DNA of 37,051 nucleotides from contig JAJDNY010000151.1 in the NCBI GenBank assembly GCA_022340425.1, positions 1 through 37,051 on the forward strand, in the 5' to 3' direction. The translations under genes were made by a program, and so were the position numbers. Every line of letters begins with the position of its first letter. The first letter of the stretch is position 1. Below are positions 1 to 37,051 of this stretch, in pieces. This DNA is from Desulfobacteraceae bacterium. GTDB taxonomy: Bacteria; Desulfobacterota; Desulfobacteria; Desulfobacterales; JAABRJ01. Under the pieces are notes generated by a model. It had not been told where the DNA came from. It was given only the letters and a program-made list of their open reading frames with translations, and ran no database searches.

Positions 1-1
1 A

Positions 2-970
2 CTAATTCATCCGACGGAGAATTTGCGCGACCCCCGAGGTGGTCACGCCAAGTCTGCGGGCGGCCTCGGCACGGGTGAGGCCCAACTCCAGCACGAGAAA
101 ACGGGCCAATTCCCGCCGAAGCCCGGGCAGCACCCCGACCCGACTGCCCGATCGAAGGGCCTCGGTGCCGATCCCGGCTTTCTTACAGGCCTCTTGGATG
201 TGCGCCTCGGCCCTGGCCTGGCGCTGATCGATCGGCAGCTGCCTGGCAACCCGATCGGTCGCCTGGGCCACCATCTTGCGCACAAAATCCCCGCTGCCCA
301 GGATGCGCTCGTCTCCGATCGCTTTTTCCCCCCTGCCCCGCAGGCTCTTCACGGCCGACCACCCGCCCTGCGACCGCACGAGCCCGCCACCTACCAGTTC
401 CGGTCGATGGCCCTGCCCCTTCCCCTGGGATACAAACCGGCGGTAAGCCGCACGGGCCGCCTGTTGGGTTTCGCCGAACCACCTCAGCACCTCGTCCACA
501 GCCTGCCAGGGGTTCCATCGTTTCTCCAGCAACCCGGCATGGCCGCACCACCGGTAGCCCTCCAATGAGACCAAGTTTTCCACGGCGCCGGCTCTCAGGG
601 GGTTGAGGTGGATGTAGCGCACCAGTTCCTTGAAGTAGGGGTCCTCCTCACAAACGATTGATTTGTAACGGTTTTGAAACAGATGGCCGTGGCGGCGGTG
701 GCGGCGGTTGTAATGGGTGGCATGTCCGGTCAGAAGCCGCCGCATGAAACCGGGAAGACCCCCGGGGCCGCTTCGAACCAGCAGGTGGGCGTGGTTTTCC
801 ATCAAGGCCCAGGCGTAGACGGTCGTATGGGTTTCCTGAGCCAGGCCGCCAAGCCGCGTGAGGAATCGTTCCCGGTCCTGATCGTCATCCACGATGCGGC
901 GACCCTCGATACCCCGCACGATTACGTGGTGCAGGGTCCCGGGCGCATCAAGGCGGGGGCCTCGCGGCAT
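2..970 (-). CDS. RAYT-type (REP-associated tyrosine) transposase, Y1_Tnp family
   Basis: About 322 residues. The N-terminal half is an IS200/REP-type Y1 transposase domain: the HUH metal-binding motif appears as NHAHLL (His60/His62) and the catalytic tyrosine as LVRYIHLNPLRAG (Tyr119). The C-terminal third ends in a helix-turn-helix (LTRAEAARRLGVTTSGVAQIL) that resembles the DnaA-like DNA-binding end found in many longer RAYTs. These single-strand endonucleases act on REP-type hairpins and are usually single-copy, domesticated genes without flanking inverted repeats. I chose the ATG at 970 because GGAGGAG lies 6 nt before it; an ATG at 985 would overlap that ribosome-binding site. The frame is intact to its TAG. 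No REP palindrome is visible immediately beside it in the bases supplied, but a long imperfect palindrome lies about 5 kb away at 5936-6057. Family assignment is firm; activity is unknown. Confidence 0.88.
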   Translation of the reverse strand: MPRGPRLDAPGTLHHVIVRGIEGRRIVDDDQDRERFLTRLGGLAQETHTTVYAWALMENHAHLLVRSGPGGLPGFMRRLLTGHATHYNRRHRRHGHLFQNRYKSIVCEEDPYFKELVRYIHLNPLRAGAVENLVSLEGYRWCGHAGLLEKRWNPWQAVDEVLRWFGETQQAARAAYRRFVSQGKGQGHRPELVGGGLVRSQGGWSAVKSLRGRGEKAIGDERILGSGDFVRKMVAQATDRVARQLPIDQRQARAEAHIQEACKKAGIGTEALRSGSRVGVLPGLRRELARFLVLELGLTRAEAARRLGVTTSGVAQILRRMN

Positions 971-1055
971 TGACGTCTCCTCCATTCGAGGTTAAGAAAG
1001 AGGCGTGAAGGCTAATCTATTTTGTACCCCTTGTCAACAACGTCCCCTTAAATTC

Positions 1056-1934
1056 ATGACGGAAAGCAACAGCATCCAGCGGCTCAAGGAAGATGTCCGC
1101 CAGCTGGCCGGGGTGATCGGCGAGCGCAACGTCTTTCGCCCCGAGGCCCTGCACGCCGCCGCGGCCTATATCGAAAACGCCTGGCGGGATCAGGGCTACG
1201 CGGTCGAACGCCAGACCTACACGGCGGCCGGGGTGCCCTCGGCCAACCTGGAAATTTCGATCCCCGGCAGCCACCGGCCCGGGGAAATCCTGTTGATCGG
1301 CGCCCACTACGATTCGGTGCGCGGCAGCCCCGGCGCCGACGACAATGCCTCGGCCGTGGCCGCACTGCTGGAGATCTCCCGCTTTTTCGCCGCCCGGCGA
1401 CCCGTGCGAACGGTCCGCCTGGTGGCCTTCGTCAACGAGGAGCCGCCCTTTTTCACCACTTGCCGGCAGGGCAGCATGGTCTACGCCGCCGCCGCCCGCA
1501 AGCGCAGGGACGACATCCGCCTGATGCTCTCGCTGGAAATGTTGGGCTATTATTCCAGCCGGCCGGGCAGCCAGCGCTACCCGCCTTTTTTGGGCCGCTT
1601 TTACCCGGACGCGGCGAATTTCATCGCCTTCGTGGCCAACCTGCGCTCGCGCCGCAGCATGCAGCGCCTGGTCCGGGCTTTCCAGGCCGCCAGCGACTTT
1701 CCAACAGCGCACATCGCCACCCTCGCGCTGGTCCCCGGTGTCTCCTGGAGCGACCACCGCTCTTTCTGGCGCCGCGGCTATCGCGCCGTGATGGTGACCG
1801 ATACCGCCTTTTACCGCAACGCATACTATCACAGCGCGGGCGACACCCCCGAGACGCTGGACTACTCCAAGCTGGCCGCGGTGACCGACGGCCTGGCGGA
1901 GGCGGCCGCCACCTTGGCGCAGCAGCCGCTCTGA
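1056..1934 (+). CDS. M28-family zinc metallopeptidase (aminopeptidase-like)
   Basis: About 292 residues. The M28 co-catalytic zinc site can be followed in order: LLIGAHYDS (His and Asp), GADDNASAVAALLE (bridging Asp), AFVNEEPPFF (general-base Glu and Glu ligand), SLEMLGYYS, and near the C-terminus YHSAGDTPETLDY (His ligand). No convincing signal peptide is seen, so the product is probably cytoplasmic, although many relatives are exported. The start is uncertain: an in-frame GTG at 1005 would add 17 residues, but the family-like sequence begins at the ATG at 1056. Neither start has a strong Shine-Dalgarno sequence. It is divergent from the transposase and 49 bp upstream of the isoaspartyl methyltransferase gene. 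The substrate cannot be told from sequence. Confidence 0.85.
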   Translation: MTESNSIQRLKEDVRQLAGVIGERNVFRPEALHAAAAYIENAWRDQGYAVERQTYTAAGVPSANLEISIPGSHRPGEILLIGAHYDSVRGSPGADDNASAVAALLEISRFFAARRPVRTVRLVAFVNEEPPFFTTCRQGSMVYAAAARKRRDDIRLMLSLEMLGYYSSRPGSQRYPPFLGRFYPDAANFIAFVANLRSRRSMQRLVRAFQAASDFPTAHIATLALVPGVSWSDHRSFWRRGYRAVMVTDTAFYRNAYYHSAGDTPETLDYSKLAAVTDGLAEAAATLAQQPL

Positions 1935-1983
1935 CGGCCTGAAGGGGGCAAAAGGCCCCACCCATGGGAAGGAGGCCATAGCC

Positions 1984-2748
1984 ATGAAGATTTTCATCAT
2001 CGCCGGCCCGCTGCCGCGCCGATTTTTGGGGGCGCTGGCGGCCGGGCTTTTTCTGCTGGCGCAGGTCCCCGCAACCCCGGCGGCGGACCGCTACGCGGCC
2101 GCGCGCCGAGCCCTGGTGGCGGCCATCGAAGAAACGGTCCGCGAAACAGCCGGCCATATCGGGAGGGACAGCATGGATCCGCGTGTGATGGCCGTTCTGG
2201 CCGAGGTGCCGCGCCATGAGTTCGTGCCGCAAGACCAGCGCCCCCATGCCTATGAAAACCGGCCGCTGCCCATCGGCCACGGTCAGACCATTTCCCAACC
2301 TTACATCGTGGCGCTGATGACCGACCTGCTCAAGCCGCAGCCGGAGCACAGGGTGCTGGAAATCGGCACCGGTTCGGGCTACCAGGCGGCGGTTCTGGCC
2401 AGGTTGGTCAAAGAAGTCTACTCCATCGAAATCATCACCGAACTGGGCCAGCAGGCGACCGAGCGGCTGCAACGCCTGGGGTATGACAATGTCACGGTGA
2501 GAACCGGGGACGGGTATTTCGGCTGGGAGGAACAGGCGCCCTTTGACGGGATCGTCGTCACCGCCGCGGCCGATCACATCCCGCCGCCGCTCATCCGGCA
2601 GCTCAAACCCGGCGGCCGGATGGTGATCCCGGTGGGTAGCCGCTTCATGGTGCAGCAGCTGGTGCTGGTGGAAAAAGACGCCGGCGGCGCGGCCACCACC
2701 CGCCAGATCCTACCGGTGCTTTTCGTGCCCCTGACTGGAGGGCACTGA
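1984..2748 (+). CDS. pcm: Protein-L-isoaspartate O-methyltransferase, exported form
   Basis: The protein has 254 residues. The first ~33 form a signal peptide (short basic start, hydrophobic GALAAGLFLLAQVPA, then TPAAD), so it probably works in the periplasm, unlike the cytoplasmic E. coli enzyme. The PCMT signature is present: AVLAEVPRHEFVP, then PLPIGHGQTISQPYIVALMT, then the SAM-binding loop VLEIGTGSGYQAAVLA. The family transfers methyl from SAM to isoaspartyl residues in damaged proteins. GGAAGGAGG precedes the ATG. It lies between a peptidase and a membrane protein on the same strand, probably one operon. SAM supply in the periplasm is an open question for such exported forms. Confidence 0.9.
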   Translation: MKIFIIAGPLPRRFLGALAAGLFLLAQVPATPAADRYAAARRALVAAIEETVRETAGHIGRDSMDPRVMAVLAEVPRHEFVPQDQRPHAYENRPLPIGHGQTISQPYIVALMTDLLKPQPEHRVLEIGTGSGYQAAVLARLVKEVYSIEIITELGQQATERLQRLGYDNVTVRTGDGYFGWEEQAPFDGIVVTAAADHIPPPLIRQLKPGGRMVIPVGSRFMVQQLVLVEKDAGGAATTRQILPVLFVPLTGGH

Positions 2749-2774
2749 GGCCGAAGCCGCGGGGGGAATTCCTC

Positions 2775-5228
2775 ATGGGGCCTTTAGCCAAAAACGCGCA
2801 GGCCATTCCGCGTCTTGCCATCGCGCTGGTTTCGGCCAGTGCCCTGGCGTATGAAATTCTGCTGATGCGCCTGTTTTCGATCACCCAGTGGCACCATTTC
2901 GCCTACATGATCATCAGCCTGGCGCTGCTGGGCTACGGCGCCAGCGGCACCTTCCTTTCCCTCTTGCGCGAACCGCTGCTGACGCGCTTCCGCGGGGCGT
3001 TCAGCGCCAGCCTGTTTCTCTTCGGGCTCTCCGCCCTGGTGTGCTGCCTGGCCGCCCAGCGGCTGGCCTTCAACCCCGAGGAGGTGCTCTGGGACCCGCA
3101 CCAGTTTTCGAAGCTGGTGGTGCTCTACCTGATCCTGGCGCTGCCCTTTTTCTTTGCCGCCACCGGCCTGGGGCTCGCGCTCAGCCGCTACCGGGGTCAG
3201 ATCGCCCGCATTTACCGGGCCGACCTGCTGGGTGCAGGAATCGGCAGCCTGGGGATTGCCCTTTTATTGTTCATCCTCTTTCCGGGGAGGGCCCTGCAGG
3301 CCATCAGCGCCCTGGGCCTCGGCGCGGCCGCGCTGGGCTGGTGGGAACTTTCCCGGCACGAGGGCCCCGGGCGACAGCGGCCCATGATCGGGCGTCTCCT
3401 GGCGCTGGCGCCGATTCTGCCGCTGCTTTTGCCCGGCGGTTGGACCCGGCCGGTCCCCTCGCCCTACAAGGGCCTCAGCCAGGCCCTGCAGATCAGCGGG
3501 GCGCGGGTCACCGCCGAGCGCTCCAGCCCGCTGGGGTTTTTGAGCGTGCTGCAAAGCCCGCAGGTGCCGCTGCGCCATGCCCCCGGTCTGAGCATCATGG
3601 CCGCTTCAATACCGCCGGATCAGATCGGGGTTTTCACCGACGGCGACGCCATGACGGTCGTCACCCGCGACAGCGGCGATCCGGCGGCGCTGGCCTATCT
3701 GGACCAGCTGACCTCCGCCCTGCCCTACCATCTCAAGACCCCGCAGCGGGTCCTGATCCTGGGCGCCGGCGGTGGCGCCGACGTCCTCCAGGCGCGCCGC
3801 CACGGTGTGAACCGGATCGACGCGGTGGAACTCAACCCCCAGATCGCAGCCCTGGTGCAGCGAGATTTCGGGGCCTTCTCCGGCCATCTGTACGACCATC
3901 CCGAGGTGCGCCTGGAGATCGCCGAGGCACGCGGCTTCGTCCAGGGCTCCAGCGGACACTACGACCTGGTGCAGCTCTCGATGCTGGACGCCTTCGCGGC
4001 CTCCGCCGCCGGCCTTTACGCCTTGAGCGAGAGCTATCTTTACACGGTCGAAGCCCTGGAGGCTTACCTGGCGCGCCTGGCGCCGGGGGGCTACCTGGCG
4101 CTGACCCGCTGGATCAAGCTGCCGCCGCGGGATACCCTCAAGCTCTTCGCCACCGCCGTTGCGGCCCTGGAGCGGCGCGCGGTGGCCTCGCCGGAAAAGT
4201 GTCTGGTTCTGATCCGCGGCTGGCAGACCAGCACCCTGCTGGTTAAAAACGGGGATTTCAGCGAAACCGAGATCGCGTCCCTGCGGGCCTTCTGCAGCGC
4301 GCGGGCCTTCGACGTGGCCTGGTATCCGGGCATGCCGGCTGCGGAGGCCAACCGCCGCAACCTGCTGCAAGCGCCCCTCTTCCACCGCGGTGCCGCCGCC
4401 CTGCTGGAACCGCAACGCACGGCCTTTCTGTCCGACTACAAGTTCAACCTGCGCCCGGCAACCGACGACCGGCCCTACTTCTTCAATTTTTTCAAGTGGC
4501 GGACGCTGCCGGAAATCATTCGCCTGCGCGGGCAGGGGGGACTTCCCCTGCTGGAAGCGGGCTATCTGGTGCTGGTCGCCACCCTGCTGCAGGCCCTGCT
4601 GGTCAGCGTCATCCTGATCCTGGTACCCATGGTCCTGTGGAATCGCCGTGAGCCGGCCGAAGCGACGGATTTCAGCCGCCCGCGGGTGCTGGTCTACTTC
4701 CTGGCCACGGGGCTGGCCTTCCTGTTCATGGAAATCGCCTTCATCCAGAAATTCATCCTGTTTCTCAGCCACCCGCTGTATGCCACAGCCGCGGTGCTGA
4801 GCGCCTTTCTGGTCTTTGCCGGCCTGGGCAGCGGCTTTTCCGAGCGCCTGGGAAAGGGCGAGCGCGCCCAGGCTGCCGTCAGCCGGGCCGTCGCCGCCAT
4901 CGCCGTCCTGGGTGCGGCCTACCTCCTGGTCCTCGGGCCGGTCTTCAAACCGCTGATGAGCCTGCCGGGCGCGCTGCGGGTCGTAATTGCCGTCGCCCTG
5001 ATCGCGCCCCTGGCCTTCGCAATGGGCATGCCCTTTCCCCTGGCCCTGGGGCGCCTCGGCGAATCGGCGCCCGCCCTGATCCCCTGGGCCTGGGCCGTCA
5101 ACGGCTGCGCCTCGGTGTTGAGCGCCGTGCTGGCGACCCTTCTGGCCATTCATCTGGGTTTCAGCCTGGTGGTGGTTCTGGCTTTAGGCCTCTACGGGAT
5201 CGCCTGGGCATCATTTCCCAAAGGGTGA
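2775..5228 (+). CDS. Multi-pass membrane protein with central spermidine-synthase-like methyltransferase domain
   Basis: The protein has 817 residues. Residues 1-~215 hold about six or seven hydrophobic segments. Residues ~220-580 form a soluble domain of the spermidine synthase/SAM-methyltransferase fold with the glycine loop VLILGAGGGADVLQ followed by the acidic strand end AVELNP. Residues ~590-817 hold another six or so membrane segments. This architecture is annotated widely as fused spermidine synthase. The usual catalytic D-S/T-x-D-P segment of true spermidine synthases is replaced here by QLSMLDAFAAS, so polyamine synthesis is doubtful and a transport or methyl-transfer role is possible. 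The ATG is preceded by GGGGGAA and follows pcm by 26 bp. Architecture is certain; reaction is not. Confidence 0.75.
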   Translation: MGPLAKNAQAIPRLAIALVSASALAYEILLMRLFSITQWHHFAYMIISLALLGYGASGTFLSLLREPLLTRFRGAFSASLFLFGLSALVCCLAAQRLAFNPEEVLWDPHQFSKLVVLYLILALPFFFAATGLGLALSRYRGQIARIYRADLLGAGIGSLGIALLLFILFPGRALQAISALGLGAAALGWWELSRHEGPGRQRPMIGRLLALAPILPLLLPGGWTRPVPSPYKGLSQALQISGARVTAERSSPLGFLSVLQSPQVPLRHAPGLSIMAASIPPDQIGVFTDGDAMTVVTRDSGDPAALAYLDQLTSALPYHLKTPQRVLILGAGGGADVLQARRHGVNRIDAVELNPQIAALVQRDFGAFSGHLYDHPEVRLEIAEARGFVQGSSGHYDLVQLSMLDAFAASAAGLYALSESYLYTVEALEAYLARLAPGGYLALTRWIKLPPRDTLKLFATAVAALERRAVASPEKCLVLIRGWQTSTLLVKNGDFSETEIASLRAFCSARAFDVAWYPGMPAAEANRRNLLQAPLFHRGAAALLEPQRTAFLSDYKFNLRPATDDRPYFFNFFKWRTLPEIIRLRGQGGLPLLEAGYLVLVATLLQALLVSVILILVPMVLWNRREPAEATDFSRPRVLVYFLATGLAFLFMEIAFIQKFILFLSHPLYATAAVLSAFLVFAGLGSGFSERLGKGERAQAAVSRAVAAIAVLGAAYLLVLGPVFKPLMSLPGALRVVIAVALIAPLAFAMGMPFPLALGRLGESAPALIPWAWAVNGCASVLSAVLATLLAIHLGFSLVVVLALGLYGIAWASFPKG

Positions 5229-5250
5229 CGAAGTCGGAGTTAGAGAGGTA

Positions 5251-5526
5251 TCACGGCCGATGGGGAGTGTGCGGTGGGGCTTTTGCCGCGGCGCACGGAA
5301 GATCGCGCCGCAAGACAATGTTGGCGGTCTCTGCGGCCAGGTCGCAGACAATCACGGCCTCGCCGCGCGCCAGTTGCCGCCGCACCTGGTCGACTTTCTG
5401 GGTGAGGCTCAGTCGGTTGTCGCCTGAATCGGTGCCCTCGCGCGACACCGATTCCTCCAGCAGCGCCTGCAGGGCCTCCGGGCTGAGCCGGTCATACGGG
5501 ACGATGACGCCGTTTTCCTTGGGCAT
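5251..5526 (-). CDS. YheU/UPF0270 family small protein
   Basis: The protein has 91 residues. It matches the UPF0270 pattern: a proline-rich start (VIVPYDRLSPEALQALLEE), then VSREGTD, then SLTQKVDQVRRQLARGEAVIV, and an acidic strand. E. coli YheU, the reference member, is about 72 residues; this copy has a longer Ala/Pro/His-rich tail. Function is unknown for the family. It converges with the large membrane protein gene (22 bp between stops) and follows the 73-residue gene at 5574-5795 by 47 bp, so the two may be co-transcribed. Confidence 0.8.
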   Translation of the reverse strand: MPKENGVIVPYDRLSPEALQALLEESVSREGTDSGDNRLSLTQKVDQVRRQLARGEAVIVCDLAAETANIVLRRDLPCAAAKAPPHTPHRP

Positions 5527-5573
5527 CTCATGGGCTCCGGTCGCCCGCGCTCAGCGGGGCATTCTGCCAGCCT

Positions 5574-5795
5574 TTATTCGGGGTGGGGCCAGGGCCCGCC
5601 GGTTTCCACTTCGGCGAAATAGCAGAAGCGGCCCCATTCAAATTCACGCTTGGAAATGGGGCAGCGCAGCTTGACCTTGTGCCGGCCGACGCCGATGACC
5701 TCCCAGTCGCCGTGGCGGGGGCCGTCCGCGATGTAAATTTTCTGCCCGACTTCCAAAGGGTAGGTGCGGAACACCACCACCGTCTCGTCTGCCAT
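5574..5795 (-). CDS. Small uncharacterised protein (73 aa)
   Basis: I do not recognise a named family. The 73 residues look like a compact all-beta domain: VVVFRTYPLEVGQKIYIADG, then DWEVIGVGRHKVKLRCPIS and FEWGRFCYFAEVETG. The start at 5795 (ATG, with GGAGGG 7-8 nt upstream) is preferred over an in-frame upstream start because the extra N-terminal sequence is not protein-like. A function in binding or sensing cannot be argued from sequence. It is probably the first gene of a two-gene unit with the YheU-like gene. Confidence 0.6.
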   Translation of the reverse strand: MADETVVVFRTYPLEVGQKIYIADGPRHGDWEVIGVGRHKVKLRCPISKREFEWGRFCYFAEVETGGPWPHPE

Positions 5796-6141
5796 GTCTC
5801 GGCCCTCCGACCCCGTGTCCATTTTAAACCCGCGACCTGCACCGTCCCGGCCGGGGCTCGCCTGCCGGGTGGGAGACGTCGCTGGGTGTCTGCTGCGACT
5901 CCCAAACTGATGAACCAGAAAAAAGTCAAAATCCAGACAGTTTCGTAAAATAGCCAATTTACGGCGCCAAATCTCGAGGAGTGAGGCGTACTGATCTACG
6001 CCGCAGCGACTTCGATATGCAGCGCAACGCAGAAATTGGCCATTCTACTGAACTGTCAAACTACCAGACCGGCCGGGCGCGGGCAAGGCCGACCGCAAAA
6101 TCGGGCAGCAGCCGATCTTCAACATCCGGCGCCCTCGCCCC
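5796..6141. other. Intergenic region containing a long palindromic repeat
   Basis: 346 bp without a gene between the 73-residue gene and the CBS-domain gene, both on the minus strand. About one third is the imperfect palindrome at 5936-6057. The promoter of the 73-residue gene should lie between 5796 and 5935; no strong sigma70 match is seen there. Confidence 0.6.
5936..6057. repeat. 122-bp imperfect inverted repeat (MITE/REP-like long hairpin)
   Basis: The left end, GACAGTTTCGTAAAATAGCC plus AATTT, pairs with the right end, AAATTGGCCATTCTACTGAA plus CTGTC, with 4 mismatches in 25 positions. Further in, TCGAGGAGTGAGGCGTA (around 5974-5990) pairs imperfectly with TACGCCGCAGCGACTTCGA (around 5997-6015) around a short CTGATC loop. 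The whole unit can fold into one long cruciform or RNA hairpin. It is noncoding on both strands. It may be a nonautonomous element mobilised in trans by a transposase such as the RAYT at the left end of the window; that link is inference. Only one copy was found in this window. Confidence 0.75.
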
Positions 6142-6591
6142 TTATTTGCGGATCTCCTTTTCCCGCTGCTGCTGCCGTGTGGCCACCTGGGCCAGGGCCA
6201 GGAGCTCGTCGGAGATCAACTCCAGAAAATCGTTGACCGAGAGGATCCCCTCCAGCCCGCCGCGCGCGTTGACCACCGGCAGGCGCCGCACGCCATGGGC
6301 CCGCATCCGCTGCAGAACGTCCCAGATGCTCTCCTGTTCCCCGGCGGTGAGCAGCTCATGGCTCATGATATCACCTGCGAGGACGGCGTCCAGGTCGACC
6401 TCGCTGGCAACGATGGCCAGTACGATGTCGCGGTCGGTGATGATGCCCACCGGCACCTTTTCATCGCCGCGCGCGTTCACGACGACGACATCGCCCACGT
6501 GATATTCGCGCATCAGTTTGGCCACCGCGATCAGGGTGGCCTCGGGGGTCGTGATCACCACCTCCCGGTTGCAGATTTTGCCGACAGTCAT
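6142..6591 (-). CDS. CBS-domain pair protein
   Basis: The protein has 149 residues and consists almost only of two CBS domains: residues ~7-64 (ICNREVVITTPEATLIAVAK to GIITDRDIVLAI) and ~75-130 (IMSHELLTAGEQESIWDVLQ to EGILSVNDFLELI). Each ends with the typical G-I-[IL]-[ST]-x-x-D signature that contacts adenosine ligands. Stand-alone CBS pairs usually sense AMP, ATP or SAM. Its ATG overlaps the stop of the acyl-CoA ligase gene by 4 nt, so translation is probably coupled. An adenylate-sensing role beside an AMP-producing ligase is plausible but inferred. Confidence 0.9.
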   Translation of the reverse strand: MTVGKICNREVVITTPEATLIAVAKLMREYHVGDVVVVNARGDEKVPVGIITDRDIVLAIVASEVDLDAVLAGDIMSHELLTAGEQESIWDVLQRMRAHGVRRLPVVNARGGLEGILSVNDFLELISDELLALAQVATRQQQREKEIRK

Positions 6592-8459
6592 GGGGCCTCC
6601 TTCGTATTGGGTGCGGCCTCGGGCTGATCCGGCAGCGCGTGGCCGGCATAGAGCGCGCGCACCGCGTTTTGAAACCGCAGCGCGATCTCCTTCCGGCGCG
6701 GCTTCAGGGTCGGGGTGAGCAGACGGTTTTCGATGGTCCAGGGATCCAGGGAGAGATGCACGGCATGCACCCGGGCGTAAACCGGAAATGCGTGCAGGGC
6801 TTCGGCGACACGCCCTCGGGCGGCCTTTAGCGCAGTGGGCGCCGACAGGGAGGCGGGGTTTTGGGGGTCCAGCCCCAGGTCCCGCGCCAAAGCGCTCCAG
6901 GCCGTAGGCTTGAGCACCAGCAGGGCGGCCATAAAAGGCTTGCCCTCGCCGAGCACCAGCGCCTGGTCAAAAAGAGGGTCATCGACGATGGCGTTCTCCA
7001 GATCGACTGCCGGCACCTTTTCACCGGTGGACATGACGATCACATCGTCGATCCGGCCGCGGATAAAGACCCTGCCGTCGCGCATCTCAGCGAGGTCCCC
7101 GGTGTGCAGCCAGCCGTCGCCGTCCACCGCCCGGCGGGTGGCCTCGGGGCGGTTCCAGTAGCCCAGCATCACACTGGGGCTGCGCACCAGAAGTTGGCCC
7201 GCGGGGGTCAGCCGCACCTCGACCCCGGGCAGCGGCTGCCCCACCGACCCGGGGAGGTTGTTTTCAACCGTGTTGCCGCAGACCGTGGGGGCGGCCTCGG
7301 TAAGACCGTAGCCCTCCAGCAGCGTCAGGCCCAGCGCCAGAAAGCAGCGGGCGATGTACGGCTGCAGGGGAGCGGCCCCGCTGACGGCCAGCCGCAGGCG
7401 CCCCCCTAAACGGGCGAGCACCTTGTCGGCCACCAGGGGCTTCAAAAGGGCCCACAAAAGGCGTTCGCGGGTGGTGACCGGCCGGCCACGGCCCTGGGCG
7501 GCCTCGAAGCGGCGCCAACCGATCGCCACCGCCAGGTCGAACAGCCGCCGCGCCAGGCGGCCCTGCTGCGCCAGACGCTGCTGGATGCGGGCGTGGGCCC
7601 GCTCGTAGATGCGCGGCACGCTGATCAGGACCGTCGGCCGAACCGCCGTCAGGTCCTCCACCAGCTGCTGCACCGAACGCGCATAGGCGATCCCGCTGCC
7701 GGACAGCATGGGAAGACAGTAGCCGACGGTGAGCTCGAAGATGTGGGAAAGGGGCAGAAAGGAGAGGAAAAGGTCGTCCGAACCGATCGGAACCGCTTTG
7801 AACATCGCCTGGGCGTTCCACAGGATGTTGTGGTGGGAGAGCATGACCCCCTTGGGGCGGCCGGTGGTCCCCGAGGTGTAGACCAGCAGGGCGAGGTCAT
7901 CCGGTTCGATCGGCGGATCCTCCAGGGGCTCGGCCGCCGCCGGCAGCCAGGAAAAAAGATCGTGCAACCGGGGACGGTGGGCGGTCTGTCGGGACGCCGA
8001 CCCCACGCAAACCACGTCTTCAAGCGCCGGGAAGAGCCCCTGATGGGGTGCCAGGGCTTCCCATTGGGCCTCATCCCCGACCAGCAGCAGCCGGGCGCCC
8101 GCATCACCCAGCACATAGGCCACGTTCTCAGGGTTATCGTTGGTGTAGAGCGGCACCACCACCAGCCCCTGGGCCAGGCCCGCCTGGGCAAAGCAGCCCC
8201 ATTCGACGCTGTTGCGCAGCTGAACCGCCACGCGATCGCCCGAGTTAAGCCCATGCCGGGACAGGGCATGGCGCCAGCGGGCCACCAGCGCGCCGGCCTG
8301 CCGCCAGGTGACATCCACCCAGCGGGAGGCCGCGGGTTCGAACTGCCGGTAGGCGATCTGTTCGGGGCTGCGCTGCACCCGGCAGCGAAACAGACCCGGG
8401 AGAGTCCGGGCTTCCGAAAGGGCAATGGGATCCACTCGAAGGGGCGTTGGGCTGGGCAT
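6588..8459 (-). CDS. Long-chain fatty-acid-CoA ligase (AMP-forming)
   Basis: About 623 residues. Adenylate-forming superfamily motifs are all present: LLVYTSGTTGRPKGVMLSHH (A3, ~residue 192), GYGLTEAAP (A5), LHTGDLAEMRDGRVFIRGR (A7/A8) with DVIVMSTGEKVPAVDLENAI, and the C-terminal lysine segment TPTLKPRRKEI. It activates a fatty or related carboxylic acid with ATP to the acyl-adenylate and then the CoA thioester, probably at the inner membrane face. I chose the ATG at 8459, with GGGAGG upstream; the longer frame to 8642 would run into the AmrS gene. It overlaps the CBS gene by 4 nt downstream. Chain-length preference is unknown; the architecture resembles the FadD15/ACSL-like group. Confidence 0.88.
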   Translation of the reverse strand: MPSPTPLRVDPIALSEARTLPGLFRCRVQRSPEQIAYRQFEPAASRWVDVTWRQAGALVARWRHALSRHGLNSGDRVAVQLRNSVEWGCFAQAGLAQGLVVVPLYTNDNPENVAYVLGDAGARLLLVGDEAQWEALAPHQGLFPALEDVVCVGSASRQTAHRPRLHDLFSWLPAAAEPLEDPPIEPDDLALLVYTSGTTGRPKGVMLSHHNILWNAQAMFKAVPIGSDDLFLSFLPLSHIFELTVGYCLPMLSGSGIAYARSVQQLVEDLTAVRPTVLISVPRIYERAHARIQQRLAQQGRLARRLFDLAVAIGWRRFEAAQGRGRPVTTRERLLWALLKPLVADKVLARLGGRLRLAVSGAAPLQPYIARCFLALGLTLLEGYGLTEAAPTVCGNTVENNLPGSVGQPLPGVEVRLTPAGQLLVRSPSVMLGYWNRPEATRRAVDGDGWLHTGDLAEMRDGRVFIRGRIDDVIVMSTGEKVPAVDLENAIVDDPLFDQALVLGEGKPFMAALLVLKPTAWSALARDLGLDPQNPASLSAPTALKAARGRVAEALHAFPVYARVHAVHLSLDPWTIENRLLTPTLKPRRKEIALRFQNAVRALYAGHALPDQPEAAPNTKEAP

Positions 8460-8533
8460 TCTGGCCTCCCTGCAGCCCGCGAGGGCTGCGGTGCTCGCGC
8501 CCAGCCGGAGCCGGCGGCCGCGGTTAGCCGGTG

Positions 8534-9547
8534 TCAGGCCCAGACGCCGGCAATCCGGGCACCGCACGTCGGACAGGCGCCGTCGGTGAGGCGGTTTTGG
8601 CGGACGGTGAACCCCCTGCGCGCGATGAGCAGCTCGCTGCACGCCGGGCAGTAGGTGTTTTCACCGGGGTCGCCGGGGATGTTGCCGGTGTAGACATGGC
8701 GCAATCCGGCTTCCATCCCGATCTGGCGTGCGCGGCGCAGGGTTTCCAGCGGCGTGGGCGGCCGGTCGCGCATCTTGTAAGTGGGGTAAAAAGCGGTCAC
8801 GTGCCAGGGGGTCTCAGGCCCTGTGGCGTGCAGGAATTGGGCGATGTCCCGCAGCTCGGCGTCGGAATCGTTCAGACCCGGGATGACCAGGGTCGTCACC
8901 TCCACCCAGACCCCCAGGGACTTCATGCGGGCGATGGTCTCCAGCACCGGCTTGAGCCTGGCCTTGCAGACCTTGCGGTAGAAATCATCGGAAAAGCTCT
9001 TCAGGTCGATGTTGTCGCCGTCGAGGACCTCCGCCATCACGCTGGCCGAGGCTTCGGTCATAAAGCCGTTTGAAACGAAGACGTTGCGCAGGCCCTTTTC
9101 CCGGGCCAGCAGGGCCGTGTCGTAGCAGAACTCGGCGAAGATCGTCGGTTCGGTATAGGTGTAGGCGATGGAGGCCGAAGCGCTGGCCTGGGCATGGGCG
9201 ACCACCTCCTCCGGCGCCATGGGCTCGCCGGCGATCTCGTTGTCGTGGCGCCGGGGGTACTGCGAAATATCGTAGTTTTGGCAGTGCTGGCAGCGGAAGT
9301 TGCACCCCACCGTGGCGATGGAGAAGGAGCGGGTACCGGGCAGGAAATGGTAAAGCGGTTTTTTTTCGATGGGGTCGGCGTTGTTGGCGATGAGGCGGCC
9401 GTAGACCAGGGAGTAGAGCGTGCCGGATCGGTTTTCGCGGACCCCGCAGATTCCCCGCCGGCCCGGATCGATGGTGCACTCGTGGGCGCAGAGGTGGCAC
9501 TTGACCTTGTCATCGCGCAACTTGTCGAAAAATCTGGCCGGATGCAT
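8534..9547 (-). CDS. amrS: AmmeMemoRadiSam system radical SAM enzyme
   Basis: The protein has 337 residues. The radical SAM CxxxCxxC appears as GCNFRCQHCQNYDISQYP (~residues 80-95). It is preceded by the family's extra N-terminal cysteine set CHLCAHEC (~17-24) and GRRGICGVREN, and followed by a C-terminal zinc-ribbon-like tail (CPACSELL, then CPTCGARI). This N-terminal arrangement and TEPTIFAEFCYD are typical of AmrS, the radical SAM member of the AMMECR1/MEMO1/radical SAM trio, which is related to pyruvate formate-lyase activases. The usual AMMECR1 and MEMO partners are not in this window. The start at 9547 follows a GGGAGGGG sequence; the longer frame to 9601 is not supported. The system's physiological substrate is not established as far as I know. 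Confidence 0.88.
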   Translation of the reverse strand: MHPARFFDKLRDDKVKCHLCAHECTIDPGRRGICGVRENRSGTLYSLVYGRLIANNADPIEKKPLYHFLPGTRSFSIATVGCNFRCQHCQNYDISQYPRRHDNEIAGEPMAPEEVVAHAQASASASIAYTYTEPTIFAEFCYDTALLAREKGLRNVFVSNGFMTEASASVMAEVLDGDNIDLKSFSDDFYRKVCKARLKPVLETIARMKSLGVWVEVTTLVIPGLNDSDAELRDIAQFLHATGPETPWHVTAFYPTYKMRDRPPTPLETLRRARQIGMEAGLRHVYTGNIPGDPGENTYCPACSELLIARRGFTVRQNRLTDGACPTCGARIAGVWA

Positions 9548-9633
9548 GGCCCCCCTCCCTGGTGGTTGAAGCAACCGTTTCAAATGCCGACGGGCGGGCA
9601 CGCCCTTTGGTCCGGGGCTGCCGCGCCGGGGCT

Positions 9634-10164
9634 TCAGGCCGGTTTGACAGTGCTGGCCTGGGGACCCTTCTCCCCCACCGACTCCACGAAGCGCACCCTC
9701 TCACCGGCGGCAAGTTGTGCGAAAATGCCGCCCACCACACTGTTTTGATGAAAGTAGATTTCCCGGCCGTCGGCTGCGGCCAGAAACCCGTAGCCCTCCT
9801 CGGGAAAAATGCGGCTGATCACCGCGAATGGCCCCTCTTCGTGGTACTTCACGTCCTGGCGCTGCCGGCTGATGAATTTCTGGATCTGGCGGGCGGCGCT
9901 TTCAAAGGCCCGGTTAATAGCGGCGTAAAGGTCTTCATGGGGCTCCTTCTTGACCACGATCTCGCTGCCGGGAACCGAAATCGTGATCCGGACGTTGTAG
10001 AGCACCCCTTTTTGCTGCCGCTGATGCGGGATTTCCACCACCACGTCACAGCGGATGATCCTATCGAACATGCGCTCGAGTTTGTCGGCGCGCTCTCGAA
10101 TGGCGGTTTCGATGGCATCGGTGAGGTCAAAATTGCGGGAAGTAATCTGAAGCGGGATGTTCAT
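9634..10164 (-). CDS. Ribosome hibernation factor (HPF/RaiA) fused to a cold-shock domain
   Basis: The protein has 176 residues. Residues 1-~105 are an S30AE/HPF domain: MNIPLQITSRNFDLTDAIET, then DKLERMFDRIIRCDVVVEI, then EDLYAAINRAFESAARQIQK. Residues ~115-172 are an OB-fold cold-shock domain, with GPFAVISRIFPEEGYGFLAA, IYFHQNSVV and GERVRFVESVGEKGPQAS. HPF domains bind the 30S decoding region and silence ribosomes; the added cold-shock domain should bind single-stranded RNA. The ATG at 10164 sits behind AGGAGGTGA. The usual RNP-1 K-G-F/Y-G-F-I is altered to EGYGFL, with weaker aromatic conservation. Such fusions exist in other proteobacteria; the combined role is not established. Confidence 0.88.
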   Translation of the reverse strand: MNIPLQITSRNFDLTDAIETAIRERADKLERMFDRIIRCDVVVEIPHQRQQKGVLYNVRITISVPGSEIVVKKEPHEDLYAAINRAFESAARQIQKFISRQRQDVKYHEEGPFAVISRIFPEEGYGFLAAADGREIYFHQNSVVGGIFAQLAAGERVRFVESVGEKGPQASTVKPA

Positions 10165-10519
10165 CCTGTCACCTCCTGAGGGTAAAGGCGGGGGTGCGGC
10201 AATTGACCGGTCATGGGAGCACAGTGGCCGCATGACCCCCTGATCGATATCCATAACTGCCTTTTGCCCTTGAAAATAATACCGATTGCCGTGTTGTGCG
10301 CGAACTTTTTTTTGGGGTTGACCACAGGGGCGGGGACCTTGGCCGCGACGACCGCTACCGCCCGTCGGGTGGTCTGAGGCGCTGGGTAGCAACCGATAGG
10401 CCACGCCGCTGGCGGGCTGCAGCAGAGGCCCAGCGCCTGCCCCGCTGCACGCACGCCTGAACGGGGCCCATTGCAAAAGCAGCATGCCCCCGAAAGGGGC
10501 TGCGCGGCGCACGCCAGGG
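10165..10519. other. Intergenic region upstream of the HPF-CSD gene
   Basis: 355 bp between the THUMP gene and the HPF-CSD gene, both minus strand. It contains a candidate minus-strand promoter: -10 TATTAT (complement of 10276-10281), 17 nt, and a weak -35 TTCGCG (complement of 10299-10304), which would give a leader of about 105 nt. No small ORF with a convincing ribosome-binding site was seen. Confidence 0.4.
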
Positions 10520-11059
10520 TCAATCGAGCCCTAAAAATGGATACGCGTCCAGCTCGGCGCGCGTCCAGAGCGACAGACCGCCTTCGGTTCCCAGGGTTTC
10601 GACGGCCACGATGGCATCCGGCCGATCGAAGTTGATCCGCCCCGGAGTCCCGGCCTTTTCCAGCTGCGCCAGGATGACATCGTCCAGCAGACGCTCCACC
10701 TCCGGGCTTGAAAGGCGGCCCTTAAACCCCCTGCGGTGCATCCGGACGTGAAACCCCTTGCCCGCCAGTTGCGGCGCCAGCCGGCCGGCGATCCGCCGGG
10801 CGCCATCTTCGAAGTCTTCGGGGCTCTGGAAGTTGAAGCGCTGGGTGACCGGTATCACCCGCGACAGCGCGTTAAACGTCTCGGGGTGGGCCGCAGCTTG
10901 GAGACGGAGGGTCTCCAGCATCAGCAGGATGTCGTCCGCCAGCAGCACCAGCACGTTGAAATAACGGGTGCCCGCAACCGGCCCGAAACGCTGCAGCAGT
11001 TCACGGCAGCGCCGAAAACCGTTTTCATGGGCCGTGGCGATCACGTTCCACTCCCCCAT
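10520..11059 (-). CDS. THUMP-domain protein
   Basis: The protein has 179 residues. The pattern of an N-terminal segment (WNVIATAHENGFRRCRELLQ) followed by TRYFNVLVLLADDILLML, RVIPVTQRFNF and GKGFHVRMHRRGFKGRL resembles stand-alone THUMP proteins related to archaeal/eukaryotic Tan1 and the THUMP of ThiI. Those bind tRNA acceptor ends and present the substrate to a modifying enzyme. There is no attached catalytic domain here. The C-terminal GRINFDRPDAIVAVETLG is also seen in THUMP domains (the strand-turn DPDVVV position). GGAG lies upstream of the ATG at 11059. The tRNA modification it serves is unknown, and no adjacent methyltransferase or acetyltransferase gene is present. Confidence 0.75.
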   Translation of the reverse strand: MGEWNVIATAHENGFRRCRELLQRFGPVAGTRYFNVLVLLADDILLMLETLRLQAAAHPETFNALSRVIPVTQRFNFQSPEDFEDGARRIAGRLAPQLAGKGFHVRMHRRGFKGRLSSPEVERLLDDVILAQLEKAGTPGRINFDRPDAIVAVETLGTEGGLSLWTRAELDAYPFLGLD

Positions 11060-11128
11060 CGGCGACTCCGCAATGGCAGCGCCCCCAGCGGCGGCCGGTT
11101 GACGATCCCGCCGGGGGCGTGTGTGGGG

Positions 11129-11296
11129 TCAGGGTGCACCGGGCCGGGTCAAATCGAAGATCCAGCGCTTGCCTTCGTCGGGCGTCACCTCGCGCATTTT
11201 CTCTCCGCAGCACACCAGCTCGCCTTCGCCGCCCTGGACAATGGCGGCGATGTTGCCGCATTTGTCGCATTTGAAGACCTGACCTTTTTTTGTCAT
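11129..11296 (-). CDS. Desulforedoxin-like mini-protein (55 aa)
   Basis: This short gene encodes 55 residues: KKGQVFKCDKCGNIAAIVQ, then GGEGELVCCGEKMREVTPD. The Cys spacing CxxC plus CC is the rubredoxin-like Fe(SCys)4 centre of desulforedoxin and of the N-terminal domain of desulfoferrodoxin; here the C-terminal superoxide-reductase domain is absent. The start is well supported: AGGAGGTG lies 4 nt before the ATG at 11296. Its likely role is a small electron carrier or redox sensor in the cytoplasm. It is 69 bp upstream of the THUMP gene on the same strand. The tail (KRWIFDLTRPGAP) differs from the reference desulforedoxin, which is about 36 residues. Confidence 0.82.
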   Translation of the reverse strand: MTKKGQVFKCDKCGNIAAIVQGGEGELVCCGEKMREVTPDEGKRWIFDLTRPGAP

Positions 11297-11602
11297 GGCA
11301 CACCTCCTGATTTTGGGGTTTCAGCCAAAGGCAAGGCATCCAAGTCGTAAAGGCATCGAGGTCTTGCCGCAATCCAAAAGCGAAATCGCTCCCATGGGGA
11401 GTTTTCTTAATATTATTTTACCCCACAGCGAAATTATTACCATAGGGCCGAATCTTATTTGAGATGGGGAATCCACCCAAAAATGTGTCTTTCCCCTATT
11501 TTGGGCGAATCGCTGCCGGACAGGCAAGGGCCGTCATGGGGGGAATTCGGGATGAATCGGAGGATCGGTTTGCGCACCGAAAAAAAACGCTGCGGGCAGG
11601 CC
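11297..11602. other. AT-richer intergenic region with an imperfect 20-nt direct repeat
   Basis: 306 bp between the PurF-like gene (upstream on the minus strand) and the desulforedoxin-like gene. Two related 20-mers, GCGAAATCGCTCCCATGGGG (11380-11399) and GCGAAATTATTACCATAGGG (11428-11447), flank an AT-rich core (11401-11420) in which TAAAAT on the minus strand could be a -10 element. They may be paired regulator sites for the desulforedoxin-like gene. A T-tract follows the PurF-like stop on the minus strand (complement of 11580-11587), but I see no good terminator stem before it. Confidence 0.4.
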
Positions 11603-13006
11603 TCAGAAGTGGCTGGATCCATCCCAGCAGTGGGTGCAGAGCTGGGATTTCGGCAATCCGATGGCCGCCACCAGGTCATCCAGGCGCTGGAACTTGAGCG
11701 AGGTCAAGCGCAGGTTGCGCCGGATGCGCTCAACCATCGCCAGGTTGCGTCGGCTGCCGGCGGCGGCGTAGTCCTCCAGATGGCGACTGGCACCGTTTTC
11801 CAGCTCGTGGATCATTTTACGGCCGGCCAGATCCAGGGTGGAGCGCGAGGTGGAAAAATTGAGGAAGTCGCAGGGATACACCAGCGTGGGGGATGCCGGG
11901 CGCATGTGGACTTCGGCGGCCCCCAGGTCGAAGAGCACCTGGACGTTGCCCTTGAGCTGGGTGCCGCGCACGATGGAGTCTTCGCAGAAAAGGAGCCGCT
12001 GGCCTTCAATCAGGCGACGGATCGGAATCAGCTTCATGCGGGCCACGAGATCGCGCAGCGACTGGCTCTGGGGCATGAAGCTGCGCGGCCAGGTGGGGGT
12101 ATACTTAACGAAGGGCCGCACGTAGGGGACTTTTTTCTCGTTGGCGTAGCCGATGGCGTGTCCGATGCCGGAATCGGGAATACCGGCGACGCAGTCGATC
12201 GCGACGCTGTCGTTTTGGGCCAGGGCCCGCCCGCAGCGGTTGCGGACCGCTTCCACGTTGATGCCCTCGTAGTCCGAGGCCGGGTAACCGTAATAGACCC
12301 AGAGAAAGGCGCAGATCTGCATCTCCCTGCCCGGCGGGTTGACCGGCGCCACCCCCTCGGGGGTCAGCAACACCGTTTCACCAGGTCCCAGGAAGCGCTC
12401 GATGTCATAGCCCAGGTTGGGAAAGGCGCACGATTCCGACGCGGCCGCATAGGCGCCGGCCTCGTGGCCGATCACCACGGGGGTGCGCCCCAGGCGGTCG
12501 CGGGCGGCGTAAACACCGTGGTCGGTCAAAAGCAACAGCGAGCAGGAGCCCTGGATCGCCTCCTGGGCATGCCGGATGCCGGCCGCAAAAGAGTCCTCGG
12601 CGCAGATCAGCATGGCCACCATTTCGGTGGGGTTGGTCTTGCCGTTGGCGGTTTCGGTGAAATGCAGGCGCCGTTTGAAGGCCTTGCGCTCCAGTTCGGC
12701 CATGTTGTTGATCCGAGCGACGGTGACCAGGGCGAAGTTTCCCAGGTGGGAGCCGATCACCAGGGGCTGGGGGTCGGTGTCGCTGATCACGCCGATCCCG
12801 GTGCGGCCCGCGAACTTGGCCAGATCGGGTTCGAACTTGGAGCGAAAATAGTCGTTCTCGATGCTGTGAATCGAACGCGTGATCCCGTCGGGGCCCTTGA
12901 CGGCCATGCCGCCGCGGCGGGTGCCGAGGTGGAAGTGATAATCCGTCCCGTAGAAGATATCCGTCACGCAATCCGAGGTCGAAACCGCGCCGAAAAACCC
13001 ACCCAT
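11603..13006 (-). CDS. PurF-like amidophosphoribosyltransferase paralogue lacking the catalytic cysteine
   Basis: The protein has 467 residues. Class II glutamine amidotransferase-like N-terminal half (LGTRRGGMAVKG; GVISDTDPQPLV; LLLLTDHGVYAARDRLGR) and phosphoribosyltransferase half (VDCVAGIPDSG-type start seen as AIDCVAGIPDSGIGHAIGYA; PRPP loop FCEDSIVRGTQLK at ~residue 340). In PurF the mature N-terminus is Cys1 of MCGI; this protein begins MGGFFGAVS, so the Ntn nucleophile is glycine. By contrast the cysteines matching the 4Fe-4S ligands of Bacillus PurF are kept: QICAFLW (~231), YPCDFLN (~378) and CTHCWDG (~455). The start at 13006 follows AAGGT. It is divergent from carB. It may be an ammonia-dependent PRPP amidotransferase or a regulatory paralogue; related MGGFFG-type proteins occur in other anaerobes. 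Confidence 0.85.
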   Translation of the reverse strand: MGGFFGAVSTSDCVTDIFYGTDYHFHLGTRRGGMAVKGPDGITRSIHSIENDYFRSKFEPDLAKFAGRTGIGVISDTDPQPLVIGSHLGNFALVTVARINNMAELERKAFKRRLHFTETANGKTNPTEMVAMLICAEDSFAAGIRHAQEAIQGSCSLLLLTDHGVYAARDRLGRTPVVIGHEAGAYAAASESCAFPNLGYDIERFLGPGETVLLTPEGVAPVNPPGREMQICAFLWVYYGYPASDYEGINVEAVRNRCGRALAQNDSVAIDCVAGIPDSGIGHAIGYANEKKVPYVRPFVKYTPTWPRSFMPQSQSLRDLVARMKLIPIRRLIEGQRLLFCEDSIVRGTQLKGNVQVLFDLGAAEVHMRPASPTLVYPCDFLNFSTSRSTLDLAGRKMIHELENGASRHLEDYAAAGSRRNLAMVERIRRNLRLTSLKFQRLDDLVAAIGLPKSQLCTHCWDGSSHF

Positions 13007-13173
13007 CCCGTTACCTTTTTTTCCGCAACGCGCCGGAAGGCGGCGTTGGTTGTGAGCGGCGGGGCACACCTGAAAATGGCCGCCCCGGAGCCGCACCGTC
13101 CACCCGCCCCGGGGCGGCGGTGCCGCCGCCGCGGGCCAAATCCCTGCCGTCTTGCCCCCTCCTGTTAATCTTT

Positions 13174-13191
13174 CTTTACAAAAATGTAAAG
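13174..13191. promoter_or_regulatory. Inverted repeat CTTTACA-AAAA-TGTAAAG in the purF-like/carB divergent region
   Basis: A perfect 7-bp inverted repeat with a 4-nt spacer lies in the 261-bp divergent interval. Each strand also carries TTTACA, a 5/6 match to a -35 box, but neither strand has a good -10 at the right distance. It could be an operator or overlapping divergent -35 elements. Which gene it controls cannot be told. Confidence 0.35.
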
Positions 13192-13267
13192 CCACGCTAA
13201 GTCACTCGGTGATCTTTTCACCCCCACCCCTGCCTGCCCAGCGCGCAGCCCTGCGAAAGGAGCTCAG

Positions 13268-16462
<3,195 letters not shown>

Positions 16463-16471
16463 GGGCGATTT

Positions 16472-16588
16472 TCAAACGGTGGTCAAAAGCCACCTGATCA
16501 GGCGCGCCAGCACCAGGGTGGCGGCCAGGCCGCCCAGCCAGAGGGCGGCAAACCAGAGCCACTGGCGATGTTTTTTGCTGAGGGCCAT
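16472..16588 (-). CDS. Tiny single-pass membrane protein, DUF2474-like (cytochrome bd accessory)
   Basis: This short gene encodes 38 residues: a basic start (MALSKKHRQW), one membrane helix rich in Trp/Leu/Ala (LWFAALWLGGLAATLVL), then ARLIRWLLTTV. The size and W-x-LW-G-R pattern resemble DUF2474 proteins found behind cydAB, and functionally CydX/CydS mini-subunits of cytochrome bd. The longer in-frame start at 16669 is rejected because it lies inside a strong terminator. The gene therefore lies just beyond the cydB terminator, with no clear Shine-Dalgarno sequence, and converges with carB (9 bp between stops). Expression would need read-through or its own promoter. Confidence 0.5.
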   Translation of the reverse strand: MALSKKHRQWLWFAALWLGGLAATLVLARLIRWLLTTV

Positions 16589-16643
16589 ATTGCGGAGGTG
16601 GTTTTCGGTTGAGGCGTGGGGCGCCCACAGGGCGAAACCCCGT

Positions 16644-16683
16644 AAAAAAACCGCCGGCCGGAGCGCCATCCTCCGGCCGGCGG
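16644..16683 (-). terminator. Rho-independent terminator after cydB
   Basis: A perfect 13-bp GC-rich stem (16651-16663, CCGCCGGCCGGAG, pairing with 16671-16683) encloses a 7-nt loop. On the minus strand it is followed directly by seven T residues (complement of 16644-16650). It starts 17 nt after the cydB stop. Confidence 0.9.
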
Positions 16684-16699
16684 CCGTTGCGGCCGTGGC

Positions 16700-17719
16700 T
16701 CAATAGGCACTTTCGTGGGAGGCCTTGCCCCTGAAAAGATAGTAGCAAAAGCCGGTGTAGGCCAGCACCAGCGGCAGCAGGATGACGGTGCCCACGAGCA
16801 GCAACGATTGGGAGGTCGGTGCTGCAGCCGCCTGCCGGAAGGTGACTTCAAAGGGCACCAGCCAGGGCCAGAGGCTGATCCCCAGGCCGATATAGCCCAT
16901 CAGAAAGACCCCGAGGCTCATCAAAAAGGGCCGGTACTCCTCACCCCGGTGCAGATCGCGCCAAATCAGGACAAAAAGCGCTGCGGTCACCAGGGGCACG
17001 GGCAGCAGATAATAGAGGTTGGGCACGCTGAACCACAGCGCCCGCACGTCGGCATTCATCATCGGCATGCTGAGGCTGACGATCCCCAGAAACACCCCCA
17101 CGTAGCCAAGCACGTAGCCCGCGCTGCGGCGCGCCCACTCCTGGGTGCCCTGATCGGTTTTCATCACCAGCCAGGTGGCCCCCAGCAGCGCGTAACCGAA
17201 CACCAGCGCGACCCCCGTCATGACGCTGTATGCATTCAGCCAGTCGAAGGCCCCGCCGGCAAAGCTGCGCCCGCTGACCTTGACGCCCTGCACGAAGGCC
17301 CCCAGGATCATGCCCTGCATCAGGGTGGCCACCAGCGAGCCGAAGTGGAAGGCGTAGTCCCAGACGCGCCGCGACCGGTCGTGGGCCTTGAAGCGGAATT
17401 CAAACGCGACCCCGCGGAAAATCAGCCCCAGCAGCATGATGATCACCGGGATGTAGAGGGCCGGCATCAGGATCGCGTAGGCCAGGGGAAAGGCCGCAAA
17501 CAACCCCCCGCCGCCCAGCACCAGCCAGGTCTCGTTGCCGTCCCAGAAGGGCGCGATGGAGTTCATCATGCGATCGCGGCATTGATCCGAGGGGGCGAAG
17601 GGAAAGAGGATCCCGATCCCCAGGTCGAACCCATCCAGCAGGACGTAAAGAAAAATAGCCGTTCCAATCAGGCCGAACCAGATCAGCTGCAGATCCAGAA
17701 AACTCTCGAAACTAAACAT
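16700..17719 (-). CDS. cydB: Cytochrome bd quinol oxidase subunit II
   Basis: The protein has 339 residues with about eight or nine membrane helices. The family signature GNETWLVLGGGGLFAAFPLAYA is present at ~residues 57-78, as are the N-terminal LDGFDLGIGILFPF and the C-terminal SLWPWLVP segment. It pairs with CydA in the heme b558/b595/d oxidase that reduces oxygen to water with quinol; in anaerobes this mainly serves oxygen protection. I chose the ATG at 17719, which follows AAAGGAGG; the longer frame starts at 17740. It overlaps the cydA stop by 8 nt, indicating coupled translation, and is followed by a strong terminator. Confidence 0.96.
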   Translation of the reverse strand: MFSFESFLDLQLIWFGLIGTAIFLYVLLDGFDLGIGILFPFAPSDQCRDRMMNSIAPFWDGNETWLVLGGGGLFAAFPLAYAILMPALYIPVIIMLLGLIFRGVAFEFRFKAHDRSRRVWDYAFHFGSLVATLMQGMILGAFVQGVKVSGRSFAGGAFDWLNAYSVMTGVALVFGYALLGATWLVMKTDQGTQEWARRSAGYVLGYVGVFLGIVSLSMPMMNADVRALWFSVPNLYYLLPVPLVTAALFVLIWRDLHRGEEYRPFLMSLGVFLMGYIGLGISLWPWLVPFEVTFRQAAAAPTSQSLLLVGTVILLPLVLAYTGFCYYLFRGKASHESAY

Positions 17720-19115
17720 TCCCGCCTCCTTTTTCAGCAACCATGCCAGTGACCAGGGGCGGCTCCTTGACGCCGTGGGAACCGTAGAGGTCCTCTTCGG
17801 TATCCGGCCCCTTGCGGATCAGCTTGACGATGTAGTAGGTGCCGGCGCCAAAAATGAAGCCATAGGTGAGGACAAAGGCGGCCAGCGATATGACGATGGG
17901 TTCCCCGTTGAGGGGTGAAATGGCCTCCACGGTGCGCATGACCTCAAAGACAATATAGGGCTGGCGGCCGATCTCGGTGACGAACCACCCCGCCAGGACG
18001 GCGATGAAGCCGGCGGGGGCAAGCGCCATGCACCAGTACTGAAACCAGCGTGTGTCGAAGAGGCGTTTTTTGAGGAAAAGCACCAGACCCATCAGACCGG
18101 TCAGAATCATGAGGGTCCCGATGCCCACCATGATGCGGAAAGACCAGAAGACCGAAGCCACCGGCGGGCGCTCTTCGCGGGGCCAGGCCGTCAAGCCCTT
18201 GACCTCGCCGTCCAGTTCGTGGGTGAGGATCAGGCTGGAGAGTTTGGGGATTTCGATGGCGTAGCGGGTGGCCTCGGCCTCCGCGTCCGGCCAGCCGAAA
18301 AGCACCAGCGGCGCCCCGCTGCGGGTTTCCCAGAGGCCCTCCATGGCGGCCACCTTGGCCGGCTGATGCGCGAGGGTGTTGAGCCCGTGAAGGTCGCCGA
18401 CCAGCAGCTGCAGGGGGGCGACGACAATCGCCATGATCATCGCCATCCCCAGCATGATGCGGGCGTGGGGCACGTGGCGGTCGCGGGCGAGATAATACCC
18501 GCCCACCCCGGCGGCCACGAAGGCGGTGGTCAGATAGGCGGCGGTCACCATGTGGGCGAAGCGGTAGGGAAACGACGGGTTGAAGATCACCGCCAGCCAG
18601 TTGGTGGGGTACAGCAGCCCGTCTTCACCGCTGGAAAACCCTTGGGGGGTCTGCATCCAGCTGTTGGCCGAGAGAATCCAGAAAGCGGAGATCAGGGTGC
18701 CGGCGGCCACGATCAGGGTGGCGGCGAAATGCATCTTGGGGCTGACCCGGTTCCAGCCGAAGAGCATCACCCCCAGGAACGAGGCCTCCAGGAAAAAGGC
18801 CGTCAGCACCTCGTAGCCCAAAAGCGGCCCGAGCACATTGCCGACCCGATCCGAGAACACCGACCAGTTGGTGCCGAACTGAAAGGACATGACCACGCCG
18901 GATACCACCCCCATGCCGAAGGTGACCGCAAAGATCTTGACCCACATGCGGTAGGTTTCGGCATAGACCGGGTTGCCGGTCTTCAGCCAGCGCCATTCCA
19001 GGACCGCCAGCCAGCTGGCCAGACCGATGGTGAAGGCCGGGAAGAGAATGTGAAACGATACCGTGAATGCAAACTGAACACGCGCCAGGATGACCGGATC
19101 TAAATTTTCAAACAT
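17712..19115 (-). CDS. cydA: Cytochrome bd quinol oxidase subunit I
   Basis: The protein has 467 residues. Heme-ligand histidine near the N-terminus is seen as SFHILFPAF (His22), a second at FAHMVTAAY (~186), and the methionine ligand region as FWSFRIMVGIG. The conserved acidic helix reads YEVLTAFFLEASFLGVMLFG and the quinol-site GRQPY is at TEIGRQPYIVFEVMRT. The Q-loop is short compared with E. coli CydA (522 residues), so this belongs to the short Q-loop type. The start at 19115 has AGAGGT upstream; the longer frame to 19556 is noncoding leader. Confidence 0.96.
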   Translation of the reverse strand: MFENLDPVILARVQFAFTVSFHILFPAFTIGLASWLAVLEWRWLKTGNPVYAETYRMWVKIFAVTFGMGVVSGVVMSFQFGTNWSVFSDRVGNVLGPLLGYEVLTAFFLEASFLGVMLFGWNRVSPKMHFAATLIVAAGTLISAFWILSANSWMQTPQGFSSGEDGLLYPTNWLAVIFNPSFPYRFAHMVTAAYLTTAFVAAGVGGYYLARDRHVPHARIMLGMAMIMAIVVAPLQLLVGDLHGLNTLAHQPAKVAAMEGLWETRSGAPLVLFGWPDAEAEATRYAIEIPKLSSLILTHELDGEVKGLTAWPREERPPVASVFWSFRIMVGIGTLMILTGLMGLVLFLKKRLFDTRWFQYWCMALAPAGFIAVLAGWFVTEIGRQPYIVFEVMRTVEAISPLNGEPIVISLAAFVLTYGFIFGAGTYYIVKLIRKGPDTEEDLYGSHGVKEPPLVTGMVAEKGGGNV

Positions 19116-19740
19116 GGGGTAACCTCTGCCGTCAAAACCGTTAAAATCTGGATGGGACACATAAAATGCCAACGGCACAGCAATTCGGGGTGGGGGTGTC
19201 AAGACTCCGGCTGCAGGGACGCCGGGGGAATGCAAGCCGGGAAACCAACGCCCGGCCGGGGCCCTGCGGAACAGATTGAAACGCTGAGAGTTTCTATAGC
19301 ATTTTTCGGCGGCAAGATAAAGACAGGAGTTGCCCCCCGGACCACCCCACGGCGGCAGCCTACCCATACAGGTAAACCCATGGATAGGCGCCTGGGATTT
19401 TCCCCCTCCGCAGGCAGCGGCCCATCCACGCGGCGGCCATTGGCGTGGTCGACTCAACCCTTCGGCAGACCCCCCTTGAAAATCGGGGGCGATGAGACTA
19501 AGCTTCCCCTCCGCCGTCTTGGAAGCCACCGCGCGGCCCGCCGGCCTGCCGGTCAAGGCGGCAATACCCTTGGGTCTCTGGCCAGCAAAGCTGCGGTTTT
19601 GCCGGAATTCGCCTCCCTTATTATCCCCTCTGGCTCCCCTTTAGCCGGGGTTTTCATAACCAGCCATGATGCAGCACCCGAGCCCCGGGGCCTTTTGCGC
19701 TGTCCCCAAAAACGTCCGATCCCAAAGAAAACGGAACGCT
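19116..19740. other. Intergenic region upstream of cydA and of the PilZ gene
   Basis: 625 bp without a supported gene, divergent between cydA (minus) and the PilZ-domain gene (plus). A minus-strand extended -10, TGCTATAGA (complement of 19293-19301), is the best cydAB promoter candidate, with a poor -35 (TTTATC, 17 nt away), giving a leader of about 170 nt. Open frames across the region on the plus strand show no protein-like composition and no ribosome-binding site. Confidence 0.4.
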
Positions 19741-20232
19741 ATGAAAAAGATTTTCGTCAAAAGCGACAACATCGCCACCCTGGTCTGCGACGGCTGCGGC
19801 AAGCGTCGCCGCAAGGACGTCAGCCGCTTTACTCGTCTCAAGCAGGAGATCCGCCTGAAATGGACCTGCCCCTGCGGCGCCGTCAACCGGGCAGTGCTTG
19901 AGCGGCGCAATTTCGTTCGCTTCAAGGTGAACCTTTCGGGAAAGTTTTCTTATCATTCCCAGGATGGCCAGCACTCGGTGGCGCCCCTTGTGGTGGTGGA
20001 TATTTCCCAGGGCGGTTTGCTCTTCAAGCGGCGCACGGGCCTGGGCAGCTACCCGTTTCGGGAAGGGGATCGCCTAAGCGTGCAAATCGATCTGGACGAT
20101 CAAAACCGGTCATCCGTCCAGCGGGAGGTGGGGGTGCGCACCATCCGCGAAGACGGTTCGGTGGGCGCGGAATTCGTCTCAAAGGAGCATTACGACCGCT
20201 TGGGTCCCTACCTGCTTTACCACAGCGCCTGA
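19741..20232 (+). CDS. PilZ-domain protein with N-terminal zinc-ribbon-like segment
   Basis: The protein has 163 residues. Residues 15-46 carry a four-cysteine pattern (LVCDGCGKRRR, then WTCPCGAVNR), likely a zinc ribbon. The PilZ domain follows: the RxxxR c-di-GMP motif is RRNFVRFKVN (~55-64) and the (D/N)xSxxG motif is VVDISQGGLLF (~84-94), so c-di-GMP binding is probable. The ATG at 19741 is chosen because the upstream frame is not protein-like, although the Shine-Dalgarno sequence (GGAA) is modest. A diguanylate cyclase gene converges with it from the other side. The target of the ribbon domain is unknown. Confidence 0.88.
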   Translation: MKKIFVKSDNIATLVCDGCGKRRRKDVSRFTRLKQEIRLKWTCPCGAVNRAVLERRNFVRFKVNLSGKFSYHSQDGQHSVAPLVVVDISQGGLLFKRRTGLGSYPFREGDRLSVQIDLDDQNRSSVQREVGVRTIREDGSVGAEFVSKEHYDRLGPYLLYHSA

Positions 20233-20376
20233 GCGGGGCATGACACGGGCGGATAAACCTGCCGGCGGCTGCGACACCCCGACGGCTGCGGCCCCATCGG
20301 CGGACGTTCCCTGTGGGTGTCCCGAAGACAGCCGCAGTCACCCCCGGTTGCGCCGCCCGGTGACCCAAACCTTTCA

Positions 20377-21240
20377 TTATTCTTCCAAAGACGCTTCTTC
20401 GCTTGCGGTTTCGGTTCTGTTTTTACCCGCTTTCTTGGCGCTGTAGAGCGCACGGTCAGCGGCCGCCACCATCTTTTGGGGCGTATCCGTTGACCGGCCA
20501 AACTGGCTTACCCCCACACTGATCGTCACGCCGAAACCGTTGAACTTCAGATTTTCCACCGCCTGGCGCAGGCGCTCGCCGGCCTGAAAGGCATATCCGA
20601 TGTCCGTGCCGGGCATGATGACGACCAACTCCTCGCCGCCGTAGCGCGCGGCCACATCCATCGTCCGAACCGATTTACGGATGGTGGCCCCCAGTCGATT
20701 CAAGACCTCGTCGCCTTTCAAATGGCCGTGGGTGTCGTTGACCCGTTTAAAATCGTCGATGTCGATCATCAACAGGCAAAGAGACGTCCCGTGGCGGCGG
20801 GCGCGCTCGATCTCTTTTTTCAAGAGCGTCTCGAAGACATCCCGCGTAAACAAGCCGGTCAGTTCATCCCGCAGCGTGGTGGCGGCGATGAAGCTGATTT
20901 TCTCCTCTTCGATTATTTTGGGGTGGAACAACCGGTCCTTGACGTTGGCCAGGTAGTCCAGCGAGGCCACCGCCACGCCGACCTCCCGGCCGAGGGCATG
21001 CTCCAGTTGCTGCATGTGGTGCACGATCGCATCCCACAGGGCAAGGGCTTCGGTCTCACTGAAGGGTTCGTGGGTCAGCGATTTGAGAAGGGTCGGGTAG
21101 AGACTGTCGCCAAACTTTTTTTCAAATTTTTTTCGAATCCCCTCATCCCGGGCAATGGCCTCGACGACTTCCAGCGGCATGGCATCCTGATCGACTTCAA
21201 GGATGTCTCGGAGCTGCTTGTTGTCATCGTCCTTTTCCAA
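20377..21240 (-). CDS. Diguanylate cyclase (GGDEF domain)
   Basis: The protein has 287 residues. The C-terminal ~165 residues are a GGDEF domain: DELTGLFTRDVFETLL, DIDDFKRVNDTHGHLKGDEV, and the active-site RYGGEELVVIMPG (~residue 201). The inhibitory I-site RxxD is present as RTMD five residues before GGEEL, so product feedback is likely. The N-terminal ~115 residues are helical, without a recognised sensor and without membrane segments, so it is cytosolic. It starts with TTG (21240) behind GAGAGGGGG, 15 bp after the LOG-domain gene, and is probably translated from the same mRNA. Confidence 0.93.
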   Translation of the reverse strand: MEKDDDNKQLRDILEVDQDAMPLEVVEAIARDEGIRKKFEKKFGDSLYPTLLKSLTHEPFSETEALALWDAIVHHMQQLEHALGREVGVAVASLDYLANVKDRLFHPKIIEEEKISFIAATTLRDELTGLFTRDVFETLLKKEIERARRHGTSLCLLMIDIDDFKRVNDTHGHLKGDEVLNRLGATIRKSVRTMDVAARYGGEELVVIMPGTDIGYAFQAGERLRQAVENLKFNGFGVTISVGVSQFGRSTDTPQKMVAAADRALYSAKKAGKNRTETASEEASLEE

Positions 21241-21255
21241 AAGCCCCCTCTCCCC

Positions 21256-23220
21256 CTAAAAGAGCTGCAGCCGCTCGCGGTAGGCGTCGATCACCTCGCG
21301 CGGGTCGTGGGTGATCACGATATTGTCCTTGACCCAGGCCGGCGCGCGGCCTTTTTCCACCATCCGGTGGATCTGACGGGTCATGTCCGCCCAGAAGCCC
21401 CCGCCGCCGTCGGTGTCGAAGAGGATGATGGGGACCGGCTCCATGATCGAGAGCTTCATGTTGCACAGGGTGATCCCCAACTCCTCCAGGGTCCCCAGGC
21501 CGCCGACATTGAAGATCGGAAACGAGGCGATCTCGAACCATTTCTGCCGGCTGTGGCGGCAGGTGGACTGGAAAACCTGGCAGAAGTCCACATCGGTGGT
21601 CATGGCCTGGTCGGTGATTTCCAGGAAGTTGGCCCCCGAGAGGATCCCGCGCGCCTTGGCCAGCGTGTTGGCCTTTTCCATCACCCCGCTGCCGCCGCCG
21701 GTAACGATGCCGATGTGGCGCCCCCAGAAGTCCACCAGCGCGTCCAGCAGGGCTTCCAGGCGCCGCACGCCCCGGCCGTCGAGCTCCGTGGTGGAGCCGT
21801 AGAAGGCGAAGAGCATGGACTTGTGGAAATCGGAGAGCCGGTCGGGGGTCACGAAATAGCCCATGCCGTCGCGCATGGTGTGGGCCATGATGCGCCGGGT
21901 CAGGCTGGAGACCCAGAACACCTGGACCCCGAAGGTGTGGTAATCTTGCAGACGGCCGTGGTCGTTCTGGGAGAGAAACGGCCCGTGTTCGCGCGAGGGT
22001 TCCAGGAAGTAGAGGGTGTCGATTTTGCCATCGCAGACCACGTTGATGATATCGCGGTGCTCGACGATGTTGGGGAAGTACTTCAGCACCAGGGCCGAGG
22101 GGGCCTCGATGGCCGCCTCCCTGAGGTGGGCGGTGGCATACTGGTGGGCGCAGCAGCTGCGAATCGAGAAATCCCGCCGGGCCAGGGCGCATTCGGCCAT
22201 GGTGGCGGGACAGGGCGCGTCGGGGCCGTTGACGAAAAAGCGCGGCTGACCGTCAGCCTTGGCGAGCAGCCCCACCGGTTTGTCGAGAAAATGGCAGGTG
22301 GCCGGCCGCAAGGCGTCCAGCTGCACCCCCAGCGCCCGCATTTCCTGGAAGGTGTAGTGCGGCCGGCCCTTGTCGCTTTTGCGGCGGCTGGGCCGGATGG
22401 TGGGCGCCCGGTAGATCTTGGCGGTGATCAGCGGGTTGACCAAAAGGTGCGCGGTGCGGTTGACGATCTCCAGGTAGATGCGGATGCCGCGGGTCTTGAT
22501 GGGGTCCAGGATCGTGGCCGGCAGGTGGCCGCCCAGCTCAAAGCCGCTTTGCAGCACCACGTAGTGCTCGTTGAGGTACATGGAGCAGGTGGTGATGACC
22601 CCTTCGCCGGCCGGGATTTTAAGGGCGGCCACGGGCCGTCGGACCTGATGCCGGCCGAGGATCTCGCGGCCGTTGTCCTTGATCAGAATGCGCCCCAGGA
22701 CTTCGCGGCCGATGGGTTCCTTCAGCTCGCAGACCACCCGGTGGGGGGCGATCACGATGCTGCCATCGCTGGAAATCGAGGTAGAAGCCGGCAGCTTCAA
22801 GGCCGAATCCTCGATGGCGGCCAGCACCTGGTCGGAGGTCATCAGGGCGTCGGGGTCGCAGTAGACCAGGCGGCCCACCGGCAGCCCGGCCGTGAAAAAA
22901 TCGCGCAACAGATCGAGCCCCGGGTAGCCGGCGATCACCTGGGTGGCGGTGAGATCCAGGACGGCCGTCCGCCCGTCGAGGCACGCCGCGGTGAGCGGAG
23001 GCCCCTTGATCTGCACCCCCAGCCGGGCGATGCGCGAGCGTTCGCTGAAGATCACGTCCTGGGGCTGGTGCCGGATGCATTCGATCAGACGGTCGGAGAG
23101 GCTAAAGGCGGCCTGGAAGCGGATCTGCCGGCCGTTTGACTCCGAGACCCGCGTGATCAAGCCGTCGGCGGTCTGCAGCAGACCGCGGAAAATCTGGGGG
23201 GTGGCTTCGGGTGTGATCAT
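21256..23220 (-). CDS. Large protein with C-terminal LOG/Rossmann nucleotide-binding domain
   Basis: The protein has 654 residues. The last ~200 match the LOG (lysine-decarboxylase-like) Rossmann family: GRHIGIVTGGGSGVMEKANT (~503-522) and FPIFNVGGLGTLEELGITL (~565-583), the equivalents of GGGxxGxM and PGGxGTxxE; here the first Pro of the latter is Val. LOG enzymes release phosphoribose from nucleotides. The first ~430 residues have no family I can name; they are soluble, with a basic stretch (APTIRPSRRKSDKGRPHYTF) and a Cys pair (RSCCAHQYA). The start at 23220 has GAGG upstream. It is followed after 15 bp by the diguanylate cyclase, which suggests a nucleotide-signalling link. Confidence 0.75.
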   Translation of the reverse strand: MITPEATPQIFRGLLQTADGLITRVSESNGRQIRFQAAFSLSDRLIECIRHQPQDVIFSERSRIARLGVQIKGPPLTAACLDGRTAVLDLTATQVIAGYPGLDLLRDFFTAGLPVGRLVYCDPDALMTSDQVLAAIEDSALKLPASTSISSDGSIVIAPHRVVCELKEPIGREVLGRILIKDNGREILGRHQVRRPVAALKIPAGEGVITTCSMYLNEHYVVLQSGFELGGHLPATILDPIKTRGIRIYLEIVNRTAHLLVNPLITAKIYRAPTIRPSRRKSDKGRPHYTFQEMRALGVQLDALRPATCHFLDKPVGLLAKADGQPRFFVNGPDAPCPATMAECALARRDFSIRSCCAHQYATAHLREAAIEAPSALVLKYFPNIVEHRDIINVVCDGKIDTLYFLEPSREHGPFLSQNDHGRLQDYHTFGVQVFWVSSLTRRIMAHTMRDGMGYFVTPDRLSDFHKSMLFAFYGSTTELDGRGVRRLEALLDALVDFWGRHIGIVTGGGSGVMEKANTLAKARGILSGANFLEITDQAMTTDVDFCQVFQSTCRHSRQKWFEIASFPIFNVGGLGTLEELGITLCNMKLSIMEPVPIILFDTDGGGGFWADMTRQIHRMVEKGRAPAWVKDNIVITHDPREVIDAYRERLQLF

Positions 23221-23296
23221 GCCCTCGTTTCTCTGATATGGGTGTCAGGGAAAAAGATATAGCGCCGACCTGCCGGGACAGGGGGGAACCGGCCGG

Positions 23297-25231
23297 CTAA
23301 TTGGTGCCGGCCCCGAAGCAGCTGGCCGCCTTCTGCCAGCTGCCGGCCTTGACCCAGCGGTATTTTTCCCTGAAGAGGGTGTCGCTGCGGTGGTAGCGGC
23401 CGGTCCGGCTGCGCTCGAGAAAGCGGCCGAAGTCCCCGGGGCCGCCGTTGTACAAGCCGTAAAGCAGGCCGGCGAAGCGTTCGTCGGAGAGCTTGGCGGC
23501 CCGGGCCCGGTTCTTGGGGTTGCCCTCGATGTACTTCGCGATGTAGAGGTCCAGCACCTCGCAGCCGGCCAGGGCGTTGTAGCGGATGCTCCAGCGCAGC
23601 CGGTTGAGGTCGTAAAGCCCGCGCCAGACCCGTTCGTTGATCTGCATCAACCCCACCGAGGAGCCGTTGTAAGAGCGCAGGTAGACGAGCTTGTCGTCTT
23701 TCACATGGTACTGCCGGAAACAGCTCTCCTGCCAGGCGGTGGCCGCCACCAGCCGTCGAAAAAACGGGGCGCTGCGCAGGTCGCTGGGGCGCTTTTTGAG
23801 GGTCTGGTCGGCCGCCGCGGCCAGCAGCTTGCGAACCCGCCCGAGCAGCTGGTCGGCGGGGGTGTAAGGCGCCATCCAGCCCCTGATCTCGGCGAGGCTG
23901 TCCTGTTTTGGGGCTGCCGCCGCCCAGGCTTGGGGAAAGAAGAACATGCCCACCGGCCCTTGCTCGGCGGCCGGGGGGCCGGCCGGGGTCTCCGGCGGCC
24001 ATCCACCCTCCAGGCTCTCGCCTTCAAGGGCCGGCCCGGGGTCCTCCAACGGCGGCCCCAGCCCCAGGACCGTCCGCAGCCCCACGTCGATTACCTCGCA
24101 ATCCACCCCCTCCGCGTCGGGCTCACAGCCCAGCAGGCGCACCAGATGAATCAACCCCGCCCGGCTGACGTCGATTCCCAGGCTCGGGCCGATCTGATCC
24201 AGCGCCGTCAGCGCATCCGAGGCCGTGAAGAAGGCCAGGTAACCCAGCAGCGAGGAAGACGGCCCCGCGTTCAGGGCGCGTCTGAACACCGCGGCCAGCT
24301 GCTGCCAGGCCCAGGCGAACTGGACGCGCACGAAATCTTGGGCGAGGGAATTTTCGGTCAGCCCCTGGCTGAAACCATGCCGGGTGGTCAGCAGGACGTC
24401 CAGCAGCACCTGGCGGTCGGCCTCCAGGAGATCCCGCCCCGCAAGCGCTCTGAGGATCTGGGCGAGGTAGGCGTCCCAAACCTCCCAGTTGGCGGTAAAC
24501 CCGGCCAGTTCAGCCTCGGACAGCGGGCGGGGAGCGCCCTCGGCTGGTTCCCCGGGCACTTCGTCGACCACTTCCGCAACCAAACCGGAGAGGGTGATCC
24601 GGACCGCCGCCGCATCGGCCGCCACACCCGCCGCCCGCAGACTGGCGGCCAGGTCTTGGGCGCGGAGCCCGTCAGCCGCTGGGAAGAGCTCCGTCAGAAA
24701 GGCCTTGAGCTCCGCCACCGGGGGGGCCAGGTCGACCCGGATATCCGCCAACCGTTCGTAAACGTGGGTTTGGACCATATCCCAGACCAGGCCCACCAGC
24801 CTGGCCGGCTGCCGCTGGCGATCCAGCACCTGGGAGCCCACGGTGTCGAAGGTGAGCGTCCAGCCGCCGGGCTCCATCCGCGGCCGCTGGTGCAGCACCA
24901 GAATCCCTTCCCAGTCGATCGGCGCCAGGCAGGCATCTCCCAGGGCGGCCCCCAGGCGGAGCGACACCTGGAATTCGGAGCGGATCAGCCCGTTTTCGCC
25001 GCTGTAGGCCGGCGGCGAAACCACGATCCTGCGGCAGCCGCGGCTTTCATCGAGCACCACGAGGGTTTCGGCCGGCCCGCCGAAAGCCGTGGCCACCACC
25101 AGGGCGCGCAGCAGGGGGTAGTCGATGGTGATCGGCAGGGCCACCGTCTTCGTCTGGGCGCCGAGCGGCGGCACCCACCAGAAAACCCAGAGGGCAATTA
25201 GAAACCAGGGCAGGCGGCGTTTGGGCGACAT
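23297..25231 (-). CDS. Exported protein with C-terminal lytic transglycosylase (SLT) domain
   Basis: The protein has 644 residues. It has an N-terminal signal peptide (KRRLPWFLIALWVFWWVPPL, cleaved near GAQT). The last ~170 residues form a goose-lysozyme/SLT-type domain: catalytic Glu in ATAWQESCFRQY (~498), then SSVGLMQINERVWRGLYD (~524-541) and YNALAGCEVLDLYI. It should cleave peptidoglycan glycan strands in the periplasm. The ~470 residues in between have no family I recognise; they are rich in Ala/Leu/Pro with a long low-complexity linker (~400-450). A plausible promoter is at 25297-25325. It may be a structural or scaffold-type transglycosylase. Confidence 0.85.
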   Translation of the reverse strand: MSPKRRLPWFLIALWVFWWVPPLGAQTKTVALPITIDYPLLRALVVATAFGGPAETLVVLDESRGCRRIVVSPPAYSGENGLIRSEFQVSLRLGAALGDACLAPIDWEGILVLHQRPRMEPGGWTLTFDTVGSQVLDRQRQPARLVGLVWDMVQTHVYERLADIRVDLAPPVAELKAFLTELFPAADGLRAQDLAASLRAAGVAADAAAVRITLSGLVAEVVDEVPGEPAEGAPRPLSEAELAGFTANWEVWDAYLAQILRALAGRDLLEADRQVLLDVLLTTRHGFSQGLTENSLAQDFVRVQFAWAWQQLAAVFRRALNAGPSSSLLGYLAFFTASDALTALDQIGPSLGIDVSRAGLIHLVRLLGCEPDAEGVDCEVIDVGLRTVLGLGPPLEDPGPALEGESLEGGWPPETPAGPPAAEQGPVGMFFFPQAWAAAAPKQDSLAEIRGWMAPYTPADQLLGRVRKLLAAAADQTLKKRPSDLRSAPFFRRLVAATAWQESCFRQYHVKDDKLVYLRSYNGSSVGLMQINERVWRGLYDLNRLRWSIRYNALAGCEVLDLYIAKYIEGNPKNRARAAKLSDERFAGLLYGLYNGGPGDFGRFLERSRTGRYHRSDTLFREKYRWVKAGSWQKAASCFGAGTN

Positions 25232-25296
25232 GGACGATGGCTCCTGGGTGAAAGGGCCTGTTGACGGAGGCCGGCAAGGGCGCGGGGATCCGAGAA

Positions 25297-25325
25297 AATC
25301 TAGCAGAAAGCGGTTGACATTGCAA
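25297..25325 (-). promoter_or_regulatory. Sigma70-type promoter of the lytic transglycosylase gene
   Basis: On the minus strand: -35 TTGCAA (complement of 25320-25325), a 17-nt spacer, and an extended -10 TGC-TAGATT (complement of 25297-25302). It lies about 66 nt upstream of the start at 25231. A 7-bp inverted repeat (GCGGTTG/CAACCGC, 25310-25329) overlaps the -35 and may be an operator. Confidence 0.5.
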
Positions 25326-25394
25326 CCGCGATGTCTTTCCGATGGCGGATTTAAGCCGGATGGGGGTGGGCAACTGTGCCGGGGCGCGCGGTTT

Positions 25395-26441
25395 TCAATC
25401 GACGCCGGCTGGCGGGGATGCCGGCCGCGGCCCGACCGCGATGCACCAGGCGCCTTGCTTCAAAAGCCGGGCCGTGATGGCGACATCCAGGAACTGGGCG
25501 ATGACGGCGATGTTGGTGCGGGTGTGGCGTGAAGGCTCATGCGTATGGAAGGACCCGCCCCCGGCCAGGGCCATGGGCAGGAGCAGTTGATCGGCCAAGC
25601 GGCGGCCCACCGGCACACCCGCCGCCAGGTAGCCCAGGACCTCCTCGGCGGCCGCCCGGGCCACGCTCTCGGCCGGGCGCCCGCGGGCGCCGCAAGCGCT
25701 GAAGACCTCGGTGATGTGCTCGCTCTGCACTTCGACCAATACGGCATTGCCGGGTCCGCAGCCGGGAAACTCCCGGATCGCCGCGTCTTTGACCGCAAGC
25801 GGCAGAGCGTCCGCCAACGCCGCTGCCTCGCGCTCGGCAATCCGACGCGGCAGGTCGGCCAAGATGACGACGCCCCGCAACCTCAACAATTTGCCGCGCT
25901 CCGACAGGTGCAGCGGCCGCAGCCGATCCGCCGGGGTGATACGGGCGGTGAAGCGCCCGCCGCCGGCCGGGAAAAACCCCGGCCGATCCAGCGCGACCTC
26001 TACCCGTGGCCCCATCCGGCCGACCAGGGGCAGGAAGGCCTTCTCCAGAAAATCGAAGGGCGGCGCGAACGGGTTGTGGGTGCCACCCTTGAGGACCAGC
26101 GTCGAGGGCCCGGCGGCCAGCACCAAGGCGGGAAGCACGGTCTGCAGCACCAGGGTGGCGCTGCCGGCCGAACCCACCGCGAACCGGTAGCCGCCGGGTT
26201 TCACCGCTTCCGGTATAAAGGTCAGCTGCGGGGAACCCATGGTCCCCCCCGCCACGCGGGCCGAACCCACGGCGGTGGCCGCGCGCACGGCCGCTACATG
26301 CTGCCGCATGAGACCGGGGCGCTGCCGCCCGGCCCGGATACGCCGGATCTCGAAGGCCCGGCCGGTCACCAGCGAGAGCGCCAGCGCGCTGCGCAGCACC
26401 TGACCGCCGCCCTCCCCCTGGGCCCCGTCGATCTGCAGCAT
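25395..26441 (-). CDS. rtcA: RNA 3'-terminal phosphate cyclase
   Basis: The protein has 348 residues (family about 340). It shows the typical opening IDGAQGEGGGQVLRSALALS, the RRIRAGRQRPGLMRQH segment, GGGRFTARI, and the C-terminal nucleophile region HEPSRHTRTNIAVIAQFL, where the His of SRH matches the adenylated histidine (His309 in E. coli). It converts RNA 3'-phosphate to 2',3'-cyclic phosphate with ATP through an enzyme-AMP intermediate. I chose the ATG at 26441 with GGGAGAAG upstream; the longer frame starts at 26555. No rtcB or RtcR gene is in the window, so it may be regulated differently from the E. coli operon. Confidence 0.95.
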   Translation of the reverse strand: MLQIDGAQGEGGGQVLRSALALSLVTGRAFEIRRIRAGRQRPGLMRQHVAAVRAATAVGSARVAGGTMGSPQLTFIPEAVKPGGYRFAVGSAGSATLVLQTVLPALVLAAGPSTLVLKGGTHNPFAPPFDFLEKAFLPLVGRMGPRVEVALDRPGFFPAGGGRFTARITPADRLRPLHLSERGKLLRLRGVVILADLPRRIAEREAAALADALPLAVKDAAIREFPGCGPGNAVLVEVQSEHITEVFSACGARGRPAESVARAAAEEVLGYLAAGVPVGRRLADQLLLPMALAGGGSFHTHEPSRHTRTNIAVIAQFLDVAITARLLKQGAWCIAVGPRPASPPAGVD

Positions 26442-26512
26442 CGATGCTTCTCCCGAACATAGGCCGTTTGTTGTCGCCGCCGGCGGCAGCGCCGCAAGGG
26501 CAGCAGAGGCGT

Positions 26513-27136
26513 TCAGCCCCTGGCGGTGACCTGCTCCGCCAGGCAGCCGCGACACACCTGCCGACCGTCGATGCTCTGCAGTTTGGAGGCCATGGTGGGC
26601 TCGCCGCAGCGGGCGCAGGGCAGGGACTTGTCGATCCGGGCCTTGGGCGGCGGCGCCATCGTCACCGGCGAGAGCTTGAAGAGCCGCTCCTCGGGCATCT
26701 CCAGCATTTCCCGGCTGCGCTCCAGGTGCAGCGCTTCGAAGCGCTGCCGCTCGTCATCGCCGGCTTGGCCGCGGATGACCTTCTGCAGCAGGGCGAAGTG
26801 CGCCTCGTCGGGCGCGAAGGCGTCCGGTCGCATGACCACCCGCACCCCGTCGCCGCTGGTGCGGCTGAAGAGGGTCAGGGCCATCTTGCCGTAATCCTTG
26901 TGAATGAAATTGCCCTTGCCGAAGGTGCAGCCGGTCAGCACCTGGACCGCATCGGCCGAGCAGGCGTCGGTCTCCACCACGGCCACCAGCTCCTCATCGG
27001 CCGAGCGGTTTTCACGCAGCCAGGCCATGGCCGCCGCCGCCGCCCGAAAGCCGATCGAAAGCCCCGGGCAGACATGGCCGTGAAAGGCCGCGCAGCGCTT
27101 GAAATCCTCACCTTGCATGATGGTGTCTGCGTTCAT
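26513..27136 (-). CDS. FmdE-family protein with C-terminal zinc ribbon
   Basis: The protein has 207 residues. The FmdE fold is marked by CAAFHGHVCPGLSIGFRAA (~15-33) with the metal-binding HGHxCPG, then VETDACSADAVQVLTGC and TFGKGNFIHKDYGKMAL. The C-terminus carries a CxxC...CxxC zinc ribbon (LPCARCGEPTM, then QVCRGCLAEQ). FmdE was named from the tungsten/molybdenum formylmethanofuran dehydrogenase operon, but most homologues outside methanogens have unknown function and are often near metal transport. AAGGAG precedes the ATG. It is 19 bp downstream of the TrmO-like gene and belongs to the metal cluster by position. Confidence 0.9.
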   Translation of the reverse strand: MNADTIMQGEDFKRCAAFHGHVCPGLSIGFRAAAAAMAWLRENRSADEELVAVVETDACSADAVQVLTGCTFGKGNFIHKDYGKMALTLFSRTSGDGVRVVMRPDAFAPDEAHFALLQKVIRGQAGDDERQRFEALHLERSREMLEMPEERLFKLSPVTMAPPPKARIDKSLPCARCGEPTMASKLQSIDGRQVCRGCLAEQVTARG

Positions 27137-27155
27137 GGCGATTCTCCTTAATGAA

Positions 27156-27716
27156 TCACGGGGTCTTGTCCGCGGCGTCGTCGGCCAGATCCCGCTGGAT
27201 CTGCAGCAGCCACTCCGGGAAACGGGGGTTTTCGACGCCGTGGTAGATTTCGACGTAAGGCTTGATGTCGATGATCGGGCTGCCGTCCACCGCCTCCAGG
27301 GACCGCACCCGGAGGATGTTCCCCGCCCGCCCCAGCAGGGGCACGGTCGAGATCAGCACCGGGTTGGGCCGGGCCGGGCTGCGGGTGGCGAAAATCCCCT
27401 GCAGCGGCAGGTCCTTGCGCCCCATGGGGTGCACCCGGCGCAGCTTGCGGCGCTCCGGGGCCACCAAGTGCGGCCAGTAGAGCACCACGATGTGCGAAAA
27501 GGCCTCGATCCCGTCCAGGATCCCCTCCAGGCGCGGGTCGATGACCAGCTCCGAGACCAGGTCCTTGAGCTGCCGGTGCTGCGCGCGAATCTTCTCCAGG
27601 CGCTCTTTGAGCTCCAAGTCGCTGTTGCCGGCCCCCAACAGCGGGGTCTTGATGGCGCTGCGCACCACGCCCACCGGCTGCAGGGATATTTCCATTTCCA
27701 CCAGCTCCTCTGCCAT
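27156..27716 (-). CDS. TrmO/TsaA-family protein (tRNA t6A methyltransferase-like)
   Basis: The protein has 186 residues. The family signature is clear: LQPVGVVRSAIKTPLLG, GIEAFSHIVVLYWPHL, HPMGRKDLPLQGIFATRSPA, RPNPVLISTVPLLG, and DGSPIIDIKPYVEIYHG. E. coli TrmO (YaeB) methylates t6A37 of tRNA-Thr using SAM in a beta-barrel fold. This copy has a ~25-residue extra stretch near residues 40-65 (ERLEKIRAQHRQLKDLVSEL) and sits in a metal-transport cluster, so its substrate may differ. AAAGGAG precedes the ATG. It is followed after 19 bp by the FmdE-like gene. Confidence 0.88.
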   Translation of the reverse strand: MAEELVEMEISLQPVGVVRSAIKTPLLGAGNSDLELKERLEKIRAQHRQLKDLVSELVIDPRLEGILDGIEAFSHIVVLYWPHLVAPERRKLRRVHPMGRKDLPLQGIFATRSPARPNPVLISTVPLLGRAGNILRVRSLEAVDGSPIIDIKPYVEIYHGVENPRFPEWLLQIQRDLADDAADKTP

Positions 27717-27797
27717 CCGTTGCTCCTTTCCGTGAAGGTTCCGCGAAAACGTGGTTTTTGCGGAACCCCCGCCATTGCACCGCGAGGCGCACGCCCC

Positions 27798-27818
27798 CCC
27801 AAGGCCGCCCGCCTTGGG
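27798..27818 (-). terminator. Hairpin directly after the receptor remnant
   Basis: A perfect 8-bp stem (CCCAAGGC/GCCTTGGG) with a 5-nt loop begins at the base after the TAG of the receptor remnant. There is no T-tract on the minus strand, so it may be a pause or mRNA-end stabiliser rather than an intrinsic terminator. The TrmO gene starts about 80 bp further on. Confidence 0.45.
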
Positions 27819-27945
27819 CTAAAGCGTCAGCTCGACGCCAATAAAGAACGACTGCCCGGGCGCCGAAAACCCGAACGTCTCTTCGTAGTCCTCGTCGAAG
27901 AGGTTCTTTGCCATGCCATTGACCATCACAATTATTTTAGCGCAA
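27819..27945 (-). pseudogene. C-terminal remnant of a TonB-dependent outer-membrane receptor
   Basis: About 40 codons end in VNGMAKNLFDEDYEETFGFS then APGQSFFIGVELTL and a TAG. The NLFDEDYE turn and the final amphipathic beta-strand with a hydrophobic C-terminal residue are the hallmark end of TonB-dependent receptor barrels. The rest of the ~650-residue receptor is absent. A short piece in another frame just upstream (LEPLDLFVGLR, ~27950-27985) may be the preceding strand, now shifted. It lies downstream of a FecBCD-type transporter on the same strand, where a matching receptor would be expected, so the outer-membrane part of this uptake system has been lost here. Confidence 0.72.
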
Positions 27946-28252
27946 CCCCACGAAGAGATCCAGCGGCTCCAGGATATCCGGGTGTCGCCGCCGTCGGTGA
28001 ATGGAAGAGGGAAGCAGCCCTGGCGAATGGAAGCTGCGTTTTCATTTCTACGCTCTTTTTTTCCGCGTGCAGCGTAAATCAGCGCAATCTCAGTCGGCGT
28101 AGCGTTTGGCCAGGGGATCGGTACCGCCGGGGAACATGGCCGCAAACGGTTCGAAGCGCCCAATGCGCTCCGGGTGCTGTCAGCCGTCGGCAGTTTCACT
28201 GTTGGTGGGTTTCACGCCCTCCCGGACCTGTGCGGGGCCACGCACCCGAAAA

Positions 28253-29344
28253 CTAATCCCCAAAACCCGTCGGGGCGCCGATGGGGCCCCAGTCGGCTTG
28301 CATCTGATCGTAGACCGGGGCGCCCAGGAGAAAGGTGTAGATCGTGTCGGCCATGGCGGCGGGGTCGATGTCGTCGAAGCGCTCCGGGTAAAGGCGCTTG
28401 CCCACCGCCCAGGCGTTGGTCAGGGCCGTGCCGATGTTGGTGGTGTAGAAATTGAAGGGCAGCAGGGTGTAGACTCGGCGGTTTTTGAAAGCCTGCAGGC
28501 TCTGGTAGTAGCCGGGCTTTTTGCGGTAATCGGCCGCCACCAGCTCCAGCCCGCCGCCGTCGACGAAGATCACCTCGGGATCGAGCTTGAGCAGGATTTC
28601 CTTGTCCACAAAGAGATGGCTGCCCACGCGGGCCTCCACCCGCTCGGCCAGATTCTCGGCGTTCACCCAGGCGAGCGGCATGTACTGCTGCTCGGTGCTT
28701 TCGATGCCGTGGCTGCCGCGGTAGCCGATCCCGCCCACATAGACCCGGGCCCGTTTTTCGGGGGGGATGTCGGCGGTGCGCCGCCGCAGTTCACGCCGCT
28801 GGTCTTCGATGAAATTCACCACCGCTTCGGCGCGCGCCGTCCGGTTTAAAATTTCCCCGGCCACCCGCAGCGCCTGGAAGACCGCTTCGTCAAAGGTGGC
28901 AAAGGCGCCGTAGCTCAGCACCACCACCGGTACCCCCAGAGTCTGCTGCACCTCGTCGGCCAGGGCCGCGTCCATGTAAGTGACGAAAATCACCTCGGGC
29001 CGGGCCCGCAGCAGGGCCTCCAGATCGGGTTTTTTGTTAATGCTGGCGGGCCCGCCGGGACCCACCACCGGCAGCCGCGCCAGATCGGGGGACGCCATCC
29101 AGTAAGGGCGGCCGCGGGGGCTGCGCTTCTCCATCTCCTCCACCCCAACCACCCGGTCCTGGGCCTGGAGATAGACGATCAGCCGCAGGGCCCCCGGCCC
29201 CAGGCAGACGATGCGCTCGGGGTCAAACGGCGCGCTCACCTTCCGCTGGGCCATGTCCGTCACCGTGACCGTGGCGGCGCCGGCCGATGCCGCCGCCAGC
29301 AGAACGATCACGCCAATGCCCCATCCCCATCTTTTCCCGATCAT
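28253..29344 (-). CDS. Periplasmic substrate-binding protein of a FecBCD-type (metal-complex) ABC importer
   Basis: The protein has 363 residues with a signal peptide (GWGIGVIVLLAAASAGAATV). It belongs to the class III binding proteins (FecB/BtuF fold): VTDMAQRKVSAPFDPERIVC, LIVYLQAQDRVVGVEE, two lobes joined by a long helix, ILLKLDPEVIFVDGG and RLYPERFDDIDPAAMADTIY. Relatives bind iron-siderophore, heme, cobalamin or other metal chelates; the ligand is not readable. Its ATG overlaps the ATPase stop by 4 nt (ATGA). The CooT gene upstream suggests a nickel-related ligand (inference). Confidence 0.92.
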   Translation of the reverse strand: MIGKRWGWGIGVIVLLAAASAGAATVTVTDMAQRKVSAPFDPERIVCLGPGALRLIVYLQAQDRVVGVEEMEKRSPRGRPYWMASPDLARLPVVGPGGPASINKKPDLEALLRARPEVIFVTYMDAALADEVQQTLGVPVVVLSYGAFATFDEAVFQALRVAGEILNRTARAEAVVNFIEDQRRELRRRTADIPPEKRARVYVGGIGYRGSHGIESTEQQYMPLAWVNAENLAERVEARVGSHLFVDKEILLKLDPEVIFVDGGGLELVAADYRKKPGYYQSLQAFKNRRVYTLLPFNFYTTNIGTALTNAWAVGKRLYPERFDDIDPAAMADTIYTFLLGAPVYDQMQADWGPIGAPTGFGD

Positions 29345-30111
29345 TGCCCCTCCCCCGCCGGGGCCACCGGCACCACCACCGCCTGCCCCCGCACCATGGC
29401 GATCTCGACATCCACCCCGTAGACCTCCCGCACCAGGGCGGCGTCCACCTCCCGACGCGGGACCCGGGCGTGGACCCGGTGGTCCTTGAGAAACAGAAAG
29501 TGATCCGCGAAGCGCAGGGCCAGGTTGAGATCGTGGATCGAGACCACCGCCGCCAGCCCGTCCGAGTGGACGATGCGGCGGATCAGGCCCAGCACCTCCA
29601 GCTGGTTCCGGAGATCCAGGCTGCTGGTGGGTTCATCCATCAGCAGGATTTTGGGAGACTGCGCCAGAGCCCGGGCGATGATTACCTTCTGCAGCTCACC
29701 GCCGCTCAAAGCGCTCACCGGCCGGTGGGCCAGCGGCGCCAGCCCCATGGCCTCCAGGGCCGCCTCGACCCGGTCATAATCCGCCCGGCCGGCCTTCCAG
29801 CGGATGTGCGGCTTGCGGCCCACAAAAACCGCCTCGAAAACCGTCAGCCCGCCCTCCGACGCCTTTTGGGGGATGTAACCCACCCGCCGGGCGATCCGCT
29901 GGCAATCCATCCGCAGCAGGTCCTCGTTTTCCAGCAGCACCGTTCCCTGCTGGGGGGCGAGGATCCGGTTGAGGCATTTCAGCAGGGTGGATTTTCCGGC
30001 GCCGTTGACCCCCAGGACCCCAAGGATGCGCCCGGCCCCCAGCTCGAAGCCCACATCGTCCAGCACCGCCCGGCCGTTGTAGGCGAAGCGGATCTCCGCC
30101 GCCGTCAGCAT
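29341..30111 (-). CDS. ABC transporter ATP-binding protein, FecE/BtuD type
   Basis: The protein has 256 residues. Walker A is GVNGAGKSTLLK (~33-44), the Q-loop is YIPQKASE, the signature is ALSGGELQKVIIARALAQSP (~133-152), Walker B is ILLMDEPTSSLDLRNQ, and the H-loop is VVSIHDLNLALR. The protein drives the permease at the cytoplasmic membrane. Its ATG shares one base with the permease stop (TGATG), and its stop overlaps the binding-protein start, so the three genes are translationally coupled. Confidence 0.96.
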   Translation of the reverse strand: MLTAAEIRFAYNGRAVLDDVGFELGAGRILGVLGVNGAGKSTLLKCLNRILAPQQGTVLLENEDLLRMDCQRIARRVGYIPQKASEGGLTVFEAVFVGRKPHIRWKAGRADYDRVEAALEAMGLAPLAHRPVSALSGGELQKVIIARALAQSPKILLMDEPTSSLDLRNQLEVLGLIRRIVHSDGLAAVVSIHDLNLALRFADHFLFLKDHRVHARVPRREVDAALVREVYGVDVEIAMVRGQAVVVPVAPAGEGQ

Positions 30112-31148
30112 CAGTGCCGCCCCCGCACCAGCAGAAAGAGAAACATCGGCGCCCCCATGAACGAGGTCACCACCCCCACCGGCAGGGCCCCGGAGCCGAT
30201 CAGCACCCGCCCGACGGTATCGGCCAGCAGCAGCAGCAGGGCCCCCAGGATCGCGGAGAAGGGGATCAGGAGACCGTTTTCCTCGCCCACCAGGCGCCGG
30301 GCCAGGTGGGGCGCGATCAGCCCGACAAAAGCGATCACGCCGTGGAAGGCGGTCACCATGGCGGCGACCAGCGCCGCCGCCAGCATGCCCTGCAGCCGCA
30401 CCCGGGCCACGTTGGTGCCCAGGCCCCTGGCGGCCTCCTCGCCGGCGGTCAGGGCGTTGAGGTCCCAGCGCCGGATCAGAAGATAGACCATCGTCATCAG
30501 GCTGACGGCGGCCACCAACCCGATCTCGCCCCAGTTGGAGCGCGCCACGTCGCCGAAGGTCCAGAAGACCACCACCGCGAGTTCCGTCTCGGTGGCCAGA
30601 TACTGCACCAGAATCGTGGCCGAGGCGAAGAGCGAGGAGAGCGCCACCCCCGCGAGGATGATCGCTTCGGGTGAAAGCTGGCGGAGACGCGCCAAAGTCA
30701 GAATGATCAGGGTGGCGCCCATGGCGCCGGCAAAGGCGAAAACGGTCACGGAGAAGACCCCGGCGCCGAACACGACGATGGCCAGGGCGGCGCCAAAAGC
30801 CGCTCCCTGGCTGATGCCGAGAGTGGAGGGCGAGCCCAGCGGGTTTTTGAGCAGGGTTTGAATGCCCAGCCCGGCCAGCGACAGCCCGCAGCCGGAGACG
30901 ACGGCGGCCAGGATCCGGGGCAGGCGGATCTTCCAGACGACCACATCGGCGGCCTCCGGGGCCCTTCCCACCAGCGCCTGAAGAACCTTAAAAGGCGACA
31001 GGTCGTAGGCCCCCTGGCCCACCGCGAAGACCCCCACGGCAAACGTCAATCCGGTGAGGCCCGCCAGCCAGAGGGCTTTTTGGCGCAACTGCCGGCGATA
31101 AGCGGCGGCAAGTCCCCCGCCGGGGGTGGTGATCCGACTGTCCTTCAT
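30111..31148 (-). CDS. ABC transporter permease, FecCD/BtuC family
   Basis: The protein has 345 residues with about ten membrane segments. Family landmarks: RLPRILAAVVSGCGLSLAG, QTLLKNPLGSPSTLGISQGA, IILAGVALSSLFASATIL, RGLGTNVARVRLQGMLAAAL (the ATPase-coupling region), and FVGLIAPHLARRLVGEENGL. It forms a homodimer for import. The in-frame ATG at 31148 is preferred to a GTG at 31214 because the extra N-terminal sequence is not family-like; the Shine-Dalgarno sequence is weak. It follows cooT by 130 bp. Confidence 0.95.
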   Translation of the reverse strand: MKDSRITTPGGGLAAAYRRQLRQKALWLAGLTGLTFAVGVFAVGQGAYDLSPFKVLQALVGRAPEAADVVVWKIRLPRILAAVVSGCGLSLAGLGIQTLLKNPLGSPSTLGISQGAAFGAALAIVVFGAGVFSVTVFAFAGAMGATLIILTLARLRQLSPEAIILAGVALSSLFASATILVQYLATETELAVVVFWTFGDVARSNWGEIGLVAAVSLMTMVYLLIRRWDLNALTAGEEAARGLGTNVARVRLQGMLAAALVAAMVTAFHGVIAFVGLIAPHLARRLVGEENGLLIPFSAILGALLLLLADTVGRVLIGSGALPVGVVTSFMGAPMFLFLLVRGRH

Positions 31149-31278
31149 CTCTTTAAAACCCCTGGGGCACGGGCAAAGCCCTGGGTGGGCGCTTCGCCTC
31201 GAGGGGCGCGGCACCGGGATGGTGTCGCGGGGCCAAGGTCAAGCCCCCCGCTGACTGCAAGCGCCGGTCAGCCCGGCG

Positions 31279-31467
31279 TCATTCCTCGAAGAGTATCTTG
31301 TGGTTGACCAGGTTCATGCGCTTGATGCGCCCCCGGACGATCTTCTGGTCGCCGAAGATGCCCACCAGCCGGAAGACCCCGTCCTCTTCGGGTTCCACCA
31401 GGTCCACGGCCTGCATCAACAGCTCTTCCTTGCCGTCCTTGACGAAATAGGCATTGGCTTCACACAT
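31279..31467 (-). CDS. CooT-family nickel-binding protein
   Basis: The protein has 62 residues: MCEANAYFVKDGKEELLMQA, then VDLVEPEEDGVFRLVGIFGD and KRMNLVNHKILFEE, a full match to the CooT pattern. In Rhodospirillum rubrum, CooT serves Ni insertion into CO dehydrogenase and binds Ni as a homodimer through Cys2; Cys2 is present here. AAGGAGGT, located inside the end of the DUF3842 gene, precedes the ATG. The 8-nt overlap (ATGTGTGA) with DUF3842 shows tight coupling. The neighbouring metal-complex importer makes nickel uptake the leading idea. Confidence 0.9.
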   Translation of the reverse strand: MCEANAYFVKDGKEELLMQAVDLVEPEEDGVFRLVGIFGDQKIVRGRIKRMNLVNHKILFEE

Positions 31468-31894
31468 GGTTGATTACCTCCTTGATTTTTCCTTCCACCG
31501 CGCGCTGCACCAGGTGCGGCAGCGGCTCCCAAACCACCCCGATGATCTCGATCGGCTCCTGGGAAAAGGGCACCAGCACCTTCAGCGCCGGGCTCGAGGT
31601 GACCGCCGCCGCCATGGCCGGGGTGACCTCGCCCAGCATGGCGTTGGCCCAGGTCACGCTGATCGGCCCGACGATGCAGTCCGCATGGGCCACACAGTGG
31701 CAGATGGCGTTTTCACCCGAAGCCCCCTTGTTGGCGCCGGCCTTGAGCATCTGGGCGGTGGCGATGGCGTTGGTGCCCAGAGCGATCAGTTCGACGCTCT
31801 CGCCGAAAGCTTCCTTGATATATTTGATGAGGGTGGCCCCGATGCCGCCCCCCTGGCCGTCCAACACACAGATTCGTTTACGCAATATGTTCAT
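31460..31894 (-). CDS. DUF3842 family protein
   Basis: The protein has 144 residues. The start RKRICVLDGQGGGIGATLIK has a glycine loop as in Rossmann or P-loop-like folds. It is followed by LIALGTNAIATAQMLKAGAN, GENAICHCVAHADCIVGPIS and AAAVTSSPALKVLVPFSQEP. Two Cys/His pairs (CHCVAHADC) could bind metal. The family has no established function; its coupling to CooT suggests nickel homeostasis. The start is uncertain: the ATG at 31894 sits directly on an AAGG, and a TTG at 31885 has better spacing. Confidence 0.85.
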   Translation of the reverse strand: MNILRKRICVLDGQGGGIGATLIKYIKEAFGESVELIALGTNAIATAQMLKAGANKGASGENAICHCVAHADCIVGPISVTWANAMLGEVTPAMAAAVTSSPALKVLVPFSQEPIEIIGVVWEPLPHLVQRAVEGKIKEVINHV

Positions 31895-32144
31895 CCTTGG
31901 GTTAAGGTCGTCCCCCCTTCACACCCCTTTCGCCAAAAAGAAAAGCCATAAATTCCGGGCTGCTGCCAGCCGCGGCCTTCATGGCCTGAAAATTAAAAAA
32001 AGTGGGGTCGAAACCGGAGCGGGCGCCTTCATGACGCCGGATCTGGTGCCTTTCTACGCCAAAAGAAAACCGGTTGTCAAGGCAAAAGGGTCCGGCCCGC
32101 CCGGATGGATCGGCTCAAAAGATGCAGGCGAAACCAAGCTGAGG
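31895..32144. other. Leader and promoter region of the DUF3842-CooT-transporter operon
   Basis: 250 bp. Minus-strand transcription from the promoter at 32051-32080 would make a leader of about 150 nt. It contains two related short elements with CCTTCATG on the plus strand (around 31977-31985 and 32028-32036), each flanked by GC-rich complementary bases, and a stem GGCTG/CAGCC (31959-31973). No known riboswitch consensus is recognised. Confidence 0.4.
32051..32080 (-). promoter_or_regulatory. Promoter of the DUF3842-CooT operon
   Basis: On the minus strand: a perfect -35 TTGACA (complement of 32075-32080), an 18-nt spacer and -10 TAGAAA (complement of 32051-32056). It is the best sigma70 match near this operon. 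Confidence 0.5.
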
Positions 32145-32425
32145 TCAGCTCACGATTTCGTTCCATTCCCCCTGCCACAACAGGTGGATGAAATCCGTGT
32201 AGGGCAGAATATCAATGCCATCCTCGGTCTTGCGCCTGTTCTTTTCAAGGCCCACCAGGAGAAGATGCCCGACGGACGGATAATCCTGGCGGTCTTGAGC
32301 AGATCGATGCGCACCGCATCCGGGTAGACGGATTTCAACAACGTGGTTTTCCCGGTTTGCCGTGGCCCCCACAAAAAAAAACTTCGCTTCGGATCGGCGG
32401 GGAGTGCCAGCAACCTTTTGCACAT
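32145..32425 (-). pseudogene. DUF4143-type AAA ATPase remnant with large internal deletion
   Basis: The N-terminal piece is MCKRLLALPADPKRSFFLWG followed by the Walker A PRQTGKTTLLKSVYPDAVRI. It joins directly to the family's C-terminal end in another frame, KTEDGIDILPYTDFIHLLWQ then GEWNEIVS. Intact members are about 380-400 residues, with an N-terminal AAA module and a DUF4143 C-terminal domain. Roughly 280-300 codons are missing and the two ends are frameshifted relative to each other. It is surely nonfunctional. The neighbourhood (31.9-32.6 kb) has no intact gene. Confidence 0.8.
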
Positions 32426-32598
32426 CGTGTGAGTCCCCAATGAAATACATGTATATTGACGCCGTACAGCATGATCGTAAAGAACACGGGAAATGTAAAG
32501 GCATTTGCCGGTTAGCACCAAGAAGGGGCGGAATGCCCACAGGGGCTGGCCACAGGGCAGGCGTCGCCGTCGATTGTAACCTGAAGGGGCAGCGCGCC

Positions 32599-34071
32599 TC
32601 ACTCCCCCGGGACGGGCTTGAGCTTGAGGATGACGTCCAAGAGCAGGGTGTATTTGGCCGGTGTGGGGCCGTCGGCGCCCTCGATGTCGAAGGTTCGCAG
32701 GTCGATCTGAAAGGCGCTGCGCACCAGGAGCCGCGGGGCGCCGTCCGCGCCGATGACCGGCTCGAATTCCGCAACCACCGAGAGGGGCACACTTTTTCCC
32801 TTCAAGGTGAAATTGCCGGAGACCGCCGCCGGCGTCAGCCGTCCGTAAGCAATCGGCTCGCCGTCGCCGCTGACGGCCTGAATATCGAAGCGCGCCTGGG
32901 GAAAGGTCCTGGCGCCCAGAAGAGCGCTGCCGCGAACGGCCTCATCCAGCACCGGTTCCCCCAGGGTGACCGCGCGGCGCGTGTCGACCTCGACAAACCC
33001 GGTGGTGCCTTCCACGGCAAGGGTTTCCGGCAGCGACAGGCGACCCGCGGCCACTTTGACCTCGCCGGCATAGTGGTCCAGGGGCGCCGGAAACCGGAAC
33101 TGGATCATCGGGGGATCATCGGGACCGGGCCCCTCCAGGGTCCAGACGCGCGCCAGGGCGACATCCGGGGTGCTGTCGGCGGCCGCCAGGGCGGGCGCCG
33201 CGGGCAGCGTAAAACCGATCTCCTCCCAGCTCAGACGGGGGACCGCGGCGGCCACCGGGTCAAAGGCGTCACCGCTCGCCGGGCTCCCGATCTGCCGGAC
33301 CACGGCGGCTTCCATCAGCGCAGCGGCCTGTTCGAAGAGCTTCCAGCGGGACTTCCAGGCACCGGTCAGCGGGTCCTGCTTTTTCTCGAAGATCGGGGAC
33401 TCGCAGTCAAACTGGGAATACAGCGCCAGGGAGAGATACAGCGTGCCCTCCGGGGACACCCAGGGGTAGAAGTCCATGTAAAACCCCCGGTCGGCACGTT
33501 CCAGGTCCACCACAGGCTGGAGTTTAAAGTGCCCAAAGCCGCGGACGATGCTGGCCAGGGCCTCTTCCAGAAAGGCCTCGTGGGAATAGCCCGCCGGCTG
33601 CGTGCCGGTGACCGCCGACACCTTAAGCGGCGCCCAGACCCGGCTGCGGCCGTTTTGCCAGACGGGGATGCGTTCCCGGCGGTTGGGCGCCTCCCCCTGG
33701 GGAACGAAACGGGAGGTGCGGATGAAATTGCGCACCCGGCCCGGGGTGGTCGTGCGCCCCTGGTAGAGCGAGCGGCCGCGGTGGTTTTGAAAGACGATCA
33801 GCGGGGTGACGGCGACCTCCGGGGGCGCGCCGCCGCCGGCCGCGACAACGTGCAGGGGCACCCCCAGGCCGGATGCGACCTCGCCGATGGCGGGCAGCTG
33901 TTGGCTTTGAAACACCCGGTCCACCTCGGAGGGTCCGGGCTGAACGAACACGATCAGCTGCTCGGACGAAGGCGCCGCACCAGTCGCCGGCGCACCCACC
34001 GGCAGCAGCAGCAAGGCGGCCGCTGCCACGAAGGTTACGAACGGTTTAAGGATATTAAGGGAAACGATCAT
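32599..34071 (-). CDS. Exported two-part protein with C-terminal YceI domain
   Basis: The protein has 490 residues with a signal peptide (KPFVTFVAAAALLLLPVGAP). Residues ~35-125 resemble a thioredoxin-like fold (LIVFVQPGPSEVDRVFQSQQ, then TPLIVFQNHRGRSLYQGR) but have no CxxC. The middle ~200 residues are unassigned. Residues ~330-487 are a YceI-like lipocalin-type barrel (FVEVDTRRAVTLG, RTFPQARFDIQAV, VSGNFTLKGKSVPLSVVAEF). YceI proteins bind isoprenoid-type lipids in the periplasm. GGAAG precedes the ATG, 10 bp after the stop of the other YceI gene, so both are in one operon. Confidence 0.8.
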   Translation of the reverse strand: MIVSLNILKPFVTFVAAAALLLLPVGAPATGAAPSSEQLIVFVQPGPSEVDRVFQSQQLPAIGEVASGLGVPLHVVAAGGGAPPEVAVTPLIVFQNHRGRSLYQGRTTTPGRVRNFIRTSRFVPQGEAPNRRERIPVWQNGRSRVWAPLKVSAVTGTQPAGYSHEAFLEEALASIVRGFGHFKLQPVVDLERADRGFYMDFYPWVSPEGTLYLSLALYSQFDCESPIFEKKQDPLTGAWKSRWKLFEQAAALMEAAVVRQIGSPASGDAFDPVAAAVPRLSWEEIGFTLPAAPALAAADSTPDVALARVWTLEGPGPDDPPMIQFRFPAPLDHYAGEVKVAAGRLSLPETLAVEGTTGFVEVDTRRAVTLGEPVLDEAVRGSALLGARTFPQARFDIQAVSGDGEPIAYGRLTPAAVSGNFTLKGKSVPLSVVAEFEPVIGADGAPRLLVRSAFQIDLRTFDIEGADGPTPAKYTLLLDVILKLKPVPGE

Positions 34072-34081
34072 TGCGGGCTTC

Positions 34082-34672
34082 CTACGGCTGCCGGATGACC
34101 TCGATGCTGACCGTCAGGTCCACCTCGTCGCTGAGCCCCTCCAGCATGAAGTCCATCCCCCAGTCGCTGCGCTTGATGGTGAATTCGGTCTCGAAGCCCC
34201 GCCGGAACTTTCCCCAGGGGTCCTGGCCGGCACCGGTCTTGCGGGCGGTGACGGTCACCGGCCGCGTCTGGCCGAGGAGGGTCAGGTCGCCGGTGATCTC
34301 GAAGCTGTCCGCCGCCAGCTTTTGGATCTTGGTGCTCTGAAAGCTGATGGTGGTGAACTTTTCGGCGTTGAAGAAGTCCGCACTGCGCAGGTGCTCGTCG
34401 CGCTTTTGGACATCGGTGTCAACGTCTTTGGCGTTTACCTGCATGGCGACGGCGACGATGGTCGCATTGGCGTCGTCCCAGGTCAGCTCGCCGGTGGCCC
34501 CGTTGAAGCGCCCGTAGGAGTAGCCAATGTCGAGGTGCTTGATTTTGAACAGGATGTAGCTGTGGACGGTATCCACCTGATAGGTTTCAGCGGCGCGTGC
34601 GGGCGCTGCAGCCGCCGCCAGCGCGACGGCAACCACGGCGATAAATCGAGTGACAAAAGACTGAATCTGCAT
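34082..34672 (-). CDS. YceI-family periplasmic protein
   Basis: The protein has 196 residues with a signal peptide (FIAVVAVALAAAAAPARAAE). YceI landmarks: YQVDTVHSYILFKIKHLDIG, GRFNGATGELTWD, VQKRDEHLRSADFFNAEKFT and ITGDLTLLGQTRPVTV. The family folds as a beta-barrel that binds amphiphiles such as polyisoprenoids. The ATG at 34672 has AAGGAGG upstream; the longer frame to 35044 runs into the upstream gene. It is likely transcribed from the promoter at 34797-34824 together with the larger YceI protein. Confidence 0.95.
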   Translation of the reverse strand: MQIQSFVTRFIAVVAVALAAAAAPARAAETYQVDTVHSYILFKIKHLDIGYSYGRFNGATGELTWDDANATIVAVAMQVNAKDVDTDVQKRDEHLRSADFFNAEKFTTISFQSTKIQKLAADSFEITGDLTLLGQTRPVTVTARKTGAGQDPWGKFRRGFETEFTIKRSDWGMDFMLEGLSDEVDLTVSIEVIRQP

Positions 34673-34796
34673 GGCGGCCTCCTTCCGAGGGGGGGTGGTG
34701 AAAAGGGAGCGGCTGAAACACGGCCACAACCGCCGGGTGGGGATAGGTCGGTGCGCCGCGAGCGGGCGCTTTCCGCGATACCGAGCGATGAGGTTC

Positions 34797-34824
34797 AACG
34801 TAATGGCCGCGGCAGGCTTGTCAA
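34797..34824 (-). promoter_or_regulatory. Promoter of the YceI operon
   Basis: On the minus strand: a perfect -35 TTGACA (complement of 34819-34824), a 16-nt spacer and a weak -10 TACGTT (complement of 34797-34802). It lies about 125 nt upstream of the yceI start. Confidence 0.45.
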
Positions 34825-34943
34825 GTTGCGCACGGCGGGCGCAGGGGAAGATCCCTGGGGTCGGGGTGACCGCCACCACGGCCGTTATCACCCGGAGACC
34901 CGGACGGCGGCAATCGCTTGGAAGACGCCCATTTTGCGGATTG

Positions 34944-35963
34944 CTAGTGGCCGAAGGGGCATACCGGGTAGCGGCACTCGGGGCAGCCCAGGCACAGGCC
35001 ACCGTGGCCCATGTCGGCGATGGTTTCGCGGGTGATGGGTTCACCGGCCAGCACCCGCGGCAGCATCAGGTCAAAGACCGTGGTGGGGTGATAGTAGACA
35101 CAGGCCGGCAGACCCAGGATCTGGGTTTCCCCGAGGCGCGCGTAAAGGAACATGGCGCCGGGCAAAATCGGGCTGCCGTAGGCGATGACCTCGGCCCCGG
35201 CCAGACGGACGCCCATGCGCGTGACGTCGTCGGGGTCCACCGAGAGGCCGCCGGTGGTCAGGATCAGCTCGCAGCCCAGATCCACCAGTTCGCCCAGCGC
35301 CGCGGCGATCCGCCCGGGGTCGTCGGGAACGATGATCTTGCGGACGAAAGTACAGCCGTAGTCCTGGGCTTTTTGCCCGACGTAACGGTCGAACTCGTCC
35401 TGGATCAAGCCCGCGTGGAGTTCCGATCCGGTCACCAGCCCGCCGAAGCGCATCCGGCGGTAAGGGGTGATTTCCAGCACGGGGGCCGCTTTTGCGGCCA
35501 GGGCTTCCAGGGCTTCGATCCGCGCGCGGGATATGGTCAAAGGAATGATGCGGGTGGCGGCCACGGTCTGGCCCCGGCGGCACGGCGTGCCGGTTTTCAG
35601 AGTGGCCAGGATCAGATCGCCGATCTGATTGATCCCCCTAAGCCCGGCGACGTTGACCCGCAGCAGGCCCTCGCAGGTGCTCTGGATGCTGGATTTTCCC
35701 TCGCAGGGCGACCCCCAGGCGAGGTTCGGGCCTGAAACCGCCGCCGCGATCCGCAGCGCGGCCTGGTCCTCGTGCAGGTCTTCGGGTGACAGCTCCAGCA
35801 CGTATAGGTGGCTCTTGCCCATCTTGAGCAGTTCGGGAATGTCGGCCGCGGCGACGACGTGGCCTTTCTTGAACCCCACGCCCTTGAACCGGCCGGGGAT
35901 GATGCGGGTCATGTCGTGGGCCAAAACGCTGCCCACGGCATCTTCGACGCGGATTGTTTTCAT
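34944..35963 (-). CDS. Molybdopterin-binding (MoCF-domain) protein with Cys-rich tail
   Basis: The protein has 339 residues. The N-terminal part (VEDAVGSVLAHDMTRIIPG) resembles MoeA-like openings. The MoCF domain occupies roughly 170-320, with GELVDLGCELILTTGGLSVD then PDDVTRMG (~228-247), SPILPGAMFLYARLGETQIL and GLPACVYYHPTTVFDLMLPR. The last ~20 residues hold four cysteines (GGLCLGCPECRYPVCPFGH), which could bind zinc or an FeS cluster. Such proteins are common beside formate dehydrogenase or other Mo/W enzymes in anaerobes; their exact step in cofactor delivery is unclear. AGGAA lies 10 nt before the ATG. Confidence 0.85.
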   Translation of the reverse strand: MKTIRVEDAVGSVLAHDMTRIIPGRFKGVGFKKGHVVAAADIPELLKMGKSHLYVLELSPEDLHEDQAALRIAAAVSGPNLAWGSPCEGKSSIQSTCEGLLRVNVAGLRGINQIGDLILATLKTGTPCRRGQTVAATRIIPLTISRARIEALEALAAKAAPVLEITPYRRMRFGGLVTGSELHAGLIQDEFDRYVGQKAQDYGCTFVRKIIVPDDPGRIAAALGELVDLGCELILTTGGLSVDPDDVTRMGVRLAGAEVIAYGSPILPGAMFLYARLGETQILGLPACVYYHPTTVFDLMLPRVLAGEPITRETIADMGHGGLCLGCPECRYPVCPFGH

Positions 35964-35979
35964 TTGGTCACGGTTCCTG

Positions 35980-36216
35980 TCAGCCGGCGGCAGTGCCGTC
36001 CTGAAATTGGTGGCTGTCGGGGGTGCACTGCAACCATCCGAGTTCCTGAGGGATTCGCTTGGCCGTCCGGCAACAGGGGGTGCAGACTCTCAACGGGTCA
36101 AACACCAGGCGGCGGCCGCGGACATCTTTAACAATCCCGAGCAGGGCCGTCAATTGCGCCGTGGCGTTCTGCCACCACCGCGGCCGCACCCTTCCCGAGG
36201 TCAATTGAAGCGGCAA
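35980..36216 (-). CDS. Possible small protein (78 aa) upstream of the MoCF gene
   Basis: An open frame of up to 78 residues with no recognised family. The second half (IVKDVRGRRLVFDPLRVCTP, then CCRTAKRIPQELGWLQC) has a protein-like mix and a CxxC, suggesting a small zinc-binding protein. Only TTG starts are available, without a good Shine-Dalgarno sequence, so the start, and the gene itself, are uncertain. It ends 16 bp before the MoCF gene, which fits co-transcription. Confidence 0.35.
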   Translation of the reverse strand: MPLQLTSGRVRPRWWQNATAQLTALLGIVKDVRGRRLVFDPLRVCTPCCRTAKRIPQELGWLQCTPDSHQFQDGTAAG

Positions 36217-36289
36217 CGCCAGCCGGCGGGCGGCCCGACCCGCCCCCAGCAGAGCGGCTCCCGATAATTTCCAGGCCAGGATAAAATAC

Positions 36290-36414
36290 TCGTTTAACGT
36301 TATTTATGGTCTGTTATAGATTAAATAAAATAAGATTTCATTTTAAAACCAATTTTAAAAACCAAAAAAGACCGTAACAGGATATGTCAATATTGACATA
36401 TCCTTCGTTTAACG
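36290..36414. repeat. Pair of 10-bp direct repeats TCGTTTAACG flanking the AT-rich island
   Basis: Exact copies at 36290-36299 and 36405-36414. Extended, the similarity is TCGTTTAACGTTA versus TCGTTTAACGCTA (12 of 13). They could be paired operators or the target-site trace of a small insertion. Confidence 0.5.
36380..36403. promoter_or_regulatory. Perfect 24-bp palindrome, likely operator
   Basis: Half-site GGATATGTCAAT is followed directly by its reverse complement. The core TGTCA-N4-TGACA resembles sites of dimeric regulators, but the spacing does not match CRP/CooA (N6), and the half-site differs from FNR (TTGAT). The regulator is unknown. It lies 88 bp before the ORF at 36491. Confidence 0.55.
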
Positions 36415-36490
36415 CTACAACGCGGCAGCAATTGGATTCCCCACAGGACAATGGCGAAAGAAACCGCCTTTTCCCCCGGCACCATCATCC

Positions 36491-37036
36491 ATGCCCTGCG
36501 ATTACAAACAAAAATACATCTTGGGATTCCGGGCCGAGGCCCGGCGTTTGAATGCGGCCCTGGATGCGGCCGGCCGTTCGCATGTCGTCAACGAGGACTG
36601 GATGACCGCCTGGCTGGCACAAACTGAGGCCCTGGCCGCGGACCGGCCCGAATATTGGCTCTTGCTGATGCGGTTAACCGAACTGGCGCTGTGGTGCGCC
36701 GGCAATTATGCCGACGCGGCGGAATTTTCGCCCGCCGGCGATCTGCTGGTCAACCCACGGGAGGTGTGGGTGGCGGTTGGAGACCGTCGGCAGCCGCTGC
36801 GCAAGTGGCGCCACGGTCGCATGACGGAGCAGTTCGGGCCCGGCGAACTGCGACCGGAGGCGCGCATGGCCTGGCTGAAATCGGAAACCCGCATTGCTGG
36901 CAGCATTCAGCCGCTTTTGCCCTGGCTGTGTGCCACACTGGAAGCATCGGGACGGGTTGCCCCCGGCGGCACAAGCTGGTGGATTTCGCCACCCTGCACG
37001 TCCCCATCCGGGTGGGCAGCGACATCGCCTTTTTGA
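36491..37036 (+). CDS. Unidentified ORF, chimeric at its 3' end
   Basis: 181 residues as read. Residues 1-~155 look like a real, mostly helical soluble protein (KQKYILGFRAEARRLNAALD, then EYWLLLMRLTELALWCAGNY) with no family I recognise. The last ~25 residues (PGGTSWWISPPCTSPSG) are low-quality sequence because this frame then runs across a molybdopterin oxidoreductase fragment in another frame. The true gene probably ended differently before a rearrangement or frameshift near 36955. There is no strong Shine-Dalgarno sequence before the ATG. Confidence 0.45.
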   Translation: MPCDYKQKYILGFRAEARRLNAALDAAGRSHVVNEDWMTAWLAQTEALAADRPEYWLLLMRLTELALWCAGNYADAAEFSPAGDLLVNPREVWVAVGDRRQPLRKWRHGRMTEQFGPGELRPEARMAWLKSETRIAGSIQPLLPWLCATLEASGRVAPGGTSWWISPPCTSPSGWAATSPF

Positions 37037-37051
37037 ACGCCTTGATGCATG
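36955..37051 (+). pseudogene. Fragment of a molybdopterin oxidoreductase (formate dehydrogenase-like) gene, cut by the window end
   Basis: In a frame different from the overlapping ORF, the bases read PRRHKLVDFATLHVPIRVGS, then DIAFLNALMH. This is the conserved stretch after the VDPR motif in formate dehydrogenase and nitrate reductase alpha subunits (DLHVPIRPGTDxAFL type), which contacts the bis-MGD cofactor. The upstream ~150-200 residues of such an enzyme, including the FeS and Cys/Sec region, are not encoded before it. Either the gene is 5'-truncated or a sequence error or rearrangement lies near 36955. The frame is open to the last base. Confidence 0.6.

Follow-up and report, generated by a model that had tools for sequence, protein, structure and literature searches.

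In R. rubrum, CooT is a dimer that binds one Ni with the involvement of Cys2, and it is needed for growth on CO under nickel scarcity; how exactly it acts, and how it works together with CooC and CooJ, is described as unknown (PMC6006190). As regards metal import, a role in nickel uptake has been assigned to NikK and NikL, and cobalt has been suggested in the case of five proteobacteria (PMC2667541); in Helicobacter pylori the permease of the NiuBDE importer is acted on by SlyD, a cytoplasmic metal-binding chaperone (PMC7840056). In the DNA described here cooT is preceded by a gene of the DUF3842 family (PF12953). A literature search on 'DUF3842' and 'PF12953' retrieved no paper mentioning either, and the text searched of a 2026 study on the context of CO dehydrogenase (PMC13056359) contains no 'DUF' match.

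The window, that is, the whole stretch of DNA analysed, comprises 37,051 nucleotides from a Desulfobacteraceae bacterium of the phylum Desulfobacterota (contig JAJDNY010000151.1), and the features of interest are collected in Table 1. A first-pass annotation, made from the letters alone, had given the coordinates and both family assignments, which the Pfam profile search places far above the cut-offs; CooT also matches the solved CooT structure 6fan (E 3.1e-13). The overlap between the two genes and the ribosome-binding site of cooT inside DUF3842 are likewise found as that annotation described them. The overlap ATGTGTGA provides the start codon and the Cys2 codon of cooT, and in the other register the TGA stop codon of DUF3842, which falls within the Met-Cys-Glu codons of CooT (the protein begins MCEAN). 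The annotation had further claimed that both proteins are made in a fixed ratio; the sequence gives an arrangement fit for translational coupling, and no ratio.

Table 1. Features of the DUF3842-cooT locus (positions in the window)
Feature	Position	Strand	Details
DUF3842 gene	31460..31894	minus	144 aa; Pfam PF12953, 179.8 bits (curated cut-off 28.5), E 3.9e-53; model positions 1-128 of 130
DGQGGGIG glycine loop, residues 12-19	codons 31838..31861	minus	near-invariant
CHCVAHADC, residues 65-73	codons 31676..31702	minus	not conserved
AGGAGGT, Shine-Dalgarno sequence of cooT, inside DUF3842	31476..31482	minus	
8-nt overlap ATGTGTGA	31460..31467	minus	cooT start, Cys2 codon, DUF3842 stop
cooT	31279..31467	minus	62 aa; start Met-Cys-Glu; PF10133, 88.3 bits (curated cut-off 27), E 4e-25
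FecCD-type permease	30111..31151	minus	PF01032, E 6.3e-88; longer frame from GTG at 31214 possible
ABC transporter ATPase of FecCD-type importer	29341..30111	minus	PF00005, E 4.6e-34
Substrate-binding protein of importer	28253..29344	minus	PF01497, E 3.4e-18
TrmO-like protein	27156..27716	minus	PF01980; TIGR00104 over cut-off
FmdE-family protein	26513..27136	minus	PF02663, E 2.3e-44; C-terminal zinc-finger match

The same arrangement was looked for in 151 distinct DUF3842 loci, obtained from a scan of named genomes and from whole genomes. CooT lies within 1 kb downstream in 121 of them, and the exact 8-nt overlap is present in 90 of these 121 CooT-linked loci, a tally into which L049, with a frameshifted DUF3842, enters twice. 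The overlap is found in two phyla (71/87 in Desulfobacterota, 19/34 in Bacillota). Cysteine is the second residue of CooT in all 121 linked loci, with ATG, GTG or TTG as start codon, and its codon is TGT in 90/90 overlapping pairs and in 21/31 of the other linked pairs. A four-base Shine-Dalgarno-like stretch precedes cooT in every one of the 90 overlapping pairs, and GGAGG or AGGAG occurs within the 21 nt that precede the stop of DUF3842 in 78/90 coupled genes versus 2/30 unlinked ones. Given that TGC would abolish the built-in stop, the constant TGT codon and the kept Shine-Dalgarno sequence indicate that the start of cooT shapes the tail of DUF3842, and at the level of sequence the arrangement supports translational coupling. 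In six Bacillota loci the gene order is reversed, with CooT upstream of DUF3842 and the adjacency kept.

Co-occurrence of both families elsewhere, on which the first-pass annotation had staked its proposal, is found in 84/84 of the DUF3842 genomes of Desulfobacterota and in 85/135 of those of Bacillota. Among 247 Desulfobacterota genomes DUF3842 is present in 84 and CooT in 139, 55 of the latter being without DUF3842; among 299 Bacillota genomes (the phylum of G247) the figures are 135 and 91, with DUF3842 lacking CooT in 50 and one CooT genome, G450, below the family cut-off. The association has Fisher p values of 8e-29 and 4e-31, respectively, with genomes counted as independent despite their relatedness. 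The genome match tables provide lower bounds for linkage: CooT lies within 1 kb downstream for at least 81 of 94 DUF3842 matches in Desulfobacterota (a tally that leaves out one match below cut-off, in G012, E 8.9e-4), and among the 150 DUF3842 matches listed for Bacillota it is downstream of at least 61, upstream in reversed order in at least 6, and neither in 83. In a DUF3842 tree of 169 rows, built on few columns and with rough support, CooT-linked copies occur in both phyla with 11 label changes, compared to a shuffled mean of 42.7. CO dehydrogenase (TIGR01702) is found in 71/84 Desulfobacterota and 73/85 Bacillota genomes holding both DUF3842 and CooT, so most of them, not all, have this possible client. 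The genome of the window itself contains a second DUF3842 copy without CooT (L183:9668-10120, i.e. G000:C172:26712-27092), lying right behind parA-/parB-like genes and before an ispH-like gene, as named by eye.

Downstream of the pair the window holds, in this order, the FecCD permease, its ATPase and binding protein, and then TrmO and FmdE; no NCBIfam equivalog for the ATPase or the FecCD-type importer of the window is over cut-off. For the comparison of neighbourhoods, genes were clustered by similarity, each cluster taking the Pfam name of its representative, or a name given by eye where Pfam had none. In part of this clustering the CooT cluster absorbed some DUF4198 proteins via fusions, which makes the DUF4198 counts drawn from it low. 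The labels NikK-like, NikL-like, ExbB, MnmE, GidB and RuvA/B in the locus maps are working names given by eye or, for NikK and NikL, from context, and Pfam gives DUF4198 or no family for the 'NikK' and 'NikL' genes. The selection-free count of uptake genes refers to L003-L057 and the window, whereas L184-L189 (long CooT frames), L190-L202 and L203-L222 were picked by hand out of larger lists. A metal-uptake component lies within 6 kb in 30 of 45 CooT-linked loci (44 of L003-L057 and the window, all close relatives of the window's DUF3842) and in none of 11 unlinked loci, which mostly belong to one clade; the other 15 linked loci have no uptake gene at that distance. The components are of the ECF nickel/cobalt, NikK/NikL-like or DUF4198 kind in 17 loci, FecCD or its binding protein in 9 and TonB-system genes in 15. 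In L022 and L051 the DUF3842-CooT pair stands between NikM/CbiM and NikQ/CbiQ genes.

Genes for metal insertion are also present in this environment. A CooC-like ATPase is encoded in L040, L044 and L046, three loci related to the importer region of the window; that of L040 has CooC (3kje) as best PDB match, and this locus also contains a HycI-type protease gene. In L184 the pair is followed by HypA, HypB and both [NiFe]-hydrogenase subunits, and HypA/HypB were recognised by cluster in L185 and L186; no match to CO dehydrogenase at E 1e-100 was obtained in the six genomes of L184-L189. Among 25 genomes with DUF3842 and CooT and without CO dehydrogenase, [NiFe]-hydrogenase is over cut-off in 18 and not in 7, and in G306, G343, G372, G422 and G531 it is encoded on the same contig as the pair, at a distance of up to about 14 kb. 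FmdE lies near the pair in 11/59 linked loci. The six Bacillota loci selected by the length of their CooT frames have DUF3842 first, FmdE second and then CooT with a fused domain, identified by Pfam as DUF4198 in both cases tested (L188 and L189). The window's FmdE-family protein has 2gvi, 3d00 and 2glz as PDB relatives, and a mixture of zinc and nickel was present in one FmdE crystal, the protein having been purified on nickel resin (PMC2954224).

Several side observations were made in these loci. L188:5787-6587 and L189:4032-4832 each encode a single CooT-DUF4198 protein in which a histidine run (HHHH or more) separates the domains; this natural fusion may tie CooT to nickel uptake. A gene for a TrmO-like tRNA methyltransferase is found repeatedly next to DUF3842-CooT, in the window, L041:6729-7875 and L046:9470-10021, and is joined by FmdE in the window and in L041; the presence of a tRNA-modification gene in a metal locus is unexpected.

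Riboswitches were sought in 54 loci and the window. No NiCo riboswitch was detected in this set, nor any cobalamin riboswitch in the window; cobalamin riboswitches are present in L012, L022, L026, L051 and L202. Moco riboswitches occur in L184, L186-L189, L207 and L210, and are close to DUF3842 at L184:6986-7106, L186:3222-3342 and L207:5399-5517; that of L184 stands ahead of hypA in the same orientation, where one would hardly expect a molybdenum/tungsten switch. The NikR site GTGTTAC-N13..15-GTAACAC, with up to two mismatches, gave 2 matches in 76 sources versus a shuffled mean of 5.6, its enterobacterial form gave none and the reversed form one. As these matches are not above chance, there is no sign of NikR control.

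The DUF3842 protein itself carries both motifs that the first-pass annotation had read in it, GQGGGIG (residues 13-19) and CHCVAHADC (residues 65-73), and the two fare differently in the homologue alignment. The glycine loop is near-invariant, with D12, G15, G16 and G19 kept in 168/168 sequences, and N42 and E89 in 169/169. The Cys/His cluster, proposed as able to bind a metal, is not a meaningful feature: among 169 distinct sequences only the window's own keeps all five positions, and 111 lack Cys and His at every one of them, so the cluster was rejected as a metal site. With an invariant glycine loop and no conserved metal cluster, DUF3842 would not itself be the metal site. No Walker A motif GxxxxGK[ST] is found in the glycine-loop columns of the 169 sequences (the window's loop is DGQGGGIGAT) and no Pfam P-loop family matches the window's protein, which led to rejection, from sequence, of a P-loop NTPase identity.

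An AlphaFold2 model of DUF3842 (46 sequences; pLDDT 90.5, pTM 0.87) predicts a Rossmann-like fold. The best rows of VIA-align are lactate/malate dehydrogenases, alcohol dehydrogenases, methylglyoxal synthase and FtsZ, closely tied at Z of about 8 to 9.6 (top: Z up to 9.6, rmsd 4.3 over 127), and Foldseek, with FtsZ among its fold matches, reaches a best E of 2.1e-4 with TM-scores of 0.5 or less. In the comparison with Rossmann dinucleotide-binding proteins the model and the fold matches agree, but the Z values are tied across families and the malate dehydrogenase profile stays at control level. Profiles of FtsZ (20 sequences) and malate dehydrogenase (19) were compared with hhalign: DUF3842 against FtsZ gave a probability of 0.32 percent, similar to unrelated controls, although FtsZ against malate dehydrogenase aligned with 74 percent under the same settings. 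On these control-level scores, kinship of DUF3842 with either family finds no support. Profile searches found no PDB relatives up to E 1, and a single-sequence PDB search up to E 10 returned chance-level rows only. Of the label 'NTP-dependent' given in the first-pass annotation, the near-invariant glycine loop and the Rossmann-like model speak in favour; with no P-loop and no FtsZ or malate dehydrogenase profile match, the label is unproven. The fold of DUF3842 with CooT, calculated from the in-frame read-through chain of L069 alone (mean pLDDT 90.8, pTM 0.68), has no confident interface, the relative position of the domains being uncertain.

DUF3842 also occurs without CooT, in other company. 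From the 50 Bacillota genomes with DUF3842 and no CooT, 20 loci were picked; a cluster of ECF S-components (three members tested, all PF12822) lies near DUF3842 in 11 of them, and L211 and L214 have CooT-less DUF3842 near CbiM-type transporters. Among L003-L057 and the window, CobU/CobS genes are near DUF3842 in 7/11 unlinked versus 1/45 linked loci. In L055:5944-6908 DUF3842 and cobU share a few bases, an overlap showing that a copy without CooT can be tied to a cobalamin gene by the same kind of coupling. In L208, L212, L215, L216 and L218 the CooT-less gene is accompanied by an ECF S-component and a protein with a weak match of its C-terminal part to nucleoside-kinase models (L212:8693-9757), a cluster possibly devoted to vitamin salvage. 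With ECF transporters and cobU/cobS as neighbours of the CooT-less copies, DUF3842 may serve importers or corrinoids more generally and not nickel alone, CooT being the partner that is specific to nickel.

Taken together, it is quite likely that DUF3842 and CooT constitute a two-gene module. The overlap kept in two distant groups, often beside metal-import genes, suggests joint nickel handling; co-occurrence and the neighbouring uptake and insertion genes support a nickel-handling module with CooT, and nickel is probably its metal. The joint claim, that this is a translationally coupled module for handling nickel in the cytoplasm and that nickel is its metal, is moderately probable. Ribosomes ending DUF3842 would re-start on cooT, so that both proteins would be made side by side; nickel would enter via the neighbouring importer (of the NikMQO/CbiMQO type in many loci, of the FecCD type here), and CooT would receive it and hand it to the insertion machinery, CooC for CO dehydrogenase or HypA/HypB for [NiFe]-hydrogenase. 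DUF3842, rather than being a metal site, would most likely act as a nucleotide- or small-ligand-responsive partner, and the specific proposal that it gates the loading or unloading of CooT or of the importer is somewhat doubtful. More broadly, and tentatively, DUF3842 might be an unrecognised ligand- or nucleotide-gated link between importers and CooT, and the pair a general nickel-delivery route of anaerobes for [NiFe]-hydrogenase and CO dehydrogenase, with co-synthesis written in the nickel-ligand codons of CooT.

Other explanations have to be weighed against this module. The overlap could be inherited operon packing without any functional tie, the Met-Cys-Glu codons of cooT being a ready stop for any upstream gene in register: ATGTGTGA gives TGA in the needed register, and such an overlap is therefore easily made and easily kept, in genomes that are related and not independent. 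Nevertheless, the pair is kept in two phyla, in reversed order (6 loci) and with FmdE in between (6 loci), the Shine-Dalgarno sequence is a property of coupled tails (78/90 versus 2/30), and uptake genes are near linked copies only (30/45 versus 0/11), which makes packing alone very unlikely. The first-pass annotation had proposed that DUF3842 is a nickel chaperone that depends on NTP and has a Cys/His cluster able to bind metal; such a protein would be of the kind of CooC or HypB. The glycine loop on a Rossmann-like model and the association with CooT and nickel-insertion genes fit this idea; however, the cluster is complete in a single sequence out of 169, the loop DGQGGGIGAT is without the GK[ST] of CooC and HypB, the FtsZ and malate dehydrogenase profiles score at control level, and DUF3842 is present in addition to CooC-like or HypB genes where those occur. 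Such a chaperone is improbable: what survives of the proposal is a partner of CooT in nickel handling, to which co-occurrence, the overlap, its survival of gene reversal and the importer, CooC-like, HypA/HypB and [NiFe]-hydrogenase neighbours all point, and what is lost is the metal site of its own.

A more serious alternative is that DUF3842 is a general partner of ECF-type or other importers, or a cobalt/corrinoid factor, for which nickel via CooT would be one specialisation. The CobU/CobS genes near unlinked copies, with the small DUF3842-CobU overlap of L055, the PF12822 S-components in 11/20 picked loci, the CbiM-type genes of L211 and L214 and the cobalamin riboswitches of five loci argue for it. 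On the other hand, the CobU-linked copies of Desulfobacterota form one clade of 8 rows (CobU/CobS in view in 7) nested among CooT-linked ones, the riboswitch of L202 sits between DUF3842 and CobU, no cobalamin riboswitch was found in the window or in the loci with the closest importers (L040, L044, L046 and L049, whose binding protein is 61-69 percent identical), and the HypA/HypB and hydrogenase neighbours point to nickel. This alternative is a credible minority reading, and the nickel-handling module of DUF3842 and CooT is preferred.

When the locus is compared with known systems, the likeness to CooT/CooC/CooJ of R. rubrum lies in the CooT family, the Met-Cys start and the nickel-insertion context (PMC6006190), and in the CooC-like ATPase of three relatives of the window's locus. 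The R. rubrum operon is described with cooC, cooT and cooJ and not with DUF3842 (PMC6006190), whereas here CooT is coupled to DUF3842 and placed beside importers, and six loci belong to genomes without CO dehydrogenase. A conserved partner coupled to cooT makes the question of CooT, CooC and CooJ directly testable.

The window's FecCD-type system is a putative nickel importer. The NiuBDE system of H. pylori is of the FecCD type. As an ABC transporter, NiuBDE imports both nickel and cobalt (PMC5140060), and the action of SlyD on its permease (PMC7840056) is a precedent for a gating partner, although SlyD is unrelated by family to DUF3842 or CooT. The nickel ECF transporters NikMQO/NikKMLQO (PMC2667541, PMC545781) have counterparts in the CbiM/NikM, CbiQ/NikQ and DUF4198, NikK-like or NikL-like genes near the pair and in the CooT-DUF4198 fusion, while the window's own importer differs in being of the FecCD type. 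Finally, the HypA/HypB system for hydrogenase nickel insertion adjoins the module in L184 and, by cluster, in L185 and L186. HypB belongs to the P-loop family CobW/HypB/UreG, and DUF3842 has no such domain. That the pair adjoins hydrogenase genes in genomes where CO dehydrogenase has no match suggests a role of CooT beyond CO dehydrogenase.
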